A stretch of 64,000 nt of DNA from Streptomyces fulvoviolaceus (GTDB lineage: Bacteria > Actinomycetota > Actinomycetes > Streptomycetales > Streptomycetaceae). Within the stretch, counting starts at the first letter, position 1, and each line of letters begins with the position of its first letter. The stretch is from the NCBI RefSeq assembly GCF_000718165.1, contig NZ_JOEY01000060.1:26989-90988 (forward strand), given 5' to 3'. Both the position numbers and the translations under genes were made by a program. Positions 1 to 64,000 of the stretch are shown here, in pieces. A model generated the notes under the pieces. The model was given only the letters and a program-made list of their open reading frames with translations. It did no database searches and was not told the DNA's origin.

Positions 1-874
1 CCATGGCCTGCTCGGCGGCGTTGGTCCGGTGCTCGATCCTCATCGAGACGCCGAACAGCGGGTTGTGCCAGCGTGCGACGTCGCCGGCCGCGTACACCCC
101 CGGCGCGGCCCGGCAGTACTCGTCGCACACCACACCGTCGCCCACGGCCAGACCGCTGTCCGCCAGCCATTCGGTGTTCGGCACGGAGCCGACCGCGACG
201 AGCACCTCGTCGCCCTCCACCACTTCGCCGTCCGCCAACTTCACCCCGTCCGCGGCCACTTCGCTGACCGTGACCCCGCAGCGCAGCGTCACACCGTGGT
301 CCAGGTGGGCCTGCGCCAGCACCTTCCCGACCTGCTCTCCGACCGCGTGCGCCAGGGGAACCGGCGCCGGTTCGAGGAGGACCACTTCACAGCCCCGGGA
401 CCGGGCGACCGCTGCGGCCTCCGCGCCGAGGAATCCGGCGCCGACCACGATGAGACGGCGGCCCGGCAGCAGCCGCTCGCGCAGGGTGAGGGCGTCGTCG
501 AGGGTACGCAGGACATGGGCGCCGTTGCCGGGGAGGCGACGGGGGCGCACTCCGGTGGCGATGACCAGACCGTCGTACGGCACCCGCGTGCCGTCGGCCA
601 GGCGCACCGCGCGGTCGGCCGGGTCCAGGCCGGTGGCGGAGGTGTGCGGGCGCAGGTCGAGGCGGAGTGCGTCGATGTCGGCCGCGGAGCGCAGGGTGAG
701 CCGGCCGGCGGGCCACTGGCCGGTGAGGAGTTGCTTGGACAGGGGCGGACGGTCGTAGGGCGGGTGCGGTTCGTCGCCGATGAGGGTGAGCGTGCCGTCA
801 TAGCCCTCCCGGCGCAGGGTCTCGACGGTCGCGAGACCGGCGGCCGAGGCCCCCACGACCACGATCCGGTTCAC
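1..874 (-). CDS. FAD-dependent ferredoxin reductase (partial, C-terminus beyond window)
   Basis: This flavoprotein probably passes electrons from NAD(P)H to the 3Fe-4S ferredoxin that feeds the nearby P450. The N-terminus reads VVVGASAAG (FAD Rossmann motif). A second dinucleotide motif, VVGAGFLGAEA, follows near residue 150, and YAAGDVA near residue 270 is the usual FAD-contact motif. The protein is cut after about 290 residues, so roughly 100 C-terminal residues are missing. The GTG start overlaps the stop of the TetR gene by 4 bp (GTGA), which indicates translational coupling. It reads away from the P450 operon but lies under the same shared regulatory region. Family assignment is secure; the partnership with the P450 is inferred from context. 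Confidence 0.9.
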   Translation of the reverse strand, partial: MNRIVVVGASAAGLATVETLRREGYDGTLTLIGDEPHPPYDRPPLSKQLLTGQWPAGRLTLRSAADIDALRLDLRPHTSATGLDPADRAVRLADGTRVPYDGLVIATGVRPRRLPGNGAHVLRTLDDALTLRERLLPGRRLIVVGAGFLGAEAAAVARSRGCEVVLLEPAPVPLAHAVGEQVGKVLAQAHLDHGVTLRCGVTVSEVAADGVKLADGEVVEGDEVLVAVGSVPNTEWLADSGLAVGDGVVCDEYCRAAPGVYAAGDVARWHNPLFGVSMRIEHRTNAAEQAM

Positions 875-1527
875 CACTCCTCCCCCGTCACCGGTGCCTG
901 CCACAGCGCGACGATCGCGTCGACGAGACCGGTGGCGGCGTCGTGCCACGTCGACCGGGGGGCGGGGGTGTGGTCGGCGAGGGCCCGTTCCCGCTCGACG
1001 GACATCTGCACGATCAAGTGCCGTGTCATGACGGCGCGTTCGGCGCGCACCTCTGCGGGCAGTCCGGGCACACAACGCGTGAGACCCTCCTCCAATTTCC
1101 CCAGCGACGGGGAGGCTCCGTAGAACTCGTCCTCCGTGATCGCGTAGAGGGCGGGATCCGCCGAGACCTGCGCGATGAACCGGGCGTACCAGCTGGGACA
1201 GCCCAGCGCCTCCAGGTGCTCGGTGACGGGCCGGACCGAGCAGTCCACCCAGTCCCGCAGGTCGGAGGAGTCGCCGATGGCGTCCAGCATGGGTACGCGA
1301 ATGACCTCGATCTGCTCGGCGTGCCTTCGGACGATCGCCCGCACCAGCTCGGCCTTGGCGCCGAAGTGGTAGCTGACCGCGGTGTTGTTGCCCTGGCCGG
1401 CCGCCTCGCTGATCTGGCGGTTGGCGACCGCGTACACCCCGTGCTCGGCGAACAGCCGCTCCGCAGCGTCCAGTAGCGCTTCCCGGGTCGCCCTGACCTG
1501 CTCGTCCCGTCTGGTCCTGCCTGCCAT
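871..1527 (-). CDS. TetR-family transcriptional regulator, paralogue A
   Basis: The N-terminal helix-turn-helix region (ATREALLDAAERLFAEHG, then NRQISEAAGQGN and VSYHFGAKAELV) is a clear TetR DNA-binding domain. The C-terminal half should bind a small ligand. It resembles the divergent regulator along its whole length, including a shared PGLPAEVRAERAVMTRHLI-type stretch, so the two come from a duplication. I chose the ATG that gives MAGRTRRDEQ because the paralogue starts MAGRSVRAEQ; three GTG codons lie just upstream. It forms a two-gene transcript with the ferredoxin reductase. It probably represses itself and the catabolic genes through the AT-rich palindrome in the intergenic region. Confidence 0.9.
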   Translation of the reverse strand: MAGRTRRDEQVRATREALLDAAERLFAEHGVYAVANRQISEAAGQGNNTAVSYHFGAKAELVRAIVRRHAEQIEVIRVPMLDAIGDSSDLRDWVDCSVRPVTEHLEALGCPSWYARFIAQVSADPALYAITEDEFYGASPSLGKLEEGLTRCVPGLPAEVRAERAVMTRHLIVQMSVERERALADHTPAPRSTWHDAATGLVDAIVALWQAPVTGEEW

Positions 1528-1596
1528 CACCACCACCGTTCCGGGACATCCCGCCCCCGCGACAACCTGCCCCGTGGACCAACGAGCCCAAAACTT

Positions 1597-1614
1597 AAAT
1601 CACTTAATTGATTT
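1597..1614. promoter_or_regulatory. Operator-like palindrome between divergent TetR genes
   Basis: AAATCACTTAATTGATTT has 6-bp perfect arms (AAATCA/TGATTT) around a 6-bp AT-rich centre. It stands out in GC-rich DNA and lies 44 bp before the start of paralogue B. A closely related site precedes the ferredoxin gene, with shared pattern AATCAnTnnATTGAnTT. It is most likely the binding site of one or both TetR proteins. Confidence 0.6.
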
Positions 1615-1657
1615 CCGTCCAGGGGACCACAGGCATTGCCCCCGGTACGGTGGCGGC

Positions 1658-2308
1658 ATGGCGGGCAGAAGTGTCCGGGCCGAGCAGGTCCGAGCGACCC
1701 GGGAGCTCATCCGGAACACGGCGGAGCGGCTGTTCGCCGAGCGCGGGGTCTACGCCGTGTCGAATCGTCAGATCAGCGAGGCCGCGGGGCAGGGCAACAC
1801 CGCCGTGGTCGGCTACCACTTCGGCACCAAGGCGGACCTGGTGCGAGCGATCGCCCGCCATCACACCGAGCAGCTCGCCCTCGTGAGCGAGCGGCTGCTG
1901 GCCGAGACGGGTGATTCCACCGAACTCCGGGACTGGGTGGCGTGCTTGGTGCGGCCGACCACGGAGTACCTGGCGGAGCTGGGCAGCCCCACCTGGTTCG
2001 CGCGGTTCTGCGCCCAGGTGATGGCCGACCCGGCTCTCCACGAGATCCTGGTCGACGAGACGCTCGACGCGCCGGTGTGGCGGCAGATCCTCGACGGCCT
2101 CCACCGGTGCCTGCCCGACCTGCCGGCCGAGGTGCGCGCGGAACGCACCGCCATGACCCGGCACTTGATCCTGCACATGTGCGCCGAGCGTGAGCGCGCG
2201 CTGGCCGTCGGCGCTCCCACGCCGAGGGCGAGCTGGCGCGGCGCCGCCACCGGCCTGGTCGACGCGATCGTCGGAGTGTGGACGGCCCCTGTCACAGAAG
2301 GTTCTTGA
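1658..2308 (+). CDS. TetR-family transcriptional regulator, paralogue B
   Basis: This 216-residue TetR regulator has its helix-turn-helix in residues about 10-60 (ATRELIRNTAERLFAERG, NRQISEAAGQGN, YHFGTKADLVRAI). It is a paralogue of the divergent regulator and most alike in the DNA-binding half, which suggests that both recognise the same type of operator. The ATG giving MAGRSVRAEQ is chosen because the open frame upstream has no family similarity. It is followed by a second copy of the operator-like palindrome and then the ferredoxin-P450 operon. The ligand-binding half has diverged more, so the two proteins may sense different intermediates; that point is inference. Confidence 0.9.
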   Translation: MAGRSVRAEQVRATRELIRNTAERLFAERGVYAVSNRQISEAAGQGNTAVVGYHFGTKADLVRAIARHHTEQLALVSERLLAETGDSTELRDWVACLVRPTTEYLAELGSPTWFARFCAQVMADPALHEILVDETLDAPVWRQILDGLHRCLPDLPAEVRAERTAMTRHLILHMCAERERALAVGAPTPRASWRGAATGLVDAIVGVWTAPVTEGS

Positions 2309-2384
2309 CGGTCCGTCACAGACGGCTCCGCCCATCACCAGACCCCCGCGAAAGATCCATCGCGCCCTCTCAAGATATTTTGAA

Positions 2385-2396
2385 TCAATCGATTGA
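2385..2396. promoter_or_regulatory. Operator-like perfect palindrome upstream of ferredoxin-P450 operon
   Basis: TCAATCGATTGA is a perfect 12-bp palindrome. In its context it reads GAATCAATCGATTGACTT and matches the site between the two TetR genes in the pattern AATCAnTnnATTGAnTT. It lies about 80 bp before the ferredoxin start, a position suited to repression of the catabolic operon. Confidence 0.6.
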
Positions 2397-2477
2397 CTTA
2401 GGAACTGAGCGGGAGTTCACTCAGGGGCGCGGTCGACGGACCACACCGCTCTTCCCTTCGGCGATGAGGAGCAGCCC

Positions 2478-2672
2478 GTGAAAGTAACCGTCGAGCAGGA
2501 CAGGTGCGTCGCGGCCGGCCAGTGCGCGGCCACCGCACCGGATGTCTTCGACCAGCGTGACGAGGACGGTGTCGTCGTCCTCCTGACCGACGACCCGGCC
2601 GCCGAACGGGCCGACGACGCCCGGCACGCGGCCGCCGTCTGTCCCGCGCTGGCGATCCACATCGAGGAATGA
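2478..2672 (+). CDS. 3Fe-4S-type ferredoxin (P450 redox partner)
   Basis: This 64-residue ferredoxin begins MKVTVEQDRCVAAGQC and ends with a third cysteine in VCPALAI. Cysteines fall near positions 10, 16 and 55, the spacing typical of single-cluster [3Fe-4S] ferredoxins that reduce bacterial P450s. The neighbouring position holds Ala/Gly where a [4Fe-4S] protein would have a fourth Cys. It lies 28 bp before the P450 and is the first gene of the operon. The likely electron path is NAD(P)H, divergent FAD reductase, this ferredoxin, then the P450. Confidence 0.92.
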   Translation: MKVTVEQDRCVAAGQCAATAPDVFDQRDEDGVVVLLTDDPAAERADDARHAAAVCPALAIHIEE

Positions 2673-2700
2673 CAACCCGGCCGACACCTTGAGGAGGGAC

Positions 2701-3942
2701 ATGTCCCACGCCCCGACCGGCGCCGCACCCGAAGCCCAGGTCCCCGAGTGGCCGATGCCCCGGGCGGCGGGCTGCCCGTTCGATCCACCCCCGGGCCTGC
2801 GGGAACTCACCGCCGAGAAGCCGCTCGCGAAAGTGCGGATCTGGGACGGCAGCGCCCACTGGATCGTCACCGGCCACGCAGCACAGCGGGCGCTGCTCAG
2901 TGATCCCCGGGTCAGCGTCGACGAGCGGCTGCCCGGTTTCCCGCACTGGAACGAAGGCATGGCAGCCGGGTTGGCGTACCGCCCGCGCTCCGTCTTCAAC
3001 TCGGACGCCCCGGAACACTCCCGGTACCGGCGGATCATGACCGGCCCGTTCACCTTCAAACGGGTGGAGGCGCTGCGCCCGACCATCCAGAAGATCACCG
3101 ACGACCTCATCGACAAGATGCTGGCCGGCCCGAATCCGGCCGACCTCGTCGAGGCGCTGGCGCTCCCGCTGCCCACGCTGATGATCAGCGAGCTGCTCGG
3201 AGTGCCTTACGAGGACCACGAGTTCTTCCAGGAGTACGCCTCCCGCGGGATCGCCCACAACGTGTCCGCCGAGGAGAGCGGGCGGAACTTCATGGCGCTC
3301 AACGAGTATCTGGTGCGGCTCGTCGAGCAGAAGGCCGCCGAGCCCGCGGACGACGCGCTGTCCGACATCGCGGCCCGCGTGACCGCCGGGGACCTCACCG
3401 TGCCCGAGGCGGCCATGATGGGCACAGGGCTGCTCATCGCGGGGCACGAGACCAGCGCCAACATGATCGGTCTCGCCACGGTCGCACTTCTCGAGCACCC
3501 CGACCAACTGGCGGTCCTCCGCGACACCGACGATCCGAAGGTCGTCGCGGGCGCGGTGGAGGAGCTGCTGCGCTACCTGGGCATCATCCACGGCGGCCAG
3601 CGGCGCATCGCCAAGGAGGACATCGAGATCGGCGGTGAGCTGATCCGGGCCGGCGAGGGCATCGTCGTGGAACTATTCAGCGCCAACCGCGACGCGGACG
3701 TCTTCCCCGAGCCCGACCTGCTGGATCTGCACCGCGCCAACGCCCGTCACCACAACGCGTTCGGCTTCGGCATCCACCAGTGCGTCGGACAGCAATTCGC
3801 CCGGGTGGAGCTCCAGGTCGTCTACGGCACGCTGTTCCGCCGTATCCCCACGCTGCGCCTGGCCAAGTCGCTGGACGAGATCGTGTTCAAGCACGACCGG
3901 CTCGCCTACGGGGTCTACTCGCTGCCCGTCACCTGGGGGTGA
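2701..3942 (+). CDS. Cytochrome P450
   Basis: This soluble class I P450 of 413 residues should hydroxylate or otherwise oxidise the pathway substrate. Visible motifs are the I-helix AGHETSA with Thr251, the K-helix ELLR (Glu288/Arg291) and the heme loop FGFGIHQCVGQQFAR with Cys361 as axial ligand. The ATG at this position follows a strong GAGGAGGG ribosome site; an in-frame ATG 12 bp upstream lies inside that site and is unlikely. It lies between the ferredoxin and an SDR, so a hydroxylation followed by alcohol oxidation is likely. The substrate cannot be read from the sequence. Confidence 0.95.
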   Translation: MSHAPTGAAPEAQVPEWPMPRAAGCPFDPPPGLRELTAEKPLAKVRIWDGSAHWIVTGHAAQRALLSDPRVSVDERLPGFPHWNEGMAAGLAYRPRSVFNSDAPEHSRYRRIMTGPFTFKRVEALRPTIQKITDDLIDKMLAGPNPADLVEALALPLPTLMISELLGVPYEDHEFFQEYASRGIAHNVSAEESGRNFMALNEYLVRLVEQKAAEPADDALSDIAARVTAGDLTVPEAAMMGTGLLIAGHETSANMIGLATVALLEHPDQLAVLRDTDDPKVVAGAVEELLRYLGIIHGGQRRIAKEDIEIGGELIRAGEGIVVELFSANRDADVFPEPDLLDLHRANARHHNAFGFGIHQCVGQQFARVELQVVYGTLFRRIPTLRLAKSLDEIVFKHDRLAYGVYSLPVTWG

Positions 3943-3947
3943 CCGTC

Positions 3948-4742
3948 ATGGCCGAAGAACTGTCGGGAAGAGTCGCCGTGGTCACCGGCGGTGCGGCGGG
4001 CCTCGGGCGCGCGACCGTCGAGCGGCTGCTGGAGGACGGGGCCCGAGTCGTCATCGCCGATCTCGACCGGGAGTCGGGCGAGTCCCTGGCCACCGACTAC
4101 GGCCCGGACGTCCGTTTCCGGCAGACGGACGTCGCGGTCGCGGAACAGGTCCAGGACCTCGTCGGCTTCGCGGTGAAGGAATTCGGCGGACTGCACCTCA
4201 TGGTCAACAACGCCGGTATCTCGGGGGCCATGCACCAGACCCTCCTGGACGAGGACTTCGCCGATTTCCAGCGCATTCTCTCGGTGAATCTGTTCGGCGT
4301 GATGACGGGCACTCAGACGGCCGCCCGGCACATGGCCGTGAACGGTGGCGGCTCCATCGTCAACATCAGTTCCATAGGCGGTGTTCAGGCCGGACCCGGG
4401 GTGTTGTCCTACCGCGCCTCGAAGTCCGCGGTCATCCACTTCACCAAGTGCGTCGCCCTCGATCTGGCCGAGTACGGCATCCGCGTCAACTGCGTCGCAC
4501 CGGGCGGCATTCCGACGGGACTGCTGGCCTCCGCGACCGCGGCCGAAGAGGTCACCCGGAGAATCCGCGCCCATATGGCCGCCGTCCAGCCACTGAAACG
4601 GCAGGGCACCGCCAGGGACGTCGCGGAAGCCGTCGCCTACCTGGGCGGTGACCGGTCGCTGCACGTCACCGGGACCGTGCTGACGGTCGACGGCGGGACG
4701 ACGGCGGGCCTGAAGCCGATGCGGCCCGCCTCAGCCTCGTAG
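3948..4742 (+). CDS. SDR-family NAD(P)-dependent oxidoreductase
   Basis: This is a classical short-chain dehydrogenase/reductase of 264 residues. The cofactor motif is TGGAAGLGRA near the N-terminus, NNAG lies near residue 88, and the catalytic set is Ser142, Tyr155 and Lys159 (YRASK). The C-terminal region reads TVDGGTTAGL, as in many members. The ATG is 5 bp after the P450 stop; an in-frame GTG overlapping that stop (GTGA) is a possible alternative. It probably oxidises the alcohol formed by the P450. Confidence 0.93.
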   Translation: MAEELSGRVAVVTGGAAGLGRATVERLLEDGARVVIADLDRESGESLATDYGPDVRFRQTDVAVAEQVQDLVGFAVKEFGGLHLMVNNAGISGAMHQTLLDEDFADFQRILSVNLFGVMTGTQTAARHMAVNGGGSIVNISSIGGVQAGPGVLSYRASKSAVIHFTKCVALDLAEYGIRVNCVAPGGIPTGLLASATAAEEVTRRIRAHMAAVQPLKRQGTARDVAEAVAYLGGDRSLHVTGTVLTVDGGTTAGLKPMRPASAS

Positions 4743-4787
4743 GACCCACGATCTCAGCCCCGTCGTAAGACCCGTCAATGGAGGACA

Positions 4788-5954
4788 ATGATGTCCAGCC
4801 AGGCAGACACGCTCTACCCGCCCGAAGGACTGGGCGCGCCGAAGGACCGGCACGGCCACAAGGGCAGCGCCCTGAATCTCCCGCAGGGCACCGAGATCTT
4901 CTCCGCCGACAACCACATCTCGCTGGCGGAGGACATCTTCGTCGAGAAGTTCCCCGAGCGGCTCAAGGACCAGGCACCGCGCATCTGGTACGAGGACGGC
5001 GCCTACGAACTGGGCATGGGCGGCCAGTCGTTCCTGCCCAAGGAGTTCAGCAGCGTCCTCATGCAGTACGACCCGCTCACGGGCTCGGGTTCGGACAACC
5101 TCGAAGGCCGCCTGGAGGAACTCTCCTCGGACGGCATCGACAGGGAACTCGCCTTCCCCAACGCACTGTTGGCGATGTTCTTCTACCCGGACCACGAGGT
5201 GCGCGAGCTCACCTTCCGGATCTACAACGAGTACATCGCGGGACTGCAGGAACGCTCCCACGGCCGCTTCTACGGCGTCGGGCTCATCAACTGGTGGGAC
5301 GGCAAGGGCGCCCGCCGGACCCTGGAGGAGCTCAAGAGCCTCGGGATCAGGACCTTCCTGATGCCGCTGTCGGCGGGGAACGACCTGGAGGGCAATCCCG
5401 TCGACTACGCGAGCACCTCCATGCGTCCCGTCTGGGAGGCGATCGAGGAGTCGGGGCTGCCGGTCTCGCACCACATCGGCGAGAGCACGCTCAAGGCCCC
5501 CTGCGAGTCCAACGCGATCGCCGTCGGCATGGTGGTCAACGTCTCGCCGTTCAGGGAGGTTTGGGCGAAGTACCTCTTCAGCGGCATCCTCGACCGCCAC
5601 CCGGGCCTGCGCGTCGGCTGGTTCGAAGGAGGAGCGAACTGGGTCCCCTCCGCCCTCCAGGACGCCGAGCACATCCTCGCCTCCTACCGGCACATGCTGG
5701 ACCGCCCGCTGGAGCACGACATCCGGCACTACTGGGACCACCACATGTACGCGTCGTTCATGGTCGACCCGCTCGGGCTCAAGCTGCTGGAGGACATCGG
5801 GGTGGACCGGGTCATGTGGTCCGCCGACTACCCGCACAACGAGAGCACGTTCGGCTACTCGGAGAAGTCGGTCTCGCTGGTCACGGACGCCGTGGGCCCC
5901 GAGAAGGCCGCTCGCATCGTCAGCGGCAACATCAGGGAATACCTCGGCCTGTAG
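4788..5954 (+). CDS. Amidohydrolase family protein (Amidohydro_2 TIM barrel)
   Basis: This 388-residue TIM-barrel hydrolase follows a GGAGG ribosome site. Family features are SADNHISL at the end of strand 1, SHHIGES in the middle and WSADYPHNES near the C-terminus, giving candidate metal ligands Asp/His. The first motif reads NHIS where many members have HxH, as in a large actinobacterial subgroup. Members of this superfamily hydrolyse lactones or amides, or decarboxylate aromatic and keto acids, so the reaction is open. It stands between the oxidative genes and the M24 genes, which suggests cleavage of an oxidised intermediate. Confidence 0.88.
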   Translation: MMSSQADTLYPPEGLGAPKDRHGHKGSALNLPQGTEIFSADNHISLAEDIFVEKFPERLKDQAPRIWYEDGAYELGMGGQSFLPKEFSSVLMQYDPLTGSGSDNLEGRLEELSSDGIDRELAFPNALLAMFFYPDHEVRELTFRIYNEYIAGLQERSHGRFYGVGLINWWDGKGARRTLEELKSLGIRTFLMPLSAGNDLEGNPVDYASTSMRPVWEAIEESGLPVSHHIGESTLKAPCESNAIAVGMVVNVSPFREVWAKYLFSGILDRHPGLRVGWFEGGANWVPSALQDAEHILASYRHMLDRPLEHDIRHYWDHHMYASFMVDPLGLKLLEDIGVDRVMWSADYPHNESTFGYSEKSVSLVTDAVGPEKAARIVSGNIREYLGL

Positions 5955-5964
5955 GGAGGCGGGA

Positions 5965-7176
5965 ATGACCGTCATCGACATTCCGGCCGTGCCCGACCTG
6001 ACCCGCATGGGCCGTGCACGCGGCGCGAAACTGCGGGCCGCCATGGCCCAGCAGGGCGTCGACGCCCTGATCCTGCTCGGCAACACCGCGGTGAGCTATG
6101 CGACCGGGGTGAGCTGGCCGCTCGGCGACTCCGGCCTGGCCCACGCCGACCGTCCCGTCGCCGTGGTGGTGGCGGACGACCCGTCGGCCCATCTGTTCAT
6201 GCCGTTCCGTGCGGGCACCTCCGCTCAGGAGCCGCTGCCCGCCGACCATCTCCACCCGCCGGTCTACCTGGAGTACGACGAAGGGGTGCGGAACTTCGCC
6301 GCCGTCCTCGCCGATCTCGTACCCGCCGGAGCGACGGTGGCGGCCGACGAGCTGACCGGGGCGATGCGCAGAGCGGGGAAGTCGCTCTTCCCGGGCGGGT
6401 CTCCGAGCGATGCCGCACTCGTCCTGGCCGCCGCGAAGCTGATCAAGACCCCCGACGAACTGGCCTGCATCCGCACGGCTCTGCGGATCACCGAGCAGGC
6501 CATGGCCGACATCGCGGGGTCCTTGGCGCCGGGGATGCGCCAGATCGACCTGTCGGCCGGCTTCGTGCGCCAGGCATACGAGCACGGCGCCCTGGCCAAC
6601 GTACTCGACCCCATCTGGCAGGTGATGCCGGCGTCCAGGGAAGCCGGGGTGTGGACCACCCACGGCGATCTGGCCCTCCCGCTGCTGACGACCGAGCGGG
6701 AGCTGGCCAAGGGCGACGTGCTGTGGACCGACGTGAGCATCAGCTACGCCGGGTACTGCTCGGACTTCGGCCGGACGTGGATCGTCGGGCAGGATCCGGC
6801 CCCGCGCCAGCAGGCGCAGTTCGGGAAGTGGTGGGAGATCCACTCCGCGGTGAAGGACGTGCTGCGGGCGGGCGCCACCGCCGCCGACCTGACCAGGGCC
6901 GCCATCGCCGCGAACGGCGGCAGCAAGCCCTGGCTCCCCCACTTCTACCTGGCCCACGGCATGGGCACCGACCCCGCCGAGATGCCCTTCGTCGGCACCG
7001 ACCTGGGCGAGGAGTTCGACGAGCAGCTGGTCCTCGAAGCCGGCATGGTGCTCGTCCTCGAACCCGTCGTCTGGGAGGACGGGACCGGCGGCTACCGCTC
7101 CGAGGAGGTCCTCGTGATCGAGGAAGAGGGCTGGACGGCCCTGACCGACTACACCTACGCCCCCTATGGCGACTGA
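5965..7176 (+). CDS. M24-family metallohydrolase with complete metal site
   Basis: The 403-residue protein has a creatinase-like N-terminal domain followed by a pita-bread M24 domain. All five dinuclear-metal ligands are visible: Asp256, Asp267 (SDFGRTW), His331 (LAHGMG), Glu366 (VLEPVV) and Glu380 (YRSEE). The fold covers aminopeptidase P, prolidase, creatinase and ectoine hydrolase, so it probably breaks an amide, imide or C-N bond. It starts 10 bp after the amidohydrolase and overlaps the next gene by 11 bp. That gene encodes the same fold without the metal site, so the two may form a heteromer. Confidence 0.88.
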   Translation: MTVIDIPAVPDLTRMGRARGAKLRAAMAQQGVDALILLGNTAVSYATGVSWPLGDSGLAHADRPVAVVVADDPSAHLFMPFRAGTSAQEPLPADHLHPPVYLEYDEGVRNFAAVLADLVPAGATVAADELTGAMRRAGKSLFPGGSPSDAALVLAAAKLIKTPDELACIRTALRITEQAMADIAGSLAPGMRQIDLSAGFVRQAYEHGALANVLDPIWQVMPASREAGVWTTHGDLALPLLTTERELAKGDVLWTDVSISYAGYCSDFGRTWIVGQDPAPRQQAQFGKWWEIHSAVKDVLRAGATAADLTRAAIAANGGSKPWLPHFYLAHGMGTDPAEMPFVGTDLGEEFDEQLVLEAGMVLVLEPVVWEDGTGGYRSEEVLVIEEEGWTALTDYTYAPYGD

Positions 7177-8281
7177 GGTCCTGCCGGACGACCGTGCTCT
7201 CCGCGTCGGGCGGCGGGAGCGCGTGCTGGCACACATGGAAGCCCACGACCTCGACGTCCTCGTCCTCGGACGCATGGCCAACGTCCGTTACGTCACCGGC
7301 TCCCCGGGACTGTGGACCGCGGGAACCCACCCCTTCGCGCCCGGCGCGGTGGTGGTCCGCGCCACCGGGGCCGTCCACGCCCTCATGACCTGGGACGAGG
7401 GGGTGCCCGACGACATCCCCCGGGAGCACCTCTACGGCCTGACCTGGAACCCGATCAACTGGGTGACGACACTGCAGGGCATCGAGGGTACGGCCACGGC
7501 CCGACGGGTGGGCACGGACACCATCTCCCCGACCTTCGCCCAGCTCCTGCCCTACGCCTTCCCCGTGGCCGAACTGGTCGACGGCGAACCGGCCATGCGC
7601 GCCGCCCGCCGCGTCAAGACGGCCGAGGAGGTGGTGGCCCTCCGGGAGGCGATCGGGGTCGCCGAGACCAGCCTGGCCAAGGCGGTGGCCGAACTCCGGC
7701 CGGGCGTCACCGAGCAGCACCTCTCCGGCGTACTGCTGGAGGCAGCCGCGGCCGGAGGCGTGAGCACACCGGCGACCCAGGAGGTGGCCTGGGTGACCTC
7801 CCGGGAACACCCGTGGCGGAAGGTGAACGGTGACCGGCGGGTGGGCCCGGGCGACCTCGTGGCCTTCACCTCGGGCGTGGTCGCCGGCGGATACATCGGC
7901 GAGGTGGCGCGTACCTGGCCGGTCGAGGGCGGGGACCCGGGTCCGCTGTACGAGCGGTGGGACCAACTGTGGGCCCGGCTCCTCGACGCCTGCCGGCCCG
8001 GCGCACCGGCCGGCGACCTGCTCACCGCGTACGACTCGGCCGGCGAGCCCCTGCCCCCGATGCCCGTGGCCCGCGGCCTGGGCCTGGGCTTCGACCCGCC
8101 CGTGGTCGCCTCCGGACTGCCGACCACCGCGGCCGAGGAACGGCTCGAACCCGGCATGGCGCTGGCCGTGACCGGCTACGTCTGGCAGGAGGGCGTGGGT
8201 GCCGTCCTGGGCCGACAGGCCGTGCTCATCACCGAAGACGGAGCCGAGCTGCTCACGTCGAGTCCCATCTGGACGCCGTAG
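7166..8281 (+). CDS. M24-fold protein lacking all five metal ligands (probable pseudoenzyme subunit)
   Basis: This 371-residue paralogue of the preceding M24 protein can be aligned with it, without gaps, over the metal region. GDVLWTD...SDFGRTW becomes GDLVAFT...GEVARTW, LAHG becomes VARG, VLEP becomes AVTG, and the last Glu becomes Arg. The five ligands are thus Thr, Glu, Arg, Thr and Arg. Zinc- or manganese-dependent hydrolysis is therefore very unlikely. The frame is intact, the start overlaps the partner gene, and there is no sign of decay, so it is probably a structural or regulatory partner, or has taken another role such as substrate binding. Confidence 0.85.
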   Translation: MATEVLPDDRALRVGRRERVLAHMEAHDLDVLVLGRMANVRYVTGSPGLWTAGTHPFAPGAVVVRATGAVHALMTWDEGVPDDIPREHLYGLTWNPINWVTTLQGIEGTATARRVGTDTISPTFAQLLPYAFPVAELVDGEPAMRAARRVKTAEEVVALREAIGVAETSLAKAVAELRPGVTEQHLSGVLLEAAAAGGVSTPATQEVAWVTSREHPWRKVNGDRRVGPGDLVAFTSGVVAGGYIGEVARTWPVEGGDPGPLYERWDQLWARLLDACRPGAPAGDLLTAYDSAGEPLPPMPVARGLGLGFDPPVVASGLPTTAAEERLEPGMALAVTGYVWQEGVGAVLGRQAVLITEDGAELLTSSPIWTP

Positions 8282-8285
8282 ACCG

Positions 8286-8324
8286 GCGGGCCGGGACCGC
8301 ACGCCCCCCACGGCCCCGGCCCGC
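8286..8324 (+). terminator. GC-rich hairpin inside the operon (attenuator, partial terminator or processing site)
   Basis: GCGGGCCGGG and CCCGGCCCGC form a perfect 10-bp stem with a 19-nt loop in the 75-bp gap between the M24-fold gene and the crotonase gene. This is the widest gap within the gene run. It may reduce read-through or mark an mRNA processing point. No U-tract follows, which is usual in Streptomyces terminators. Confidence 0.45.
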
Positions 8325-8356
8325 TGCCTCCCAGCAGGGGAAAGGAACCCCAGCAC

Positions 8357-9331
8357 ATGGCTGACAGCACGCGTCCCTCGGCGGAGGAGATCATCCGCTA
8401 CGAGAAGGACCCCAAGACGAAGATCGCCACGCTCACCCTGGACCGCCCCGACGCCCTCAACGCCCCCACCGCGGCAGCCCGGTTGCGCTTCGCGGAGCTC
8501 CTGCACCGTGCCAACGTCGACGACGAGGTGAAAGTCCTGGTGATCCGGGGCGTCGGCGACGATCTCGGCTCGGGCGCCGACATCGCGGAGACCATGGAGA
8601 TGCATGCCGCGCCGACCTCCGGACCGCTGTTGGCCGAGCTCGGGCTCGGCGAGGAGGACGGCGTCCGCTATCCCCCCAAGGGCTCCTACCGCTACGGCGG
8701 GACCCCCTCCCAGTGGTACGCCACTCCCCCGGGCGGCTGCCGCAGCCTCCAGGAGTTCAAGAAGATCAGCATCCTGGAGGTCAAGGGCTACTGCTACGGC
8801 TGGCACTTCTACCAGGCGGCCGACGCCGACCTGGTGATCTCCTCCGACGACGCCCTCTTCGGCCATCCCTCCTTCCGGTACATCGGCTGGGCGCCCCGGA
8901 TGTGGACCTGGGCGCAGACGATGGGGCTTCGGAAGTTCCAGGAGATGGTCTTCACCGGCAGGCCGTTCACCGCGCAGGAGATGTACGAGTGCAACTTCCT
9001 CAACAGCGTCGTCCCGCGGGGCGAGTTGGAAGCGGAGGTGGAGAAGTACGCGCTGGCCTGCGCACGCACCCGGCCGACCGACACGGTGTTCATGCAGAAG
9101 GTCTTCTTCGAGATCTTCAAACAGCACCAGGGCGAGTACATGGGCTCCTTGCTCACCGGCCTCTTCGAGTCGATCGGCGGCATCGCCCGGGCCGACGGCG
9201 ACGACCTGATGCTCGACGAGGAGACGGTCGACGGGGGGATCGCCAACGCGGTCAGGGGCAACGACGACCAGTTCCCGCCGGACTTCCGGCTGAGCAAGTC
9301 GGGCCGCAGGCAAGGAGATCGGGAGTCATGA
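8357..9331 (+). CDS. Crotonase-fold protein (enoyl-CoA hydratase/isomerase family)
   Basis: The 324-residue protein has a crotonase core: DRPDALNAP near residue 30, an oxyanion-hole segment around DLGSGADIAE, and KGYCYG leading to the second oxyanion position. The two glutamates of enoyl-CoA hydratase are absent. The aligned positions are Tyr152 and Ser172, which keep the normal 20-residue spacing. Simple hydration is therefore unlikely; other crotonase reactions such as C-C hydrolysis, isomerisation or decarboxylation are more plausible. An aromatic-rich insertion (about residues 80-125) is longer than usual. The stop overlaps the CoA-transferase start (ATGA), so the two are coupled. Confidence 0.87.
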   Translation: MADSTRPSAEEIIRYEKDPKTKIATLTLDRPDALNAPTAAARLRFAELLHRANVDDEVKVLVIRGVGDDLGSGADIAETMEMHAAPTSGPLLAELGLGEEDGVRYPPKGSYRYGGTPSQWYATPPGGCRSLQEFKKISILEVKGYCYGWHFYQAADADLVISSDDALFGHPSFRYIGWAPRMWTWAQTMGLRKFQEMVFTGRPFTAQEMYECNFLNSVVPRGELEAEVEKYALACARTRPTDTVFMQKVFFEIFKQHQGEYMGSLLTGLFESIGGIARADGDDLMLDEETVDGGIANAVRGNDDQFPPDFRLSKSGRRQGDRES

Positions 9332-11673
9332 GCCCAACTCCCCTCGACGGTCTTGTCGTTGTAGACCTGTCCACGGGCATCCCCGGCGCCTACTGCACGA
9401 AGCTGCTGGCCGACGGCGGTGCGGACGTCGTCAAGGTCGAGGCGCCGGAGGGTGATCCGCTACGGCGCTGGTCGGCGTCCGGCGCCACGATCGAACCCGG
9501 CGGCGACGGGGCCCTGTTCAGCTTCCTGGCCTGCTCGAAGAAGAGCGTCATAGGCGACCCCCGCTCCGTACATGAGCTCCTCGAAACGGCGGACGTGATG
9601 GTGTGGTCCCCGGGCCCGCCCGTCGCCGGGCATCCGGAGCTGTCCCCACAGGAGATCCACCGCTCCCATCCCCACCTGGTCGTCACGTCGATCACGCCGT
9701 TCGGATTGGAAGGTCCGTGGCGGGACCGTGCGGCCACCGAGTTCACCCTGCAGGCGTGGTCCGGCGGCATCGTCGGCCTCGGCCGGGGCGCACCGGACCG
9801 GGCGCCGGTCTTCGTCGGGGGCCAGGTCGGGGACTGGGTGTCGGGGGCGTACGCCGCCGCCGCGACCATGGCCTCGCGGCTGCGCGGGCCGGGCGAGCTC
9901 GTCGACCTCTCGATGCTGGAAGCGCACATCCTGTCGCTGACGTACCACCCGGTCACGTTCCACGACATGCTCGACCGGCCGTGGCAGACGACCCGCAGGC
10001 TGAACATGCCGGGCGTGGCCACGGCCAAGGACGGCCTGATCGCGCTCGGTTGCGCGACTGCCCAGCAGTTCTTCGACTTCTGCGCGATGGTCGGCCACCC
10101 CGAGTGGATCGACGAGAAGAACCCGTTCTCGATCATCCAGCGTGCCACCGAGGTCGCGCCGGTGATCCAGGAGTGGATCGCGGGCCGGACGGTGGCCGAG
10201 ATCCGCGAGCTGGCCACGGCGTTCCGGATCCCCAACTCCGTGGTGACCGACGGCGCGAACGCCCCCTCCCTGGACCACTTCGAGCAGCGGCGGAGCTTCC
10301 GGCCCAACCCCCGCGACGGCTTCCTCCAGCCCGCTCCCCCCTACCGTCTGGAGCCGGCACGCCTCCGGCCGCCCGGCCCGCCGCCGCGCCTCGGCGAACA
10401 CACCGGCGGCCGCCGTCGCACACGGCGGGAGGCCACCCCGGATCCCCTGTCGTTCAGCAGACTGCGGGTCCTGGACATGACGGCCTTCTGGGCCGGACCG
10501 TCGTGCACGCACGCCCTCTCCCTGCTCGGCGCCGAGGTGATCCATCTGGAGTCCGCTTCACGGCCCGACGGGACCCGGCTGATCGCGGGCGTGCCGCCGA
10601 CCGTGGACCGGTGGTGGGAGAGGTCGCCGATCTTCTCGGGCCTCAACACCGGCAAGAAGAGCCTGACGCTCGACTTCGGGACCGAGCGGGGACGAGAACT
10701 GCTGCGCAGGCTGATCGCGACCTGCGACGTGATCGTCGAGAACTACACCCCGCGGGTTCTGGACCAACTCGGCCTGGACTACGAGGCGGTACGGGCCATC
10801 CGCCCCGACGCCGTCATGGTCCGCATGCCCGGCTTCGGCCTCGACGGACCGTGGCGCGACAACGCCGCCTTCGCCTTCGTCATCGAGGACGCGTCGGGGC
10901 TGACCTGGCTCACCGGCCACCCGGACCAGAACCCGGTCGAGCCCTACTCGATCGGCGACCCCAACGCCGGCGTGCACGCGCTGGGCGGTCTCCTGCTGGC
11001 CCTGGAACACCGGCGCCGCACCGGCGAAGGAGCGCTGGTGGAGGCGGCCATGGTCGACGCCGCGCTCAATGTGGCCGCCGAGCAGGTCATCGAGTACTCG
11101 GCCTACGGCGCACTGCTGGAGCGGGCCGGGAACCGGGGCCCGGCCGCGGCCCCGCAGAATCTGTATCCGACCGCGGACACCGACGAGTTCGGCGGCAAGG
11201 ACTCCTGGGTGGCGATCGCCGTGGCCACGGACGGGCAGTGGGAGGCGCTGCGCGACGCCCTCGGCCGCCCCGACTGGGCGATGGACCCGGACCTGTCCAC
11301 CGCCGACGGGCGGCGCACGCACCACGACGACATCGACGAGCGTCTCACCGCCTGGTGCCGTGAGCGCGGCGCGGACGAGATCGTCGACCGGCTGTGGCCC
11401 GCCGGAGTCCCGGTGGGGAAGGTCCTGCAGCCGCATCGCCAGGCAGAGTTGGAGCAGTTGCGGTTCCGCGGCTTCTTCGAGGAGATCGACCACCCCGTCA
11501 ACGGCCCGGCCCGCTACAGCACTTGGCCGGTACGGCTCTCCTCCGACCCCGCGCGCCCTGCCCCGTTGCTCGGCGAGCACAACCACCAGCTGCTGACCGA
11601 ACTCGGCCTGACGGAAGCGGAGATCGCCGCCCTGGAGGCCGACGGGATCATCGGCCGTGCGCCGACCCGCTAG
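9328..11673 (+). CDS. Double-domain CaiB/BaiF (family III) CoA transferase
   Basis: At 781 residues this is two family III CoA transferase units in one chain, each about 380 residues. Unit 1 begins LDGLVVVDLSTGIPGAYC and unit 2 begins near residue 375 with LRVLDMTAFWAGPSC. At the position of the catalytic aspartate, unit 1 has Glu198 (SMLEAH) and unit 2 has Asp577 (AMVDAA), so only unit 2 looks classically active. Single-domain members dimerise as interlocked rings, and the fusion could replace that dimer. It presumably loads or exchanges CoA on a pathway acid. The start overlaps the crotonase stop by 4 bp. Confidence 0.9.
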   Translation: MSPTPLDGLVVVDLSTGIPGAYCTKLLADGGADVVKVEAPEGDPLRRWSASGATIEPGGDGALFSFLACSKKSVIGDPRSVHELLETADVMVWSPGPPVAGHPELSPQEIHRSHPHLVVTSITPFGLEGPWRDRAATEFTLQAWSGGIVGLGRGAPDRAPVFVGGQVGDWVSGAYAAAATMASRLRGPGELVDLSMLEAHILSLTYHPVTFHDMLDRPWQTTRRLNMPGVATAKDGLIALGCATAQQFFDFCAMVGHPEWIDEKNPFSIIQRATEVAPVIQEWIAGRTVAEIRELATAFRIPNSVVTDGANAPSLDHFEQRRSFRPNPRDGFLQPAPPYRLEPARLRPPGPPPRLGEHTGGRRRTRREATPDPLSFSRLRVLDMTAFWAGPSCTHALSLLGAEVIHLESASRPDGTRLIAGVPPTVDRWWERSPIFSGLNTGKKSLTLDFGTERGRELLRRLIATCDVIVENYTPRVLDQLGLDYEAVRAIRPDAVMVRMPGFGLDGPWRDNAAFAFVIEDASGLTWLTGHPDQNPVEPYSIGDPNAGVHALGGLLLALEHRRRTGEGALVEAAMVDAALNVAAEQVIEYSAYGALLERAGNRGPAAAPQNLYPTADTDEFGGKDSWVAIAVATDGQWEALRDALGRPDWAMDPDLSTADGRRTHHDDIDERLTAWCRERGADEIVDRLWPAGVPVGKVLQPHRQAELEQLRFRGFFEEIDHPVNGPARYSTWPVRLSSDPARPAPLLGEHNHQLLTELGLTEAEIAALEADGIIGRAPTR

Positions 11674-11697
11674 GACGAAAGGAAGGAACGAGTCGCG

Positions 11698-12012
11698 ATG
11701 ACGACACCGCGGATCGGGATGATGCTCACGAGCACGGTGGACAGCACCAGCGTGGTGGTCGTCCGCTGGGCAGCCGGTGACCAGCAGGTGACCTGCGGAG
11801 GCACGCCGATGGTCGACGCCGCGAAGGGCGGCACCGGGCCCCAACAGCCCCTCGATCCGGACCAGTCGGCCGGCACCCTCCTCGGCAAGCGCTATGCCAC
11901 CGATGACGGCACGGTCGAGCTGCTGTGCACCAAACCCGGAAAGGGCACCCTCGCGGTCGGCGGCGTGCCGCTGGCCGTGAAGAGCGCCAAGCCGCTGCCG
12001 GCGTCGGACTGA
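11698..12012 (+). CDS. Small conserved-operon protein of unknown function
   Basis: I do not recognise this 104-residue protein. It begins MTTPRIGMMLTSTVDSTSVV and contains two cysteines (QVTCGG and LLCTKPG) about 40 residues apart, a metal- or disulfide-like arrangement. There is no signal peptide or membrane segment. It is preceded by an AAGGAA-type ribosome site, 24 bp after the CoA transferase and 5 bp before the ligase. Co-translation with CoA-handling enzymes suggests a small accessory subunit or carrier, but nothing in the sequence proves it. Confidence 0.75.
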   Translation: MTTPRIGMMLTSTVDSTSVVVVRWAAGDQQVTCGGTPMVDAAKGGTGPQQPLDPDQSAGTLLGKRYATDDGTVELLCTKPGKGTLAVGGVPLAVKSAKPLPASD

Positions 12013-12017
12013 CGCGC

Positions 12018-13469
12018 ATGGACCTCACGGTGCTCCTCGACATGGCGGCCGAGGGGTTCGCCGACCGCACCCTGGTGGACGGGCTCACGACCCGGCAACT
12101 GCGCGACGCGGCACGTGCGGGCGCCGGTCTCCTCGCGGAGTCGGGCGCCACCTCCGTCGTGCATCTCGCGGCGAACGGCCCCGCCTTCCCGGTGGCCCTG
12201 TTCGCGGCCGCGTCGGCGGGAGTGCCCTTCGTGCCCCTCAACTACCGCCTGGGCACAGATCAGTTGCGTACGCTGCTCACCCATCACCCCGGCGCGTGGA
12301 TCATCGCCGACGAGCGTCACGGTCCCCTGGTCCCGCACAGCCACACACCGCGGTCGTGGCTCGACACAACCCTCACGCGGGCTCCCTCGGACCGGGTCCC
12401 ACGCGCCTCCGACCCCGCCGTCATCATCTACACCAGCGGAACGACATCCGCCCCCAAGGGCGTCCTCCTGCGCCACCACAACCTCGTCTCGTACGTCGTC
12501 GGCGGCGTCGAGTTCGGGAGCGCGGGGCCGGACGAGGCGGCGCTGATGTGCGTACCGCCGTATCACATAGCCGCCGTGTCGAACGTCCTGACGAACCTCT
12601 ACGCGGGACGGCGACTGGTCGTGCTCGACGCCTTCTCGCCGACGCGCTGGTTGGAGCTGGTGCGCGCCGAGGGCGTCACGAACGCCATGGTGGTGCCGAC
12701 GATGCTGGCCCGGCTGATGGAGGAGCCCGAGAGCCGGCGCTCGGTGCCGACGCTGCGGACCCTCGCCTACGGCGGTGCGGCGATGCCCCCTCGGGTGATC
12801 GAACAGGCGTTGCGCGCATGGCCGGACGTCGGGTTCGTCGGCGCGTACGGCCTGACGGAGACCAGCTCGACCATCGCCGTCCTCGGCCCCGACGACCACC
12901 GTGAGGCGGCCGCCTCCGAGGACCCCGAGGTGCGGGCACGCCTGCACTCCGCCGGACGCCCGATCCCCGGCGTCGAGATCGAGATCCGCGGCACCGACGG
13001 CACACCCGTGCCGTACGGCGTGCCCGGGCGGGTCCGGGTCCGCGGCGCGCAGGTGTCCGGGGAGTACGCCGGAGCCCCTGGGGCGGGCGACGGCTGGTTC
13101 GACACCCGCGACCTCGGTCAACTCGACCGCGAGGGCTTCCTGTTCATCAGGGGCCGCGAGGACGACACCATCATCCGCGGCGCCGAGAACATCGCACCGG
13201 CCGAGATCGAGGACGTCCTGTTGCGCCGACCGGAGGTGGCGGACGCCGTGGTGGTCGGCGTCCCCGACGAGCAGTGGGGCCAGCGCATCGAGGCCGTCGT
13301 GGTCCCTGCCCGGGGGGCTTCGCTCGACCCCGAGGAGCTGCGTGCGGAGGTCCGGCGGCGGCTGCGCGGTTCGAAGACGCCCGACCGCATCGTCGTATGG
13401 AACGAGATACCTCGAACGGCTACGGGGAAGGTGCTGCGTCGGGACGTCGCGACGGAGTTGGGCGGGTGA
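12018..13469 (+). CDS. Acyl-CoA synthetase (AMP-forming ligase)
   Basis: The 483-residue ANL-superfamily enzyme activates a carboxylic acid to its CoA thioester. Motifs are the P-loop YTSGTTSAPKG, the aryl/acyl pocket motif GAYGLTETSS, the hinge region DTRDLGQ, GAENIAPAEIED, and the C-terminal catalytic lysine in PRTATGKVLRRD. It is somewhat shorter than the usual 500-550 residues because the N-terminal domain is compact. It is the last gene of the catabolic run, 5 bp after the small unknown protein, and probably starts the CoA-dependent lower part of the pathway. Confidence 0.93.
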   Translation: MDLTVLLDMAAEGFADRTLVDGLTTRQLRDAARAGAGLLAESGATSVVHLAANGPAFPVALFAAASAGVPFVPLNYRLGTDQLRTLLTHHPGAWIIADERHGPLVPHSHTPRSWLDTTLTRAPSDRVPRASDPAVIIYTSGTTSAPKGVLLRHHNLVSYVVGGVEFGSAGPDEAALMCVPPYHIAAVSNVLTNLYAGRRLVVLDAFSPTRWLELVRAEGVTNAMVVPTMLARLMEEPESRRSVPTLRTLAYGGAAMPPRVIEQALRAWPDVGFVGAYGLTETSSTIAVLGPDDHREAAASEDPEVRARLHSAGRPIPGVEIEIRGTDGTPVPYGVPGRVRVRGAQVSGEYAGAPGAGDGWFDTRDLGQLDREGFLFIRGREDDTIIRGAENIAPAEIEDVLLRRPEVADAVVVGVPDEQWGQRIEAVVVPARGASLDPEELRAEVRRRLRGSKTPDRIVVWNEIPRTATGKVLRRDVATELGG

Positions 13470-13490
13470 ACCCGCTCGCAGCCCGCGGGA

Positions 13491-13525
13491 TCCCGTACCC
13501 ACGTGAATCACGTCCGGGTACGGGA
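13491..13525. terminator. Bidirectional terminator hairpin between ligase and MFS gene
   Basis: TCCCGTACCC pairs perfectly with GGGTACGGGA. The loop holds a nested ACGTG/CACGT pairing. It lies in the 66-bp gap between two convergent genes, so it can stop transcription from both sides. Confidence 0.7.
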
Positions 13526-13535
13526 CCCCGACAGC

Positions 13536-14993
13536 TCACACCTTCGTCGCCAGAACCGCCGAGGGCACCTCAACGCCCGCGCGCGCTCCCGGACGGATGA
13601 ACAGGGCGAGGACGAGCCCCACGACAGAGCAGGTACCGATGAGGGCGAAGCCCTGCACATACGCATCGCTGGTGCTGAACGGCGTACTGGGCACAAGGGA
13701 GTTGCTCAGGACCACCGTCGCGACCGACGTACCCACGATGCCGAAGACCATCCGCACGACCACGTTCACTCCCGTGGCCTCACCGGTGTTCTCCTCCGGC
13801 GTGTCCTCCATGATCAGGATCGGGATCGCGGCCAGTGCGAACGACGTCGCCACGGCGAGGAACACCACCGAGACGGCCACTCCCGCGAGGGTCCCGTGGA
13901 GCAGCGCGAGGGCGAGGGCGCTGATCAGGCCGAAGACGCTGCCGACGACCAGTGTCTGCCGGGCGCCCGCACGCGCGGCCGTCCAGCCGCTGACCGGGGA
14001 GAGCAGGAAGCCGAGGGCCGCCGCGCCGAACAGGACCCATGCCGCCTCGGTCGCGCTCAGACCGAGGCCTACAGGTGCCAACTCCGGGGTCTGCATGAGG
14101 GCTTGGAGAAGGGGGCCTGCGGCGCCCACGATGCCTGCCGCGAGCACGGCGGTCGCGAGCATCGTCAGGACGGAATTCCGCCCGGCGAGCAGGCGCACGT
14201 CGATCATGGGGTGCTCGGCGCGCAGCTCCCACGTCCCCCAGATCGCCAGCAGTACGACACCGACGGTCATCGAGGCGATCGTACGGCTGTCCGACCAGGA
14301 CCGGGTCATGGTGTTCTGAACGCCGAACAGCACCAAGGTGATCGCCGGAATCAACAGCAGGCTCGCGAGCCAGTTGACGCGTTGCGCTGCGGCGACCGCG
14401 TTCGGGCGAGGGAGCAGCGTGCAGCCGATGGCGGCGAGCAGGGCGACGGCGCCGGTGGCGACGGGGATGCAACGCCAGCCCGCGGAATCGATCAGCGGGC
14501 CGGCGACGACGGCTCCCGTCGCTCCCCCGAGCGTCGCGGCTCCTGCGATCATCGCGGCCGCCACGGGCAGTTGCCGGCCCGGGACGGTCTCACGGGCGAG
14601 ACCGAAGCAGAGGGGAAGGACGCCGCCGGACACGCCCAGGATCGCCTGCCCGGTGATGACCCCGGCCAGCATGTCCGTGGAGAAGGTGCTGATGAGCGAG
14701 CCGAGTGCGGAGACCAGCAGCACGGCTACGAGCACCCTGCGGCGCCCGTGGCGGTCTCCCAGTCGGCCGCAGAGCACCGCGGAGGCGGCGGCGACCAGGA
14801 TGAACGCCGTCACCGTCCAGCCGGCGTGGTCGAGGGTGGAACGGAAGCGGCTGATCAGCACGGGAAGCGCGCCGACCATCGCGGTCGCCGCGAAGCCACT
14901 GACGGCGCCCGCGAAGACCAGGAGCCCGATAAGGAGCGGGAGGGGACGGGAGGGGCGGCGGACACCGGTACCGGTTTCTGGAGATGCTGACAT
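13536..14993 (-). CDS. MFS transporter, DHA2-like (drug/metabolite exporter)
   Basis: The 485-residue membrane protein has about 14 hydrophobic segments and the motif-A loop GRLGDRHGRRRVL after segment 2, which places it in the EmrB/QacA-like drug:H+ antiporters. The chosen ATG gives MSASPETGTG followed by the first membrane segment; the open frame continues upstream but without membrane character. It converges on the catabolic operon and may export a toxic substrate or product, but it could equally be unrelated. No regulator is adjacent on its own strand. Confidence 0.88.
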   Translation of the reverse strand: MSASPETGTGVRRPSRPLPLLIGLLVFAGAVSGFAATAMVGALPVLISRFRSTLDHAGWTVTAFILVAAASAVLCGRLGDRHGRRRVLVAVLLVSALGSLISTFSTDMLAGVITGQAILGVSGGVLPLCFGLARETVPGRQLPVAAAMIAGAATLGGATGAVVAGPLIDSAGWRCIPVATGAVALLAAIGCTLLPRPNAVAAAQRVNWLASLLLIPAITLVLFGVQNTMTRSWSDSRTIASMTVGVVLLAIWGTWELRAEHPMIDVRLLAGRNSVLTMLATAVLAAGIVGAAGPLLQALMQTPELAPVGLGLSATEAAWVLFGAAALGFLLSPVSGWTAARAGARQTLVVGSVFGLISALALALLHGTLAGVAVSVVFLAVATSFALAAIPILIMEDTPEENTGEATGVNVVVRMVFGIVGTSVATVVLSNSLVPSTPFSTSDAYVQGFALIGTCSVVGLVLALFIRPGARAGVEVPSAVLATKV

Positions 14994-15178
14994 CTCTGTC
15001 TCTCTCGGATAGGCGTTGGGGAGTGATCGCCTTGCTCTGAACGCCTCTCCGACGGAAGGAACCGACCCGGGGACTGGGCCGCTGCTCCCGTGGGAGGACC
15101 CGTTCGCCTCGGAGCGTGACACCGCCGCGGACCGGCCCCCAAAGCCAAGTCCCGCTGAGTGGTGGGGGAATCGCCGCC

Positions 15179-15709
15179 TCAGGTCGTCAGGGTCGCCCAC
15201 ACGGCGTTGCCGCCGGTGAGTCGCGACCGGTCGACTCCCCAGGAATCCGCGAGCTGTTCCACAAGGAGCAGTCCGCGGCCGCCCTCGTCGTCGGGGCCCG
15301 GCTCGCAGCGGGGCAGGCCGCGGCCGGTGCGGTCGTGGTCGTGCACCTCGAGACGGACGCATCCGGCGGCGACCAGCCCGATGCCGCACAGGAAGCGCGC
15401 GCTGAGCGTGTGGCGTACGGCGTTGGTGGCCAGTTCGGACACGAGCAGCACGGCGTCCGCGCACAGCTCGCCCGGCAGGCGCCAGCCGGCCAGCCGAGCG
15501 TTCACGGAGCGGCGGGCGATCGGGACGCTGGAGCGGTGTGCGGGGAGTTCGAGCCAGTGCGTTCGGTCCGGGCTCGAGACGTCTAACAGTTGGAGTGAGG
15601 AAGTCGTGTGGGGGGACACGGCGGGTGCCTTCCGTGGGGGGCGGGCAGCCAGGCGAACCAGGAGAAAGGGGAGGGTGAGCAACGGGCCAGCGGGTAGAGG
15701 GTGTTCCAT
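15179..15709 (-). CDS. RsbW-like ATP-binding protein (anti-sigma/HATPase_c_2 family)
   Basis: The C-terminal 120 residues form a GHKL ATPase: the N-box LLVSELATNAVRHT, then a DHDRTGRG-type G1 region and GRGLLLVEQLADSWGV. Proteins of this type are anti-sigma-factor-like kinases, or stand-alone ATPases next to WhiJ-type regulators. Here it diverges from an XRE regulator plus a DUF397 gene, the standard Streptomyces arrangement. The ATG giving MEHPLPAG is chosen; upstream in-frame starts are GTG or TTG and poorly supported. Confidence 0.85.
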   Translation of the reverse strand: MEHPLPAGPLLTLPFLLVRLAARPPRKAPAVSPHTTSSLQLLDVSSPDRTHWLELPAHRSSVPIARRSVNARLAGWRLPGELCADAVLLVSELATNAVRHTLSARFLCGIGLVAAGCVRLEVHDHDRTGRGLPRCEPGPDDEGGRGLLLVEQLADSWGVDRSRLTGGNAVWATLTT

Positions 15710-15805
15710 GTGATCGTCGAAGCGATTCACACGAGTAACTATGCTCTCAACGAAGTTCAAGCTGCAACAGACTCCCTGATAGTTTCAGCAAGCCGATATC
15801 CGTCC

Positions 15806-15825
15806 GGTGACTTCACCAAGTCACC
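15806..15825. promoter_or_regulatory. Inverted repeat upstream of WhiJ-like XRE gene
   Basis: GGTGACTT and AAGTCACC are perfect 8-bp arms around a 4-bp centre (CACC). It lies about 41 bp before the XRE gene start, in the divergent promoter region. It may be the autoregulatory site of the XRE protein or of its divergent neighbour. Confidence 0.5.
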
Positions 15826-15865
15826 GTGAGACTCGTCTTGGTGACGGTCCCTCAGGAGGTGGGGC

Positions 15866-16741
15866 GTGAGCGAAGGCCGTTCGGGCACGGGCAGCACCAG
15901 TGCGCCCACCGTGCTCCGCATGATTCTCGGCCGGCGTTTGCAGGAACGACGCCAGGGTGCGGGGGTGTCCCTGGAGGCCGCGGCCAGAGCCCTGCGGGTG
16001 ACCACCTTGACCATCCGCCGCCTGGAGAAGGCGGAGGTCGGCCTCAAGCCCGTGTACGTCGACAAGCTGCTGGAGACCTACGGGGCCGACCGGCAGGAGA
16101 TCGACGAGTTCGTCGACCTCGCCGAGCGGGCCAACGAACCCGGCTGGTGGCACGCGTACCGGGATGTGCTGCCGAACTGGTTCAGCGCCTATGTGAGCCT
16201 GGAGACCGGGGCCAAGACCCTGCGCACCTACGAGCCCCACTACGTCACGGGGCTGCTGCAGACCCACCGGTACGCGCGCGGAGTCCTGCGCGGCGGCTTC
16301 CCCAACGTCAGCGACGAGGATCTGGAGAAGCGCGTCGATCTGCGGCTGCGCCGCCAGAGCCTGCTGGAGAGGCCCGACGCGCCCACGCTGTGGGTGGTGA
16401 TGGAGGAAGCCGTACTGCACCGGATGGTCGGCGGCCCCGAGGTCATGCGGGAGCAGATCGAGCGGCTCCTGGAGGTCTCGGAGCTGGCGCACGTCAGCGT
16501 CGACGTGGTGCCGTTCACCGCCGGTGCTCACGTCGGCGCGTGCGCCCCGTTCACCTACTTCCGTTTCGAGGAACGGGAGTTGCCGGACATCGTCTACAGC
16601 GAGATCCTCTCCGGCTCCATGTACCTGGACCAGCGCTCCGACGTCGCGGCGCATCTCGAGGCCCACAACCGCATGTCCCTGCTGACCTCGGACGCGGACA
16701 ACAGGGCACTCCTGAACCGCATGCGCAAGGAGTACTCATGA
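15866..16741 (+). CDS. XRE-family helix-turn-helix regulator with DUF5753 (WhiJ-like)
   Basis: The 291-residue protein has an N-terminal XRE helix-turn-helix (LGRRLQERRQGAGVSLEAAA, then TTLTIRRLEKAEVG) and a long C-terminal DUF5753 domain beginning near YEPHYVTGLLQT. This is the WhiJ family, of which streptomycetes carry dozens of copies, each normally paired with a DUF397 protein; several influence development or secondary metabolism. The GTG start has a good CAGGAGG ribosome site. The stop overlaps the DUF397 start by 4 bp. The specific process controlled here cannot be told. Confidence 0.92.
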   Translation: MSEGRSGTGSTSAPTVLRMILGRRLQERRQGAGVSLEAAARALRVTTLTIRRLEKAEVGLKPVYVDKLLETYGADRQEIDEFVDLAERANEPGWWHAYRDVLPNWFSAYVSLETGAKTLRTYEPHYVTGLLQTHRYARGVLRGGFPNVSDEDLEKRVDLRLRRQSLLERPDAPTLWVVMEEAVLHRMVGGPEVMREQIERLLEVSELAHVSVDVVPFTAGAHVGACAPFTYFRFEERELPDIVYSEILSGSMYLDQRSDVAAHLEAHNRMSLLTSDADNRALLNRMRKEYS

Positions 16742-16998
16742 CCACCATCGACGGCAGTGTCTGCGACGTCTACAACGGGATGCCCGCCTCCGACCTCGGC
16801 GAGCAGGGCTGGGAGTCGCCGTGGAGCGGTCCCAACGGGGGCCAGTGCGTGCAGACGAAGCAACTCGCCGACGGCCGCGTGGCCCTGCGGCAGTCGACCG
16901 ATCCCGCCGGTCCCGCGCTGATCTACACCCCTCAGGAGATCGCCGCGTTCGTCGCGGGGGTCAAGCGCGGTCTCGCCGACCACCTGGCAACTGGCTGA
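16738..16998 (+). CDS. DUF397 small acidic protein (WhiJ partner)
   Basis: The 86-residue protein has the DUF397 pattern: a W(E/S)SPWSGPNGGQCV core, an ADGRVALRQSTDP segment and a C-terminal PQEIAAFVAGVK. Family members bind or antagonise the co-encoded XRE regulator in an antitoxin-like pairing. Its ATG overlaps the regulator's stop (ATGA), so equal production is likely. Confidence 0.92.
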   Translation: MTTIDGSVCDVYNGMPASDLGEQGWESPWSGPNGGQCVQTKQLADGRVALRQSTDPAGPALIYTPQEIAAFVAGVKRGLADHLATG

Positions 16999-17080
16999 CC
17001 CAGCAGGGGACTTGATCCGGCTCCGGCCACGAGCCTGCCCGACACCTCCCACCCCCACCCCCAGCTCCGAAAGGGACAGG

Positions 17081-17899
17081 ATGACCGACTCGCACGCCGC
17101 GCGGGACATCGACACCAGCAGGCCGCACTCCGCCCGCATGTACGACTACTACCTCGGCGGCAAGGACCACTTCGAGGTGGACCAGCAGGCCGCCGGGAAG
17201 GTCGCGGACGTGTTTCCGGCCATCTTCGTGTGCGCCGGGGAGAACCGCGCGTTCATGCACCGGGCCACCCGCATCCTGGCCCGGGAGCACGGCATACGGC
17301 AGTGGCTCGACATCGGTACCGGTATCCCCACCGAGCCGAACCTGCACCAGGTGGCCCAGGCCGTGGTCCCCGAGGCCCGGGTGGTCTACGCCGACAACGA
17401 CCCGCTCGTGCTCAAGTACGCCGAACGCCTCATGCGCAGCACGCCCGAGGGCCGGACGACGTACATCCAGGCCGACTTCACCGAACCCGAGGCGATCCTG
17501 GGCGCCCCCGAACTGCACGAGGCACTCGACCTGACGCAGCCGGTGGCGCTGTCCCTGAACGCGCTGCTGCACTTCGTGCCGGACGACCTGGACCCGTACG
17601 GCATCGTGGCCCGTCTCCTGGACGCGCTCCCCTCGGGCAGCGCGCTCGCCCTGAGCCACTGCACGCCGGACTTCGACCCGGTCACCTGGCAGACGCTCTG
17701 CGACATCTACATCGCCGCCGGCACGCGCGTCCAGGTCCGTTCCCGGGAGGAGGTCGGCCGCTTCTTCGAGGGCCTCGATCTGCTGGAACCGGGCGTCGAG
17801 GTGGGCCACCGCTGGCGTCCCGACCCACGGGAGCAGGGGACGACGGAGCCCACGGACATCGAGGTCAGCCTCTGGACCGCGGTGGGCATCAAGCCGTAG
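17081..17899 (+). CDS. SAM-dependent methyltransferase, DUF574 family
   Basis: The 272-residue protein begins with the family signature PHSARMYDYYLGGKDHFEVD. It has a SAM-binding stretch WLDIGTGIPT and the acidic residue of VVYADNDPLV. DUF574 proteins (PF04672) are abundant in actinomycetes and often sit beside WhiJ-type gene sets, as here, but substrates are unknown. The chosen ATG follows a purine-rich AAAGGGACAGG. It may be transcribed with the DUF397 gene 82 bp upstream. A strong hairpin follows the stop. Confidence 0.9.
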   Translation: MTDSHAARDIDTSRPHSARMYDYYLGGKDHFEVDQQAAGKVADVFPAIFVCAGENRAFMHRATRILAREHGIRQWLDIGTGIPTEPNLHQVAQAVVPEARVVYADNDPLVLKYAERLMRSTPEGRTTYIQADFTEPEAILGAPELHEALDLTQPVALSLNALLHFVPDDLDPYGIVARLLDALPSGSALALSHCTPDFDPVTWQTLCDIYIAAGTRVQVRSREEVGRFFEGLDLLEPGVEVGHRWRPDPREQGTTEPTDIEVSLWTAVGIKP

Positions 17900-17922
17900 T
17901 CGACTCTGCGTGGCGCATACGC

Positions 17923-17956
17923 GGCCCCGCCCTCGGCAGATGCCGAGGGCGGGGCC
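17923..17956. terminator. Strong hairpin terminator
   Basis: GGCCCCGCCCTCGGCA and TGCCGAGGGCGGGGCC form a perfect 16-bp stem around a nominal 2-nt centre. It lies 23 bp after the methyltransferase stop and before the convergent membrane-protein gene, so it probably ends both transcripts. Confidence 0.9.
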
Positions 17957-17991
17957 GTAGGCCTTGAGAGCGGGCGGAACCCCGGCGGGGG

Positions 17992-18468
17992 TCACCCGCG
18001 CCGGTGGGACAGCCGCAGCGCCAGCGCGGGAATGATCACAGCGGCGGCCACGACATGCGACACCGCCAGGACGATCTGAGTGGAGGTGGCCGTGTGCGGG
18101 GCGAGGGCCGGGCCCACCAGGGACAGCGCGGTGAGTACGACAGTGATCACCGTGAAAGTGCGGGCGGGCCGCTCGGCCCACCGGGCGAGGGCCACCGCAA
18201 GGACGATCCCCGCGATCGACCAGAACAGCACGCCACCGGCGAAGCCGCCCACCTGGATCTCCGCGGCCTCCGCTTGCCCAGGGCCGGCCACGTCCATCGG
18301 GACGCCGGCCGCCCTGGCGACGAGCGCGAATGCTTCGGTCACAACGGCACCGGCGAGGGTCGCCAGGACACCGACCAGCCATACAGGGCGCGTGGCGAGC
18401 GAGCGGGTGGAGTGAGGCGTGGAGACGGACTGGGCGGCGGTCTGAGTCTGGGACACGGTCACGCTCAT
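17992..18468 (-). CDS. Small integral membrane protein, DUF6069-like
   Basis: The 158-residue protein has four hydrophobic helices (around VWLVGVLATLAGAVVTEAFA, GGVLFWSIAGIVLAVAL, FTVITVVLTALSLVG and IVLAVSHVVAAAVIIPAL) and a Thr/Gln-rich cytoplasmic N-terminus. This layout fits DUF6069 proteins of Streptomyces, whose function is unknown. A GGAGAA ribosome site precedes the ATG. It stands alone on its strand. Confidence 0.75.
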   Translation of the reverse strand: MSVTVSQTQTAAQSVSTPHSTRSLATRPVWLVGVLATLAGAVVTEAFALVARAAGVPMDVAGPGQAEAAEIQVGGFAGGVLFWSIAGIVLAVALARWAERPARTFTVITVVLTALSLVGPALAPHTATSTQIVLAVSHVVAAAVIIPALALRLSHRRG

Positions 18469-18570
18469 GGGGCGTTCTCCTGTTCGGCGTTCGGGATCGG
18501 TATGCCTTTCATGGAGGTAGACCGAGCAACCCCACAGAACTCATCGGCCGCCGACGCGACACTCCGCTCG

Positions 18571-18624
18571 CCCCAACGCACAACGCGGTGCCGGACAACG
18601 GACAACGCCCTCACCTGACTCCGC
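18571..18624 (+). pseudogene. Short relic of an MFS transporter 5' end
   Basis: About 46 bases here align with codons 7-22 of the MFS gene that is found twice further downstream (AACGCACAACGC-GTGCCGG, then CCCTCACC and GACTCCGC), with about five substitutions and an extra 8 bases that look like a local GGACAAC duplication. No start or open frame continues. The rest of the roughly 340-bp gap (18469-18808) shows no gene. Confidence 0.55.
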
Positions 18625-18808
18625 TCCGCGGGACGGTGGGCCGCCCCGCACCGTTCACCCCACCTTCACCACCAGGACGCGCAAGCCACTGTCCTCCCTC
18701 CGCGCAGCCTCCTAGCCTCGGCCCCGACCGGTGGCCGTGGCACATCGTCGGCTCCCGGGCTGCGCCTTCCGTCCTCCATATGCCCCTCAGCGAAAGGCAA
18801 TTGCCGAC

Positions 18809-21226
18809 ATGCGCCCTCAACGGCCGTGCACCGCAAGACGCTTCGGCACGAGATCCGCGACCGCTCTGGTCGCCACCGCGCTCGCCGTGGCCACCCCCTT
18901 CCCGGCCACGGCGGCCGCCCCACCCACCGAGCGCCCCTCCGCCCTAGTGGACCCGCTGATCGGTTCCGCGAACGGCGGCAACACCTTTCCCGGTGCCACC
19001 CTCCCGCAAGGGATGATCGCCTGGTCCCCGACGAGCACCACGGGCGACCAGACCAGCACGGGTGCGGCCAACGGCTACCAGTACGACACCACGCGCGTCC
19101 GCGGGCTGAGCCTGACCCATGTCAACGGCGCCGGCTGCAATCCCGGCGCGGCGGGTGACGTACCGATCATGCCGTTCGTCGGGGACGTCACGTCCTCCCC
19201 CTCCGCGGACACCAAGGACGCCGTCTACGCCGCCGACTTCTCGCACGCCGACGAGAAGGCCGTACCGGGCCGCTACACGCTCGGCCTCAAGTCCGGTGCC
19301 GCCGCCGACCTGGCGGTGAGCAGGCGAGCGGGCGTCGCGGACTTCACGTTCCCGAGCGACCGGCCGGCCAACCTCCTCTTCCGCGTCTCCAACTCCCTCA
19401 ACGGCAGCGAGGACGCGCACGTCGACATCGACGCCGCCCATCGCAAGGTGACCGGGTGGGTGCTCACCGGCGCCTTCTGCGGCCGCCGCGCCAACGGCGG
19501 GGTCAACAACCGCAAGAGCTACTACAAGCTGTACTTCAGCGCCTCCTTCGACCGCGCCTTCTCCTCGGTGGGCACGTGGAAGGACGGCACGCTCTCCCCC
19601 GGCTCGACCAGCGCCTCCGGAGGAGAGGGCTACGCGACGGGCGCGGACCGCGCGGGTCGCGGCTCCGGCGGCTGGGTCGGCTTCGACACGAGTGACGACA
19701 ACGATGTCCGCATGCGCATCGGCATCTCGTACGTCGGTCTCGACGGCGCCGAGGCCAACCTGCGGCACGAGATCGCACCGGAGGCGAGCGTGGCCGACGT
19801 GGCCGCGGCCGGAGCGCGGGCCTGGGACCGTGAACTGAGCACGGTCCGGGTCGAGGGCGGCAGCCCCGCCCGTCGCCGGACCTTCTACACCGCGCTCTAC
19901 CACTCCCTCATGCAGCCGAACCTGATCAGCGACACCGACGGCCGCTACTGGGGGATGGACCAAGCCGTCCATCGACTGGCGAGCGGGCAGCGGGCGCAGT
20001 ACAGCAACTTCTCCGGCTGGGACCAGTACCGGGCCCAGATCCAGCTGCTCGCCCTGCTGAAGCCCACCGTGGCGGGCGACTTCGCGCAGTCGCTGTACAA
20101 CTTCGCGCAGCAGAACGGCGGGGTGTGGGACCGCTGGGTGCACATCAGCGGTGCCACCCATGTCATGACCGGCGACCCGTCCGCGGCGACGCTGGCCACG
20201 TTCTACGCCATGGGCGTACGCAACTTCGACTACGAGGGTGCCTTCGACTCGCTCGTCCGGCAGGCCACCGTGCCCCATCCCGACGGTCTCTCGGACGCCG
20301 GCTGCCCCGGCCAGTGCGTGGGCCAACGCCCCAATCTGGCCCAGTACTTGAGCTCGCACTACGCCGCCCAGGACGTGTGCCACTGCTGGGGCGGTGCCAC
20401 CGAGACGCTGGAGGACGCCGTGGCCGACTCCGCGCTCGCCAAGTGGGCGGAGCTGCTGGGCCGGGCGACGGAGGCCGAGGTCTTCACCGAGCGCGCCGCG
20501 TACTGGCGCAATGTCTTCAACCCCGACACCGGCTACATCCAGGCCCGCAAGCTCGACGGCTCCTGGGTCACTCCCTTCAACCCCGCCAGTGACGTCGGCT
20601 TCGCCCAGGGCACCAGCGCCACCTACACCTGGATGGTCCCGCAGGACGTACAGGGCCTGGCGGAGGCGATGGGCGGCCGGGACGTGGCCGCCGCCCGGCT
20701 GGACGGCTTCTTCCACAAGGCGGACGGCTCCTGGTCGGTCCGCGGCGGCGACGCGCTCCGCTACGACCCGACCAACGAGCCCGGCATCCACGCCCCTTGG
20801 CTCTACAACGCCCTCGGACAGCCCTGGAAGACCCAGGCGACCGTGCGCCAGATCCTCGACACCGTGTACGGCACCGGTCCTTCGGGCCTGCCCGGCAACG
20901 ACGACCTGGGCACCATGTCCGCCTGGTACGTCTTCTCCGCCCTGGGCCTGTATCCGCAGACCCCGGGCAGCGCGAACCTGCTGCTGGGAGCGCCGGTCTT
21001 CCCCACTGCGGTGGTGGACAGGCCCGGCCGGAGGGACATCACGATCAGCGCGCCCGACGCCGACGACACGCACGTCTACGTGGACGCCGTACGGCTCGAC
21101 GGGCGGGCGTATCAGAGGTCCTGGACGGACGCCGGTCTGATCCGTTCGGGAGGCACCCTGACCTTCCGGCTCGCCGAGCAGCCGAACACCGCGTGGGCGA
21201 CCGACCCGGCCGGTCTGCCGAAGTGA
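18809..21226 (+). CDS. Secreted GH92 glycosidase (alpha-mannosidase family)
   Basis: The 805-residue protein begins with a signal peptide (Arg-rich start, hydrophobic ALVATALAVATPFPATAAA). The GH92 N-domain follows (DPLIGSANGGNTFPGATLPQG) and then the catalytic (alpha/alpha)6 domain with FSGWDQYRAQ, NEPGIHAPWLYN and GNDDLGTMSAWYVFSALG. GH92 enzymes are calcium-dependent exo-acting alpha-mannosidases cutting 1,2-, 1,3-, 1,4- or 1,6-linked or phosphomannosyl residues. The exact linkage cannot be assigned. It should act outside the cell on fungal or plant mannans or N-glycans. The convergent downstream neighbour is a secreted protease. Confidence 0.93.
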   Translation: MRPQRPCTARRFGTRSATALVATALAVATPFPATAAAPPTERPSALVDPLIGSANGGNTFPGATLPQGMIAWSPTSTTGDQTSTGAANGYQYDTTRVRGLSLTHVNGAGCNPGAAGDVPIMPFVGDVTSSPSADTKDAVYAADFSHADEKAVPGRYTLGLKSGAAADLAVSRRAGVADFTFPSDRPANLLFRVSNSLNGSEDAHVDIDAAHRKVTGWVLTGAFCGRRANGGVNNRKSYYKLYFSASFDRAFSSVGTWKDGTLSPGSTSASGGEGYATGADRAGRGSGGWVGFDTSDDNDVRMRIGISYVGLDGAEANLRHEIAPEASVADVAAAGARAWDRELSTVRVEGGSPARRRTFYTALYHSLMQPNLISDTDGRYWGMDQAVHRLASGQRAQYSNFSGWDQYRAQIQLLALLKPTVAGDFAQSLYNFAQQNGGVWDRWVHISGATHVMTGDPSAATLATFYAMGVRNFDYEGAFDSLVRQATVPHPDGLSDAGCPGQCVGQRPNLAQYLSSHYAAQDVCHCWGGATETLEDAVADSALAKWAELLGRATEAEVFTERAAYWRNVFNPDTGYIQARKLDGSWVTPFNPASDVGFAQGTSATYTWMVPQDVQGLAEAMGGRDVAAARLDGFFHKADGSWSVRGGDALRYDPTNEPGIHAPWLYNALGQPWKTQATVRQILDTVYGTGPSGLPGNDDLGTMSAWYVFSALGLYPQTPGSANLLLGAPVFPTAVVDRPGRRDITISAPDADDTHVYVDAVRLDGRAYQRSWTDAGLIRSGGTLTFRLAEQPNTAWATDPAGLPK

Positions 21227-21230
21227 CAGG

Positions 21231-21264
21231 GGTGTGGGCCCGGCCGGTCGACCGGGCCCACACC
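21231..21264. terminator. Hairpin terminator between convergent GH92 and protease genes
   Basis: GGTGTGGGCCCGG and CCGGGCCCACACC make a perfect 13-bp stem with an 8-nt loop. It fills the 43-bp gap between the two convergent genes. Confidence 0.85.
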
Positions 21265-21269
21265 GGTGT

Positions 21270-22427
21270 TCAGGCGGTGTGGAGTGTCAGGCCGTAGCGG
21301 CCCAGGATCTCGTTTATGGGCTGGAACCAGGTCTCGCCGCCGCTGCTGCAGTTGCCCCAGCCGCCGGAGGTGACCCCCTGGGCCTGGTCGCCGCTGATGA
21401 ACGAGCCGCCGGAGTCACCGGGTTCGGCGCAGACACTCGTCTTGGTCATCTGACGGACCGCGCCCTGGCTGTAGTTGACGGTCTCGTTCATGGCGAGGAC
21501 CGTGCCGCAGTGCCAGTGGGTGGTCGATCCCGAACGGCAGATGGACGCGCCGACGGGAGCGACGTTCGAGCCGCGCACGAGTTGGTCGGAGACGGTGCCC
21601 CAGCCGAGCACGACCGGAACCGTCCACCAGCCGCTGCCCACGTTGACCCAGGCGTAGTCGTTGTCCGGGAACGATGAGCCCTGGAAGTTGCCGATGTAGC
21701 TTCCGTCCCAGCCGCTGACACCGGCGCCGGCCTGTCCGCAGTGCCCGGCGGTGACGAAGCCGCCGTACACGGAGAAGCCGATCGAGCAGCGGACGTTGCC
21801 GGTGTAGTAGGGGTCGCCGCCGACGGTTCCGGCGGCGAGGGTCGTCGGTGCTCCGGCCGCCTGTTTCACGGTGACGGGGCCCGTCTCACGGGCGCGGGCG
21901 ACGAAGCGTTGGACATCGTTGTCGCTCTGCTTGCCACCGACGATGTTCACGACCACCGTGCTGGCCTTGGGGTCGACGTGCCAGCTGCTGACGCCGTCCG
22001 GGGCCGTGAGCTCGTCGAGTCGCGCCTGGGTGGCGGCGAGTTCGCGGGCGCTGTGCCCGACGGTTCGAACGGTCGCGCCCGTGGCCCGTATCTCCTGGAG
22101 GGTGGCGGCGGACGTGTCCGGGGTGACGCCTACGGTCAGCGTGCCGCTGGAGGCGTCGAACCAGGAACCGCCGAAGGAAGCCCCGGCGGACCGGCGCGCC
22201 TTGGGCTCCAGGGCCGTGGCCCGCTGCTCGGCGGCGAGCCTTGCCTCGGCGTCCTCCTTGGACAGATGGAGGTCCCGCTGCATCGCCGAGAGGAGCCCGG
22301 CGGAGGCGGGTGCGGCGGTAGCGGATGCCTCGTCGGCGGCGGTTGCGGGCAGGGTGCCCGCGGTGACGCCGGCGCCGAGCACGAGCAGCACGGCCAAGCC
22401 CGCGCGTGTGAATCTGGTGCGTCTCAT
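21270..22427 (-). CDS. Secreted S1-family serine protease (streptogrisin/alpha-lytic type)
   Basis: The 385-residue precursor has a signal peptide (about 1-31), an alpha-lytic-type propeptide, and a chymotrypsin-fold mature domain beginning near residue 200. The catalytic triad is His229 (TAGHC), Asp257 (NDYAW) and Ser339 (GDSGG). Cys pairs typical of streptogrisins are visible around NVRCSIG...GHC and SICRSG...HWHC. The propeptide (about 170 residues) should act as a folding chaperone and be removed by self-cleavage. A perfect LacI-type palindrome lies about 54 bp upstream of the start, which is unusual for a protease gene. Confidence 0.93.
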   Translation of the reverse strand: MRRTRFTRAGLAVLLVLGAGVTAGTLPATAADEASATAAPASAGLLSAMQRDLHLSKEDAEARLAAEQRATALEPKARRSAGASFGGSWFDASSGTLTVGVTPDTSAATLQEIRATGATVRTVGHSARELAATQARLDELTAPDGVSSWHVDPKASTVVVNIVGGKQSDNDVQRFVARARETGPVTVKQAAGAPTTLAAGTVGGDPYYTGNVRCSIGFSVYGGFVTAGHCGQAGAGVSGWDGSYIGNFQGSSFPDNDYAWVNVGSGWWTVPVVLGWGTVSDQLVRGSNVAPVGASICRSGSTTHWHCGTVLAMNETVNYSQGAVRQMTKTSVCAEPGDSGGSFISGDQAQGVTSGGWGNCSSGGETWFQPINEILGRYGLTLHTA

Positions 22428-22480
22428 GGAGAGATTGCCCTTCGTCGTTCCAACTGGGTGGGTGGAACAGCAGAGTTCTC

Positions 22481-22494
22481 TGAGAGCGCTCTCA
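22481..22494. promoter_or_regulatory. LacI-type operator palindrome upstream of the protease
   Basis: TGAGAGCGCTCTCA is a perfect 14-bp palindrome with the central CG expected of LacI-family operators; it resembles the GAGAGCGCTCTC-type sites that control polysaccharide use in Streptomyces. It sits in the promoter region of the serine protease gene. No LacI gene is adjacent; the nearest in this window is at about 57.7 kb and has a different palindrome. Confidence 0.6.
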
Positions 22495-22577
22495 GTGTTG
22501 TGGCGCAGCAGAGCCTAGCCGTTGATCATGGACAGGTCCATACCAATGCGCACCCTTGCTTCACACTGGTCCGCCTT

Positions 22578-22893
22578 CTAGCCCGACTCTGTGCCGCTAA
22601 TAAACAAAGCCCGAACGTACAACGCCGTGCCGGGCAACACCCTCACCCGACTCCGCGTCGTCCTCACCGTCTTCTTCGCCCTGGACGGCTTCCCATTCGC
22701 AGGCTGGGTCGTACGCATCCCCGCGATCAAAGAGCAGACCAACGCCTCCGCCAGCACCCTCGGCCTGGCCCTCCTCGGCGTCTCCGCCGGCGCCGTCATC
22801 ACGATGATGCTCACCGGCCGCCTCTGCCGCCGCTACGGCAACCACCAGGTCACCGTCGCCTGCGCCGTCCTCCTCTCCCTCAGCATCGCCCTG
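22578..22893 (+). repeat. Direct repeat copy 1 (5' part of an MFS gene)
   Basis: This segment matches 30165-30480 in the same orientation. The coding part is 303 bp: the first 204 bp differ at 27 positions (about 87% identity) and the final 99 bp are identical. Similarity stops at the same base in both copies. The two copies bracket a 7.3-kb molybdoenzyme block. Confidence 0.85.
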
Positions 22894-22926
22894 CGGCCGC
22901 AGACAGACCGGCGCGCAGACACGTGA
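22591..22926 (+). pseudogene. Truncated MFS transporter (first three membrane segments only)
   Basis: The reading frame opens with GTG and encodes about 101 residues homologous to the N-terminus of the transporter at 30.2 kb (both share IPAIKEQT and GRLCRRYGNHQVTVACAV), then ten unrelated residues and a stop. Only membrane segments 1-3 of a 12-segment transporter remain, so it cannot be functional. The break falls exactly where identity between the two copies ends. Confidence 0.8.
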
Positions 22927-23028
22927 CCCGGGTCTGTCGCAGATGGTCAAGAGCCTGTCGCCTGTTGCCCACCAGTTGGCTGTCGGACCTTCGACGATCG
23001 AGGCAGGAACGATCCGAGGGGAAGACAG

Positions 23029-25173
23029 ATGAGCGCAACAGCGGCGACCGGCACTGTCGTGGTGCAGGGTGCGTGTCCGCACGACTGCCCCGATACCTGC
23101 GCGATGAGAATCACCGTCACGGACGGAAAGGCCGTCAGCGTGACAGGCGACCGGGAGCATCCGTACACCAACGGTGGCCTGTGTGTGAAGGTCGACAACT
23201 ACCTGGACCGGGTGTACAGCCCGGACCGTGTGCTGTACCCGATGCGGCGCACCGGGCCGAAGGGCAGTGGGCGGTTCGAGCGGATCACCTGGGATCAGGC
23301 GCTGGACGAGATCGCGGACCGGTTCCGTGCGATCTCCGCGGAGTTCGGACCCGAAGCCGTCATGCCGTGCAGCTACTTGGGTACCCAGGGAATCCTCAAC
23401 GGGCTCAACGTCGGCGACCCGTTCTTCGCCAGGCTCGGCGCCACCATCGCCGAGCGCACCTACTGCGACTCCGGTTCGTGCACGGCGTACACGATGACGA
23501 TCGGCGACTGCGCGGGTGTGGACCCTGAAAGCCTGGTCCACTCGAAGTTCATCCTGATCTGGGCCTGCAATGTCATGAGCACCAACCTTCACCTGTGGCC
23601 GTTCATCGCCGAAGCCCGCAAGCGGGGCGCCACAGTGGTCGTGGTGGACCCGGTGAAGACCCGTACCGCGCGGGCCGCAGACTGGCACATCCCGATCCGG
23701 CCGGGCACCGATGGAGCTCTCGCGCTGGCGATGATGAACGTGATCATCGAAGAGGGACTCACCGACGACGACTACATCGCCGAATACACGGTCGGCTACG
23801 ACGAACTCGTCGAACGCGTACGGCAGTACACCCCCGAATGGGCCGCCGAGGAGACCGGTGTCCCCGCCGAGGACATCCGCCGGCTCGCCCGCGGCTACGC
23901 CGCCGCGCAGCCGTCGGTGATCCGTATCGGGGTGGCGGTGGAGCGGCACGCCGGCGGTGGCCAGGCCGTCCGGGCGCTGGCCTGTCTGCCCGCGCTGGTC
24001 GGCGCGTGGCGCAACCCCGGTGGCGGGATTCTGCAGTTGCCGCTGTGGGCGTTCCCGGTCAACTGGGGCGCGATGATGCATCCGGAGATGCTGCAGCCCG
24101 GCAAGCGGGTCGTGAACCAGTACCTCCTGGGACAAGCCCTCACCGGCGGCCTCGACCTCGATCCGCCCATCAAGGCGCTGGTCGTGTACAACTCCAACCC
24201 CGTGGTCGTCTGCCCCGATCAGGACAAGCTGATCGAGGGGCTGAAGCGGGAGGACCTGTTCACTGTGGTCAGTGAGCAGTTCATGACCGACACCGCCCAG
24301 TTCGCCGACATCGTGCTGCCCGCCACCACCCAGCTGGAGCAGGACGACATCATGTTCTCCTGGGGCCACCTCTACGTCACCTACAACCACCGCTCGATCA
24401 CACCGCTCGGTGAGGCCGTCCCCAACACGGAGATGTTCCGGCGGCTGGCGGCACGGATGGGCTTCACTGAGCCGGTGTTCCGGCGCACGGACGAGGAGAT
24501 GATCGCGGAGGCGTTCGACTGGTCGGCGCCCGCCATGCAGGGCATCACCCTCGACTCGCTGAAGGAGAAGGGCTGGCAGCGGCTGACCGTGCCGCCCCCG
24601 GACCAGTACGCCCCGTACGCGCAGGGCAACTTCCCCACCCCGTCCGGCAAGGTCGAGCTCAAGTCCTCCATCGCCGAGACCGTCGGGAACTTCGTCGTTC
24701 CGCTGTTCCGGCAGGGCTCCAACGACCACCAGCCCGGCACCCCGGTCGATCCGCTGCCGCACTACGTCCAGCCCCGCGAGTCCGCGCGCACCAACCCCGA
24801 GCTGGCCGCACGGCACCCGCTCAGCCTCATCACCCCGAAGCCGCACGCCTACCTGAACTCCAGCAGCGCCAACCTTCCGATGCACCGGCGCGTGCAGGGG
24901 GAGCCCACCGTCCTCGTCCACCCCGACGACGCCGCCGAGCGCTCCATCGCGACCGGCGACGACGTGCGGGTGTTCAACGACCGCGGCTCGTTCGTGGTCA
25001 AGGCGAAGGTGGACAAGTCCGTCCTGGCGGGCGTCGCCGTGTCGGCGTACGGCGGCTGGCGCATGCACACGAAGTCGCTGTCCACGATGGCGGCCCTGAA
25101 CCCCACCGTCTTCGCCGACCTGGGCAACGCACCCACTTTCTCCGACACCCTCGTCCAGATAGAGAAGGCCTGA
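23029..25173 (+). CDS. Molybdopterin (bis-MGD) oxidoreductase, DMSO reductase superfamily
   Basis: The 714-residue protein carries an N-terminal [4Fe-4S] motif (CPHDCPDTC with a fourth Cys in GGLCVK), domains for two molybdopterin guanine dinucleotides, and a C-terminal dinucleotide-binding domain. By alignment with NapA and formate dehydrogenase the molybdenum ligand is probably Cys146 (TYCDSGS). There is no Tat signal, so it should be cytoplasmic. It is followed after 3 bp by a ferredoxin and then a ferredoxin reductase, suggesting a soluble three-component reductase or dehydrogenase. The substrate is unknown; the assignment to the superfamily is secure. Confidence 0.92.
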   Translation: MSATAATGTVVVQGACPHDCPDTCAMRITVTDGKAVSVTGDREHPYTNGGLCVKVDNYLDRVYSPDRVLYPMRRTGPKGSGRFERITWDQALDEIADRFRAISAEFGPEAVMPCSYLGTQGILNGLNVGDPFFARLGATIAERTYCDSGSCTAYTMTIGDCAGVDPESLVHSKFILIWACNVMSTNLHLWPFIAEARKRGATVVVVDPVKTRTARAADWHIPIRPGTDGALALAMMNVIIEEGLTDDDYIAEYTVGYDELVERVRQYTPEWAAEETGVPAEDIRRLARGYAAAQPSVIRIGVAVERHAGGGQAVRALACLPALVGAWRNPGGGILQLPLWAFPVNWGAMMHPEMLQPGKRVVNQYLLGQALTGGLDLDPPIKALVVYNSNPVVVCPDQDKLIEGLKREDLFTVVSEQFMTDTAQFADIVLPATTQLEQDDIMFSWGHLYVTYNHRSITPLGEAVPNTEMFRRLAARMGFTEPVFRRTDEEMIAEAFDWSAPAMQGITLDSLKEKGWQRLTVPPPDQYAPYAQGNFPTPSGKVELKSSIAETVGNFVVPLFRQGSNDHQPGTPVDPLPHYVQPRESARTNPELAARHPLSLITPKPHAYLNSSSANLPMHRRVQGEPTVLVHPDDAAERSIATGDDVRVFNDRGSFVVKAKVDKSVLAGVAVSAYGGWRMHTKSLSTMAALNPTVFADLGNAPTFSDTLVQIEKA

Positions 25174-25176
25174 CAC

Positions 25177-25503
25177 ATGACGTACGTCGTCACCGATGCC
25201 TGCGCGGACATCCTCGACCAGTCCTGTGTCGAGGAATGCCCGGTGGACTGCATCTACCAAGGGGACCGGATGATGTACATCCACCCCGACGAATGCGTCG
25301 ACTGCGGGAAATGCATGACCGTCTGCCCGAGCGACGCGATCCACTGGGAACACAAAATCCCGGTGGAACTGGCCCCGTTCACCACAGCCGCCGTCGAGTT
25401 CTTCGAGACGCACGAGGACGCGGCCGGTGGTGCGGCCGCGCGCGGACCGGTCGGTGTCGACCATCCCCTGCTGGGGGAAAGGCGCGGCAGTGGTGAGGGC
25501 TGA
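25177..25503 (+). CDS. Two-cluster (3Fe-4S/4Fe-4S) ferredoxin, FdxA-like
   Basis: The 108-residue protein begins [20 protein letters not shown], as in actinobacterial 7Fe ferredoxins. Cysteines occur as C(9), C(17), C(21)P and, in the second motif, [12 protein letters not shown]. The C-terminal tail from about residue 80 is Gly/Ala-rich and overlaps the start of the next gene. It should carry electrons between the molybdoenzyme and the reductase encoded on either side of it. Confidence 0.92.
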
Positions 25504-26485
25504 GACCGAGGGTGCGTACGACAGCGACCTGCTGATCGTCGGCGCCGGGCCGGTCGGTCTCTACGCGGCCTACTACGCCGGGTTCCGCGGCATGTCGGTC
25601 ACGCTGATCGACGCCCTCGACCAGCCCGGTGGCCAGTTGGCGGCGCTGTATCCGGAGAAGAAGGTCTACGACGTCGCCGGATTCCCCGCCGTGAAGGCGC
25701 AGGACCTCGTCGACGCCCTGGTCGAGCAGGCATCGCAGGCAAAGCCCAGGTACCTGCTCGGCCACACCGCGCAGACCCTTGAGGACACCGCGCACGGCAT
25801 CGCCGTCACCACCCACCGGGGCACGGTGGTCACGGCGAAGGCCGTGCTGGTCACCGGCGGAATCGGCAGTTTCACGCCGCGCCCGCTGCCTGCGGGCTCC
25901 GAGTACGAGGACCGCGGCCTGCGCTACTTCGTGCCGAAGCCGGCCGAACTCACCGGCGCCGACGTGGTGATCGTAGGCGGCGGGGACTCCGCGGTGGACT
26001 GGGCGCTGGCGCTCGAACCCCTCGCCCGCACCGTCTCGCTCGTCCACCGCCGGCCCCGCTTCCGCGCGCACGAACACAGTGTGGCGCTGCTGCGCGCCTC
26101 GTCCGTGCGGCTGTACACCCCGCACGAGGTGCATGGCATCAGCGGCGAACCCCGCGTCGAACAGGTGGAGTTGAGGAGCCTGGAGACCGGGGCGACCGAG
26201 AGTCTGCGGGCGGACGCCGTGGTGGCCGCGCTCGGCTTCGTCGCGAACCTCGGCCCGCTCGCGACGTGGGGGCTCGACATGCGGGGCCGGCACATCGTGG
26301 TCGACCGCAGGATGCGCACGAGCCGGCCGGGCGTGTACGCAGCGGGCGACATCGCCGACTACGACGGCAAGGTCGCGCTGATCGCGGTCGGTTTCGGCGA
26401 GGCCGCACTCGCGGTGAACAATCTCGCCCCCCTGGTCGACCCCACGCTGGGCGCGGTGCCGGGACACTCCAGCGACGGCCTGTGA
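25493..26485 (+). CDS. Ferredoxin-NADP reductase, thioredoxin-reductase-like
   Basis: The 330-residue flavoprotein has an FAD motif ([18 protein letters not shown]), an NADP motif ([14 protein letters not shown]) and a C-terminal FAD motif ([14 protein letters not shown]). It lacks the redox-active CxxC of thioredoxin reductase. This is the FNR type found in Bacillus, Thermus and actinomycetes. The GTG start, after a GGGGGAAAGG ribosome site, overlaps the ferredoxin gene by 11 bp; a longer in-frame start exists about 66 bp upstream. It probably exchanges electrons between NADP(H) and the neighbouring ferredoxin. Confidence 0.9.
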
Positions 26486-26494
26486 CGCAGGGTC

Positions 26495-27454
26495 CTACGC
26501 CCGGGCCCGCGAGCGGTAGACGGTGGGCGAGGTGCCGTAGGCCTCGCGGAACGCGCGGCTGAACACGGCGAGGTCGGTGAACCCCCAGCGGACGCAGATC
26601 TCGGTGAGGGTGGCGTCGCCTCCCCGGAGCGTCAGCAGGTCACGTCGGCACCGCTCCAGCCGCTGACGCCGGATCACTTGGGACACCGTCTGTCCCCGGC
26701 GGGCGAACATGCGCTGGAGCTGGCGCGTCGACACGAAGTGCGCCTGCGCGACGCGTTCCGGGGACAGGTCCGGATCACCGAGATGCTCGTCGATGTAGGT
26801 GTCGATCTGCCGCAACAGGCCCGCGTGGCGATCAGTGTCGGCACCGAGGCCGTGCGCCTCTGTCGCGATGGTCGCCACCAGATCGCCGATCTCGTCTGCG
26901 ATCCGGGTGGCGCCGCCCTCACTGACGGCCGGCTTCTCGACGAGCAGGTCCGTCAGCATCCTGCTCAGCACGCCGGTGATGCCGCTGGCGCCGTCCAGGG
27001 TCCGGCAGGTGAGCGAGGCCGACTCGCTGTCGCTGAGCTTGATCGTGTCGCGGGGCCAGGTGAAGACGGCGAGGTCCCAGTGGGGAGAGGCGGCATCCGA
27101 ACGCAGCCACCAGTGAAAGGGGCGATCTGTCTCGTAAACGACGAAGTCGCCGGGGCGAAGGGTCGCTTCGTGCCCGTCCTGCGCGGCGCGTGCCTCACCC
27201 CGGCGGACCAGGCAGACCTGGAAGTAGCGCTCGCCGTCGCGCCGCAGCAGTTGCTGCGTGCGGATGACGTCCTGGTCCACGGAGCGGACTCCCGACACCC
27301 TCAGGTGGCCGAGGAAGCCGCTGCGCACGGCACCGTCGAACATGCCGCAGTCCCGTTCGACGTCCACGTCGAGGCTGACGAAATGGTCCCGAAGGAGGTC
27401 CCGCCAGCTCTCCCGCCGACTGGTGATCGTCTCGCTCAACCCCGCCCCTGTCAT
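26495..27454 (-). CDS. AraC-family transcriptional regulator
   Basis: The 319-residue protein has an N-terminal cupin-like sensing domain (residues about 40-200, with LRPGDFVVYETDRPFHW) and a C-terminal double helix-turn-helix of the AraC type (AQAHFVSTRQLQRMFARRG, then EICVRWGFTDLAVFSRAFRE). The arrangement resembles FeaR/NphR-type activators. It converges on the FNR gene with a 9-bp gap and diverges from moaE, so it could activate either the molybdoenzyme or the moa genes. The effector is unknown. Confidence 0.9.
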   Translation of the reverse strand: MTGAGLSETITSRRESWRDLLRDHFVSLDVDVERDCGMFDGAVRSGFLGHLRVSGVRSVDQDVIRTQQLLRRDGERYFQVCLVRRGEARAAQDGHEATLRPGDFVVYETDRPFHWWLRSDAASPHWDLAVFTWPRDTIKLSDSESASLTCRTLDGASGITGVLSRMLTDLLVEKPAVSEGGATRIADEIGDLVATIATEAHGLGADTDRHAGLLRQIDTYIDEHLGDPDLSPERVAQAHFVSTRQLQRMFARRGQTVSQVIRRQRLERCRRDLLTLRGGDATLTEICVRWGFTDLAVFSRAFREAYGTSPTVYRSRARA

Positions 27455-27655
27455 GACCGTACCTCGCTCGAATCCCGTGCCCACCCGGCGTTGGAGGAGT
27501 GCTCGTTCGCGCATTCTTGGGCCATCTCCATAGGCGGATCGTTGTCGCCATGTAAAAAGCCGGAAAACTCCGATTCCGCGGTGCATTCCGTCGCCGCCGG
27601 TCAAATGCCTGTCGCGAAGGCCCCTGTGGTCGCGGGCCCAGGCCCGTGAGGATGA

Positions 27656-28258
27656 ATGCCAGTGCCGAAGATCCAGAATCCGAGGGAACGCATCGTGATT
27701 GCCACCGTGAATGATCAGATCCGCTGTCCGGAAGAACCGGAGGAACGGGGCGAGGACGTCCGAGTGGGCCTCACCCGCGACCGCGTCCCGGTTGCCGAGG
27801 CGATCGAGTGGGTGACCGTGCCGTACTGCGGCGCGGTTGTCACGTTCACCGGCATGGTGCGCGACAGCAACGACGACTTGGCGGGTCGCCGTACCGGGAT
27901 CATCGGGATCGACTACGAGGCGTACGACCGGCACGTCGAACCGCGACTTCGCCAGATCGCCCGCGCCGCCCACGACCGGTGGCCCGCCCTCGGGCGCGTG
28001 GCGTTGTTCCACCGCATCGGGCCGGTGCCGGTCACCGAGGCGAGCGTCCTGGTCGTGGTGTCCGCACCCCACCGCAGCGAGGCGTTCACGGCCGCCCGCT
28101 TCTGCATCGACGTGCTCAAGACGTCCGTTCCGGTGTGGAAGCGTGAACACAGCGGGGACGGCATGAACGGCTGGGTGGCGACCGGGAACCAGATCGACGA
28201 CGTCACCGCCGCGGCGCACCGCTGGGACCTCACCCGGACCCCGGAAAGTGGGGCGTGA
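27656..28258 (+). CDS. moaE: Molybdopterin synthase catalytic subunit MoaE
   Basis: MoaE, with MoaD, inserts the dithiolene sulfurs into precursor Z to give molybdopterin. Visible motifs are CGAVVTFTGMVRD, YEAYDRHVEPRL, HRIGPVPVTEASVLVVVS, the catalytic-lysine segment CIDVLKTSVPVWKRE and the C-terminal W. An N-terminal extension of about 45 residues precedes the family domain; a GTG at 27695 behind a GAGGGA ribosome site is an equally likely start. It diverges from the AraC gene and its stop overlaps the start of moaA. Confidence 0.93.
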   Translation: MPVPKIQNPRERIVIATVNDQIRCPEEPEERGEDVRVGLTRDRVPVAEAIEWVTVPYCGAVVTFTGMVRDSNDDLAGRRTGIIGIDYEAYDRHVEPRLRQIARAAHDRWPALGRVALFHRIGPVPVTEASVLVVVSAPHRSEAFTAARFCIDVLKTSVPVWKREHSGDGMNGWVATGNQIDDVTAAAHRWDLTRTPESGA

Positions 28259-29271
28259 TGATCCAGCCTCTCGTCGACCGCCGGTACCGTCACCTGCGCG
28301 ACCTGCGGATCTCCGTCACCGACCGGTGCAACCTCCGCTGCCGGTACTGCATGCCGCGCGAGCACTTCGGCCCGGGACACCCCTACCTGGAGCCCGCCGT
28401 CCTGCTGACCTTCGACGAAATCGCGCGCCTGGCTCGGGTGTTCGCCTCCCTCGGCGTGCGCAAGATCCGGCTCACCGGGGGCGAGCCGCTGCTGCGGCGC
28501 GGCGTCGCGGACCTCGTGACGCAGCTCGCCGCGATACCCGGGCTCGATCTCGCGATGACGACCAACGGTCTGCTGCTGCCGGCTATGGCGGAAGGACTCG
28601 CTGAGGCCGGGCTGCGCCGGGTGACGGTGAGCCTGGACTCGCTCGACGACACCGTGTTCCGGGCCATCGCCGACACGGCGGTTCCGGTGCGCCGGGTCCT
28701 CGACGGGATCGACGCAGCGGCACGCGCCGGCCTGACTCCCGTCAAGGTGAACATGGTGGTGAAGCGGGGAGTCAACGACGGGTGCGTGCTGCCGATGGTC
28801 GAGCGGTTCCGGGGCAGCGGCCACATCGTCCGCTTCATCGAGTACATGGACGTGGGGGCCACAAACGAATGGCAGCTCGGTGAGGTGCTGCCCGCCGCCG
28901 AGATCGTGCGCCTGATCGACGACCGTCACCCGCTCGAACCGCTCGGCGCGACCGCCGCCGGCGAGGTGGCCACCCGCTACCGCTACAGGGACGGCGCCGG
29001 GGAGATCGGTGTCATCGGCTCGGTGACGCGGCCGTTCTGCGGGGACTGCACGCGAGCCCGGTTGTCAGCCGACGGAAAGGTGCACACGTGCCTGTTCTCC
29101 TCCGGCGGGACCGACCTGCGGGCATTGCTGCGAGCAGGCGCCTCCGACGAGGAACTGCACTCGGCCGTCCGCGCACTCTGGGGCGCCCGGGAGGACCGCT
29201 ATTCGGAGTTGCGCGGGCGCCGCACACGATCGAGCAGCGATCGGGTGGAGATGTCCTACATCGGCGGATGA
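28258..29271 (+). CDS. moaA: GTP 3',8-cyclase MoaA (radical SAM)
   Basis: The 337-residue enzyme starts molybdenum cofactor synthesis by cyclising GTP with a 5'-deoxyadenosyl radical. The SAM cluster motif is CNLRCRYC (Cys24, 28, 31), LTGGEPLLRR follows, and the C-terminal substrate-binding cluster is FCGDCTRAR...HTCLF. The last residues are the conserved GG. A GTG one codon upstream overlaps the moaE stop. MoaC, its usual partner, is not encoded in this window and must be elsewhere. Confidence 0.96.
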   Translation: MIQPLVDRRYRHLRDLRISVTDRCNLRCRYCMPREHFGPGHPYLEPAVLLTFDEIARLARVFASLGVRKIRLTGGEPLLRRGVADLVTQLAAIPGLDLAMTTNGLLLPAMAEGLAEAGLRRVTVSLDSLDDTVFRAIADTAVPVRRVLDGIDAAARAGLTPVKVNMVVKRGVNDGCVLPMVERFRGSGHIVRFIEYMDVGATNEWQLGEVLPAAEIVRLIDDRHPLEPLGATAAGEVATRYRYRDGAGEIGVIGSVTRPFCGDCTRARLSADGKVHTCLFSSGGTDLRALLRAGASDEELHSAVRALWGAREDRYSELRGRRTRSSSDRVEMSYIGG

Positions 29272-29296
29272 CCTGGACCGAAAGGTGGATCGGCTC

Positions 29297-29542
29297 ATGC
29301 CCACCATGCTTCTGTTCGCGACCGCGCGGGATGCGGCAGGCCGAGCGTGCGACATGATCCCCGGCAGCACACTCGGCGAGGTGCTCGACGAGGCACTACG
29401 GCGCTACGGCGCCGAGTTCGCCCAAGTGCTGGCGAACTCCCGGGTGTGGCTCAACGGAGAGATGTTGTACGACGACATGCGCGGCGCACCGTGCGAGGCA
29501 GACGACGAGATCGCCGTGCTGCCACCGATCAGCGGCGGATGA
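29297..29542 (+). CDS. moaD: Molybdopterin synthase sulfur carrier subunit MoaD
   Basis: This 81-residue ubiquitin-fold protein ends in the essential double glycine (ISGG) that is adenylated and thiocarboxylated before sulfur transfer to MoaE-bound precursor Z. ATARDAAGRA near the N-terminus and VLPPISGG at the end are typical. An in-frame GTG 12 bp upstream is an alternative start. It lies 25 bp downstream of moaA. Confidence 0.93.
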   Translation: MPTMLLFATARDAAGRACDMIPGSTLGEVLDEALRRYGAEFAQVLANSRVWLNGEMLYDDMRGAPCEADDEIAVLPPISGG

Positions 29543-29581
29543 TCAGCGCCGCGTCTCCCGAAACGAGGACAGGTACCTGCA

Positions 29582-30070
29582 GTGAGCAGCGCCATGGGCA
29601 CCCCGACCTGTGAAACCACCGTTCAGAATCGCGTTGCAGAGGTAATGGTCACTTGCCCCAAAACCTTGGAGCCGGACTCAAGGGTGGAAGACCTCCGATC
29701 CCTTTTCGACGACGACCACGTCCACATGGCCCTTGTCGTCGCCGCCGACGGACGGCTCATCACGACAATCGAGCGACCCGACATCCACGAAGCCGCCTCG
29801 CATTCCGCGGCAGTCACAGAGTTCGGGACTCTCGTCGGCAGAACGGTGCCGGCGTCGTACCCGCTCGATGCCGCGACATCAGCGATGAAAAATAAGGCGC
29901 GACGCCGGTTGGCGGTGGTCGATGATTTCGGTCGACTACTGGGGCTGCTCTGCCTGAAGCGAGACGGAAACGGCTACTGCTCGAACGAGGGGATCCGCGC
30001 CCGTGCCCACAGCGCCGGAGTCCACCCACCGCAGGTGGTCGCCGTGAGCGACCCAGGCCCTGGCACGTGA
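29582..30070 (+). CDS. CBS-domain pair protein
   Basis: The 162-residue protein holds two CBS motifs, about residues 17-75 (VAEVMVTCPKTLEPDSRVED, HMALVVAADGRL) and 85-135 (VPASYPLDAATSAMKNKARR, AVVDDFGRLLGLL). Paired CBS domains bind adenine nucleotides and sense energy state. The GTG start lacks a strong ribosome site. It is the last gene before the downstream direct repeat and follows moaD by 39 bp, so it may be part of the moa transcript. The role is unknown. Confidence 0.78.
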   Translation: MSSAMGTPTCETTVQNRVAEVMVTCPKTLEPDSRVEDLRSLFDDDHVHMALVVAADGRLITTIERPDIHEAASHSAAVTEFGTLVGRTVPASYPLDAATSAMKNKARRRLAVVDDFGRLLGLLCLKRDGNGYCSNEGIRARAHSAGVHPPQVVAVSDPGPGT

Positions 30071-30164
30071 AGCCGAAGGACGTAGGCGATCGCACTCAGG
30101 CACAGCGCCGCATCGGCCGCGACCCACGGTTCGGCCAACTCCTTGCCCTCTCCGTCGCACGCAC

Positions 30165-30480
30165 CTAGCCTGACTTTGTGCCGCCAATAAACAAAACCCG
30201 AACGCACAACGCCGTGCCGGGCAACACCCTCACCCAACTCCGCATCGCGCTGACCACCTTCTTCGCCCTCGACGGCTTCATCTTCGCCGACTGGGTCGTC
30301 CGCATCCCCGCCATCAAGGAACAGACAGGCGCCTCCGCCACCACCCTGGGCCTCGCCCTCCTCGGCGTCTCCGCCGGCGCTGTCATCACGATGATGCTCA
30401 CCGGCCGCCTCTGCCGCCGCTACGGCAACCACCAGGTCACCGTCGCCTGCGCCGTCCTCCTCTCCCTCAGCATCGCCCTG
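30165..30480 (+). repeat. Direct repeat copy 2 (5' part of an MFS gene)
   Basis: Same-orientation partner of 22578-22893. The final 99 bp (30382-30480) are identical to 22795-22893, after a stretch of about 87% identity. Such a sharp step in similarity suggests recent recombination or gene conversion in the 3' part of the repeat. Confidence 0.85.
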
Positions 30481-31206
30481 GGCGCCGGGCTCGGCGGCCT
30501 TGTCGCCGGGACGCTGTCTCCCACGCAACACCTGCTCGGCCTCGCCGGGATCGGCCTGCTCGTCACCGCCCTCGCGTGCCGTAGCCTGCTGCGCCTCCAG
30601 CCTCCGGCTCCGCCGGAGAGCGCACCTCGGGACAAGCCCGCACAGCACCGGCTGAGCCCCCGTACCCGCGGTCTCGTGATCACCTTCGGGCTGATCGCCC
30701 TGTGCACCGCCTACGGCGAGGGAGCTCTGGCCGACTGGGGCGCGCTGCACCTGGAACAGGACCTGCACGCCACACCGGGCGTCGCGGCCGTCGGCTACTC
30801 CTGTTTCGCGCTCGCCATGACCATCGGCCGACTGACCGGCACCCAGCTGCTCGAACGCCTGGGCCAGACCCGCACGTTGGTGGTCGGCGGCACGACCGCC
30901 GCGCTCGGCATGCTGCTCGCCGCGCTCGCGCCCGCCCTGTGGGTCGCCCTCCTCGGCTTCGTCATCACCGGGCTCGGTCTCGCCAACCTGTTCCCCGTCG
31001 CCGTCGAACGCGCCGGCGCCCTGGCCGGCCCCGACGGAGTCGCGATCGCGTCCACGCTCGGCTACGGCGGCATGCTCCTGGGGCCACCCGCCATCGGGTT
31101 CATGGCGGACTGGTTCTCCCTTCCCACCGCCCTCACCAGCGTGGCGGCACTGGCTGCGGCGGCCGTGGCCATCGCGTTCACCACGCGACGTGCGGCAGCG
31201 CACTGA
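30178..31206 (+). CDS. MFS transporter with apparent internal deletion of segments 4-5
   Basis: The 342-residue protein resembles the YbjJ-like branch of the MFS (RIPAIKEQTGASATTLGLAL, GRLCRRYGNH). The C-terminal half has six hydrophobic segments, but the N-terminal half has only four before the central loop RLQPPAPPESAPRDKPAQ. After segment 3 the sequence passes directly from SLSIAL to GAGLGGLVAG, where relatives carry about 60 more residues including segments 4-5. The junction coincides with the end of the 99-bp identity to the truncated copy upstream. The frame is kept, but transport activity is doubtful. Confidence 0.75.
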   Translation: MPPINKTRTHNAVPGNTLTQLRIALTTFFALDGFIFADWVVRIPAIKEQTGASATTLGLALLGVSAGAVITMMLTGRLCRRYGNHQVTVACAVLLSLSIALGAGLGGLVAGTLSPTQHLLGLAGIGLLVTALACRSLLRLQPPAPPESAPRDKPAQHRLSPRTRGLVITFGLIALCTAYGEGALADWGALHLEQDLHATPGVAAVGYSCFALAMTIGRLTGTQLLERLGQTRTLVVGGTTAALGMLLAALAPALWVALLGFVITGLGLANLFPVAVERAGALAGPDGVAIASTLGYGGMLLGPPAIGFMADWFSLPTALTSVAALAAAAVAIAFTTRRAAAH

Positions 31207-31207
31207 T

Positions 31208-31604
31208 CGCACGTCCCTCCGGTCCGGGACTCCGCTGGGCGGTTCGCAGCGTGTCGACCAGCAACATGGCGATGGTCGTGGGGCCCACCCCGCCGGGGAC
31301 GGGCGTGACGCGACCGCCCGATGCCGTCGAGTTCTTCGGAACGGACGTCGCCGGCCAGGCCCGAGGGCGTCCGACGGATGCCTTTATCGATGACGACGGC
31401 GCCGGGCCTGGCGTGTTGGGGGCCGATGAGCCCGCGGACACCGGTGGTGACCACGACGATGTCGGCGGGCCGGGTGACCGCGGCGAGGTCGGTGGGGAAC
31501 TCGTGGGCCACCGACACTGTCGCCCCGCGCCGCAGCAGCAGGTGCGTCAGGGGCTTGCCGACGAGCTCTCCCCGGCCGACCAGCCCTGTGGGCGTTCTCG
31601 CTAG
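31208..31604 (-). pseudogene. folD: Decayed folD fragment (methylenetetrahydrofolate dehydrogenase/cyclohydrolase)
   Basis: The antisense strand encodes recognisable FolD pieces: TPTGLVGRGELVGKPLTHLL, ADIVVVTTGVRGLIG, PGAVVIDKGI and, in a different frame, GRVTPVPGGVGPTTIAMLL. The N-terminal substrate domain is missing, the segment before GR-ELVGKP is shortened, and a frameshift near 31318 separates the final motif. It starts directly after the LysR stop. It cannot make a working enzyme. Confidence 0.8.
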
Positions 31605-32515
31605 TCGGGCACCCGTTCCAGCGCGGCGGCGACGCCGGCCCTGCCGACGACGTCGATGAGTGCCTGGCCGATCACGGAGACGGGCTCGCGCGCCGGGAGG
31701 ACCAGGCCGATCCGCTCGGTGCGGACCGGGCTGACCAGGGCGACGGCGTGCATGCCCGCGGGGACGCCGAAGACGTGCAGCCAGGCGTGCGGCACGATGC
31801 TCGCCCACTGACCGGCCCTGACCTGTGCGAACAGGGAGGCGATCGAGTCGGTCTCCACGCGCGGGGTCACGGAGACGCCCACCTCCTCGAACACCGCGTC
31901 GAGGACCTGGCGCCCCTGCATCATCGGGTGCAGCAGGCACAGGGGGTACCGGGCCGCCTCCTCCCAGGAGATGTCGGCGGGGGCGGTAGCCGTGGTGGGC
32001 CGCTGGGTCAGGAGTACATAGCGCTCCCGGTACAGCGGGACGAACTTGAAGTCGTGCGCCGCGACGGAGCTGTGGTAGGTCACGGCGGCGTCGAGTTCGT
32101 ACGTCCGGAGTCTGTTCACGATGTCCTCGGCCCGCAGGTCGGCGAAGACCTGGACGGTCGCCAACGGGTTGGCCGTGCAGAACGGCTGGGTCAGCAGCGC
32201 GACCGCCGTGGCCGCCGTCGGGACGGTCCCGATGCGCAGCCGGCCGCTCAACCCCGCGCGCAGCGCCTGGATCTCGCCCTCCATCGCGTCACGGTCGGCG
32301 AGGATGCGCTGGGCCCACAGGACGACCCGCTCGCCCTCCGGTGTGAGTCCGTCGAACCTGCGCCCCCGCTGGACCAAGGGGATGCCGAGCTCTTCCTCCA
32401 GCTTCCGGATGCCCTCGGACAGGGCCGGCTGGGAGACGTAGCAGGCCTGCGCCGCCTTGGCGAAGTGGCGGGCGCGGGCGAGCGCGACGAGGTACTCGAG
32501 TTGACGGAGCAGCAC
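31601..32515 (-). CDS. LysR-family transcriptional regulator
   Basis: The 304-residue regulator has the N-terminal winged helix-turn-helix (LLRQLEYLVALARARHFAKA, CYVSQPALSEGIRKLEEELG) and a C-terminal periplasmic-binding-like effector domain. The GTG giving VLLRQLEYLV is chosen by comparison with relatives; another GTG lies 15 bp upstream. It is divergent from the FdhF/YdeP molybdoenzyme gene, the classical position of a LysR activator relative to its target. A perfect palindrome lies between them. Confidence 0.9.
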   Translation of the reverse strand: MLLRQLEYLVALARARHFAKAAQACYVSQPALSEGIRKLEEELGIPLVQRGRRFDGLTPEGERVVLWAQRILADRDAMEGEIQALRAGLSGRLRIGTVPTAATAVALLTQPFCTANPLATVQVFADLRAEDIVNRLRTYELDAAVTYHSSVAAHDFKFVPLYRERYVLLTQRPTTATAPADISWEEAARYPLCLLHPMMQGRQVLDAVFEEVGVSVTPRVETDSIASLFAQVRAGQWASIVPHAWLHVFGVPAGMHAVALVSPVRTERIGLVLPAREPVSVIGQALIDVVGRAGVAAALERVPD

Positions 32516-32580
32516 TCCCCAATGATCCACCGCGCCGGCTGCCCGGGACCGGTGGCCGCGCCGGCGTGATCGGTGCGGCC

Positions 32581-32592
32581 TATCACGTGATA
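32581..32592. promoter_or_regulatory. Palindrome between LysR and molybdoenzyme genes
   Basis: TATCACGTGATA is a perfect 12-bp palindrome of the T-N-A type used by LysR regulators. It lies 65 bp from the LysR start and about 104 bp from the molybdoenzyme start, and is AT-rich relative to its surroundings. Confidence 0.6.
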
Positions 32593-32696
32593 ACAACTTC
32601 CGCTTTGACCTCGCCCGATGTGCTGACGAAGAGTGAGAGGCGAACGGCCGGCGAGACACGTCCCGCCCGCGTGGGACGGAGAGGGCGTGACGCTCG

Positions 32697-35000
32697 ATGC
32701 CTGACATCGACGAACCGGACCAGAACGAGCTGTCCGTGACGGCTCCCAAGACCTGGGCCACCGGCGCGCCCGCGGTCGTGCACGCGTTGCGGTACGCGCT
32801 GAGCCAGACCTCGCCGAAGCGCACCGCGCTGACCCTCCTCAACATCAACCAGGCGAAGGGTTTCGACTGCCCGGGCTGTGCCTGGCCCGAGCCCGCGCCG
32901 GGCCGGCGGCACCGCAACGAGTACTGCGAGAACGGCGCCAAGCACATCGCCGACGAGGCCACCTCGCGCCGGGTGACCGCCGAGTTCTTCCAGCGGTACT
33001 CGGTGGACGAACTGAGCCGTAAGTCCGACTACTGGCTCAACCAGCAGGGCCGGCTGACCGAGCCGATGGTGCTGCGCGAGGGCGCGGACCACTACGAACC
33101 GATCGGCTGGGACGAGGCGTTGGACCTCCTCGCCCGCGAACTGCGCGCCCTGGACCACCCGGACGAGGCGCTCTTCTACACCTCCGGGCGGCTGGCCAAC
33201 GAACCGGCCTTCCTGCTCCAGCTGTTCGCGCGGGCCTTCGGCACCAACAACCTGCCGGACTGCTCCAACATGTGCCACGAGTCCAGCGGTTCGGCGCTGA
33301 CCGAGACCCTGGGCATCGGCAAGGGCAGTGTCAGCCTCGACGACCTCTACAACGCCGACCTCGTCTTCGTCGTAGGACAGAACCCCGGCACCAACCACCC
33401 GCGCATGCTGTCCGCGCTGGAGGAGACCAAGCTCCGCGGTGGCAGTGTCGTCGCCGTCAATCCGCTGCCCGAGGCGGGACTGCTGCGTTTCAAGCATCCG
33501 CAGAAGGCGCGCGGCGTCATCGGCCGCGGCACCGACATCGCCGACCAGTTCCTGCAGATCCGGCCCGGCGGCGACCTCGCCCTGTTCCAGGCGCTGAACC
33601 TGATGCTGGTCGAGGCGGAGGACAAGGAGCCGGGCACCGTCCTGGACCGGGAGTTCATCGAGGCGCACACCACCGGCTACGACGCGTTCGCCGACCACAT
33701 CCGCGACACGACGTCATGGGACGCGGTCCTGCAGGCGACCGGCCTGAGCCGCGACGAGATCGAGCAGGTGCATCAACGCGTCCTGAAGAGCCGCAGCGTC
33801 ATCGTCTGCTGGGCCATGGGTCTGACCCAGCACAAGCACGGCGTGCCCACCATCAGGGAGGTCGTCAACTTCCTTCTGCTGCGCGGCAACATCGGCCGGC
33901 CGGGCGCGGGTGTGTGCCCGGTCCGCGGGCACAGCAACGTGCAGGGCGACCGCACCATGGGCATCTGGGAACGCATGCCCCAGTTGTTCCTGGACCGGCT
34001 GGGCGAGGAGTTCCGGTTCACCGCGCCGACGGCGCACGGCCTGGACTCCGTCGACTCCATCCGGGCCATGCTCGACGGACGGGCCAAGGTCTTCCTCGGC
34101 GTCGCGGGCAACTTCGTGCGGGCCACGCCCGACAGCGACGTCACCGAGCGCGCCATGCGCAACTGCCGTCTGACCGCGCACATTTCGACCAAGCTCAACC
34201 GGTCCCACGCGGTGTGCGGACGGACCGCGCTGATCCTGCCCACGCTCGGCCGCAGCGACCGGGACGTCCAGGCGGGCGGGGAGCAGTTCATGACGGTCGA
34301 GGACTCCATGAGCAAGGTCCACGCCACCCGCGGCAAGCTCGCTCCCGCGTCCGCACACCTCCTGAGCGAGGTGTCCATCATCAGCCGTCTCGCCCGCAAG
34401 GTCCTGGGGTCCGAACCGGACATCCCCTGGACGGACTTCGAGGCCGACTACGACGTCGTCCGCGACCGCATCGCCCAAGTCGTCGACGGGTTCGAGGACT
34501 TCAACGAGCGGGTCCGGCACCCCGGCGGTTTCCGGCTGCCCAATCCGGTCAACGACAAGGTGTTCCGCACGCCCAGCGGGAAGGCCGTGTTCACGGTCAA
34601 CGACTTCACGATGCTCCAGGCGCCCAAGGGCCATCTGGTCCTGCAGACCCTTCGGTCGCACGACCAGTGGAACACCATTCCCTACGCGATGGACGACCGC
34701 TACCGGGGCATCAAGGGCGGTCGGCGCGTCGTCCTCGTGAACGCGGCCGACCTCACCGACCTCGGCCTCGCGGACGGCAGCCTCGTCGACCTGATCAGCG
34801 TCTGGTCCGACGGCTCGGAACGCCGCGCGGACAGCTTCCGCGTGGTCGCCTATCCCACTCCCCCGGGTTCGGCCGCCGCCTACTACCCCGAGACCAATGT
34901 CCTGGTACCGCTCGACAGCGTCGCGGACATCAGCAACACCCCTACGTCGAAGAGCGTGATCGTCCGCCTGGAGCGGGCGGCGGAGCCGGCACCGGCGTGA
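32697..35000 (+). CDS. FdhF/YdeP-family molybdopterin oxidoreductase
   Basis: The 767-residue protein belongs to the formate dehydrogenase H/YdeP family. The cluster motif region is FDCPGCAWPEP with a later Cys in NEYCENGAKH. Cys193 in NMCHESSG is the probable molybdenum ligand, in place of selenocysteine. No Tat signal or membrane segment is visible. YdeP is linked to acid resistance in E. coli, and other members have unproven formate dehydrogenase activity, so the reaction is not settled. It needs the Mo cofactor made with the moa genes about 4 kb upstream and is probably controlled by the divergent LysR protein. Confidence 0.9.
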   Translation: MPDIDEPDQNELSVTAPKTWATGAPAVVHALRYALSQTSPKRTALTLLNINQAKGFDCPGCAWPEPAPGRRHRNEYCENGAKHIADEATSRRVTAEFFQRYSVDELSRKSDYWLNQQGRLTEPMVLREGADHYEPIGWDEALDLLARELRALDHPDEALFYTSGRLANEPAFLLQLFARAFGTNNLPDCSNMCHESSGSALTETLGIGKGSVSLDDLYNADLVFVVGQNPGTNHPRMLSALEETKLRGGSVVAVNPLPEAGLLRFKHPQKARGVIGRGTDIADQFLQIRPGGDLALFQALNLMLVEAEDKEPGTVLDREFIEAHTTGYDAFADHIRDTTSWDAVLQATGLSRDEIEQVHQRVLKSRSVIVCWAMGLTQHKHGVPTIREVVNFLLLRGNIGRPGAGVCPVRGHSNVQGDRTMGIWERMPQLFLDRLGEEFRFTAPTAHGLDSVDSIRAMLDGRAKVFLGVAGNFVRATPDSDVTERAMRNCRLTAHISTKLNRSHAVCGRTALILPTLGRSDRDVQAGGEQFMTVEDSMSKVHATRGKLAPASAHLLSEVSIISRLARKVLGSEPDIPWTDFEADYDVVRDRIAQVVDGFEDFNERVRHPGGFRLPNPVNDKVFRTPSGKAVFTVNDFTMLQAPKGHLVLQTLRSHDQWNTIPYAMDDRYRGIKGGRRVVLVNAADLTDLGLADGSLVDLISVWSDGSERRADSFRVVAYPTPPGSAAAYYPETNVLVPLDSVADISNTPTSKSVIVRLERAAEPAPA

Positions 35001-35097
35001 GGCCGGCTTGGCCTGCGTGACGTGGTCTCCCCTCGTGCGCGGCGGCGGGCAGCATTCCCGCCCACGTCACCTCCCCCGCACGAGGAGCCGCCCCGTC

Positions 35098-35526
35098 ATG
35101 TGCCGCACCACAGAGCTCACCTCCCGGCGGGCGGTCCTGGGCGCCTTCACCGCCTCCGCCGCGGACGGCGCGTTCACCGAGCACCCCCTCGGCCGCGGCG
35201 ACGCGCCCGGGACACGCACCGGCCACTGGGCACTGGCGGCCTCGGACGGCGGCAGGCTCGCCCTCACGTTCCCCGGTTCGGACCGCCCGGAGCGGGACCT
35301 GGAAGTGCTCCACGTCGACGGCGAGGTGCTGAGAGTCCGGGAGTCCGGGAGTCCGGGAGTCCGGAAATATTGCGCCCCTTCGACCGCACTCCATCCGGCA
35401 CACTCGCCCCCATGGAGACACTCGAGTTCATCCAAACCCTGGAGCAGGATGGCCTGTTGCTGGCCGCGGCCGCCGAGGAGGCCGGCACCGACGCCAAGGT
35501 GCCGACCTGCCCGGAGTGGCAGGTGA
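35098..35526 (+). pseudogene. Probable remnant of a Tat-exported protein
   Basis: A GAGGAG site precedes an ATG encoding MCRTTELTSRRAVLGAFTAS, a twin-arginine-like start, and the next 70 residues look protein-like (GHWALAASDGGRLALTFPG, LEVLHVDGEVL). The frame then enters an 8-bp tandem repeat, continues as low-complexity sequence and overlaps the next gene by over 100 bp. The real gene probably ended, or was broken, at the repeat. Without it, the roughly 400-bp gap between the molybdoenzyme and the next gene holds no other coding signal. Confidence 0.35.
35333..35364. repeat. Four tandem copies of GAGTCCGG
   Basis: The 8-bp unit GAGTCCGG is repeated four times without error. Because 8 is not a multiple of 3, a change in copy number would shift the frame of the Tat-like reading frame that runs through it. 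It lies 47 bp before the start of the next gene. Confidence 0.9.
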
Positions 35527-36143
35527 AGGACCTGGTGCGGCACACCGGGGCGGTGCACCGCTGGGCGGCGTCGTTCGTCGCCGAGCAGGCCACCTCCCCC
35601 CGCCCCTTCGGTGGCCTCCCCGACCTCGACGGCGCCGAGCTGCTGGCCTGGTTCCGGACGGGGCACCGGCATCTCGTCGACACCCTCTCCGCAGCCCGAC
35701 CCGACGTGCAGTGCTGGCAATTCCTGCCCGCTCCGTCGCCGCTCGCGTTCTGGGCGCGGCGGCAGGCGCACGAGACGGCCGTGCACCGGTTCGACGCAGA
35801 GGCCGCGCGCGGTGGCACCCCCGACGAACTCGCCCGGGACTTCGCGGCCGACGGCATCGACGAGTTGTTGCTCGGCTTCCACGCCCGCTCCAGGAGCAGG
35901 GTCCGCAGCGAGGTGCCCCGGGTACTGCGGGTACGGGCGACGGACGCGGACGGCGCCGTGTGGACCGTACGACTGACGCAGGAACCGCCCGCGGCCGTTC
36001 GGAACGACGTCGGGGACGCCGACTGCGAACTGGCCGGACCCGCCGCGCGGTTGTATCTCTCGCTGTGGAACCGGCTGCCGTTCCCGAGCCTCACCGGGGA
36101 CGCGTCGGTCGCCGAGCTGTGGCGGGAGAAGTCCGCCGTGTGA
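35412..36143 (+). CDS. Maleylpyruvate isomerase-family mycothiol-dependent enzyme
   Basis: The 243-residue protein has the DinB-like four-helix domain of this actinobacterial family: residues 30-55 read PTCPEWQVKDLVRHTGAVHR with one His ligand, a second region reads RRQAHETAVHRFDAE, and a C-terminal MDMPI domain follows (VGDADCELAGPAARLYLSLW). Family members use mycothiol or bind metal, and functions range from maleylpyruvate isomerisation to thiol transfer. The start is ATG, giving METLEFIQTL. No pathway neighbours reveal the substrate. Confidence 0.88.
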   Translation: METLEFIQTLEQDGLLLAAAAEEAGTDAKVPTCPEWQVKDLVRHTGAVHRWAASFVAEQATSPRPFGGLPDLDGAELLAWFRTGHRHLVDTLSAARPDVQCWQFLPAPSPLAFWARRQAHETAVHRFDAEAARGGTPDELARDFAADGIDELLLGFHARSRSRVRSEVPRVLRVRATDADGAVWTVRLTQEPPAAVRNDVGDADCELAGPAARLYLSLWNRLPFPSLTGDASVAELWREKSAV

Positions 36144-36157
36144 TCCGCGAGCCCGGC

Positions 36158-36538
36158 TCAGTCCGTGGCCAGCATCCGGGTCAACACCGCGCGCTGCACC
36201 GGGAGTACGTCGCCGTGCAGCGCGCGCCCCCGCTCGGTGAGCGCCACACGGACGCCCCGGCGGTCCTCCGCACACATGGCGCGTTCGACGAGCCCGTCCT
36301 TCTCCAGCCGGGCGATCAGCCGCGACAGCGCGCTCTGGCTGAGATGGACCCGCTCGGAGATCTCCTGCACGCGGTAGGCACAGGAGTCGCCGGACAGCAC
36401 GTCCAGTACCTCGAAGTCGCTGGCGCACAGGCCGTGTTGGTGCAGCGCGCGGTCGAGTTCGCACTGTGTGCGGGCATGCAGCGCCAGGATGTCCCGCCAC
36501 TGTTCCGCGAGTGCCTGTTCGACCTTCTTCGCCGCCAT
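36158..36538 (-). CDS. MarR-family transcriptional regulator
   Basis: The 126-residue winged-helix protein contains VQEISERVHLSQSALSRLIARLEKDGLVERA and the wing AEDRRGVRVALTERGRAL, typical of MarR. It is divergent from an MFS exporter and is presumably its repressor. AT-rich palindromes lie in the shared promoter. The ATG giving MAAKKVEQAL is chosen over longer in-frame starts that run into the palindromes. Confidence 0.92.
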   Translation of the reverse strand: MAAKKVEQALAEQWRDILALHARTQCELDRALHQHGLCASDFEVLDVLSGDSCAYRVQEISERVHLSQSALSRLIARLEKDGLVERAMCAEDRRGVRVALTERGRALHGDVLPVQRAVLTRMLATD

Positions 36539-36567
36539 GGGCGCACCGTAGCAGAGGAGCGAGTTTA

Positions 36568-36603
36568 TTGCATCGGAATTAAATGCATTTGCATTCGATG
36601 CAT
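36568..36603. promoter_or_regulatory. Nested palindromes in the MarR/MFS promoter
   Basis: AAATGCATTT (36581-36590) is a perfect 10-bp palindrome. Outside it, TGCATCG and CGATGCA form a second inverted pair about 20 bp apart, and TTGCATT provides a further half-site. The AT-rich block sits 30 bp upstream of the MarR start and 21 bp before the MFS start, so binding would block both promoters. Confidence 0.65.
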
Positions 36604-36623
36604 GCGCATGTAGTGTCTCCGGC

Positions 36624-38099
36624 ATGACCTCTCCGCTCACCACCCCCGCATCTGAGGGACATTGGACACCCCGGCTGTGGGGCACCCTGCTGGTGCTGTG
36701 CGCCGCGATGTTCCTGGACGCGCTGGACGTGTCGATGGTCGGCGTCGCACTGCCGTCCATCGGCTCCGACCTCGGCCTGTCGACCTCGACGCTGCAATGG
36801 ATCGTCAGCGGCTACATCCTCGGCTACGGCGGACTGCTGCTCCTCGGCGGACGGACCGCCGACCTGCTCGGCCGGCGTCAGGTATTCCTGGTGGCCCTCG
36901 GCGTCTTCGCGCTCGCCTCGCTGCTCGGCGGGCTCGTCGACTCGGGCCCGCTGCTGATCGCCAGCCGCTTCATCAAGGGCCTGAGCGCGGCGTTCACGGC
37001 GCCCGCCGGTCTGTCGATCATCACCACGACCTTCCCGGAGGGCCCGCTGCGCAACCGCGCCCTCTCCATCTACACCACCTGCGCGGCCACCGGTTTCTCG
37101 ATGGGCCTGGTGCTCTCCGGCCTGCTCACCGAGGCCAGTTGGCGCCTGACCATGCTGCTGCCCGCGCCGATCGCCCTCATCGCACTGTTCGCCGGCCTGA
37201 AGCTGCTGCCGCGCAGCGAACGCGAGAAGGACCACAACGGCTACGACATCCCCGGCGCCGTCCTCGGCACCGCGTCGATGCTGCTGCTCGTCTTCACCGT
37301 CGTCCAGGCGCCGGAAGCCGGCTGGGCGTCGGCACGCACCCTGCTGTCCTTCCTCGCCGTCGCCTTGCTGCTCACCGTCTTCGTCCTGGTCGAGCGGCGC
37401 TCGGCGGGTCCGCTGATCCGGCTCGGCGTACTGCGCTCCGGCACCCAGATCCGGGCCCAGCTCGGCGCGATGGCCTTCTTCGGGTCGTACGTCGGCTTCC
37501 AGTTCCTGGTCACCCTGTACATGCAGTCGCTGCTCGGCTGGTCGGCGCTGCACACCGCGCTCGCCTTCCTGCCCGCGGGCGCGCTGGTGGCGGCGTCCTC
37601 GACGAAGATGGGCGCGATCGTCGACCGGTTCGGCACCCAGCGGCTGATCGCGGCCGGCTTCGCACTGATGGTCGTCGGGTACGCACTGTTCCTGCGGGTC
37701 GACCTCGACCCCGTGTACGCCGCCGTCATCCTGCCCTCGATGCTGCTCATCGGCGCGGCCTGCGCCCTGGTCTTCCCCTCGCTCAACATCCAGGCCACCA
37801 ACGGCGTCGAGGACCACGAACAGGGCATGGTCTCCGGGCTGCTCAACACCTCGGTCCAGGTGGGCGGTGCGATCTTCCTGGCGATCGTGACGGCGGTGGT
37901 GACCGCGGGCGCCTCGGAGAACGCCGGCCCGCAGGCCGTCCTCGACAGCTACCGGCCCGGGTTCGTCGTGGTGACGGGCATCGCCGTGGTCGGGCTGCTG
38001 ATCACCCTCACGGGACTGCGCACCCGGCGTGCACAGCCGCCCGTGGTGGTCGCCAAGTCCACTGTGCAGGAGGCGGAGCGCGTATCCGTGAGCGACTAG
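36624..38099 (+). CDS. MFS transporter, EmrB/QacA (DHA2) family
   Basis: The 491-residue protein has 14 predicted membrane segments and the family motifs LDALDVSMVGVALPSIG in segment 1, QWIVSGYILGYGGLLLLGGR and the motif-A loop GRTADLLGRRQVFL. Members export drugs or metabolites by proton antiport. The divergent MarR gene and shared palindromes suggest induction by the exported compound. A strong hairpin follows the stop. Confidence 0.92.
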   Translation: MTSPLTTPASEGHWTPRLWGTLLVLCAAMFLDALDVSMVGVALPSIGSDLGLSTSTLQWIVSGYILGYGGLLLLGGRTADLLGRRQVFLVALGVFALASLLGGLVDSGPLLIASRFIKGLSAAFTAPAGLSIITTTFPEGPLRNRALSIYTTCAATGFSMGLVLSGLLTEASWRLTMLLPAPIALIALFAGLKLLPRSEREKDHNGYDIPGAVLGTASMLLLVFTVVQAPEAGWASARTLLSFLAVALLLTVFVLVERRSAGPLIRLGVLRSGTQIRAQLGAMAFFGSYVGFQFLVTLYMQSLLGWSALHTALAFLPAGALVAASSTKMGAIVDRFGTQRLIAAGFALMVVGYALFLRVDLDPVYAAVILPSMLLIGAACALVFPSLNIQATNGVEDHEQGMVSGLLNTSVQVGGAIFLAIVTAVVTAGASENAGPQAVLDSYRPGFVVVTGIAVVGLLITLTGLRTRRAQPPVVVAKSTVQEAERVSVSD

Positions 38100-38127
38100 T
38101 ACGCGCCCAGGGGGACGCCTCCGACAC

Positions 38128-38165
38128 GTGCGCCCGGCGGAGCCTGCTTGCTCCGCCGGGCGCAC
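38128..38165 (+). terminator. Strong hairpin terminator after MFS gene
   Basis: GTGCGCCCGGCGGAGC and GCTCCGCCGGGCGCAC form a perfect 16-bp stem with a 6-nt loop (CTGCTT). It is 28 bp downstream of the MFS stop. Confidence 0.9.
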
Positions 38166-38183
38166 GGCTGTGAGACTTCGGGG

Positions 38184-38471
38184 ATGAGTGGTTACGGGGG
38201 ACGGCGCGGCCAGGCCGAGCGGGATGCGATGACCGTCGAGATCGGGTACGCGTTGGTCAGCGCGGCGTTCGCGGCGGCGGTGCTGTTCGGGGCGGTGGCC
38301 GGTCCGGCGCTGCTGTTCGATCTGCCGTACACCCTGGAGCTGTTGCTGGTGCGTACCGGCCTCGTGCTCGCGCCCGTGCTCTTCGTCGCCCGGGTGATCA
38401 GTGTGCTGGTCCGCTTCCGGGACGGCCGGTCTCAGCCCAGCCAGCCCGGCCGCACCAATCCCGACTCGTAG
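38184..38471 (+). CDS. Small membrane protein, DUF6332-like
   Basis: The 95-residue protein has two hydrophobic helices (YALVSAAFAAAVLFGAVAG and LVRTGLVLAPVLFVARVISV) linked by a short loop, which matches the small DUF6332 proteins of Streptomyces. A shorter start at MTVEIG is possible. The gene converges on the response regulator and overlaps it by 40 bp. Function unknown. Confidence 0.65.
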   Translation: MSGYGGRRGQAERDAMTVEIGYALVSAAFAAAVLFGAVAGPALLFDLPYTLELLLVRTGLVLAPVLFVARVISVLVRFRDGRSQPSQPGRTNPDS

Positions 38472-39097
38472 GCCAGCACGACGAGTTGGGCCCGGTCCCG
38501 AGCGCCCAGCTTGACCATGGTGCGGCTGACGTGGGTCTTCGCGGTGAGCGGGCTGACGACCAGGCGGCGGGCGATCTCCTCGTTGGACAGGCCGATGCCG
38601 ACCAGGGCCATCACCTCCCGTTCCCGCTCGGTGAGTTCGGCGAGGGCGTCGCCGGTCGCGGGCTCCTTTGACCGAGCCGCGAACTCGGCGATCAGACGGC
38701 GGGTCACACCGGGCGACAGCAGGGCGTCGCCCCCGACCACCGACCGTACGGCGCGCAGGAGTTCCTCCGGCTCGGTGTCCTTGACCAGGAACCCGGAGGC
38801 GCCCGAACGGATCGCCTCGAAGACGTACTCGTCGAGTTCGAAGGTGGTGAGCATGACCACCTTGACCTCATGAAGGGCCACGTCCTCGGTGATGCGCCGG
38901 GTCGCGGCCAGCCCGTCCAGCGTCGGCATCCGGATGTCCATCAGGACGACGTCGGGCCGCAGTTCGCGCACCTTGCGCAGTGCCTCCTCGCCGTCGGAGG
39001 CCTCCCCGGCCACCTCGATGTCGGGCTGCGCGTCGAGCAGCGCCCGGAAGCCGGCCCGCACGAGTGACTGGTCGTCGGCGAGCAGTACGCGGATCAC
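38432..39097 (-). CDS. Two-component response regulator, NarL/LuxR type
   Basis: The 221-residue regulator has a receiver domain (IRVLLADDQSLVRAGF, phosphoacceptor Asp in DVVLMDIRMPT, conserved Lys in FLVKDTEPEE) and a C-terminal LuxR helix-turn-helix (LTEREREVMALVGIGLSNEE, VSPLTAKTHVSRTMVKLGA). Its GTG overlaps the histidine kinase stop by 4 bp, so the pair is translated together. Confidence 0.95.
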   Translation of the reverse strand: MIRVLLADDQSLVRAGFRALLDAQPDIEVAGEASDGEEALRKVRELRPDVVLMDIRMPTLDGLAATRRITEDVALHEVKVVMLTTFELDEYVFEAIRSGASGFLVKDTEPEELLRAVRSVVGGDALLSPGVTRRLIAEFAARSKEPATGDALAELTEREREVMALVGIGLSNEEIARRLVVSPLTAKTHVSRTMVKLGARDRAQLVVLAYESGLVRPGWLG

Positions 39098-40311
39098 CGG
39101 TCGTCCTCCTTGGCCTTGGCCTTCGCCTTCGCGGGCAGTACGGCGAGCACCCGGAACCCTCCGTCGGGGCGCGGTCCCGCCTCGATCGTGCCACCCAGGG
39201 CGGCGGCCCGCTCCCGCATTCCGGCCAGACCGTTCCCGCTGCCGCCCGCGTCGGCTCCGGTCGCGGGTCCGTCGTCGTCGATACGGAGTCGTAGCGCGCC
39301 CCCGTCGTGATCGAGCCGCACGCGCGCGTGCCGCGAGCCCGAGTGCCGTACGACGTTGGTGAGGGCCTCCTGGACGATGCGGAACGCCGCGAGATCCGTG
39401 CCGGGCGCGAGGTGCGGCGGCACTCCCTCCACCTCGACCGTGAGGCCCGCGCTCGCCGCCTGGGCCGCCAGCTCGGGCAGCCGGTCGAGGCCGGGCGCCG
39501 GAGCGCGCGGCGCGTCACCCGGCGTGCGCAGCGTGTCGAGCACCTGGCGCACCTCGCCGAGCGCCTCCTTGCTCGCGGCCTTGATGGTGGTGAGCGCCGT
39601 GCGCGCCTGCTCGGGGTCGGTGTCGAGGAGCGCGAGGCCGACGCCCGCCTGCACGTTGATGACCGAGATGCTGTGCGCGAGCACGTCGTGCAGTTCGCGG
39701 GCGATCCGCAGCCGTTCCTCGTCGGCGCGCCGACGCGCGGCCTGGGCGCGCTCGGCCCGGTCACGGGCCCACTGCTCGCGGCGGGTCCGGACCAGTTCCG
39801 ACACGGCGACGATCGTGATCATCCAGGCGGCGACCACGCCCTCCTGTCCCCAGGAGGCGGCGGAGTCACCGGACGGCGGCAGCCACCGGTACAGCCAGTG
39901 CGCAAGCAGTACGTGCCCGGCCCAGAGCATCCCCAGCGCCGCCCAGGCGGCTCTACGGTGCCCCGCGACGATGGCGCTGAAGCAGGCCAGGGCGACGGTC
40001 ACGAAGACCGGCCCGTACGGGTACCCGGCGCCCAGATACAGCATCGCGGCCGCCGCCGTACCGAACACGACGAGCACCGGATACCGCCTACGCCACAGCA
40101 GCAGCGCCGAGCCGACGAACAGCAGCACCCGCGCGAAGAAGTCGAGGTCGGCTCGCTCACCCACCTGCTGATGGGCCGCGAAGTGCGACCCGACCAGCAC
40201 GAAGACGGTGATCAGCACGGTGGACCGCCAGGGCCACCGCGCCCCTTGGACGTCCTCACCCCAGCGGTTCCACCACGGCGGGCCGCCGCCTCGTACGTGC
40301 TGCTCATCCAT
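39094..40311 (-). CDS. Sensor histidine kinase, HisKA_3 type
   Basis: The 405-residue kinase has five or six N-terminal membrane helices (about residues 25-165) with little external loop. A coiled segment rich in Arg/Ala follows, then the H-box ARELHDVLAHSISVINVQ, and a GHKL ATPase domain with the N-box VQEALTNVVRHSGS and G-box GNGLAGMRERA. This is the usual Streptomyces partner of NarL regulators. A longer start seven codons upstream exists. The signal sensed is unknown and probably membrane-linked. Confidence 0.93.
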   Translation of the reverse strand: MDEQHVRGGGPPWWNRWGEDVQGARWPWRSTVLITVFVLVGSHFAAHQQVGERADLDFFARVLLFVGSALLLWRRRYPVLVVFGTAAAAMLYLGAGYPYGPVFVTVALACFSAIVAGHRRAAWAALGMLWAGHVLLAHWLYRWLPPSGDSAASWGQEGVVAAWMITIVAVSELVRTRREQWARDRAERAQAARRRADEERLRIARELHDVLAHSISVINVQAGVGLALLDTDPEQARTALTTIKAASKEALGEVRQVLDTLRTPGDAPRAPAPGLDRLPELAAQAASAGLTVEVEGVPPHLAPGTDLAAFRIVQEALTNVVRHSGSRHARVRLDHDGGALRLRIDDDGPATGADAGGSGNGLAGMRERAAALGGTIEAGPRPDGGFRVLAVLPAKAKAKAKEDDR

Positions 40312-40400
40312 GAGCGCCACGCTAGACGCCACGAGGCCGGCAGGGCGTCACCCGAGCGTGGTGATCACGGGTACTCCCCGCGAAGTACGTCGGACATCTG

Positions 40401-41090
40401 TTACTTGAGGCCCACCCCGTGCGCGAGCCGCTCCACCGCATGCCGGAAGAACGGCTCGCGGTCCTCCACCACCCGGTTGAACTGGCCGAACAGCTCGAAG
40501 CCGACGAGGCCGTACAGCTGGGCCCAGGAGGCGACGAGTGCGGTGACCGCCTCGGGCGGGAGGTCGGGGGCGAGGTCGGCGGTCATGCGGTCGGCCTCGG
40601 GGTGCAGGTCGGCGGGGAGTGGGGAGTTGGTCAGGCCGGGGCCCTGGTGGGCGTCGCGGACGATGGCGATGAGGAGGAGGCCCACGCGGGCGGCGGCGGG
40701 AACGGTCGTCTGCGGGGCCGTGTAGCCGGGGACCGGCGAGCCGTAGATCAGCGCGTACTCGTGCGGATGCCCGAGCGCCCAGGCCCGTACGGCTTCGCAC
40801 ACCGCGATCCAGCGCCGGACGTGCCCGGCGTCGGCGACCGCGTCATGCGCCGCCTCCGCCGCCTCACCGAGGGAGTTGTAGGCGTCGATGATGAGCGCGG
40901 TCAGCAGTTCGTCGCGGCTGGGGAAGTAGCGGTAGAGCGCGGAGGACACCATGCCGAGCTCGCGGGCCACGGCCCGCAGCGAGAGCTTGGCGGCGCCTTC
41001 GGCCGCGAGCTGTCTGCGGGCCTCGTCCTTGATGGCCGCGGTGACTTCGATGCGGGCTCGGGCACGGGCGCCTTGTGGGGTGCTGCTCAT
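40401..41090 (-). CDS. TetR-family transcriptional regulator
   Basis: The 229-residue protein has the TetR helix-turn-helix (IEVTAAIKDEARRQLAAEGA, LSLRAVARELGMVSSALYRY, FPSRDELLTALI) and a C-terminal TetR_C_13-type ligand domain. It diverges from a deazaflavin-type oxidoreductase. The shared promoter has several GAGAGCA-type sites, so it probably represses both genes. The ATG giving MSSTPQGARAR is chosen because upstream sequence is the operator region. Confidence 0.92.
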   Translation of the reverse strand: MSSTPQGARARARIEVTAAIKDEARRQLAAEGAAKLSLRAVARELGMVSSALYRYFPSRDELLTALIIDAYNSLGEAAEAAHDAVADAGHVRRWIAVCEAVRAWALGHPHEYALIYGSPVPGYTAPQTTVPAAARVGLLLIAIVRDAHQGPGLTNSPLPADLHPEADRMTADLAPDLPPEAVTALVASWAQLYGLVGFELFGQFNRVVEDREPFFRHAVERLAHGVGLK

Positions 41091-41111
41091 GCAGGGCAGT
41101 GTCCCATGAAT

Positions 41112-41237
41112 CCAGAGCAGTGCACACAAACGAGAGCAGCAATCTAAAAAGAGAGCACTGCTCTTGCTTTGGATCACCGATCTCGTGCACACTCATTCCA
41201 AGCGAGAGCACCGCACTCGAACGAGAGCACCGCTCTC
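41112..41237. promoter_or_regulatory. Cluster of GAGAGCA operator-like sites
   Basis: Five GAGAGCA or AGAGCA elements occur within 126 bp. The best are AGAGCACTGCTCT (41152-41164, 6-bp perfect arms) and GAGAGCACCGCTCTC (41223-41237, 6-bp perfect arms). Imperfect copies lie at about 41114, 41132 and 41204. They fill the region between the TetR gene and the oxidoreductase, consistent with cooperative binding. Confidence 0.7.
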
Positions 41238-41256
41238 CGTATCCGTGGGGGTCACC

Positions 41257-41706
41257 ATGTCTTCGTCGTACTACCTCAAGGGCAGCCCGCTCAACGTCCG
41301 GCTGAACGGCATCATCGGCTGGCTGGCCCGGCACGGCTTCAGCCTCGCCGGCACCGCGGAGATGTCCGTGCGCGGCCGCAAGAGCGGCAAGATGCAGCGG
41401 ATCCCGGTCAACCCGCACACGTACGAGGGAGAGCAGTACCTGGTCTCGGCGCGCGGCCACTCCCAGTGGGTGCGCAACATGCGCGCGGCCGGCGGCGGCG
41501 AGCTGCGCGTCGGCCGCAAGGTCCGCGAGTTCGCCGCCGTGGAGCTTCCCGACGCGGAGAAGCTCCCGGTCGTGCGGACCTACCTGGAGAAGTGGGGCTG
41601 GGAGGTCAACCAGTACTTCCAGGGGGTCACGGCCAAGTCCTCCGACGAGGAGATCATCGCGGCCGCACCCGACCACCCCGTCTTCAGGATCACGGTCAGG
41701 AAGTGA
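41257..41706 (+). CDS. Nitroreductase-family deazaflavin-dependent oxidoreductase
   Basis: The 149-residue split-barrel protein resembles the F420-dependent Ddn-like family: LNVRLNGIIGWLARHGFSLA, RGRKSGKMQRIPVNPHTYEG (cofactor phosphate contact), GHSQWVRNMRAAGGGELRVG and EVNQYFQGVT. Such enzymes reduce quinones, aflatoxins or nitro compounds using reduced F420. It is divergent from the TetR gene and overlaps its convergent neighbour by 11 bp. Quinone reduction would fit the neighbouring geranylgeranyl reductase homologue, but that is inference. Confidence 0.88.
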   Translation: MSSSYYLKGSPLNVRLNGIIGWLARHGFSLAGTAEMSVRGRKSGKMQRIPVNPHTYEGEQYLVSARGHSQWVRNMRAAGGGELRVGRKVREFAAVELPDAEKLPVVRTYLEKWGWEVNQYFQGVTAKSSDEEIIAAAPDHPVFRITVRK

Positions 41707-42937
41707 CCTCGCCGCCCTCCGCCTCCACCGCACGCCGGTCCAGCGCGGCCAGCGCGCGCTGGGCCATCGGACGGCCGCGGATGATCTCGGCCAGCGAGGT
41801 CGAACCCCGGGTGATCTCCTTGAACGCGTTCCAGGCGGGCCGGAAGCCGGTCAGGGCCGCGTGGAACAGCCCGGGACGGCGTTCGAACAGGGTCAGCAGT
41901 CGCTTGCCGATGCTCATCTCGACACCGAGCCCCGCCTTGATCGCGAACGCGTAGTTCAGCGCCTGCCGCCGGGTGTCCACGGCGTCGTGCGCCTCCGCGA
42001 TCCGCACCGCCCACTCCCCCGCGAGCCGGCCCGACCGCAGCGCGAACGAGATGCCCTCGCGCGTCCACGGCTCCAGAAGGCCCGCCGCGTCTCCGCACAC
42101 GAGCACCCGCCCGCGTGAGAGCGGCGAGTCGTCGGCGCGGCAGCGGGTCAAGTGGCCGGAGGAGATGCTCGGTTCGAACCCGGCGAGGCCGAGCCGGGCG
42201 ACGAAGTCCTCCAGATACCGCTTCGTGGCCGAGCCCTCGCCGCGCGCCGAGATCACCCCGACCGTCAGGGTGTCGCCCTTGGGAAAGACCCAGCCGTAAC
42301 TGCCGGGCATCGGGCCCCAGTCGAGGAGCACCCGCCCCTTCCAGTCCTCGGCGACCGTCTCGGGCACCGGGATCTCCGCCTCCAGGCCGAGATCCACCTG
42401 GTCGAGCTTCACCCCGACATGTGCTCCTATGCGGCTGGCACTGCCGTCGGCCCCGACGACCGCCCGCGCGAGCAGCGTCTCGCCGCCCTGCAGGACCACG
42501 GCCACCGACCGCCGGTCCGGCACGGCCGAACCGTGCTGCTCGACCCGCTGGACGGTGACGCCCGTGCGCAGCTCGGCGCCCGCCTTCTGCGCGTGCTCGA
42601 CGAGCTGCTGGTCGAACTCGGGCCGGTTGATCAGCCCGAACAGCATCTGCTTGGAGCGCCGGGTACGGGTGAAGCGGCCGTTGTGCGAGAACGTGACCGC
42701 GTGCACCCGGTCGCGGAGCGGCAGCTCGAAGCCGGGCGGCAGGGAGTCGCGCGAGGGACCGATGATGCCGCCGCCGCACGTCTTGTACCGGGGCAGCTCG
42801 GCCTTCTCCAGCAACAGCACGCGCCGTCCCGCGACCGCCGCCGCGTAGGCGGCCGAGGCCCCCGCGGGTCCCGCGCCCACCACGACGACGTCCCACACCT
42901 GCCGCACGTCGTCCGCCGAAGAGTTCTCGCTGCTCAC
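41696..42937 (-). CDS. Geranylgeranyl reductase-family FAD oxidoreductase
   Basis: The 413-residue flavoprotein has an N-terminal FAD motif (VVVGAGPAGASAAYAAAVAG), the family loop YKTCGGGIIGP and the C-terminal FAD motif GDAAGLLEPWTREGISFAL. Members saturate isoprenoid double bonds of chlorophyll side chains, archaeal lipids or, in actinobacteria (MenJ), the menaquinone tail. Reduction of menaquinone is therefore the most likely role, though several copies usually occur per genome. The start is GTG. Confidence 0.88.
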   Translation of the reverse strand: MSSENSSADDVRQVWDVVVVGAGPAGASAAYAAAVAGRRVLLLEKAELPRYKTCGGGIIGPSRDSLPPGFELPLRDRVHAVTFSHNGRFTRTRRSKQMLFGLINRPEFDQQLVEHAQKAGAELRTGVTVQRVEQHGSAVPDRRSVAVVLQGGETLLARAVVGADGSASRIGAHVGVKLDQVDLGLEAEIPVPETVAEDWKGRVLLDWGPMPGSYGWVFPKGDTLTVGVISARGEGSATKRYLEDFVARLGLAGFEPSISSGHLTRCRADDSPLSRGRVLVCGDAAGLLEPWTREGISFALRSGRLAGEWAVRIAEAHDAVDTRRQALNYAFAIKAGLGVEMSIGKRLLTLFERRPGLFHAALTGFRPAWNAFKEITRGSTSLAEIIRGRPMAQRALAALDRRAVEAEGGEVTS

Positions 42938-43071
42938 GATGGTCTGCTGCTCCCGATCAAGCCGTCCGCCATACCTGCCTCCCGCATCCTACGGCGGACG
43001 TCGCCGCAGGCCGCTGTGGGAGGATCGGCATCATTCACAGGTACAACGTCGCACCCACAAGGAGCGTGCCC

Positions 43072-44427
43072 ATGTCGTCGAATCCGGTCGCCGAGACCGT
43101 CGCCTCGCTGATGCCCAGGGCGAAGGCGGAGCTCACCGAACTGGTGGCATTCCAGTCGGTGGCGGACTTCGACCAGTTCCCCAAGAGCGAGAGCGAGGGC
43201 GCCGCGCGCTGGGTCGCGGACGCGCTCACCGCCGAGGGTTTCCAGGACGTCGCCGCGCTCGACACCCCGGACGGCACGCAGTCGGTCTACGGCTACCTGC
43301 CCGGCCCCGAGGGCGCGAAGACGGTCCTCCTCTACGCGCACTACGACGTGCAGCCGCCGCTGGACGTGTCCGCCTGGACGACCCCGCCCTTCGAACTGAC
43401 CGAGCGCGACGGCCGCTGGTACGGGCGCGGTGCCGCCGACTGCAAGGGCGGCGTGATCATGCACCTGCTCGCGCTGCGCGCGCTCAAGGCGAACGGCGGC
43501 ATACCGGTCCACGTCAAGTTCATCGCCGAGGGCTCTGAGGAGATGGGCACGGGCGGCCTGGAGCGGTACGCCGAGGCCCACCCCGACCTCCTCGAAGCGG
43601 ACACCATCGTCATCGGCGACGCGGGCAACTTCCGCGTCGGGCTGCCGACAGTCACCTCCACCCTGCGCGGCATGACCCTCGTCCGCGTGCAGATCGACAC
43701 CCTCGAAGGCAACCTGCACTCGGGCCAGTTCGGCGGCGCCGCCCCCGACGCGCTCGGCGCGCTGATCCGCGTCCTGGACTCGCTGCGCGCGGAGGACGGT
43801 TCGACGACGGTCGACGGGCTGGCCCCGGAAACCGGCTGGGACGGCCTGCAGTACGACGAGGAGCAGTTCCGCAAGGACGCCAAGGTCCTGGACGGCGTCC
43901 AGCTGATCGGCGACGGCACGGTCGCCGACCGCATCTGGGCGCGCCCGGCCGTCACCGTCCTCGGCATCGACTGCCCGCCGGTCGTCGGCGCCACCCCGTC
44001 CGTGCAGGCGGGCGCCCGCGCGCTGGTCAGCCTGCGCGTGCCGCCGGGCGTCGACGCCGCCCATGCGACCAAGCTGCTCCAGGCCCACCTGGAGGCGCAC
44101 ACGCCGTGGGGCGCCCGGGTGCGCACCGAGCAGATCGGCCAGGGGCAGGCGTTCAGCGCGGACACGACCAGCCCGGCGTACGCGGCGATGGCCGAGGCGA
44201 TGTCGGTCGCCTACCCCGGCCAGGAGATGCAGTACGCCGGCCAGGGCGGCTCCATCCCGCTCTGCAACACCCTCGCGGCCCTCTACCCGAGCGCGGAGAT
44301 CCTCCTCATCGGCCTGAGCGAGCCGGAGGCCCAGATCCACGCGGTCAACGAGAGCGTGTCCCCCGATGAACTGGAGCGCCTCTCGGTGACGGAGGCGCTC
44401 TTCCTGCGCAACTACGCGGGGAGTTGA
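43072..44427 (+). CDS. M20-family dipeptidase
   Basis: The 451-residue zinc peptidase has the M20 metal motifs LLYAHYDVQPP (His and catalytic Asp), RGAADCKGG (bridging Asp), AEGSEEMGTG (catalytic Glu and ligand Glu) and a late SIPLCNTLA. The insertion of the dimerisation lid is around residues 200-310. The ATG lies 7 bp after AAGGAG; an in-frame GTG 6 bp upstream is too close to it. It probably cleaves dipeptides in the cytoplasm, which would suit the peptide ABC transporter encoded nearby. Confidence 0.93.
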   Translation: MSSNPVAETVASLMPRAKAELTELVAFQSVADFDQFPKSESEGAARWVADALTAEGFQDVAALDTPDGTQSVYGYLPGPEGAKTVLLYAHYDVQPPLDVSAWTTPPFELTERDGRWYGRGAADCKGGVIMHLLALRALKANGGIPVHVKFIAEGSEEMGTGGLERYAEAHPDLLEADTIVIGDAGNFRVGLPTVTSTLRGMTLVRVQIDTLEGNLHSGQFGGAAPDALGALIRVLDSLRAEDGSTTVDGLAPETGWDGLQYDEEQFRKDAKVLDGVQLIGDGTVADRIWARPAVTVLGIDCPPVVGATPSVQAGARALVSLRVPPGVDAAHATKLLQAHLEAHTPWGARVRTEQIGQGQAFSADTTSPAYAAMAEAMSVAYPGQEMQYAGQGGSIPLCNTLAALYPSAEILLIGLSEPEAQIHAVNESVSPDELERLSVTEALFLRNYAGS

Positions 44428-44464
44428 GCCTTGCCGTGTAGGGCATCCCCCGGATCATGGGGCC

Positions 44465-45532
44465 ATGCCCTACACCGAGCGCCTCACCACCCACACCGAC
44501 ATCGCCACCGCCCTCGCCCTGCTCTCCGACCACGAACTCGCCGAGCTGGTCGAGGCCGGTGCGCCCCTCGGGACCGGGATCGGCGGGCGTTCGGCGCTGA
44601 TCGAGGTCGACGGCAGGAAGGTCTTCGTGAAGCGGATGCCGCTCACCGACATCGAGCGGCGGCCGGAGAACGTACGGTCCACGGCCAACGTGTTCGGGAT
44701 GCCGGCCTTCTGCCACTACGGCATCGGCGGCATCCCCAGTCCGGGCTTCGGCGCCTGGCGTGAGCTGGCCGTGCACGAGATGACGACCAACTGGGTACTG
44801 TCCGACCGGTTCCCGGGCTTCCCACTGATGCATCACTGGCGGGTGCTCCCCGACGCAGAGCAGCCACTCCCCGAGGAACTGGCCGACGCGGAACGGGCCG
44901 TGGCCTACTGGGGCGGCTCGCCGCACCTGCGCGACCACATCGAGGCCATGCGTACGGCGTCCGCGAGCCTGACGCTGTTCCTGGAGTACCTCCCGCACAC
45001 CCTCCATGACTGGCTCGGGGCCCAACTGCGCACGGACGAAGCCGACTCCGCCTGCGCCCTGGTGGAAACGGGCCTCAAGGCCGCCACCGACTTCCTCCAC
45101 GAGCAGCGGCTCCTGCACTTCGACGCCCACTTCGGCAACATCCTCACCGACGGTCGGCAGCTCTACCTCGCCGACTACGGGCTCGCCCTCTCTCCGCGCT
45201 TCCAACTCGCCGCGCAGGAGCGCGACTTCTTCGACCGTCACCGTCACTACGACCGCGCTTACGCCTTCTCCTACCTGGTGCACTGGTTGGTCGTCGACCA
45301 GTACGGCTACAGCAGGGACGAGCGCGAGGACTTCATCCGCGCGTGCGCCGACGGCGAGACGCACCCCGAGGGCATCCCCCAGGTCGCCTCCGGAATCATC
45401 TCCCGGTACGCGCAACTCGCCGCGACAGTGGGCGACTTCAACCGCCGCCTGGAGCAGGAGAGCAGGCTGACCTCGTACCCGTCCGCCGAGGTACTGGGGT
45501 TCGCCTACAACAGCTCCACGCTCTCCGCATAG
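44465..45532 (+). CDS. Protein-kinase-like phosphotransferase of unknown substrate
   Basis: The 355-residue protein has kinase-fold features: a nucleotide-loop-like GTGIGGRSALIEVDG, Lys in KVFVKRMPL, a catalytic loop HFDAHFGNIL (Asp and Asn as in kinases) and DYGLALS in place of DFG. The C-terminal third is helical. It resembles aminoglycoside/choline-kinase-type enzymes more than Ser/Thr kinases. The end overlaps the convergent ABC ATPase gene by 28 bp. The phosphate acceptor is unknown. Confidence 0.75.
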   Translation: MPYTERLTTHTDIATALALLSDHELAELVEAGAPLGTGIGGRSALIEVDGRKVFVKRMPLTDIERRPENVRSTANVFGMPAFCHYGIGGIPSPGFGAWRELAVHEMTTNWVLSDRFPGFPLMHHWRVLPDAEQPLPEELADAERAVAYWGGSPHLRDHIEAMRTASASLTLFLEYLPHTLHDWLGAQLRTDEADSACALVETGLKAATDFLHEQRLLHFDAHFGNILTDGRQLYLADYGLALSPRFQLAAQERDFFDRHRHYDRAYAFSYLVHWLVVDQYGYSRDEREDFIRACADGETHPEGIPQVASGIISRYAQLAATVGDFNRRLEQESRLTSYPSAEVLGFAYNSSTLSA

Positions 45533-46575
45533 TGGCAGGCCACCGGGTTGCCCCCACCCCGGTCCACCAGCGCGGGCACCTCCTCGACGCAGGCCGCCCG
45601 CTCGCTCACGGTCAACTGGCCCGCGAACTTGGGGCACCGGGTACGGAACCGGCAGCCGCTCGGCGGACGGACCGGGCTCGGGACGTCCCCCTGCACCGTG
45701 ATGCGCGTGCGGGCGCGTTCCTTGCGCGGGTCGGGCAGGGGGATGGCCGAGACCAGGGCCTGGGTGTACGGGTGCGCGGGGCGGGCGAACAGCTGCCGGG
45801 CTGGCGCGATCTCGACCAGCCGGCCCAGGTACATGACGGCCACCCGGTCGGCCACGTGCCGCATCACCGACAGGTCGTGCGCCACGAAGAGGAAGGACAG
45901 GCCGAGTTCGCTCTGTAGATCCATCAGCAGGTTCAGAATCCCGGCCTGGATCGACACGTCCAGCGCCGAGACCGGTTCGTCCAGCACGACCACGCGGGGA
46001 CGCAGCGCCAATGCCCGTGCGATGCCGATGCGTTGACGCTGGCCGCCGGAGAACTCGTGCGCGTAGCGGTTGCCGTGCTCGGGGTTGAGCCCGACGAGCC
46101 GCAGCAGCTCACGCACCTCGTCGTCGGCGCCGGGCCCGTAACGGCCGTGGATCCGCAGGGGTTCGGCGACGATCTCGTGCACCGATATCCGCGGGTCGAG
46201 GGAGGCGTACGGATCCTGGAAGACGATCTGCAGCTCGCGCCGCAGCGGCCGCATCCGGCGCCGGCTCAGCTCGGTGAGCTCACGGCCCCGGTAACGGACC
46301 TGTCCGGAGGTCGCGGACTCCAGGCCCAGCACGGTGCGCGAGATCGTCGTCTTGCCCGAGCCGGACTCCCCCACCAGGCCCAGGGTCTCGTTCTCGTGCA
46401 GGTCGAAGGAGACCCCGCACACGGCGTGCACGTCACCCACCCGGCGGCGTACGACACCGTGGGACATCACGGGGAAGTGCTTGACGAGATCGCGGACTTG
46501 AAGCACGGGCTCTCCGGTGCCGCCGTGACCGGGCAGCGGGGACAAGGCGTCGGCAACCTGCGCAGGCGCGCTCAT
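45505..46575 (-). CDS. Oligopeptide/dipeptide ABC transporter ATPase (OppF/DppF-like)
   Basis: The 356-residue ATPase has Walker [10 protein letters not shown], the signature LSGGQ-equivalent [10 protein letters not shown], Walker [13 protein letters not shown] and switch His in VAHDLSV. The C-terminal extension [11 protein letters not shown] with paired Cys is the oligopeptide-transporter type. It pairs with the preceding ATPase, whose stop it overlaps by 4 bp (ATGA). Last gene of the five-gene transporter operon. Confidence 0.95.
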
Positions 46576-47654
46576 ACGGCGTCCTCCTCGGGGGTGTTCA
46601 CGGGTGCCGCCTCGGCGAACCGGGCCAGAGCCGCCGAGTCCGCGCCGGCCGCCTCGAAGACCTCCCCGGCGCCGGTGCCGACGAGTTCCTCGGAGAAGTG
46701 GCAAGCGCTGAGGTGGCCGTCGCCGCCCGCCGGACGCAGCGGCGGCTCCGCGCCGTCGCAAGCGTCCCGGCGCAGGGGACAGCGGGGCGCGAAGGGACAG
46801 CCGGGCGGCAGGTGGAGCAGTGAGGGCGGGGAGCCGGTGATCGGGGTGAGGCGGGCCTCCTCACGGTCGAGGCGGGGCAGGGAGCCCAGCAGGCCGAGGG
46901 TGTAGGGCATGCGCGGGGTGTAGAAGATGTCCTCGACCGAGCCGGTCTCCACCATCCGTCCCGCGTACATGACGGCCACCCGGTCCGTGTGGCCCGCCAC
47001 CACCCCCAGGTCGTGGGTGATGAGGACGAGGGCCGCTCCGGTCTCTGCGCGGGCGGTCTCCAGCGCGTCGAGGACCTGGGCCTGCACGGTGACGTCGAGC
47101 GCGGTGGTGGGCTCGTCGGCGATGATCACGTCCGGGTCGTTCGCCATGGCAATGGCGATGACGACGCGCTGGCGCATACCGCCGGACATCTCGTGCGGAT
47201 AGGCGTCCACGCGCCGCTCGGGGCTCGGGATGCCGACCGTGCCGAGCAGGTCGACCGCCCGCGCACGGGCGCCGCGGGCCTTGAGGTCGGGGTTGTGCCT
47301 GAGCAGGGTCTCGGCGATCTGGTAGCCGACCGGGTGGACCGGGTTGAGGGAGGTCATCGGGTCCTGGAAGATCATCGCGATGCCCTTGCCGCGTACGTCC
47401 GACAGCCGCGCGTCGGACAGGCCGAGCAGCTCCTCCCCCTCGAACCGCACCGAGCCGCGCACCCGCGCGGTGGCCGGGAGGAGCCCCATCACGGCGAGCG
47501 CGGTCACGGACTTCCCCGATCCCGACTCACCGACGATCCCCAGGGCCTCGCCCCGTTCGAGGCGGTAGCCGACGCCGCGCACGGCCCGTACGGTCCCGTC
47601 CTCCGTGGGGAACTCCACGGTGAGGCCGTCCACTTCGAGCACGGATTCCGTCAC
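46572..47654 (-). CDS. Oligopeptide/dipeptide ABC transporter ATPase (OppD/DppD-like)
   Basis: The 360-residue ATPase has Walker [10 protein letters not shown], signature MSGGMRQRV, Walker [13 protein letters not shown] and switch His in ITHDLGV, with the C-terminal Cys-rich motif [13 protein letters not shown]. The GTG start overlaps the permease stop (GTGA). It forms the ATPase heterodimer with the OppF-like protein. Confidence 0.95.
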
Positions 47655-48571
47655 TGTCGCACCCTTTGCTGCCGGGGGTCGAAGGCGTCGCGCAGGCCGT
47701 CGCCGATGAAGTTGACGGTCAGGGCGATGGCGATGATGAAGGCGCCGGGGATATAGAAGAGCCAGGGCCGGGTGTCGACGGCCGTCTGGGCCTGGGCGAC
47801 CAGCAACCCCAGTGAGGTGTCGGGCGGTTGGACGCCGAAGCCGAGGAAGGACAGGGCGGTCTCGGTGAGGATGCCGGTGGCCACCAGGACGGTCGCGTTG
47901 ACGATGATCGGGCCGAGCGCGTTCGGCAGCAGGTGCCGGAAGATGATCCGCGCGTCCGAGGAGCCCAGTGCCCGCGCCGCCTCCACGAACTCCTTCTCGC
48001 GCAGCGACAGCACGCTGGAGCGCACGACCCGGGCCACGTACGCCCAGGTCAGCCCCGCGATGACGAGAGCGATCCAGTACCAGGAGCCGCCGCTGCGGGA
48101 GGAGATGACCAGGGCGATGGCCAGCAGCGGCAGGGTCAGGACGAGATCGGCGATCCGCATCATGACCGCGTCGACGACACCCCGGTAGAAGCCGGCCATC
48201 GCTCCCCAGACCGCGCCGACCAGGGTGGAGCCGAGCGCGATCATGACGGCGATCTTCAGCGAGGTCTGGGTGCCGCGCATGACCTGGGCGTAGGCGTCGT
48301 ACCCGGAGGAGTCCGTCCCGAACGGGTGCTTCCAGGACGGGGACTGGGAGTTGTCGGGGGTGAACTTCCGGTACGAGTAGTGCCAGAAGTACGGCCCCAC
48401 GAACGCCCACAGCGCGATCAGCAGGAAGACGACCAGGCTGATCACGGCGGCCCGGTGGCGCAGGAAGCGGCGCAGGACCAGCTGGGTCTGACTGCGCTGC
48501 CCTACCGTGAACTCGCCGTCGGTGAACGGAACTTGAGTGCCCGCGGCCCCGGGCGCTTCGATGTCAGTCAT
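47651..48571 (-). CDS. ABC transporter permease (OppC/DppC-like)
   Basis: The 306-residue permease has an N-terminal OppC extension, six membrane helices and the EAA loop EAARALGSSDARIIFRHLLP that contacts the ATPase. A soluble segment after helix 1 (PDNSQSPSWKHPFGTDSSG) is typical of the C-type subunit. It overlaps the OppB-like gene by 8 bp. Confidence 0.95.
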   Translation of the reverse strand: MTDIEAPGAAGTQVPFTDGEFTVGQRSQTQLVLRRFLRHRAAVISLVVFLLIALWAFVGPYFWHYSYRKFTPDNSQSPSWKHPFGTDSSGYDAYAQVMRGTQTSLKIAVMIALGSTLVGAVWGAMAGFYRGVVDAVMMRIADLVLTLPLLAIALVISSRSGGSWYWIALVIAGLTWAYVARVVRSSVLSLREKEFVEAARALGSSDARIIFRHLLPNALGPIIVNATVLVATGILTETALSFLGFGVQPPDTSLGLLVAQAQTAVDTRPWLFYIPGAFIIAIALTVNFIGDGLRDAFDPRQQRVRQ

Positions 48572-49550
48572 AGCGGATCCTCGGGTCGAGGACGGCGTAG
48601 AGGAGGTCGGCGAGCAGGTTGAAGACGATGACGACCACCGCGGACAGCAGCAGCCAGGCCATGAGCCGGTAGACGTCGACGGTCGAGGCCGCCTGCACGA
48701 GCATTTCTCCCATCCCGTGCCACTGGAAGATCGTCTCCGTGACCACCGCCCCGCCCAGGATGCTCGCGACGTCGAGCGCGGTGACGGTGGCGAGCGGGAT
48801 GAGGGCGGTGCGCAGGGCGTGCCGGGTGATGACCCTGCCCCGTCGGAGTCCCTTGGCGCGGGCCAGTCGTACGTAGTCGCTGTTGAGGACTTCGAGCATG
48901 GAGGCGCGGGTGTAGCGGGTCCAGGAGGCGAAGGAGACCAGGGCGAGGGTGATGGTGGGCAGGGCGAGGTGGCCGATGCGGTCGACGAACTCGTTCCAGG
49001 GGGTGTCGACGTTCAGATACGGCGACTTCTCGCCGATCGTGCCGAGGAACTGGCTGCCGGTCTTCTCGTTGATCCAGATTCCCGCCTGCTTGAGCAGGAC
49101 GGCGAACCAGAACACCGGCATCGCGAGGAACAGGAACCCGACGAAGGTGATCGAGTAGTCGGCGGCGGTGTACTGGCGGATCGCGCTGAACGCCCCGAAC
49201 AGCACGGACAGGATCAGGGCGATCAGCATGGCGGCGGCGACCAGGGTGACGGTCACCCGGAAGCGTGTGAACAGGTCGTGCCCTATGTTCAGGTTCGTCT
49301 GCACGGACGGGCCGAAGTCGCCGTGCAGCACTCCGGTGATCCAGTTCCAGTAGCGCTCCAGGACGGGCTGGTCGGCATGGATGTGCCGGGCGAAGGCCTG
49401 CACGGCGGCCTTGCTGGGGGCGGGCTGCCGTGAGGTGGCGAAGTTCGCCACGGGGTCGCCGGAGTTGACGACGACCAGGAACACGATGAACGTCGAGGCG
49501 ATCAGGACGGGGACGGAGACGAGGATGCGGCGCACGGTGTAGGCGAGCAT
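48564..49550 (-). CDS. ABC transporter permease (OppB/DppB-like)
   Basis: The 328-residue permease starts MLAYTVRRILVSVPVLIAST, the usual OppB beginning, and has six helices plus the EAA-type loop RLARAKGLRRGRVITRHALR. The extracytoplasmic region between helices 1 and 2 is long (about residues 30-95). It follows the binding-protein gene by 80 bp. Confidence 0.95.
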   Translation of the reverse strand: MLAYTVRRILVSVPVLIASTFIVFLVVVNSGDPVANFATSRQPAPSKAAVQAFARHIHADQPVLERYWNWITGVLHGDFGPSVQTNLNIGHDLFTRFRVTVTLVAAAMLIALILSVLFGAFSAIRQYTAADYSITFVGFLFLAMPVFWFAVLLKQAGIWINEKTGSQFLGTIGEKSPYLNVDTPWNEFVDRIGHLALPTITLALVSFASWTRYTRASMLEVLNSDYVRLARAKGLRRGRVITRHALRTALIPLATVTALDVASILGGAVVTETIFQWHGMGEMLVQAASTVDVYRLMAWLLLSAVVVIVFNLLADLLYAVLDPRIRYD

Positions 49551-49630
49551 GCGGTTCTTCTCTCGGACGTGTGAGCGGGGTCCCGGCCCGGGGGTCGCCC
49601 GGGCCGGGCTCGACAGAACCGCTCACTGGC

Positions 49631-51448
49631 CTACTTCTTCAGCCCCCACTCGGCGGTGTTGTACGGCGGCCCCACGTTCGTGGCGTTGTCCCGCACGTTC
49701 ACGAACCGCGTCTGCACCGCCAGGAACGTCGGCTTCTGGTACAGCGGCAGGACGTAGGCGTCGTCCGTCATGATCTTGTCGGCCTGGTTGAGCAGCGCGG
49801 CCGCCTTGGTCTGGTCGGTCTCGCCGACGGCCTGGGCGACCAGCTTGTCGACCGTCTTGTCGCTGTAGCCGCCGTAGTTGCCGCCGCCTCCGGTGACCCA
49901 GTTCTGCTGGGCGTTGCTGGAGGGGAACGGCGAGGCGACCCAGGCGAAGACGATGATGTCGTACTGGTGCCCCACCAGGACCGTGCCGAGGTCGGCGGCG
50001 CCGATCGGCTTGATGGTGACCTTGATGCCGAGGCTCGCCAGGTTGCTCTGCAGGATCTGGCACTCGCTCTGCCGGATCTGGTTGCCGGTGGTGTAGCGGC
50101 AGTTGAAGGGGCCGACGGTCTTTCCGTCCGGGGTCTTCAGAGCCGTGCCCACACCGGTGAACCGGGCGTCGGTCAGGTACTTCTTCGCCTTGGCCAGGTC
50201 ACCCGATCCCTGTCCGGTGGCGGTCACCACGTCCTGGTAACCCGCCTGACCGGGCACGAAGTTGTGGTTGCCGAGGTGGTTCACCTTCGGGTCGAACTGG
50301 CCGACCGTCTTGGACACGATGTCCTTGATGCTGATCGCCGTGAACATCGCCTGGCGCAGGGCCTTGTACTTGCCGATCACCGGGTTGTGCAGGTTGAGGT
50401 CGAAGTGCTCCCAGTTCAGGCCGTTGCCGATGGTGTAGGTGACGTTGGGAATGTCCTTGACCTGTTTGACCAGGTCGACCTCGGGCTGCGGGTAGATGCC
50501 CTGGACCTCGTTGTTCTGCAGGGCGATCGGCTCCTGCGTGGCATCCGTGATGACCTTGAAGATCAGCCGCTGCAGGCTCGGCTTGTGCGCGCCCCACCAC
50601 TTGGGGTCGGGGACGTAGGTGGCGTGGTCGTTGTCCACCCACTGCTGCATCTTGTACGGCCCCGCCGTCGCGTACTTGGTGGGCGGGGTCTTCTGGAAGT
50701 ACTGCCAGCCCTCGGTCATCTGAGCCGCCGTCATATGGGCGGCGTCGCCGGTCTTCGCGCCGGAGAGCTTCTCGGCGACGTGCGCCGGGTACAGCGGATA
50801 GCCCGCGCCGAACAGGGACTTCCAGTCGGAGAACGGCTTGGCCATCACGACGGTGACGGTCTTGCCGCCGTCGGAGCCGGTGACCGACTTGACGCGGTCG
50901 TAGCCGGCCGTGCTCTGCGGCAGGCAGCCCTTGGTCTGGGTGGCGTCACTGGCGGGAGGCGGCGGACAGTCCTTGCCGTCGTTGGTGCGCCAGTAGTAGA
51001 CGAAGTCGTCGGCGGTGATCGGGGTTCCGTCGTTCCACGATGCCTTCGGGTTGATCTTGTAGACGATGGTCTGGGGGCCGGTGCCCGTCTGGGTCGCCGA
51101 GGTGACCAGATCGGTGTTGAGGGCGACGGTCAGATCGGGCTGGGGGACGAAGACCTGGGGCAGGACGACGCCGAGGGCCTCGCCGTTCTCGAAGGTGTTG
51201 CCGTTGGCGTCCTGGACGTTCCACTGCTGGATGTTCTTCTCCAGCACGTAGGTGAAGGTGCCGCCGGCTTTCGTGGCACCGGAGTTGCAGGTGTCCGCCT
51301 TGCCCTTGGTCGTGCAGGACGTGAGTCCCGCCGAGGTACCGCTGCCGGAGCCGCCGCCCCCGCCGCCGCTGCTGCAGGCGGCGAGGGCGAGAACCAGCCC
51401 GGCGGCGAGCGTGAGACCCCGGGCGAGGGCCGATGGGTGAGCGCGCAT
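49631..51448 (-). CDS. ABC transporter substrate-binding lipoprotein, family 5
   Basis: The 605-residue lipoprotein has a signal peptide ending in the lipobox ALAAC, followed by a Gly/Ser-rich linker, and is then an SBP_bac_5 protein (EALGVVLPQVF, NPKASWNDGTPITADDFVYY, LRQAMFTAIS). Length and domain order match peptide or nickel-type binding proteins; peptide uptake is most likely given the transporter type. A strong AAGGAGGG ribosome site precedes the ATG. The 247-bp region upstream has an AT-rich stretch around 51540-51570 that probably holds the operon promoter. Confidence 0.94.
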   Translation of the reverse strand: MRAHPSALARGLTLAAGLVLALAACSSGGGGGGSGSGTSAGLTSCTTKGKADTCNSGATKAGGTFTYVLEKNIQQWNVQDANGNTFENGEALGVVLPQVFVPQPDLTVALNTDLVTSATQTGTGPQTIVYKINPKASWNDGTPITADDFVYYWRTNDGKDCPPPPASDATQTKGCLPQSTAGYDRVKSVTGSDGGKTVTVVMAKPFSDWKSLFGAGYPLYPAHVAEKLSGAKTGDAAHMTAAQMTEGWQYFQKTPPTKYATAGPYKMQQWVDNDHATYVPDPKWWGAHKPSLQRLIFKVITDATQEPIALQNNEVQGIYPQPEVDLVKQVKDIPNVTYTIGNGLNWEHFDLNLHNPVIGKYKALRQAMFTAISIKDIVSKTVGQFDPKVNHLGNHNFVPGQAGYQDVVTATGQGSGDLAKAKKYLTDARFTGVGTALKTPDGKTVGPFNCRYTTGNQIRQSECQILQSNLASLGIKVTIKPIGAADLGTVLVGHQYDIIVFAWVASPFPSSNAQQNWVTGGGGNYGGYSDKTVDKLVAQAVGETDQTKAAALLNQADKIMTDDAYVLPLYQKPTFLAVQTRFVNVRDNATNVGPPYNTAEWGLKK

Positions 51449-51695
51449 GTCCCTCCTTCGACCGGCGGTGGATCCGGCCTGTGAGAGGCGGCCGACGGCC
51501 GCGGGAGAACTGGGCTGCGCACCGACGGTAGAACGCTTACACGCGTAATTCGGATTTCATTTCATACCGGGACGGCGACAGTTCACCCTCGCTTTGTCCT
51601 CGGAATTTCCCCGGTCGGGCAAACCCGGAAAGGCATGTCTCCGGAATGGCAAAGTCCCCTCCAACTACCGGAAGGAAAAGGCAAGTCCGGGGATC

Positions 51696-52736
51696 TCAGC
51701 CGACCGGTACACCGGCCTCCAGATACAGCGCCGCGCCGCGCTCCCGGGCCCGCAGGGCCCACCGAAGCCGCTCGTAGCGCACCGGCGGCAAGAGGTCGGC
51801 GGCCTCCTCCTCGGTGACGAAGCGCCAGTCGCGCAACTCGGGTCCGGGCAGCAGGAGTCGTCCCGCCTCCGCGGAGTCGAGGCGTCCGCCGTCGAAGAGG
51901 AGGCGCAGTCCGCCGTAGCCCGGAGGCACGGGCCGTTCCCAGTCGACGACGAGCAACCGGGGTACGTCGTCGAGGCGGATGCCGGTCTCCTCGGTGACCT
52001 CACGCATGCCGGCGCGCGCGGGCGCCTCGCCGGGTTCGACGACGCCGCCGGGGAACTCCCAGCCGGCCTTGTAGGTGGGGTCGACGAGCAGCACCCGGTC
52101 CTGCTCGTCGAAGAGGAGCACTCCGGCGGCGATCGTCTCGGAGGTCGGCTCGGGGGTCTGCACGATGTCGCAGACGGGTGCGGAGCCGGAGCTGACGGCC
52201 TCGGCGATCCGGACGGCCGTCTCGTACGGGGTGAGGGCGCCGGTGTCGATCGGATGGGCGTCGGCGGTGAGCCAGGAGGCGAGGGCGGCGCGGTACGGCT
52301 CGATGTGGTCGTACGCCCACTGCCGGATGCGCATCTCACCGTCGGGGAGGTCCGGTGGGACCTCCCTGTTGGCTATTCGCTCGCGCAGGATCGTTTCAGC
52401 CGGGGCGAGAAGGACATGCCGGACCGTGATCCGGCGGGCGGCGAGGCCGCCGAAGATCTCGTCGCGGTACTCCTGGCGCAGCAGGGTCATGGGGACCACG
52501 AGGGTCCCCCCCAGCTCGGCGAGCATGGCTGCCGCCGTGTCGATCACCAGACGTCGCCAGATCGGCAGGTCCTGGAAGTCGCCGACCTCGGCGAGGCGCT
52601 TGGGCGGCAGCAGGTGTGCGAGTGCTCCGCCGATGGCCTCGGGGTCGAAGAGCGTGCTGTTCGGGATCAGTTCGATCAGTTCCCGTGCGGTGGTGGTCTT
52701 CCCCGCACCGAACGCGCCGTTGATCCAGACGATCAC
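51696..52736 (-). CDS. P-loop kinase-NUDIX fusion protein
   Basis: The 346-residue protein joins an N-terminal AAA_33/chloramphenicol-phosphotransferase-like domain (WINGAFGAGKTTTARELI; residues 1-175) to a C-terminal NUDIX hydrolase. The NUDIX box is GGVVEPGE...REVTEETG with the REVTEE core. The first domain may phosphorylate a nucleoside or small molecule and the second hydrolyse a nucleoside diphosphate derivative. The start is GTG, giving VIVWINGAFG. No clear operon partner. Substrates are unknown. Confidence 0.87.
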   Translation of the reverse strand: MIVWINGAFGAGKTTTARELIELIPNSTLFDPEAIGGALAHLLPPKRLAEVGDFQDLPIWRRLVIDTAAAMLAELGGTLVVPMTLLRQEYRDEIFGGLAARRITVRHVLLAPAETILRERIANREVPPDLPDGEMRIRQWAYDHIEPYRAALASWLTADAHPIDTGALTPYETAVRIAEAVSSGSAPVCDIVQTPEPTSETIAAGVLLFDEQDRVLLVDPTYKAGWEFPGGVVEPGEAPARAGMREVTEETGIRLDDVPRLLVVDWERPVPPGYGGLRLLFDGGRLDSAEAGRLLLPGPELRDWRFVTEEEAADLLPPVRYERLRWALRARERGAALYLEAGVPVG

Positions 52737-52818
52737 GTTTCCCCCTCTTCTGCTGACCCCCTCAGGCTTGCCCGCTCCACCCTGCCACGGAAACCAGCCG
52801 CAGCTGAGGGCGCACAAA

Positions 52819-52925
52819 GTGGCGCCGGCGCCCCCCAGGGCCTCTCCGGCGGATCCTGTCGCAGACGCGGGGTCTGGCGCGCACATCCGCCGGACAGGCC
52901 CTCGTCCAGAGGGCGCCGGCGCCAC
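52819..52925. repeat. Long three-part inverted repeat (cruciform or terminator)
   Basis: GTGGCGCCGGCGCCC (52819-52833) pairs with GGGCGCCGGCGCCAC (52911-52925). Inside, AGGGCCT pairs with AGGCCCT and TCCGGCGGAT with ATCCGCCGGA, and AGAC/GTCT closes the apex. The whole 107 nt can fold as one branched-free hairpin with small bulges. It follows the small secreted-protein gene on the minus strand and could end that transcript, but it is far larger than needed. Confidence 0.8.
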
Positions 52926-52941
52926 GGTCCTGCGGGCCTCG

Positions 52942-53136
52942 TCAGCCGTTCTGCCCGAGGGCGCCCTCGTTGACGCCGTCCAGGCTTTCGCTGGCGATGG
53001 CGTGGTCGAGGGTGCTGAGGGTCTTGTCGACGTCGATGTCACCGAGGTCGTCGCCCAGGGCATGGGACGGGGTGATCGCCGCGACGACGAAGCCGGTGGC
53101 GAGGGAGGCGATGGCGAGCATGCTGCGCTTCTTCAT
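52942..53136 (-). CDS. Small secreted protein of unknown function
   Basis: The 64-residue product begins MKKRSMLAIASLATGFVVAA followed by ITPSHA, a clear signal peptide with cleavage near residue 26. The mature part (about 38 residues) is acidic and rich in Asp, Leu and Ser, with no Cys. It starts 7 bp after the epimerase stop on the same strand, so it may be co-transcribed. It resembles the many short exported peptides of Streptomyces, but I cannot name a family. Confidence 0.65.
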   Translation of the reverse strand: MKKRSMLAIASLATGFVVAAITPSHALGDDLGDIDVDKTLSTLDHAIASESLDGVNEGALGQNG

Positions 53137-53143
53137 GCCGGGT

Positions 53144-54121
53144 TCAACTGGCGAGCGGCACAGGAGTCACGCCCGGCCTTCGAGTGATCCGGGCACGCTG
53201 CACCAGGTCGTCGGCGGCCTGCGGCCACTCGGCGTACCGGAAGGCGAAGCCCGCGTCCCGCAGCCGCCCGGGGACGACCCTGCGGCTCTTCAACAGCAGT
53301 TCGGTGTCCGAGCGCAGCGCGAACGCGCCGAGCTCCGCCATCCACCTGGTCGCGGGCAGCCCGGCCGGGACGCCCCAGGCGGAGCGCAGCCCGCGCATGA
53401 ACGCGCGCTGCGGCAGCGGTGCGGGGGCGGTGAGGTTCACGGGTCCGGCGAGGTCGTCCCGGTCGACCAGGAACTCGACCGCGCGGACGAAGTCCTGGTC
53501 GTGGATCCAGGACACGTACTGGGCGCCGCCCGCGACCGGTCCGCCGAGGCCGAGCCGGGTCAGCCGCGACAGGACGTCGAAGACGCCGCCGCGGTCGGGG
53601 CTCATCACCATCGCCGAGCGCAGCGCGACCTTGCGGGTGTGCGGGGTGTCGGCCCGCTCCTGCGCGCGCTCCCAGTTCTCGGCGATCTCGACGCTGTAGG
53701 ACCAGTAGTCCGGGACGCCTGGTTCGGTGCCGCCGGCGATCCCGGTGGCCTCGTCGTTCGCGGCGTCGAAGCGGTGGGAGTAGACCGTGGCGGTGCTCAT
53801 CTGAAGCCAGACCCGGGGCGGCCGTGCGGCGGCCGCGATGGCCTCGCCCACGACCCGGGTGGAGTCCACCCTGGAGTCCATCATGGTCTTGAGGTTGGCC
53901 GGGGTGTAGCGACAACTGACACTGCGGCCCGCGAGATTGACCACGACGTCGCTGCCGTCGATCAGCTCGGCCCAGCGGCCCAGGGTGGCACCGTCCCAGC
54001 AGACCTCGCCCTCGCGCGTCGGCCGCCTGGTCAGGATCAGGACGTCGTGGCCGGCGGCCGTCAGCGCGCGCTCGAGGATCGTTCCGATCTGGCCGGTCCC
54101 TCCCGGCAGCACGAATCTCAT
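53144..54121 (-). CDS. TIGR01777-family NAD-dependent epimerase
   Basis: The 325-residue extended-SDR protein has the nucleotide motif LPGGTGQIGTILERAL, family segments DVVVNLAGRSVSCRYTP and the C-terminal DUF1731 region (PQRAFMRGLRSAWG, FRYAEWPQAADDLV). TIGR01777 proteins are widespread (YfcH and SulA-like) but their reaction is not established. The ATG giving MRFVLPGGTG is chosen. A perfect palindrome lies 39 bp upstream and could be its operator. Confidence 0.88.
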   Translation of the reverse strand: MRFVLPGGTGQIGTILERALTAAGHDVLILTRRPTREGEVCWDGATLGRWAELIDGSDVVVNLAGRSVSCRYTPANLKTMMDSRVDSTRVVGEAIAAAARPPRVWLQMSTATVYSHRFDAANDEATGIAGGTEPGVPDYWSYSVEIAENWERAQERADTPHTRKVALRSAMVMSPDRGGVFDVLSRLTRLGLGGPVAGGAQYVSWIHDQDFVRAVEFLVDRDDLAGPVNLTAPAPLPQRAFMRGLRSAWGVPAGLPATRWMAELGAFALRSDTELLLKSRRVVPGRLRDAGFAFRYAEWPQAADDLVQRARITRRPGVTPVPLAS

Positions 54122-54159
54122 GAGACTCCCCCTCTGTTCGAGAAGAAGCCTAGCGCGCA

Positions 54160-54175
54160 TTTGAACGCGTTCAAA
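54160..54175. promoter_or_regulatory. 16-bp perfect palindrome upstream of epimerase
   Basis: TTTGAACGCGTTCAAA is a perfect 16-bp palindrome 39 bp before the epimerase start and 180 bp before the alpha-galactosidase start. It resembles TetR-type operators. No TetR gene is adjacent, so the regulator must be encoded elsewhere. Confidence 0.6.
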
Positions 54176-54355
54176 ATAAGACCGGGAGTTCGCCGGAACA
54201 TCCGATGTCCCGTCACACCCGAAGGGGTCCTGACGGGGTACCGAGCAACCGTTACCGCACCTCTTCCATCAGAGTCCGACAGCTCCTACCGTGAACGCGC
54301 ACATGACACGTACATGAAATGATCCCACCTTTCGCAGGTTCGGAGGAACGTAACG

Positions 54356-56377
54356 ATGCGTCACCCTCGCACCCGCACAACCCGCAGAAGAGTGGTCGGA
54401 GCACTCACCGCGGGCCTGCTGTGCGCGGCGGGACTCGCCGCGCCGGCCGTGGCCGCCCCCGTCCAGGACACCATCCGGCCCGCTCTGGCCGACGGCCTCG
54501 CCCTCACCCCGCCCATGGGCTTCAACAACTGGAACTCCACGCACTGCCGGGCCGAGTTCAACGACGAGATGGTCAGGGGAATCGCGGACATCTTCGTCGA
54601 GAAGGGCCTCAAGGACGCCGGATACCAATACGTCAACCTCGACGACTGCTGGGCGCTGCCCGAGCGGGACGCGAACGGCAAGCTGGTGCCGGACCCGGTC
54701 CGCTTCCCGAACGGAATCAAGGACGTCGCCGACTACGTGCACTCCAAGGGGCTCAAGCTCGGCATCTACACCAGCGCGGGCACGAAGACGTGCAACAGCG
54801 CCGGTTTCCCCGGTGCGCTGGGCCACGAGTACAGCGACGCCCAGCAGTTCGCGGACTGGGGCGTGGACTACCTCAAGTACGACAACTGCAATAACCAGGG
54901 TGTGGACGCCAAGCTGCGTTACACGACTATGCGCGACGCCCTCAAGGCGACCGGTCGGCCCATTGTCTACAGCATTTGCGAATGGGGTCAGAACAATCCC
55001 TGGGAATGGGCGGCCGATGTCGGACACCTGTGGCGCACCACCGGTGACATCAGCGACACCTGGGGGTCGATGCTGTCGATCCTCAAGGAGAATCTGCCGC
55101 TCGCGCCGTACGCCGGTCCCGGACACTGGAACGACCCCGACATGCTGGAAGTCGGCAACGGCGGCATGACGGACACCGAGTACCGCTCGCACTTCTCGAT
55201 GTGGTCGATCATGTCCGCGCCCCTCCTCATCGGCTCCGACCTCCGTACGGCCTCCGACGCGACCTTCGAGATCCTTGGCAACAAGGAGGTGATCGCGGTC
55301 GACCAGGACCCGCTGGGCAAGCAGGGCACTGTGCTCTCCTCCGAGGGCGGACGCTGGGTGGTGGCCAAGGAGATGCGGGACGGCAGCCGCGCGGTGGCAC
55401 TGTTCAACGAGACCGGCAGCCCGCAGCGGATCGCCACCAGCGCCGAGGCCGTCGGCCTGCCCGACGCCGACGCCTACACCCTGCGCGACCTGTGGCAGCA
55501 CCGCAGCTACAACACCGCGGGCACCATCTCGGCGACCGTCCCGGCGCACGGCACCGTGCTCGTACGCGTCTCGGCCGATCCCACGTGGGCCAAGCACCCG
55601 CCCGCCGTCGAACTCGGCCTGGCCGGCAGCCCGTTGATCGAGGCCGGCAGGACGGCGAAGCTGGCGACGACAGTGACGGACCTGGGCCGTACGCCCGCCA
55701 AGCAGGTCTCGGTGGCGCTGAGCGGACCCGAGGCGTGGACGGTGAAGGCGACCTCACCGACGAGCTCGGGCGTCGTACCGACGGGCCGTTCGTTGCGCAC
55801 CACATGGTCGGTCACCGTTCCACCGGGGACACCGACAGGGTCGTACGACCTGACGCTCAAGGCGAGTTACCGCTCACCGACCGGTATCCGCGTCGACAGC
55901 ATGCTGCCGCTGACGATGTCCGTGGTGGTGCCGCCGCCCTCGGGCATGTCCGAGCTCGGTGACCTTCCATGGTTGTCGGCCGCCAACGGCTACGGGCCCG
56001 TCGAGCGCAACACCAGCAACGGGGAGAGCGCCGCGGGCGACGGGCACCCCCTCACCATCGGTGGGGTGGTGTACGGCAAGGGACTCGGTGTCCATGCGGA
56101 GAGTGCCGTCGAGTACTACACCGGGAGCGCGTGCGAGACGGTCACCGCGGACGTCGGTGTCGACGACGAGAAGGGCGCGAACGGGACCGTCGCCTTCGAG
56201 GTCTGGGCGGACGGCAGCAAGGTCGCCTCGACGGACGTCCTCACCAACGCCCTGCCCGCCCAGCCGCTCACCGCGGACGTGACCGGCGCCCAAGTGGTCC
56301 GGCTCGTGGTCACCGACGGCGGCGACGGCATCGATTCGGATCATGCGGACTGGGCAGAGGCGCTGTTGAGCTGCTGA
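54356..56377 (+). CDS. Secreted GH27 alpha-galactosidase with NEW3 and NPCBM domains
   Basis: The 673-residue protein has a signal peptide (twin Arg, VVGALTAGLLCAAGLAAPAVA) and a GH27 TIM barrel (residues about 45-320) with MGFNNWN, the nucleophile Asp176 (LKYDNC) and the acid/base Asp231 (TTGDIS). A beta-sandwich follows, then a NEW3-type domain (about 420-510), then an NPCBM galactose-binding domain (about 530-673). It should release terminal alpha-galactose from plant oligosaccharides or galactomannans outside the cell. GGAGGAA precedes the ATG. Confidence 0.94.
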   Translation: MRHPRTRTTRRRVVGALTAGLLCAAGLAAPAVAAPVQDTIRPALADGLALTPPMGFNNWNSTHCRAEFNDEMVRGIADIFVEKGLKDAGYQYVNLDDCWALPERDANGKLVPDPVRFPNGIKDVADYVHSKGLKLGIYTSAGTKTCNSAGFPGALGHEYSDAQQFADWGVDYLKYDNCNNQGVDAKLRYTTMRDALKATGRPIVYSICEWGQNNPWEWAADVGHLWRTTGDISDTWGSMLSILKENLPLAPYAGPGHWNDPDMLEVGNGGMTDTEYRSHFSMWSIMSAPLLIGSDLRTASDATFEILGNKEVIAVDQDPLGKQGTVLSSEGGRWVVAKEMRDGSRAVALFNETGSPQRIATSAEAVGLPDADAYTLRDLWQHRSYNTAGTISATVPAHGTVLVRVSADPTWAKHPPAVELGLAGSPLIEAGRTAKLATTVTDLGRTPAKQVSVALSGPEAWTVKATSPTSSGVVPTGRSLRTTWSVTVPPGTPTGSYDLTLKASYRSPTGIRVDSMLPLTMSVVVPPPSGMSELGDLPWLSAANGYGPVERNTSNGESAAGDGHPLTIGGVVYGKGLGVHAESAVEYYTGSACETVTADVGVDDEKGANGTVAFEVWADGSKVASTDVLTNALPAQPLTADVTGAQVVRLVVTDGGDGIDSDHADWAEALLSC

Positions 56378-56493
56378 GCGACGAGGAGCCACCGGTCGGA
56401 TCCCGAGGAGCCCGGGCCCGGTTCCCACCGCCGGGGCGAGCGCGGCCTCGACCGTCTCGCCCCGGCGAGTGAACGTTCCTGCTCGGCCCGTTC

Positions 56494-57441
56494 TCAGACG
56501 CCTGCCGCGTCCGGCCTCTTCGCGAGCGCCGCCGCGGCCGCCCCCACCAGCCCCGCGTCCGTGCCCATCTGCGCCGGCACCACCGTGAGGCGCTGCACGA
56601 AGGAGAGGGTCGCGTAGTCGGTCAGCGCCTTGCGGAGCGGCTCGAACAGCACGTCGCCCGCCTTGCCCACGCCTCCACCGATCACCGCGATGTCGATCTC
56701 GACGAGGGTCGCGGTGGCCGCGATCCCGGCCGCCAGCGCCTGCGCGGCCCGCTCGAAGGAAGCCACGGCGACCGGGTCGCCGGCCCGGGCCGCGTCGGCC
56801 ACCGCGGCGGCGGAGGTGTCACCGTCCGGGCCGGGCCGCCAGCCGTTCTCGAGTGCCCGACGGGCGATGTTCGGGCCGCTGGCGATGCGCTCCACGCAGC
56901 CGCGCGAGCCGCACGGACACGGGTCGCCGTCGATGTCGACGCTGATGTGGCCGATGTGGCCCGCGTTGCCGGTGGGGCCGGCATGCAACTGGCCGCCCAG
57001 CACCAGACCGCCCCCGACACCCGTCGAGACGACCATGCAGAGCGCGTTGTCGTGGCCGCGCGCGGCGCCCTGCCAGTGCTCGGCGGCCGTGATCGCGACG
57101 CCGTCACCGATCAGTTCGACGGGCAGGCCCCCCGCCGCGGCCCGGACACGCCGGACGAGCGGGTAGTCGCGCCAGCCGGGCACGTTCACCGGGCTGACCG
57201 TGCCGGTGGAGGCGTCCACCGGGCCCGCGCTGCCGATACCGAGGGCCGTGGCGCGCCCCCACAGCGGCGATGCGGTGAGTTCGCCGAGCGTCTCCTCCAC
57301 GGCCCGCATGACGGTCTCGCCGTCCTCCTGCGCGGGCGTGGCGCGCTGTGCGCGGGCCAGGATCCGGCCGTGGCCGTCCACCAGCGCTCCGGCGATCTTG
57401 GTGCCGCCGATGTCGAGCGCAGCCACTAGGTCGGTGTGCAT
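56494..57441 (-). CDS. ROK-family sugar kinase
   Basis: The 315-residue protein has the phosphate motif ALDIGGTKIAGALVD and the ROK zinc motif CPCGSRGCVE, with STGVGGGLVLGG and GHIGHISVD in between. It lacks the N-terminal helix-turn-helix of ROK regulators, so it is a kinase, probably for glucose, galactose-derived sugars or N-acetylglucosamine. It is divergent from a LacI regulator, with a LacI-type palindrome in the shared promoter. Confidence 0.92.
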   Translation of the reverse strand: MHTDLVAALDIGGTKIAGALVDGHGRILARAQRATPAQEDGETVMRAVEETLGELTASPLWGRATALGIGSAGPVDASTGTVSPVNVPGWRDYPLVRRVRAAAGGLPVELIGDGVAITAAEHWQGAARGHDNALCMVVSTGVGGGLVLGGQLHAGPTGNAGHIGHISVDIDGDPCPCGSRGCVERIASGPNIARRALENGWRPGPDGDTSAAAVADAARAGDPVAVASFERAAQALAAGIAATATLVEIDIAVIGGGVGKAGDVLFEPLRKALTDYATLSFVQRLTVVPAQMGTDAGLVGAAAAALAKRPDAAGV

Positions 57442-57539
57442 CAGTGTCAGTTCTCCCCGTCAACCGTGAGAAATGGGCAGGCCGGTCTCGCGGTGGGGGC
57501 GCAGGCCGGAGATTGCGGTGGACAGTGTCTCCCGCATCT

Positions 57540-57551
57540 GACAACGTTGTC
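57540..57551. promoter_or_regulatory. LacI-type palindrome between ROK kinase and LacI genes
   Basis: GACAACGTTGTC is a perfect 12-bp palindrome with a central CG, extended to TGACAACGTTGTCCA. It lies 99 bp upstream of the ROK kinase start and 115 bp upstream of the LacI start. It is the probable operator for the divergent LacI regulator. Confidence 0.7.
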
Positions 57552-57666
57552 CAGGCTCTATGCTCGACGCCACATCTTCATACAAAATCATGGAACGCCA
57601 CACCCCCTCCGTGCCCACCCCTCCCGTGCGCACCTCCCCGTGGACGACAGGACAGGACGCCGCATC

Positions 57667-58728
57667 GTGCCCGAGACCCACAGCCGCGCAGACCGCTTCG
57701 CTGCCCGCCTCTCCGCGAATCGCTACGGCAACCGTCCCACGATGAAGGACGTGGCCGCGCGCGCCGGAGTCGGACTCAAGACGGTCTCGCGCGTGGTCAA
57801 CGGCGAGCCGGGCGTCACCCCGGAGACCGAGCGCCGCGTCCAGGAGGCCATCGACGCCCTCGGCTTCCGCCGCAACGACAGCGCGCGAGTGCTGCGCAAG
57901 GGCCGCACCGCCAGCATCGGTCTGGTCCTCGAAGACCTCGCCGACCCGTTCTACGGCCCGCTCAGCCGCTCGGTGGAGGAGGTGGCCCGCGCCAACGGCG
58001 CCCTGCTCATCAACGGCTCCAGCGCGGAGGACCCGGAGCGCGAGCAGGAGCTGGTGCTGGCGCTGTGCGCACGGCGGGTGGACGGGCTCGTGGTCATTCC
58101 GGCCGGTGACGACCACCGTTACCTGGAGCCGGAGTTGAAGGCGGGCGTCGCCACGGTGTTCGTGGACCGTCCGGCCGGGCAGATCGACGCCGACGTCGTC
58201 CTCTCCGACAACTTCGGCGGCGCCCGCGACGGCGTGGCCCACCTCATCGCCCACGGGCACCGCAGAGTCGGCTTCATCGGCGACATGCCCCGCATCCACA
58301 CGGCCGCCGAGCGGCTGCGCGGCTACCGGGCCGCGATGGAGGACGCGGGCATACCGGTGGAGGCTGCCTGGACGTCCCTGGGCGTCACCGATCCGGAGCG
58401 GGTGCGCCGGGCCGCGGAGGAGATGCTGTCGGGTCCCTCTCCCGTCACGGCGATCTTCACGGGCAACAACCGGGTGACGGTCACCGTGATCCGCGTCCTC
58501 GCCGAGCAGACCCGCCCGGTCGCCCTCGTCGGTTTCGACGACATCGAGCTGGCCGACCTGCTGCAGCCGGGCGTCACCGTCGTCGCCCAGGACGCGGCGA
58601 CCCTGGGCCGCACGGCCGCCGAGCGCCTGTTCCGCCAGCTGGACGGCACACTGCTCACCCCGGAGCGCATCGAGCTGCCGACCCGGCTGATCACCCGCGG
58701 CTCGGGCGAGCTGCCGCCGGCGGACTGA
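57667..58728 (+). CDS. LacI-family transcriptional regulator
   Basis: The 353-residue regulator has the LacI helix-turn-helix (MKDVAARAGVGLKTVSRVVN, hinge NDSARVLRKGRT) and a periplasmic-binding-like sugar domain (TASIGLVLEDLADPFYGPL, VALVGFDDIELADLL). The GTG gives a 25-residue N-terminal extension; an internal ATG at MKDVAARAG is an alternative. Divergence from the ROK kinase suggests control by a sugar or sugar phosphate that the kinase handles. Confidence 0.92.
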   Translation: MPETHSRADRFAARLSANRYGNRPTMKDVAARAGVGLKTVSRVVNGEPGVTPETERRVQEAIDALGFRRNDSARVLRKGRTASIGLVLEDLADPFYGPLSRSVEEVARANGALLINGSSAEDPEREQELVLALCARRVDGLVVIPAGDDHRYLEPELKAGVATVFVDRPAGQIDADVVLSDNFGGARDGVAHLIAHGHRRVGFIGDMPRIHTAAERLRGYRAAMEDAGIPVEAAWTSLGVTDPERVRRAAEEMLSGPSPVTAIFTGNNRVTVTVIRVLAEQTRPVALVGFDDIELADLLQPGVTVVAQDAATLGRTAAERLFRQLDGTLLTPERIELPTRLITRGSGELPPAD

Positions 58729-58735
58729 GCGGCCC

Positions 58736-59530
58736 GTGGACGACCTCACTCTCGAAGCGCTCGGCCTCACCGAGGCGCCACGCGACCATCCACTGCTCTA
58801 CCCGGGAGCGTGGCCACGGGAGTCGGGGCTCCTGGACGGAGACCGGCTGCTGCCCCTCGACCGGCTGGTGCACGAGGACCGCACCCCCGTCCTCGCGGTC
58901 GGCTCCAACGCCAGCCCGGCCCAACTCCGGCACAAGATGGCCGAGTTCGGGATCACCTCGCCGATCCCGATGGCGAAGGCCCGGGTGACGGGCGTGGACG
59001 TGGGCGTCTCCGCCCATGTGAGCCGCATGGGGTATGTGTCCGCGTCCCCGTTCAACTGCCCCGACGCCGTACGGGAGTTGTTCGTCATCTGGCTCGACGC
59101 CGAGCAGCTCACTGTGGTCGACGCGAGCGAAGGCGTACCTCGGGCGAACGGCAACTACGGCCGCGCCTGGCTGCCCGCTCCCGAGGTGCGGATCGACCTG
59201 GCGGACGGAGCGACACTCCCGGGTGTGTACTCCTACGTCAACCGCCACGGGGTCCTGCACAACGGCACCGGCGCGCCGCGCACCCACCCGGGCCAGCGGG
59301 AGCTGCTCACCGAACTGCTCGTGGAGCACGCACGGTTGAGGGAGCTGTTCGGGGCCACGCCCGAGGAGTTCTGCGCCCGGGCCCGCGCCGACCGGCGGCT
59401 GTGCGACAAGGGCACGCGCCTGTTCGCGCAGGAGAAGCTGGTGACGGCGTCCGGTCTGGAGAGGTACGTGACGGTTCAGCAGACCGGGAGTCCGGGCACC
59501 GGCTCGTCGTTGTTCCCGCCCGTGATGTAG
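58736..59530 (+). CDS. Protein with GGCT-like N-terminal motif, function unknown
   Basis: I do not recognise this 264-residue protein with confidence. Residues about 52-68 read VLAVGSNASPAQLRHKM, which resembles the YGSN nucleotide of the gamma-glutamylcyclotransferase fold. A later segment (GYVSASPFNCPDAVRELFVI, LPGVYSYVNRHGVLHN) could complete a small beta-barrel. No signal peptide or membrane helix is present. The start is GTG, 7 bp after the LacI stop, so the two may be co-transcribed. The last 55 bp overlap the convergent kinase gene. Confidence 0.7.
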   Translation: MDDLTLEALGLTEAPRDHPLLYPGAWPRESGLLDGDRLLPLDRLVHEDRTPVLAVGSNASPAQLRHKMAEFGITSPIPMAKARVTGVDVGVSAHVSRMGYVSASPFNCPDAVRELFVIWLDAEQLTVVDASEGVPRANGNYGRAWLPAPEVRIDLADGATLPGVYSYVNRHGVLHNGTGAPRTHPGQRELLTELLVEHARLRELFGATPEEFCARARADRRLCDKGTRLFAQEKLVTASGLERYVTVQQTGSPGTGSSLFPPVM

Positions 59531-61200
59531 ACGTCGCTGATGTAGACGTTCGTGTTGCCGCTGTCGTCGTCCGTCTTCGCCCACCAGACGTTGGTCCACT
59601 CGCCGTACGTCTCGCGGCGGCCCAGATTCTGCTGGCAGTAGAAGTAGTTGGTGCCCTGGTTGAGCACACCGACCTCGGTGCCGTCGGCCGTGTAGGACTT
59701 GGCGGTCGTCCAGACCTCGCAGTTGTACTTGCCGCCGCCGACGGAGGAGCAGGCCGCGGCCGGGGTGGTCTCGCCGCCTCCGCCTGTCGTGCCGCTGCCG
59801 CCGGAGTTCCCGCCGCCGCTGCCTGAAGTCTTGGTCGGGGACGCCGTGGTGGCCCGGCCGGTGGGCGTGGCCTCGGTCCCGCCGCCCGGCGCCTCGGTCG
59901 CGGTCGGGGTCTTCTTGTCGCCCTGCTCGGTGGGCTTGGCCTCGTCCGAACGGTCGGCGTCGGTACTGCCGGACGCCGAGGCGGAGGCGCCGGCGGAGGT
60001 GGCGGACGACGTGGGCCGCGCACCGGCCTCGGCGTCCCCCGAGCCGTTCAGCAGGGCGACGGTGCCGCCGGCCGCTGCGAGGACGACGGTGACGGCCGCG
60101 GCGGCGAGCAGGGCGCGGCCCTTGCGGCGGGACGGGGCGCTCGTGGCCATGGCTCCCGTGGCGGCCGAGGACGGAACCTCCGGTCCCACCGGCTCGGGCG
60201 GAGCGAAACCCTGAGGCGTGGGCGCCACCGGCTCTGCCGGCCCGAACCCCGGCAGTACCGCCGGGACACCGCGCTCCGTCTCCGCCCGCGCCGCCGTACC
60301 CCGCAACATCGTCGTCGGAGCGTCCGGGACGACCGTGTCCGCCACCGCCTGCAGCAGCTGACGCGCCTCCTCCGCCTCCGGCCGGGACTCGGGCTGCTTC
60401 TCCAGCAGCCGCTGGAGGACGGGCCCGAGGGGCCCGGCACGATGGGACTCCGGGAGCGGCTCGGTGACGATCGCGGTGAGCGTGGAGAAGGTCGACGTAC
60501 GGCGGAAGGGCGCGGCGCCCTCGACCGCGGCGTACAGCGTGGCGCCCAGGGCCCAGACGTCCGAGGCCGGGCCGGGGTCGGCGCCCTGGGCCCGCTCGGG
60601 GGCCATGTAGTCCAGGGAGCCGACGAGATGGCCGGTGCGGGTCAGTTGGGTGGCCGCTCCGTCGCCCGGATCGTCCATGGCCGCGATGCCGAAGTCCGTC
60701 AGTACGACGCGGCCGGACTCCTCGAGCAGGATGTTGCCGGGCTTCACGTCGCGGTGCAGGACACCGGCCCGGTGGGCGGCGGCCAGCGCGTCCATGACCT
60801 TGGCGCCGATTCCGGCCGCCTCGCGCGGGTCGAGGGGGCCGCGCTCGCGCAGTACCTCGTCCAGGGAGGGGCCGTCGACCAGCTCCATGACGATCAGCGG
60901 GCGTCCGTCGACCTCGGCCACGTCGTGCACGGCCACGACTCCGGGGTGGCGCACCCGGGCCGCCGCCCGCGCCTCCCGCTGCATCCGCAGCCGCAGGTCG
61001 GCGAGTTCGGGCCCGTCGGAGTCGGTGTAGGTGCGCAGCTCCTTGACCGCGACCTCGCGGCCGAGGACCTCGTCGACGGCTCTCCAGACGACGCCCATGC
61101 CGCCACGGCCGAGCTGGCCCACGACGCGATAGCGCCCCGCCAGCAGCCGACCGGTCCCGTCCGCCTGGCCGTTTCCGTTGGAGGTCTCCCCCGAAGACAC
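59476..61200 (-). CDS. Transmembrane Ser/Thr protein kinase (PknB-like)
   Basis: The 574-residue kinase has a full Hanks kinase domain: GRGGMGVVWRAVDE, Lys in VAVKEL, HRDVKPGN, DFGIAAMDD and the activation segment GSLDYMAPE. A proline-rich stretch (about 300-360), a single membrane helix (ALLAAAAVTVVLAAAGGTVALL) and a Thr/Ser/Gly-rich external linker follow. The external domain of about 85 residues contains CSSVGGGKYNC and NYFYCQQNLG, an SH3-like small secreted type. The GTG giving VSSGETSNG is chosen; an upstream TTG is possible. Confidence 0.92.
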   Translation of the reverse strand: MSSGETSNGNGQADGTGRLLAGRYRVVGQLGRGGMGVVWRAVDEVLGREVAVKELRTYTDSDGPELADLRLRMQREARAAARVRHPGVVAVHDVAEVDGRPLIVMELVDGPSLDEVLRERGPLDPREAAGIGAKVMDALAAAHRAGVLHRDVKPGNILLEESGRVVLTDFGIAAMDDPGDGAATQLTRTGHLVGSLDYMAPERAQGADPGPASDVWALGATLYAAVEGAAPFRRTSTFSTLTAIVTEPLPESHRAGPLGPVLQRLLEKQPESRPEAEEARQLLQAVADTVVPDAPTTMLRGTAARAETERGVPAVLPGFGPAEPVAPTPQGFAPPEPVGPEVPSSAATGAMATSAPSRRKGRALLAAAAVTVVLAAAGGTVALLNGSGDAEAGARPTSSATSAGASASASGSTDADRSDEAKPTEQGDKKTPTATEAPGGGTEATPTGRATTASPTKTSGSGGGNSGGSGTTGGGGETTPAAACSSVGGGKYNCEVWTTAKSYTADGTEVGVLNQGTNYFYCQQNLGRRETYGEWTNVWWAKTDDDSGNTNVYISDVYITGGNNDEPVPGLPVC

Positions 61201-61294
61201 CGCTGCCCCGTTCCTGTGACACGTCAATGCGTGCGTACAGACTACGGGGCAGGGGTGACGGCGCCAGACGATGGTTACGGCTGTGACAGGGCCG

Positions 61295-62599
61295 CTACTT
61301 CTGCTGCGCGGAGGCGGTCAGGTCGCCCCGCCGGGGCGCCGCGTAGCCTTCCAGGTCGGTGCGGGTCAGACCGGTCAGCCGGGCGACCTCGGCGATGTCG
61401 AGGGCGCCGCAGTCCAGGCCGCGCAGCAGGTAGCCGCTGAGGGCCTTGGCGGTGGCGGGCTCGTCCATGACGTCGCCGCCGGCGCGGTTCGCGTAGCGGG
61501 CGAGGCGGGCGGCGGCCTGCTCGAAGCCCTCGCGGTAGAAGGCGAAGACGGCCGCGTACCGCGTGGGGATGTGGCCGGGGTGCATGTCCCAGCCCTGGTA
61601 GTAGGCGCGGGCCAGGGCGCGGCGGGTGAGGCCGTAGTGCAGCCGCCAGGCGTCGTGGACCTTCTCGGTCGGGCCGACCGGCAGGACGTTCGTCGAGCCG
61701 TCCGACACGCGTACGCCGGTGCCGGCGGCCGCGACCTGCATGATCGCCTTGGCGTGGTCGGCGGCCGGGTGGTCGCTGGCCTGGTAGGCGGCGGAGACGC
61801 CGAGGCAGGCGCTGTAGTCGAAGGTGCCGTAGTGCAGCCCGGTGGCACGGCCCTCGGCGGCCTGGATCATGCGGGCGACCGTCGCGGTGCCGTCGGTGGC
61901 GAGGATGGACTGGCTGGTCTCGATCTGGATCTCGAAGCCGATCCGGCCGGGCTCGAGGCCGCGCGCCTTCTCGAAGGCCTCGAGAAGGCGGACCATGGCG
62001 GTGACCTGCTCGGCGTACGTCACCTTGGGCAGCGTCAGAACCAGCCCGTCGGGCAGCCCGCCGGCCTCCATCAGGCCGGTGAGGAAGATGTCGAGGGTGC
62101 GGATGCCACGGTCGCGGACGGCCGCCTCCATGCACTTCATGCGGATGCCCATGTACGGCGCCGCCGTGCCGTTCTTGTACGCCTCCGCGATCAGCCGCGC
62201 CGCGCGGGCCGCCGTCTCGTCCTCCTCGGCGTCCGGGCGGGGGCCGTAGCCGTCCTCGAAGTCGACACGCAGGTCCTCGATGGGCTCGCGTTCCAGCTTG
62301 GCGCGCACACGGTCGTAGACGGGCGCGGCCAGTTCGTCGCTCAGACCGAGGACGGCGGCGAAGGAGGCGGCGTCGGGAGCGTGCTCGTCGAGGGCGGCGA
62401 GGGCCTGGTCGCCCCAGGAGCGGAGGGTGTCGGCGGCGAAGACGTCGCCGGGGACGTAGACGGTGTGGACGGGCTGGCGGCTGCCGGGGTCTCCGGGGTA
62501 GCGGCGCTCCAGTTCGGCGTCGACCGGCGCGAGGGAGGCGCTGATCTCCTCGCTCACGGCGCCCGCGAGGCTCGTCGCCACCTGCTCCTGCTGGCCCAT
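61295..62599 (-). CDS. HpcH/citrate-lyase-like aldolase, DUF6986 family
   Basis: The 434-residue protein has TIM-barrel elements of the HpcH/HpaI and malate-synthase-like superfamily: HTVYVPGDVF, LRVDFEDGYG with acidic metal ligands, KCMEAAVRDRGIRTLDIFLT, LPKVTYAEQV and EIQIETSQSIL. A C-terminal helical region follows. Such proteins occur beside purine or allantoin catabolism in streptomycetes. It could make or cleave a glyoxylate- or pyruvate-derived hydroxyacid. An inverted repeat TTCCG-N5-CGGAA lies immediately upstream. Confidence 0.85.
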   Translation of the reverse strand: MGQQEQVATSLAGAVSEEISASLAPVDAELERRYPGDPGSRQPVHTVYVPGDVFAADTLRSWGDQALAALDEHAPDAASFAAVLGLSDELAAPVYDRVRAKLEREPIEDLRVDFEDGYGPRPDAEEDETAARAARLIAEAYKNGTAAPYMGIRMKCMEAAVRDRGIRTLDIFLTGLMEAGGLPDGLVLTLPKVTYAEQVTAMVRLLEAFEKARGLEPGRIGFEIQIETSQSILATDGTATVARMIQAAEGRATGLHYGTFDYSACLGVSAAYQASDHPAADHAKAIMQVAAAGTGVRVSDGSTNVLPVGPTEKVHDAWRLHYGLTRRALARAYYQGWDMHPGHIPTRYAAVFAFYREGFEQAAARLARYANRAGGDVMDEPATAKALSGYLLRGLDCGALDIAEVARLTGLTRTDLEGYAAPRRGDLTASAQQK

Positions 62600-62615
62600 C
62601 CCGCATCCTCCTATT

Positions 62616-62630
62616 TTCCGCCTGACGGAA
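62616..62630. promoter_or_regulatory. TTCCG-N5-CGGAA inverted repeat upstream of the aldolase gene
   Basis: TTCCGCCTGACGGAA has 5-bp perfect arms with a 5-bp centre, 17 bp before the aldolase start. The form resembles IclR-family sites, including the allantoin regulator type in Streptomyces. The closeness to the start codon suggests repression. Confidence 0.5.
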
Positions 62631-62789
62631 TCAACAATCCGTAGAGCGAAGTTATCCGTGAAGCTTCCCGCTGGTCAACACCCTGTCCACAGCCTGACCC
62701 ACGGCGTTCACTCCCGCCGCCGAGAACCCCTACGCCCCCTTTCACACTTCGGCTCGCACCTTCATCCTGACCTCTGGGGAGGGCATCAC

Positions 62790-63683
62790 ATGGTGAACAC
62801 GACCAGAATGACGCGTCGCATGGGCCTGAGAACCGCGGTGGCCGCCGCGCTCGCCGTCCCGTTACTCGGCACGGTCCCGGCCTCGGCCGCCAAAGCGAGA
62901 ACCCGCCGCCTGGACGTCATGACCTTCAATCTGCGCTTTGCGAGCACCACCGAACCCAACAGCTGGCCGGCCCGCCGTCCGGTGATGCGCGAGCTGTTAC
63001 GCAGCGAGGCACCCCACATCATCGGCACCCAGGAAGGCCTCTACCAGCAGCTGCGCGACATCCACTCCGACCTCGGACCGCACTACGACTGGATCGGCAC
63101 CGGCCGCGAGGGCGGCAGCCACGACGAGTCCGTGGCGATCTTCTACGACACCCGGCGCCTGGCCCCGGTCGAGCACGACACCTTCTGGCTCTCCGACACC
63201 CCCAGGGTGATCGGCTCGAACACCTGGGGCGGCTCGCTCCCGCGCATCGCCACCTGGGTCCGCTTCCGCGATCTGCACCGCGTCGGGCGGGAGTTCCACG
63301 TCCTCAACACCCACCTCGACCACGCGAACCAGTACGCCCGCGAACGCGCCGCGTCCCTCATCGTCGAACGGATCACGGAACTAGACCGGTCCTTGCCGTT
63401 CGTCGTGACCGGCGACTTCAACGCGGCCGCCCACAACAACCAGGTCTACGACGTCCTCCTGGCGGCAGGGCTCGTCGACACGTGGGACGCCGCGGCCGAG
63501 CGCGGCCCGCTGTACGGGACCTTCCACGGCTACAGACCGCTGACGCCGGACGGCGACCGCATCGACTGGATCCTCGCCACGCCTCGCACCACGGTCCACC
63601 GGGCCTCGATCAACACCTTTGCGATGAACGGGCAGTTCCCGAGCGACCACCTGCCGGTGCAGACGTCCCTGACCCTGGGATGA
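62790..63683 (+). CDS. Secreted endonuclease/exonuclease/phosphatase-family protein
   Basis: The 297-residue protein has a signal peptide (RRMGLRTAVAAALAVPLLG, cleavage after ASA) and an EEP catalytic domain: MTFNLRF (Asn), GTQEGL (Glu), NTHLDHAN (His), VTGDFNAAA (Asp/Asn), DWIL (Asp) and FPSDHLPV (His). All metal and catalytic residues are present. The closest functional groups are sphingomyelinase-, phosphatase- or nuclease-like enzymes; the substrate is unknown. A GGGGAGGG ribosome site precedes the ATG. Confidence 0.9.
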   Translation: MVNTTRMTRRMGLRTAVAAALAVPLLGTVPASAAKARTRRLDVMTFNLRFASTTEPNSWPARRPVMRELLRSEAPHIIGTQEGLYQQLRDIHSDLGPHYDWIGTGREGGSHDESVAIFYDTRRLAPVEHDTFWLSDTPRVIGSNTWGGSLPRIATWVRFRDLHRVGREFHVLNTHLDHANQYARERAASLIVERITELDRSLPFVVTGDFNAAAHNNQVYDVLLAAGLVDTWDAAAERGPLYGTFHGYRPLTPDGDRIDWILATPRTTVHRASINTFAMNGQFPSDHLPVQTSLTLG

Positions 63684-63686
63684 GCG

Positions 63687-63724
63687 GAGGCCCCCGCCAC
63701 CGCCTCAGCGGTCACGGGGGCCTC
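63687..63724. terminator. Bidirectional hairpin terminator
   Basis: GAGGCCCCCG pairs with CGGGGGCCTC, and an inner CCGC pairs with GCGG around a CTCA loop. It sits between convergent genes and fits a two-way terminator. Confidence 0.85.
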
Positions 63725-63741
63725 GTACACCCGGAGTGGGA

Positions 63742-64000
63742 TCAGCCCTTGCGGGTGTTGATCTCCTCGGTGAGGGCGGGGACGACGTCGAAGAGGTCGC
63801 CGACCACGCCGTAGTCGACCAGGTCGAAGATCGGGGCCTCGGCGTCCTTGTTGATCGCCACGATCGTCTTCGAGGTCTGCATGCCGGCCCGGTGCTGGAT
63901 CGCGCCGGAGATGCCGGAGGCGATGTACAGCTGCGGGGAGACGGACTTGCCGGTCTGGCCGACCTGGTTGGTGTGCGGGTACCAGCCGGCGTCCACGGCG
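63742..64000 (-). CDS. etfA: Electron transfer flavoprotein alpha subunit (partial, N-terminus beyond window)
   Basis: The visible 86 residues are the C-terminus of Etf[37 protein letters not shown] and [19 protein letters not shown], which bind FAD, followed by a [14 protein letters not shown] tail. EtfA with EtfB passes electrons from acyl-CoA dehydrogenases to the quinone pool. The rest of the gene, and probably etfB, lie beyond the right edge. Confidence 0.97.

Follow-up and report, generated by a model that had tools for sequence, protein, structure and literature searches.

A foreign molybdoenzyme island beside a truncated transporter gene in Streptomyces, and a 99-bp identical repeat end that is most likely an assembly artefact

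A molybdoenzyme gene block in the 64-kb window (the whole stretch of Streptomyces DNA analysed here) lies between two copies of MFS transporter gene sequence that match imperfectly, then perfectly, and then stop matching at the same base. The question raised by this locus is whether the pattern is a scar of recombination or a product of the assembly. In the window sequence as assembled, 22579-22794 and 30166-30381 are identical at 187 of 216 positions (86.6%), while 22795-22893 and 30382-30480 are identical at 99 of 99; both copies stop matching at 22893/30480, and the bases flanking the 99-mer differ between copies (C/T before it, at 22794/30381, and C/G after it). No exact direct repeat in the 64-kb window is longer than this 99-bp match; the only other one of at least 30 bp is a single 30-bp piece of it, and no inverted exact repeat of at least 30 bp was found. 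The original prediction had described this geometry, with its ~87% part, its 99-bp identical part and its common stop base, and all of it is present in the assembly; it does not carry over to biology, as the length of 99 coincides with the 99-bp overlap of contig ends, and the stop base with a 171-bp gap in the right gene. We conclude that the assembly process is the most likely source of the 99-bp identical end and its shared stop base. Features of the locus are collected in Table 1.

Table 1. Features of the island and its surroundings, in window positions
Feature	Position	Strand	Basis
Alpha-lytic-type protease gene, left neighbour	21270..22427	-	Pfam Pro_Al_protease; orthologous region in G011, V4I2
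Left MFS copy, truncated: promoter-like pair and first 303 bases of gene	22556..22893	+	Alignment; promoter read by eye
99-bp exact repeat, left copy	22795..22893	+	Read as one assembly-graph node
Junction J1, MFS head to island	22893..22897		Homology to V4I2 and G277 starts at 22897
Foreign molybdoenzyme island, 7.1 kb	22894..30008 (right end approximate)		Comparison with other carriers
bis-MGD molybdoenzyme, 714 aa	23029..25173	+	Pfam Molybdopterin, Molydop_binding, Molybdop_Fe4S4
FdxA-type ferredoxin	25177..25503	+	NF045480 over cut-off
Thioredoxin-reductase-like flavoprotein, probable ferredoxin reductase	25493..26485	+	Pfam Pyr_redox_2; TIGR01292 below cut-off
AraC-type regulator	26495..27454	-	Pfam HTH_18, AraC_binding_2
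moaE	27656..28258	+	Pfam MoaE
moaA	28255..29271	+	TIGR02666 over cut-off
moaD	29285..29542	+	Pfam ThiS; MoaD models below cut-off
CBS protein	29582..30070	+	Pfam CBS
Junction J2, island right edge	30006..30010		Homology ends: V4I2, G277, G303 at 30006; MPMI3 at 30010
Right MFS gene with promoter-like pair; 57 codons short at 30480/30481 as written	30143..31206	+	Alignment; promoter by eye
99-bp exact repeat, right copy	30382..30480	+	Exact match to left copy
Second insertion: folD remnant, LysR gene, FdhF/YdeP-type gene, short scrap	31207..35365		Sequence comparison and profile matches

The right MFS gene, compared with its relatives, lacks exactly 171 bp (57 codons) at the repeat end, 30480. 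The S. fulvoviolaceus counterpart protein has these 57 residues and agrees at 328 of the 330 others, and the optimal placement of the gap against it is unique, at residue 89, which corresponds to window position 30480; a stretch present in near-identical relatives is missing exactly where the repeat ends. Among the matches listed, all 119 other homologues are 384-468 aa long, as compared to 330 in the window, and the 342 codons as written plus 57 give 399, a common length among the listed homologues. The gene is probably intact in the real genome. The copies had been termed transporter fragments, which misdescribes the right one, since it is a gene, written with 342 codons and probably having 399 in the actual genome. 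Both copies carry promoter-like pairs, read by eye from the alignment (left, TTGCTT at 22556-22561 and TAGCCC at 22579-22584; right, TTGCCC at 30143-30148 and TAGCCT at 30166-30171). The 171-bp gap did not figure in the original prediction.

We also compared 60 ends of 30 large contigs, out of 263 contigs in the assembly. Same-direction shared terminal stretches of at least 20 bp measured 99, 99 and 25 bp, the two 99-bp shares involving unrelated contig pairs and the 25-bp share a third pair; end-to-end overlaps were 53, 89 and 96 bp, and none exceeded 99 bp. This pattern looks like a graph with an overlap of 99, and the same figure is the length of the exact repeat.

We propose that the foreign 7.1-kb island would lie between a truncated MFS head on the left and a complete MFS gene on the right, the real copies being ~87% alike over their first 216 bp and then identical over ~270 bp (MFS bases 217-486, counted from 22579 or 30166). 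A short-read assembler with a graph overlap of 99 may have merged these 270 bp into a single node and skipped it in both written paths, the left head passing into the island and the right head into the rest of its gene. Omission of such a node would account in one step for the identity over 99 bp, for both copies stopping at one base and for the 57 codons missing on the right. A random-letter toy genome was built to this structure and written out with the shared node omitted; its longest exact repeat is 99, the left copy runs into the island and the right copy resumes past the lost stretch, so that omission of a single shared repeat node yields all three oddities. Because 99 looks like the graph overlap, the 57-codon gap falls at the same base and the toy genome reproduces the oddities, we consider it very probable that a collapsed ~270-bp repeat, shortened by the assembler, explains them.

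Under this collapsed-repeat reading the left copy is probably also ~171 bp longer in the real genome. A 270-bp contig exists, matching the length predicted for the node, a match of little weight given that, of the 45 lengths in the range 254-298, 16 occur among contigs C202-C222. The missing MFS stretch was not found in the assembly's own readable contigs (best match 70% over 119 bp; small contigs read N), and no exact join of the contig's own right end to another contig was found. Neither join (22893/22894 and 30480/30481) contains an N. Some relatives' alignments to the left copy extend 7-21 bases beyond 22893; the left copy could continue slightly, though the start of homology to V4I2 at 22897 fits the island better.

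The genes originally read in the block (molybdoenzyme, ferredoxin, reductase, AraC regulator, moaE, moaA, moaD and CBS protein) are borne out by Pfam and NCBIfam. None of the 25 NCBIfam models listed for the bis-MGD molybdoenzyme reaches its cut-off; its best match among solved structures is acetylene hydratase, which is not a function assignment, and no relevant title stood among the papers listed for acetylene hydratase. A Pfam scan of 15 window proteins shows no transposase or recombinase, in keeping with the proposal that no known transposon was involved. A possible excisionase remnant lies on the minus strand near 30071-30160 in the ORF list.

The island is present in 3 of 392 sampled congeners, and both of its edges are recombination junctions of a foreign block, as had been predicted. 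At J1, V4I2 and G277 share a further 183 bp upstream of 22897 that is missing in the window, and the assembly probably left out bases there. At J2, four other Streptomyces carriers (V4I2, G277, G303 and MPMI3) part from the window at 30006-30010 and resemble one another for a further 15-45 bp; the final codons of the window's CBS gene are unlike those of all four.

In Streptomyces sp. V4I2 the protease gene and the counterpart of the gene at window position 35375 are ~30 bp apart, and the MFS gene is intact, ~2.1 kb away across the protease gene. The suggested comparison with an empty site finds the block absent between the protease and 35375 genes, with the MFS gene across the protease gene and not between the two. 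In G011, the 15 kb between the protease and MFS genes was considered as well, and matches scattered places in the genome that holds the window, not this locus.

The island has different neighbours in its other carriers. In V4I2 and G277 it adjoins tRNA sequence: the V4I2 molybdoenzyme unit lies between 81-bp direct repeats (96% identical) that contain the 3' part of a tRNA, and in G277 a whole tRNA-Met(cat) gene lies to the left of the unit. Searched at E 0.01, the window shows no match to the V4I2 81-bp repeat, and ARAGORN finds only one tRNA-Leu in the window, inside the protease gene and probably false. A tRNA-like piece of MPMI3 was rejected as a window attachment site: its best match (38 bp, 79%, E 0.006) falls at 38522, beyond the block.

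Were the contig correct as written, a break at MFS base 315 would have served two joins. A homologous arm would have been extended by copying the broken end as far as its last base, and then ligated to the island; the broken end itself would have been sealed to the remainder of the gene, 171 bp being lost. Such double use would leave one stop base at two junctions together with an identical 99-bp tract, and it agrees with an identity step that does not come from selection, joins at the same base, a truly cut island edge, the presence of a Ku gene and, according to the available part of PMC5869714, insertions brought to breaks by end joining in S. ambofaciens. However, two coincidences would then be needed, a tract length equal to the 99-bp contig-end overlap and a gap that keeps the frame, and the gene is intact in a near-identical relative, which leaves this explanation highly unlikely. 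If it were true after all, the contig would hold an unusually clear and readable footprint of break repair driving gene capture in Streptomyces.

An even slimmer chance attaches to the view that the MFS head was duplicated in tandem or transferred as a copy, that gene conversion homogenized its 3' end, and that the right gene lost its 171 bp in a separate, unrelated deletion. Gene conversion produces identity steps, and the two heads differ as cross-species orthologues do (86.6%, against a mean of 86.5% over the 216-bp stretch in 210 pairs from 21 of 38 orthologue loci); yet deletion and conversion would end on the same base only by chance, and the length would have to be 99. Each 216-bp head is nearer to V4I2 (90.7% and 90.3%) than to the other head, and the two group together in 0% of 200 bootstrap trees. 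An AU test nevertheless allows sister copies in one clade (p-AU 0.228), so the copies may come from two lineages or from a duplicate that decayed in place.

The original prediction also favored recombination between the transporter copies as the mover, with the block leaving or entering as a circle. The block is indeed flanked by direct repeats with no recombinase seen in the 15 proteins, and V4I2 has no block between the protease and 35375 genes. The expected recurrence of the block elsewhere beside the same repeat was not borne out, as no MFS copy was found in the examined flanks (2-14 kb per side) of the four other carriers, and no donor DNA with the island beside this MFS gene was found among them. 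In V4I2 the island lies 2.3 Mb from the MFS gene, and the tRNA sequence beside it in V4I2 and G277 also speaks against this route. A plasmid vehicle was likewise rejected: 198 plasmid records match pieces of the block and none covers 80% of it. We regard transport through the MFS repeats as a very remote prospect. Loss of the block or circle formation through the repeats is possible, and would be even easier than first thought if the real repeat is identical over ~270 bp.

Purifying selection alone has next to no chance of explaining the 99-bp identity, for although the stretch encodes the same 33 residues in the closest homologues (P0002-P0004), the DNA is no more conserved than the neighboring stretch in the 210 orthologue pairs (mean 83.8%, maximum 93.9%, below the 216-bp mean), 0 of the 153 pairs with 84-90% over 216 bp reach 97% over 99 bp, and no relative matches either window copy at more than 94.9% (G302). 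Selection had been named as what would overturn the original prediction, and on this count it does not.

Returning to the collapsed ~270-bp repeat, its history may have begun with a chromosome end bearing one MFS version that paired with another version and copied ~270 bp; once released, that end would have been ligated, with no homology involved, to the island's left edge, the island lying upstream of the intact gene. This history of pairing, copying and non-homologous joining is a guess that could equally be right or wrong. Perhaps, then, the island was joined to the truncated MFS head by one-sided homologous plus end-joining recombination.

The locus provides a worked example of short-read assembly writing a convincing recombination scar, marked by an identical tract whose length matches the graph overlap, by two copies that stop at the same base and by a gene gap that keeps the reading frame. 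Checking the contig-end overlap length costs little and suits any finding of this kind. What remains after the artefact is ordinary, a foreign 7.1-kb molybdoenzyme island beside a truncated transporter head; its biology is that of a rare island with differing surroundings in different Streptomyces.

Among known systems, a collapsed repeat in de Bruijn-graph assembly is alike in that the exact identity here equals the overlap of the same assembly's contig ends, with two differing bases on each side and a gene short at the same base. The usual outcome of an unresolved repeat in such assemblies is a broken contig, whereas here both paths are continuous without Ns. Repeats of k-1 bases or more create a false edge in de Bruijn graphs, as stated in the available part of PMC9215042. 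Genomic islands associated with tRNA genes resemble the molybdoenzyme unit near tRNA in V4I2 (81-bp repeats) and G277 (tRNA-Met), but the window is without the V4I2 repeat and has no integrase among the scanned proteins. Homology-facilitated illegitimate recombination (HFIR), as defined in the portion of PMC3240628 consulted, is described for natural transformation and E. coli conjugation; the likeness lies in a homologous tract on one side (a step at MFS base 216/217, from 86.6% to 100%, not shared by orthologues) and what may be a join without homology at J1, where the island edge is cut at 22893-22897 and bases are probably missing. Finally, Streptomyces end-joining insertions, reported in the accessible part of PMC5869714 as 30 bp to 18.8 kb at healed breaks of S. 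ambofaciens, come there from the same genome, whereas the island here is foreign; they are alike in that foreign stretches and gene scraps are joined here without shared flanks, and a Ku gene is present.

The original prediction of a molybdoenzyme block bracketed by direct repeats holds in both its repeat coordinates and its gene list. The repeats, in the heads of two MFS transporter copies, lie in register 7587 bp apart (see table), and enclose a molybdoenzyme, ferredoxin, flavoprotein reductase, AraC-type regulator, MoaE, MoaA, MoaD and a CBS protein. Named relatives of the window genes are mostly from Streptomyces, and the draft genome comprises 263 contigs. By eye, a promoter-like pair (TTGC.., 17 bases, TAGCC.) is kept in both MFS copies and, slightly altered, in the 21 orthologous loci displayed.

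The right-hand MFS gene contains a 171-bp gap absent from that prediction. Relatives' transporter genes align to it as two pieces that break at 30480/30481 with 171 bp extra between them (18/18 loci aligned), and of the 4334 homologues, the 119 others that were listed measure 384-468 aa where the right MFS protein is listed at 330. An S. fulvoviolaceus protein matches 328 of the 330 residues and has 57 additional ones; the unique best position for this gap is residue 89, window 30480, so the gene lacks sequence at the very point where the 99-bp identity stops.

Selection alone does not produce the identity step, as the prediction had allowed it might: among the orthologous heads of 21 of 38 loci (210 pairs), mean identity is 83.8% over the 99-bp stretch and 86.5% over the 216-bp stretch, and of the 153 pairs whose identity over 216 bp is close to that between the window's two copies (84-90%), not one gets to 97% across the 99 bp.

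In short-read graphs, contigs entering one branching node have in common a stretch exactly as long as the graph overlap, and shorter overlaps cannot be joined. Among the 60 ends of 30 large contigs, three pairs have common same-direction terminal stretches of at least 20 bp (99, 99 and 25 bp) and three pairs overlap end to end (53, 89 and 96 bp), which together point to a graph overlap of 99 for this assembly (for such overlap behaviour compare excerpts of PMC9215042). The topology at the locus is that of such a node, with bases differing both before and after the 99-mer. When the one shared node was removed from a toy genome of random letters, in which the second head was truncated and had 216 diverged bp followed by 270 identical ones, the longest exact repeat was 99; the left copy continued into island sequence, and the right one resumed past the lost stretch. 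The node omitted here would measure 270 bp; a contig of exactly that length is present, which supports this reading weakly, since contigs C202-C222 occupy 16 of the 45 lengths between 254 and 298. A search of the readable contigs of this genome did not recover the missing MFS stretch, and no Ns mark the proposed omission. The identical end, with its single stopping base, is real in the sequence as written, but as biology it is most likely a product of assembly, given the 99-bp contig-end overlaps and the gap at 30480.

The island is foreign and rare, being present in 3 of the 392 genomes sampled from the genus (G277, G303 and G310, the last probably S. griseorubiginosus MPMI3, whose locus has the same match coordinates), and a separate search added Streptomyces sp. 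V4I2. A protein search of 150 genomes returned this genome's own copy and one 46% relative; protein records hold 82-94% relatives from further Streptomyces. The mutual likeness of V4I2 and G277 continues 183 bp to the left of 22897, where the window joins them, and the island's left edge is therefore cut in the window. On the right, the likeness between the window and the four other carriers ends at 30006-30010, within the final CBS codons, while their likeness among themselves runs 15-45 bp further. Insertion of the block stands as regards a foreign island with a cut edge, but none of the four other carriers has a copy of this MFS gene in the island flanks compared (2-14 kb per side). Loss or spread through the repeats is conceivable. 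In other genomes, tRNA-associated elements may carry the island. The mirror positions of the two copies of the molybdoenzyme gene in G303 suggest terminal inverted repeats of >0.9 Mb. One 944-aa record named MFS transporter (P0124, Pseudofrankia sp. BMG5.36) joins MFS and molybdopterin domains, as a true fusion or an annotation error.

Features in the window and in the loci of island carriers
Feature	Position	Observation
Repeat, diverged part	22579-22794	187/216 identical
Repeat, identical part	22795-22893	99/99, match ends
tRNA-Leu(aag), ARAGORN	22141-22236 (-)	within protease gene; probably false
Molybdoenzyme	23029-25173	best solved structure acetylene hydratase 2e7z (E 1e-64), second formate dehydrogenase-like FdhF (5e-58); adjoined by ferredoxin and reductase
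folD remnant	within 31207-35365	88% to own contig C6:86291
LysR + FdhF/YdeP-type pair	within 31207-35365	90% to G242
Scrap	within 31207-35365	90% to own C6:94822
V4I2 direct repeats	L066 7858-7938, 17805-17885	81 bp, 96%, flank island; hold tRNA 3' part
V4I2 small overlapping genes	L066 8609-9309	two, adjoining island; resemble a VapBC-type pair in the ORF list
V4I2 GH92 remnant	L162 10915-11600	beside protease; full length in window
G277 tRNA-Met(cat), ARAGORN	L184 10019-10089	immediately left of island
MPMI3 tRNA-Gly-like 3' half	L067 15195-15245	directly after CBS gene; by eye, no ARAGORN call
G303 molybdoenzyme genes	C1 930812-933059 and 10607769-10610016 of 11540835	same gene twice, at mirror positions

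In V4I2 about 30 bp separates the protease gene from the window-35375 gene, and an intact MFS gene of 406 codons is found on the far side of the protease, at a distance of about 2.1 kb; 22549-35365 is therefore extra in the window. The V4I2 island is elsewhere on the same contig (3.68-3.70 Mb, MFS at 1.36 Mb). Downstream of MFS, eight other relatives were compared: the window-35376 gene follows after 0.1-1.2 kb in four (G011, G040, G022, G009) and after 6 kb in G007, a later piece of its region lies 7 kb beyond MFS in G032, and in G014 and G068 the region falls outside the stretch compared. In the window the two genes are separated by 31207-35365, a patchwork second insertion whose parts all have different closest relatives.

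The history we consider most likely builds on three observations, the step in identity, the cut edge of the island and its foreign nature; a tree of the MFS heads rests on sequences too short to choose between histories. A chromosome end carrying one MFS version would have used homology to pair with a second version and copy MFS bases 217 to 486; a homology-free join would then have linked this end to the island situated upstream of the intact gene. The edge scraps fit repeated end-joining captures, and a Ku gene is present in this genome; in S. ambofaciens, PMC5869714 describes healed breaks with five insertions whose sizes range from 30 bp to 18.8 kb. The proposed origin has the pattern of homology-facilitated illegitimate recombination, as outlined in PMC3240628.
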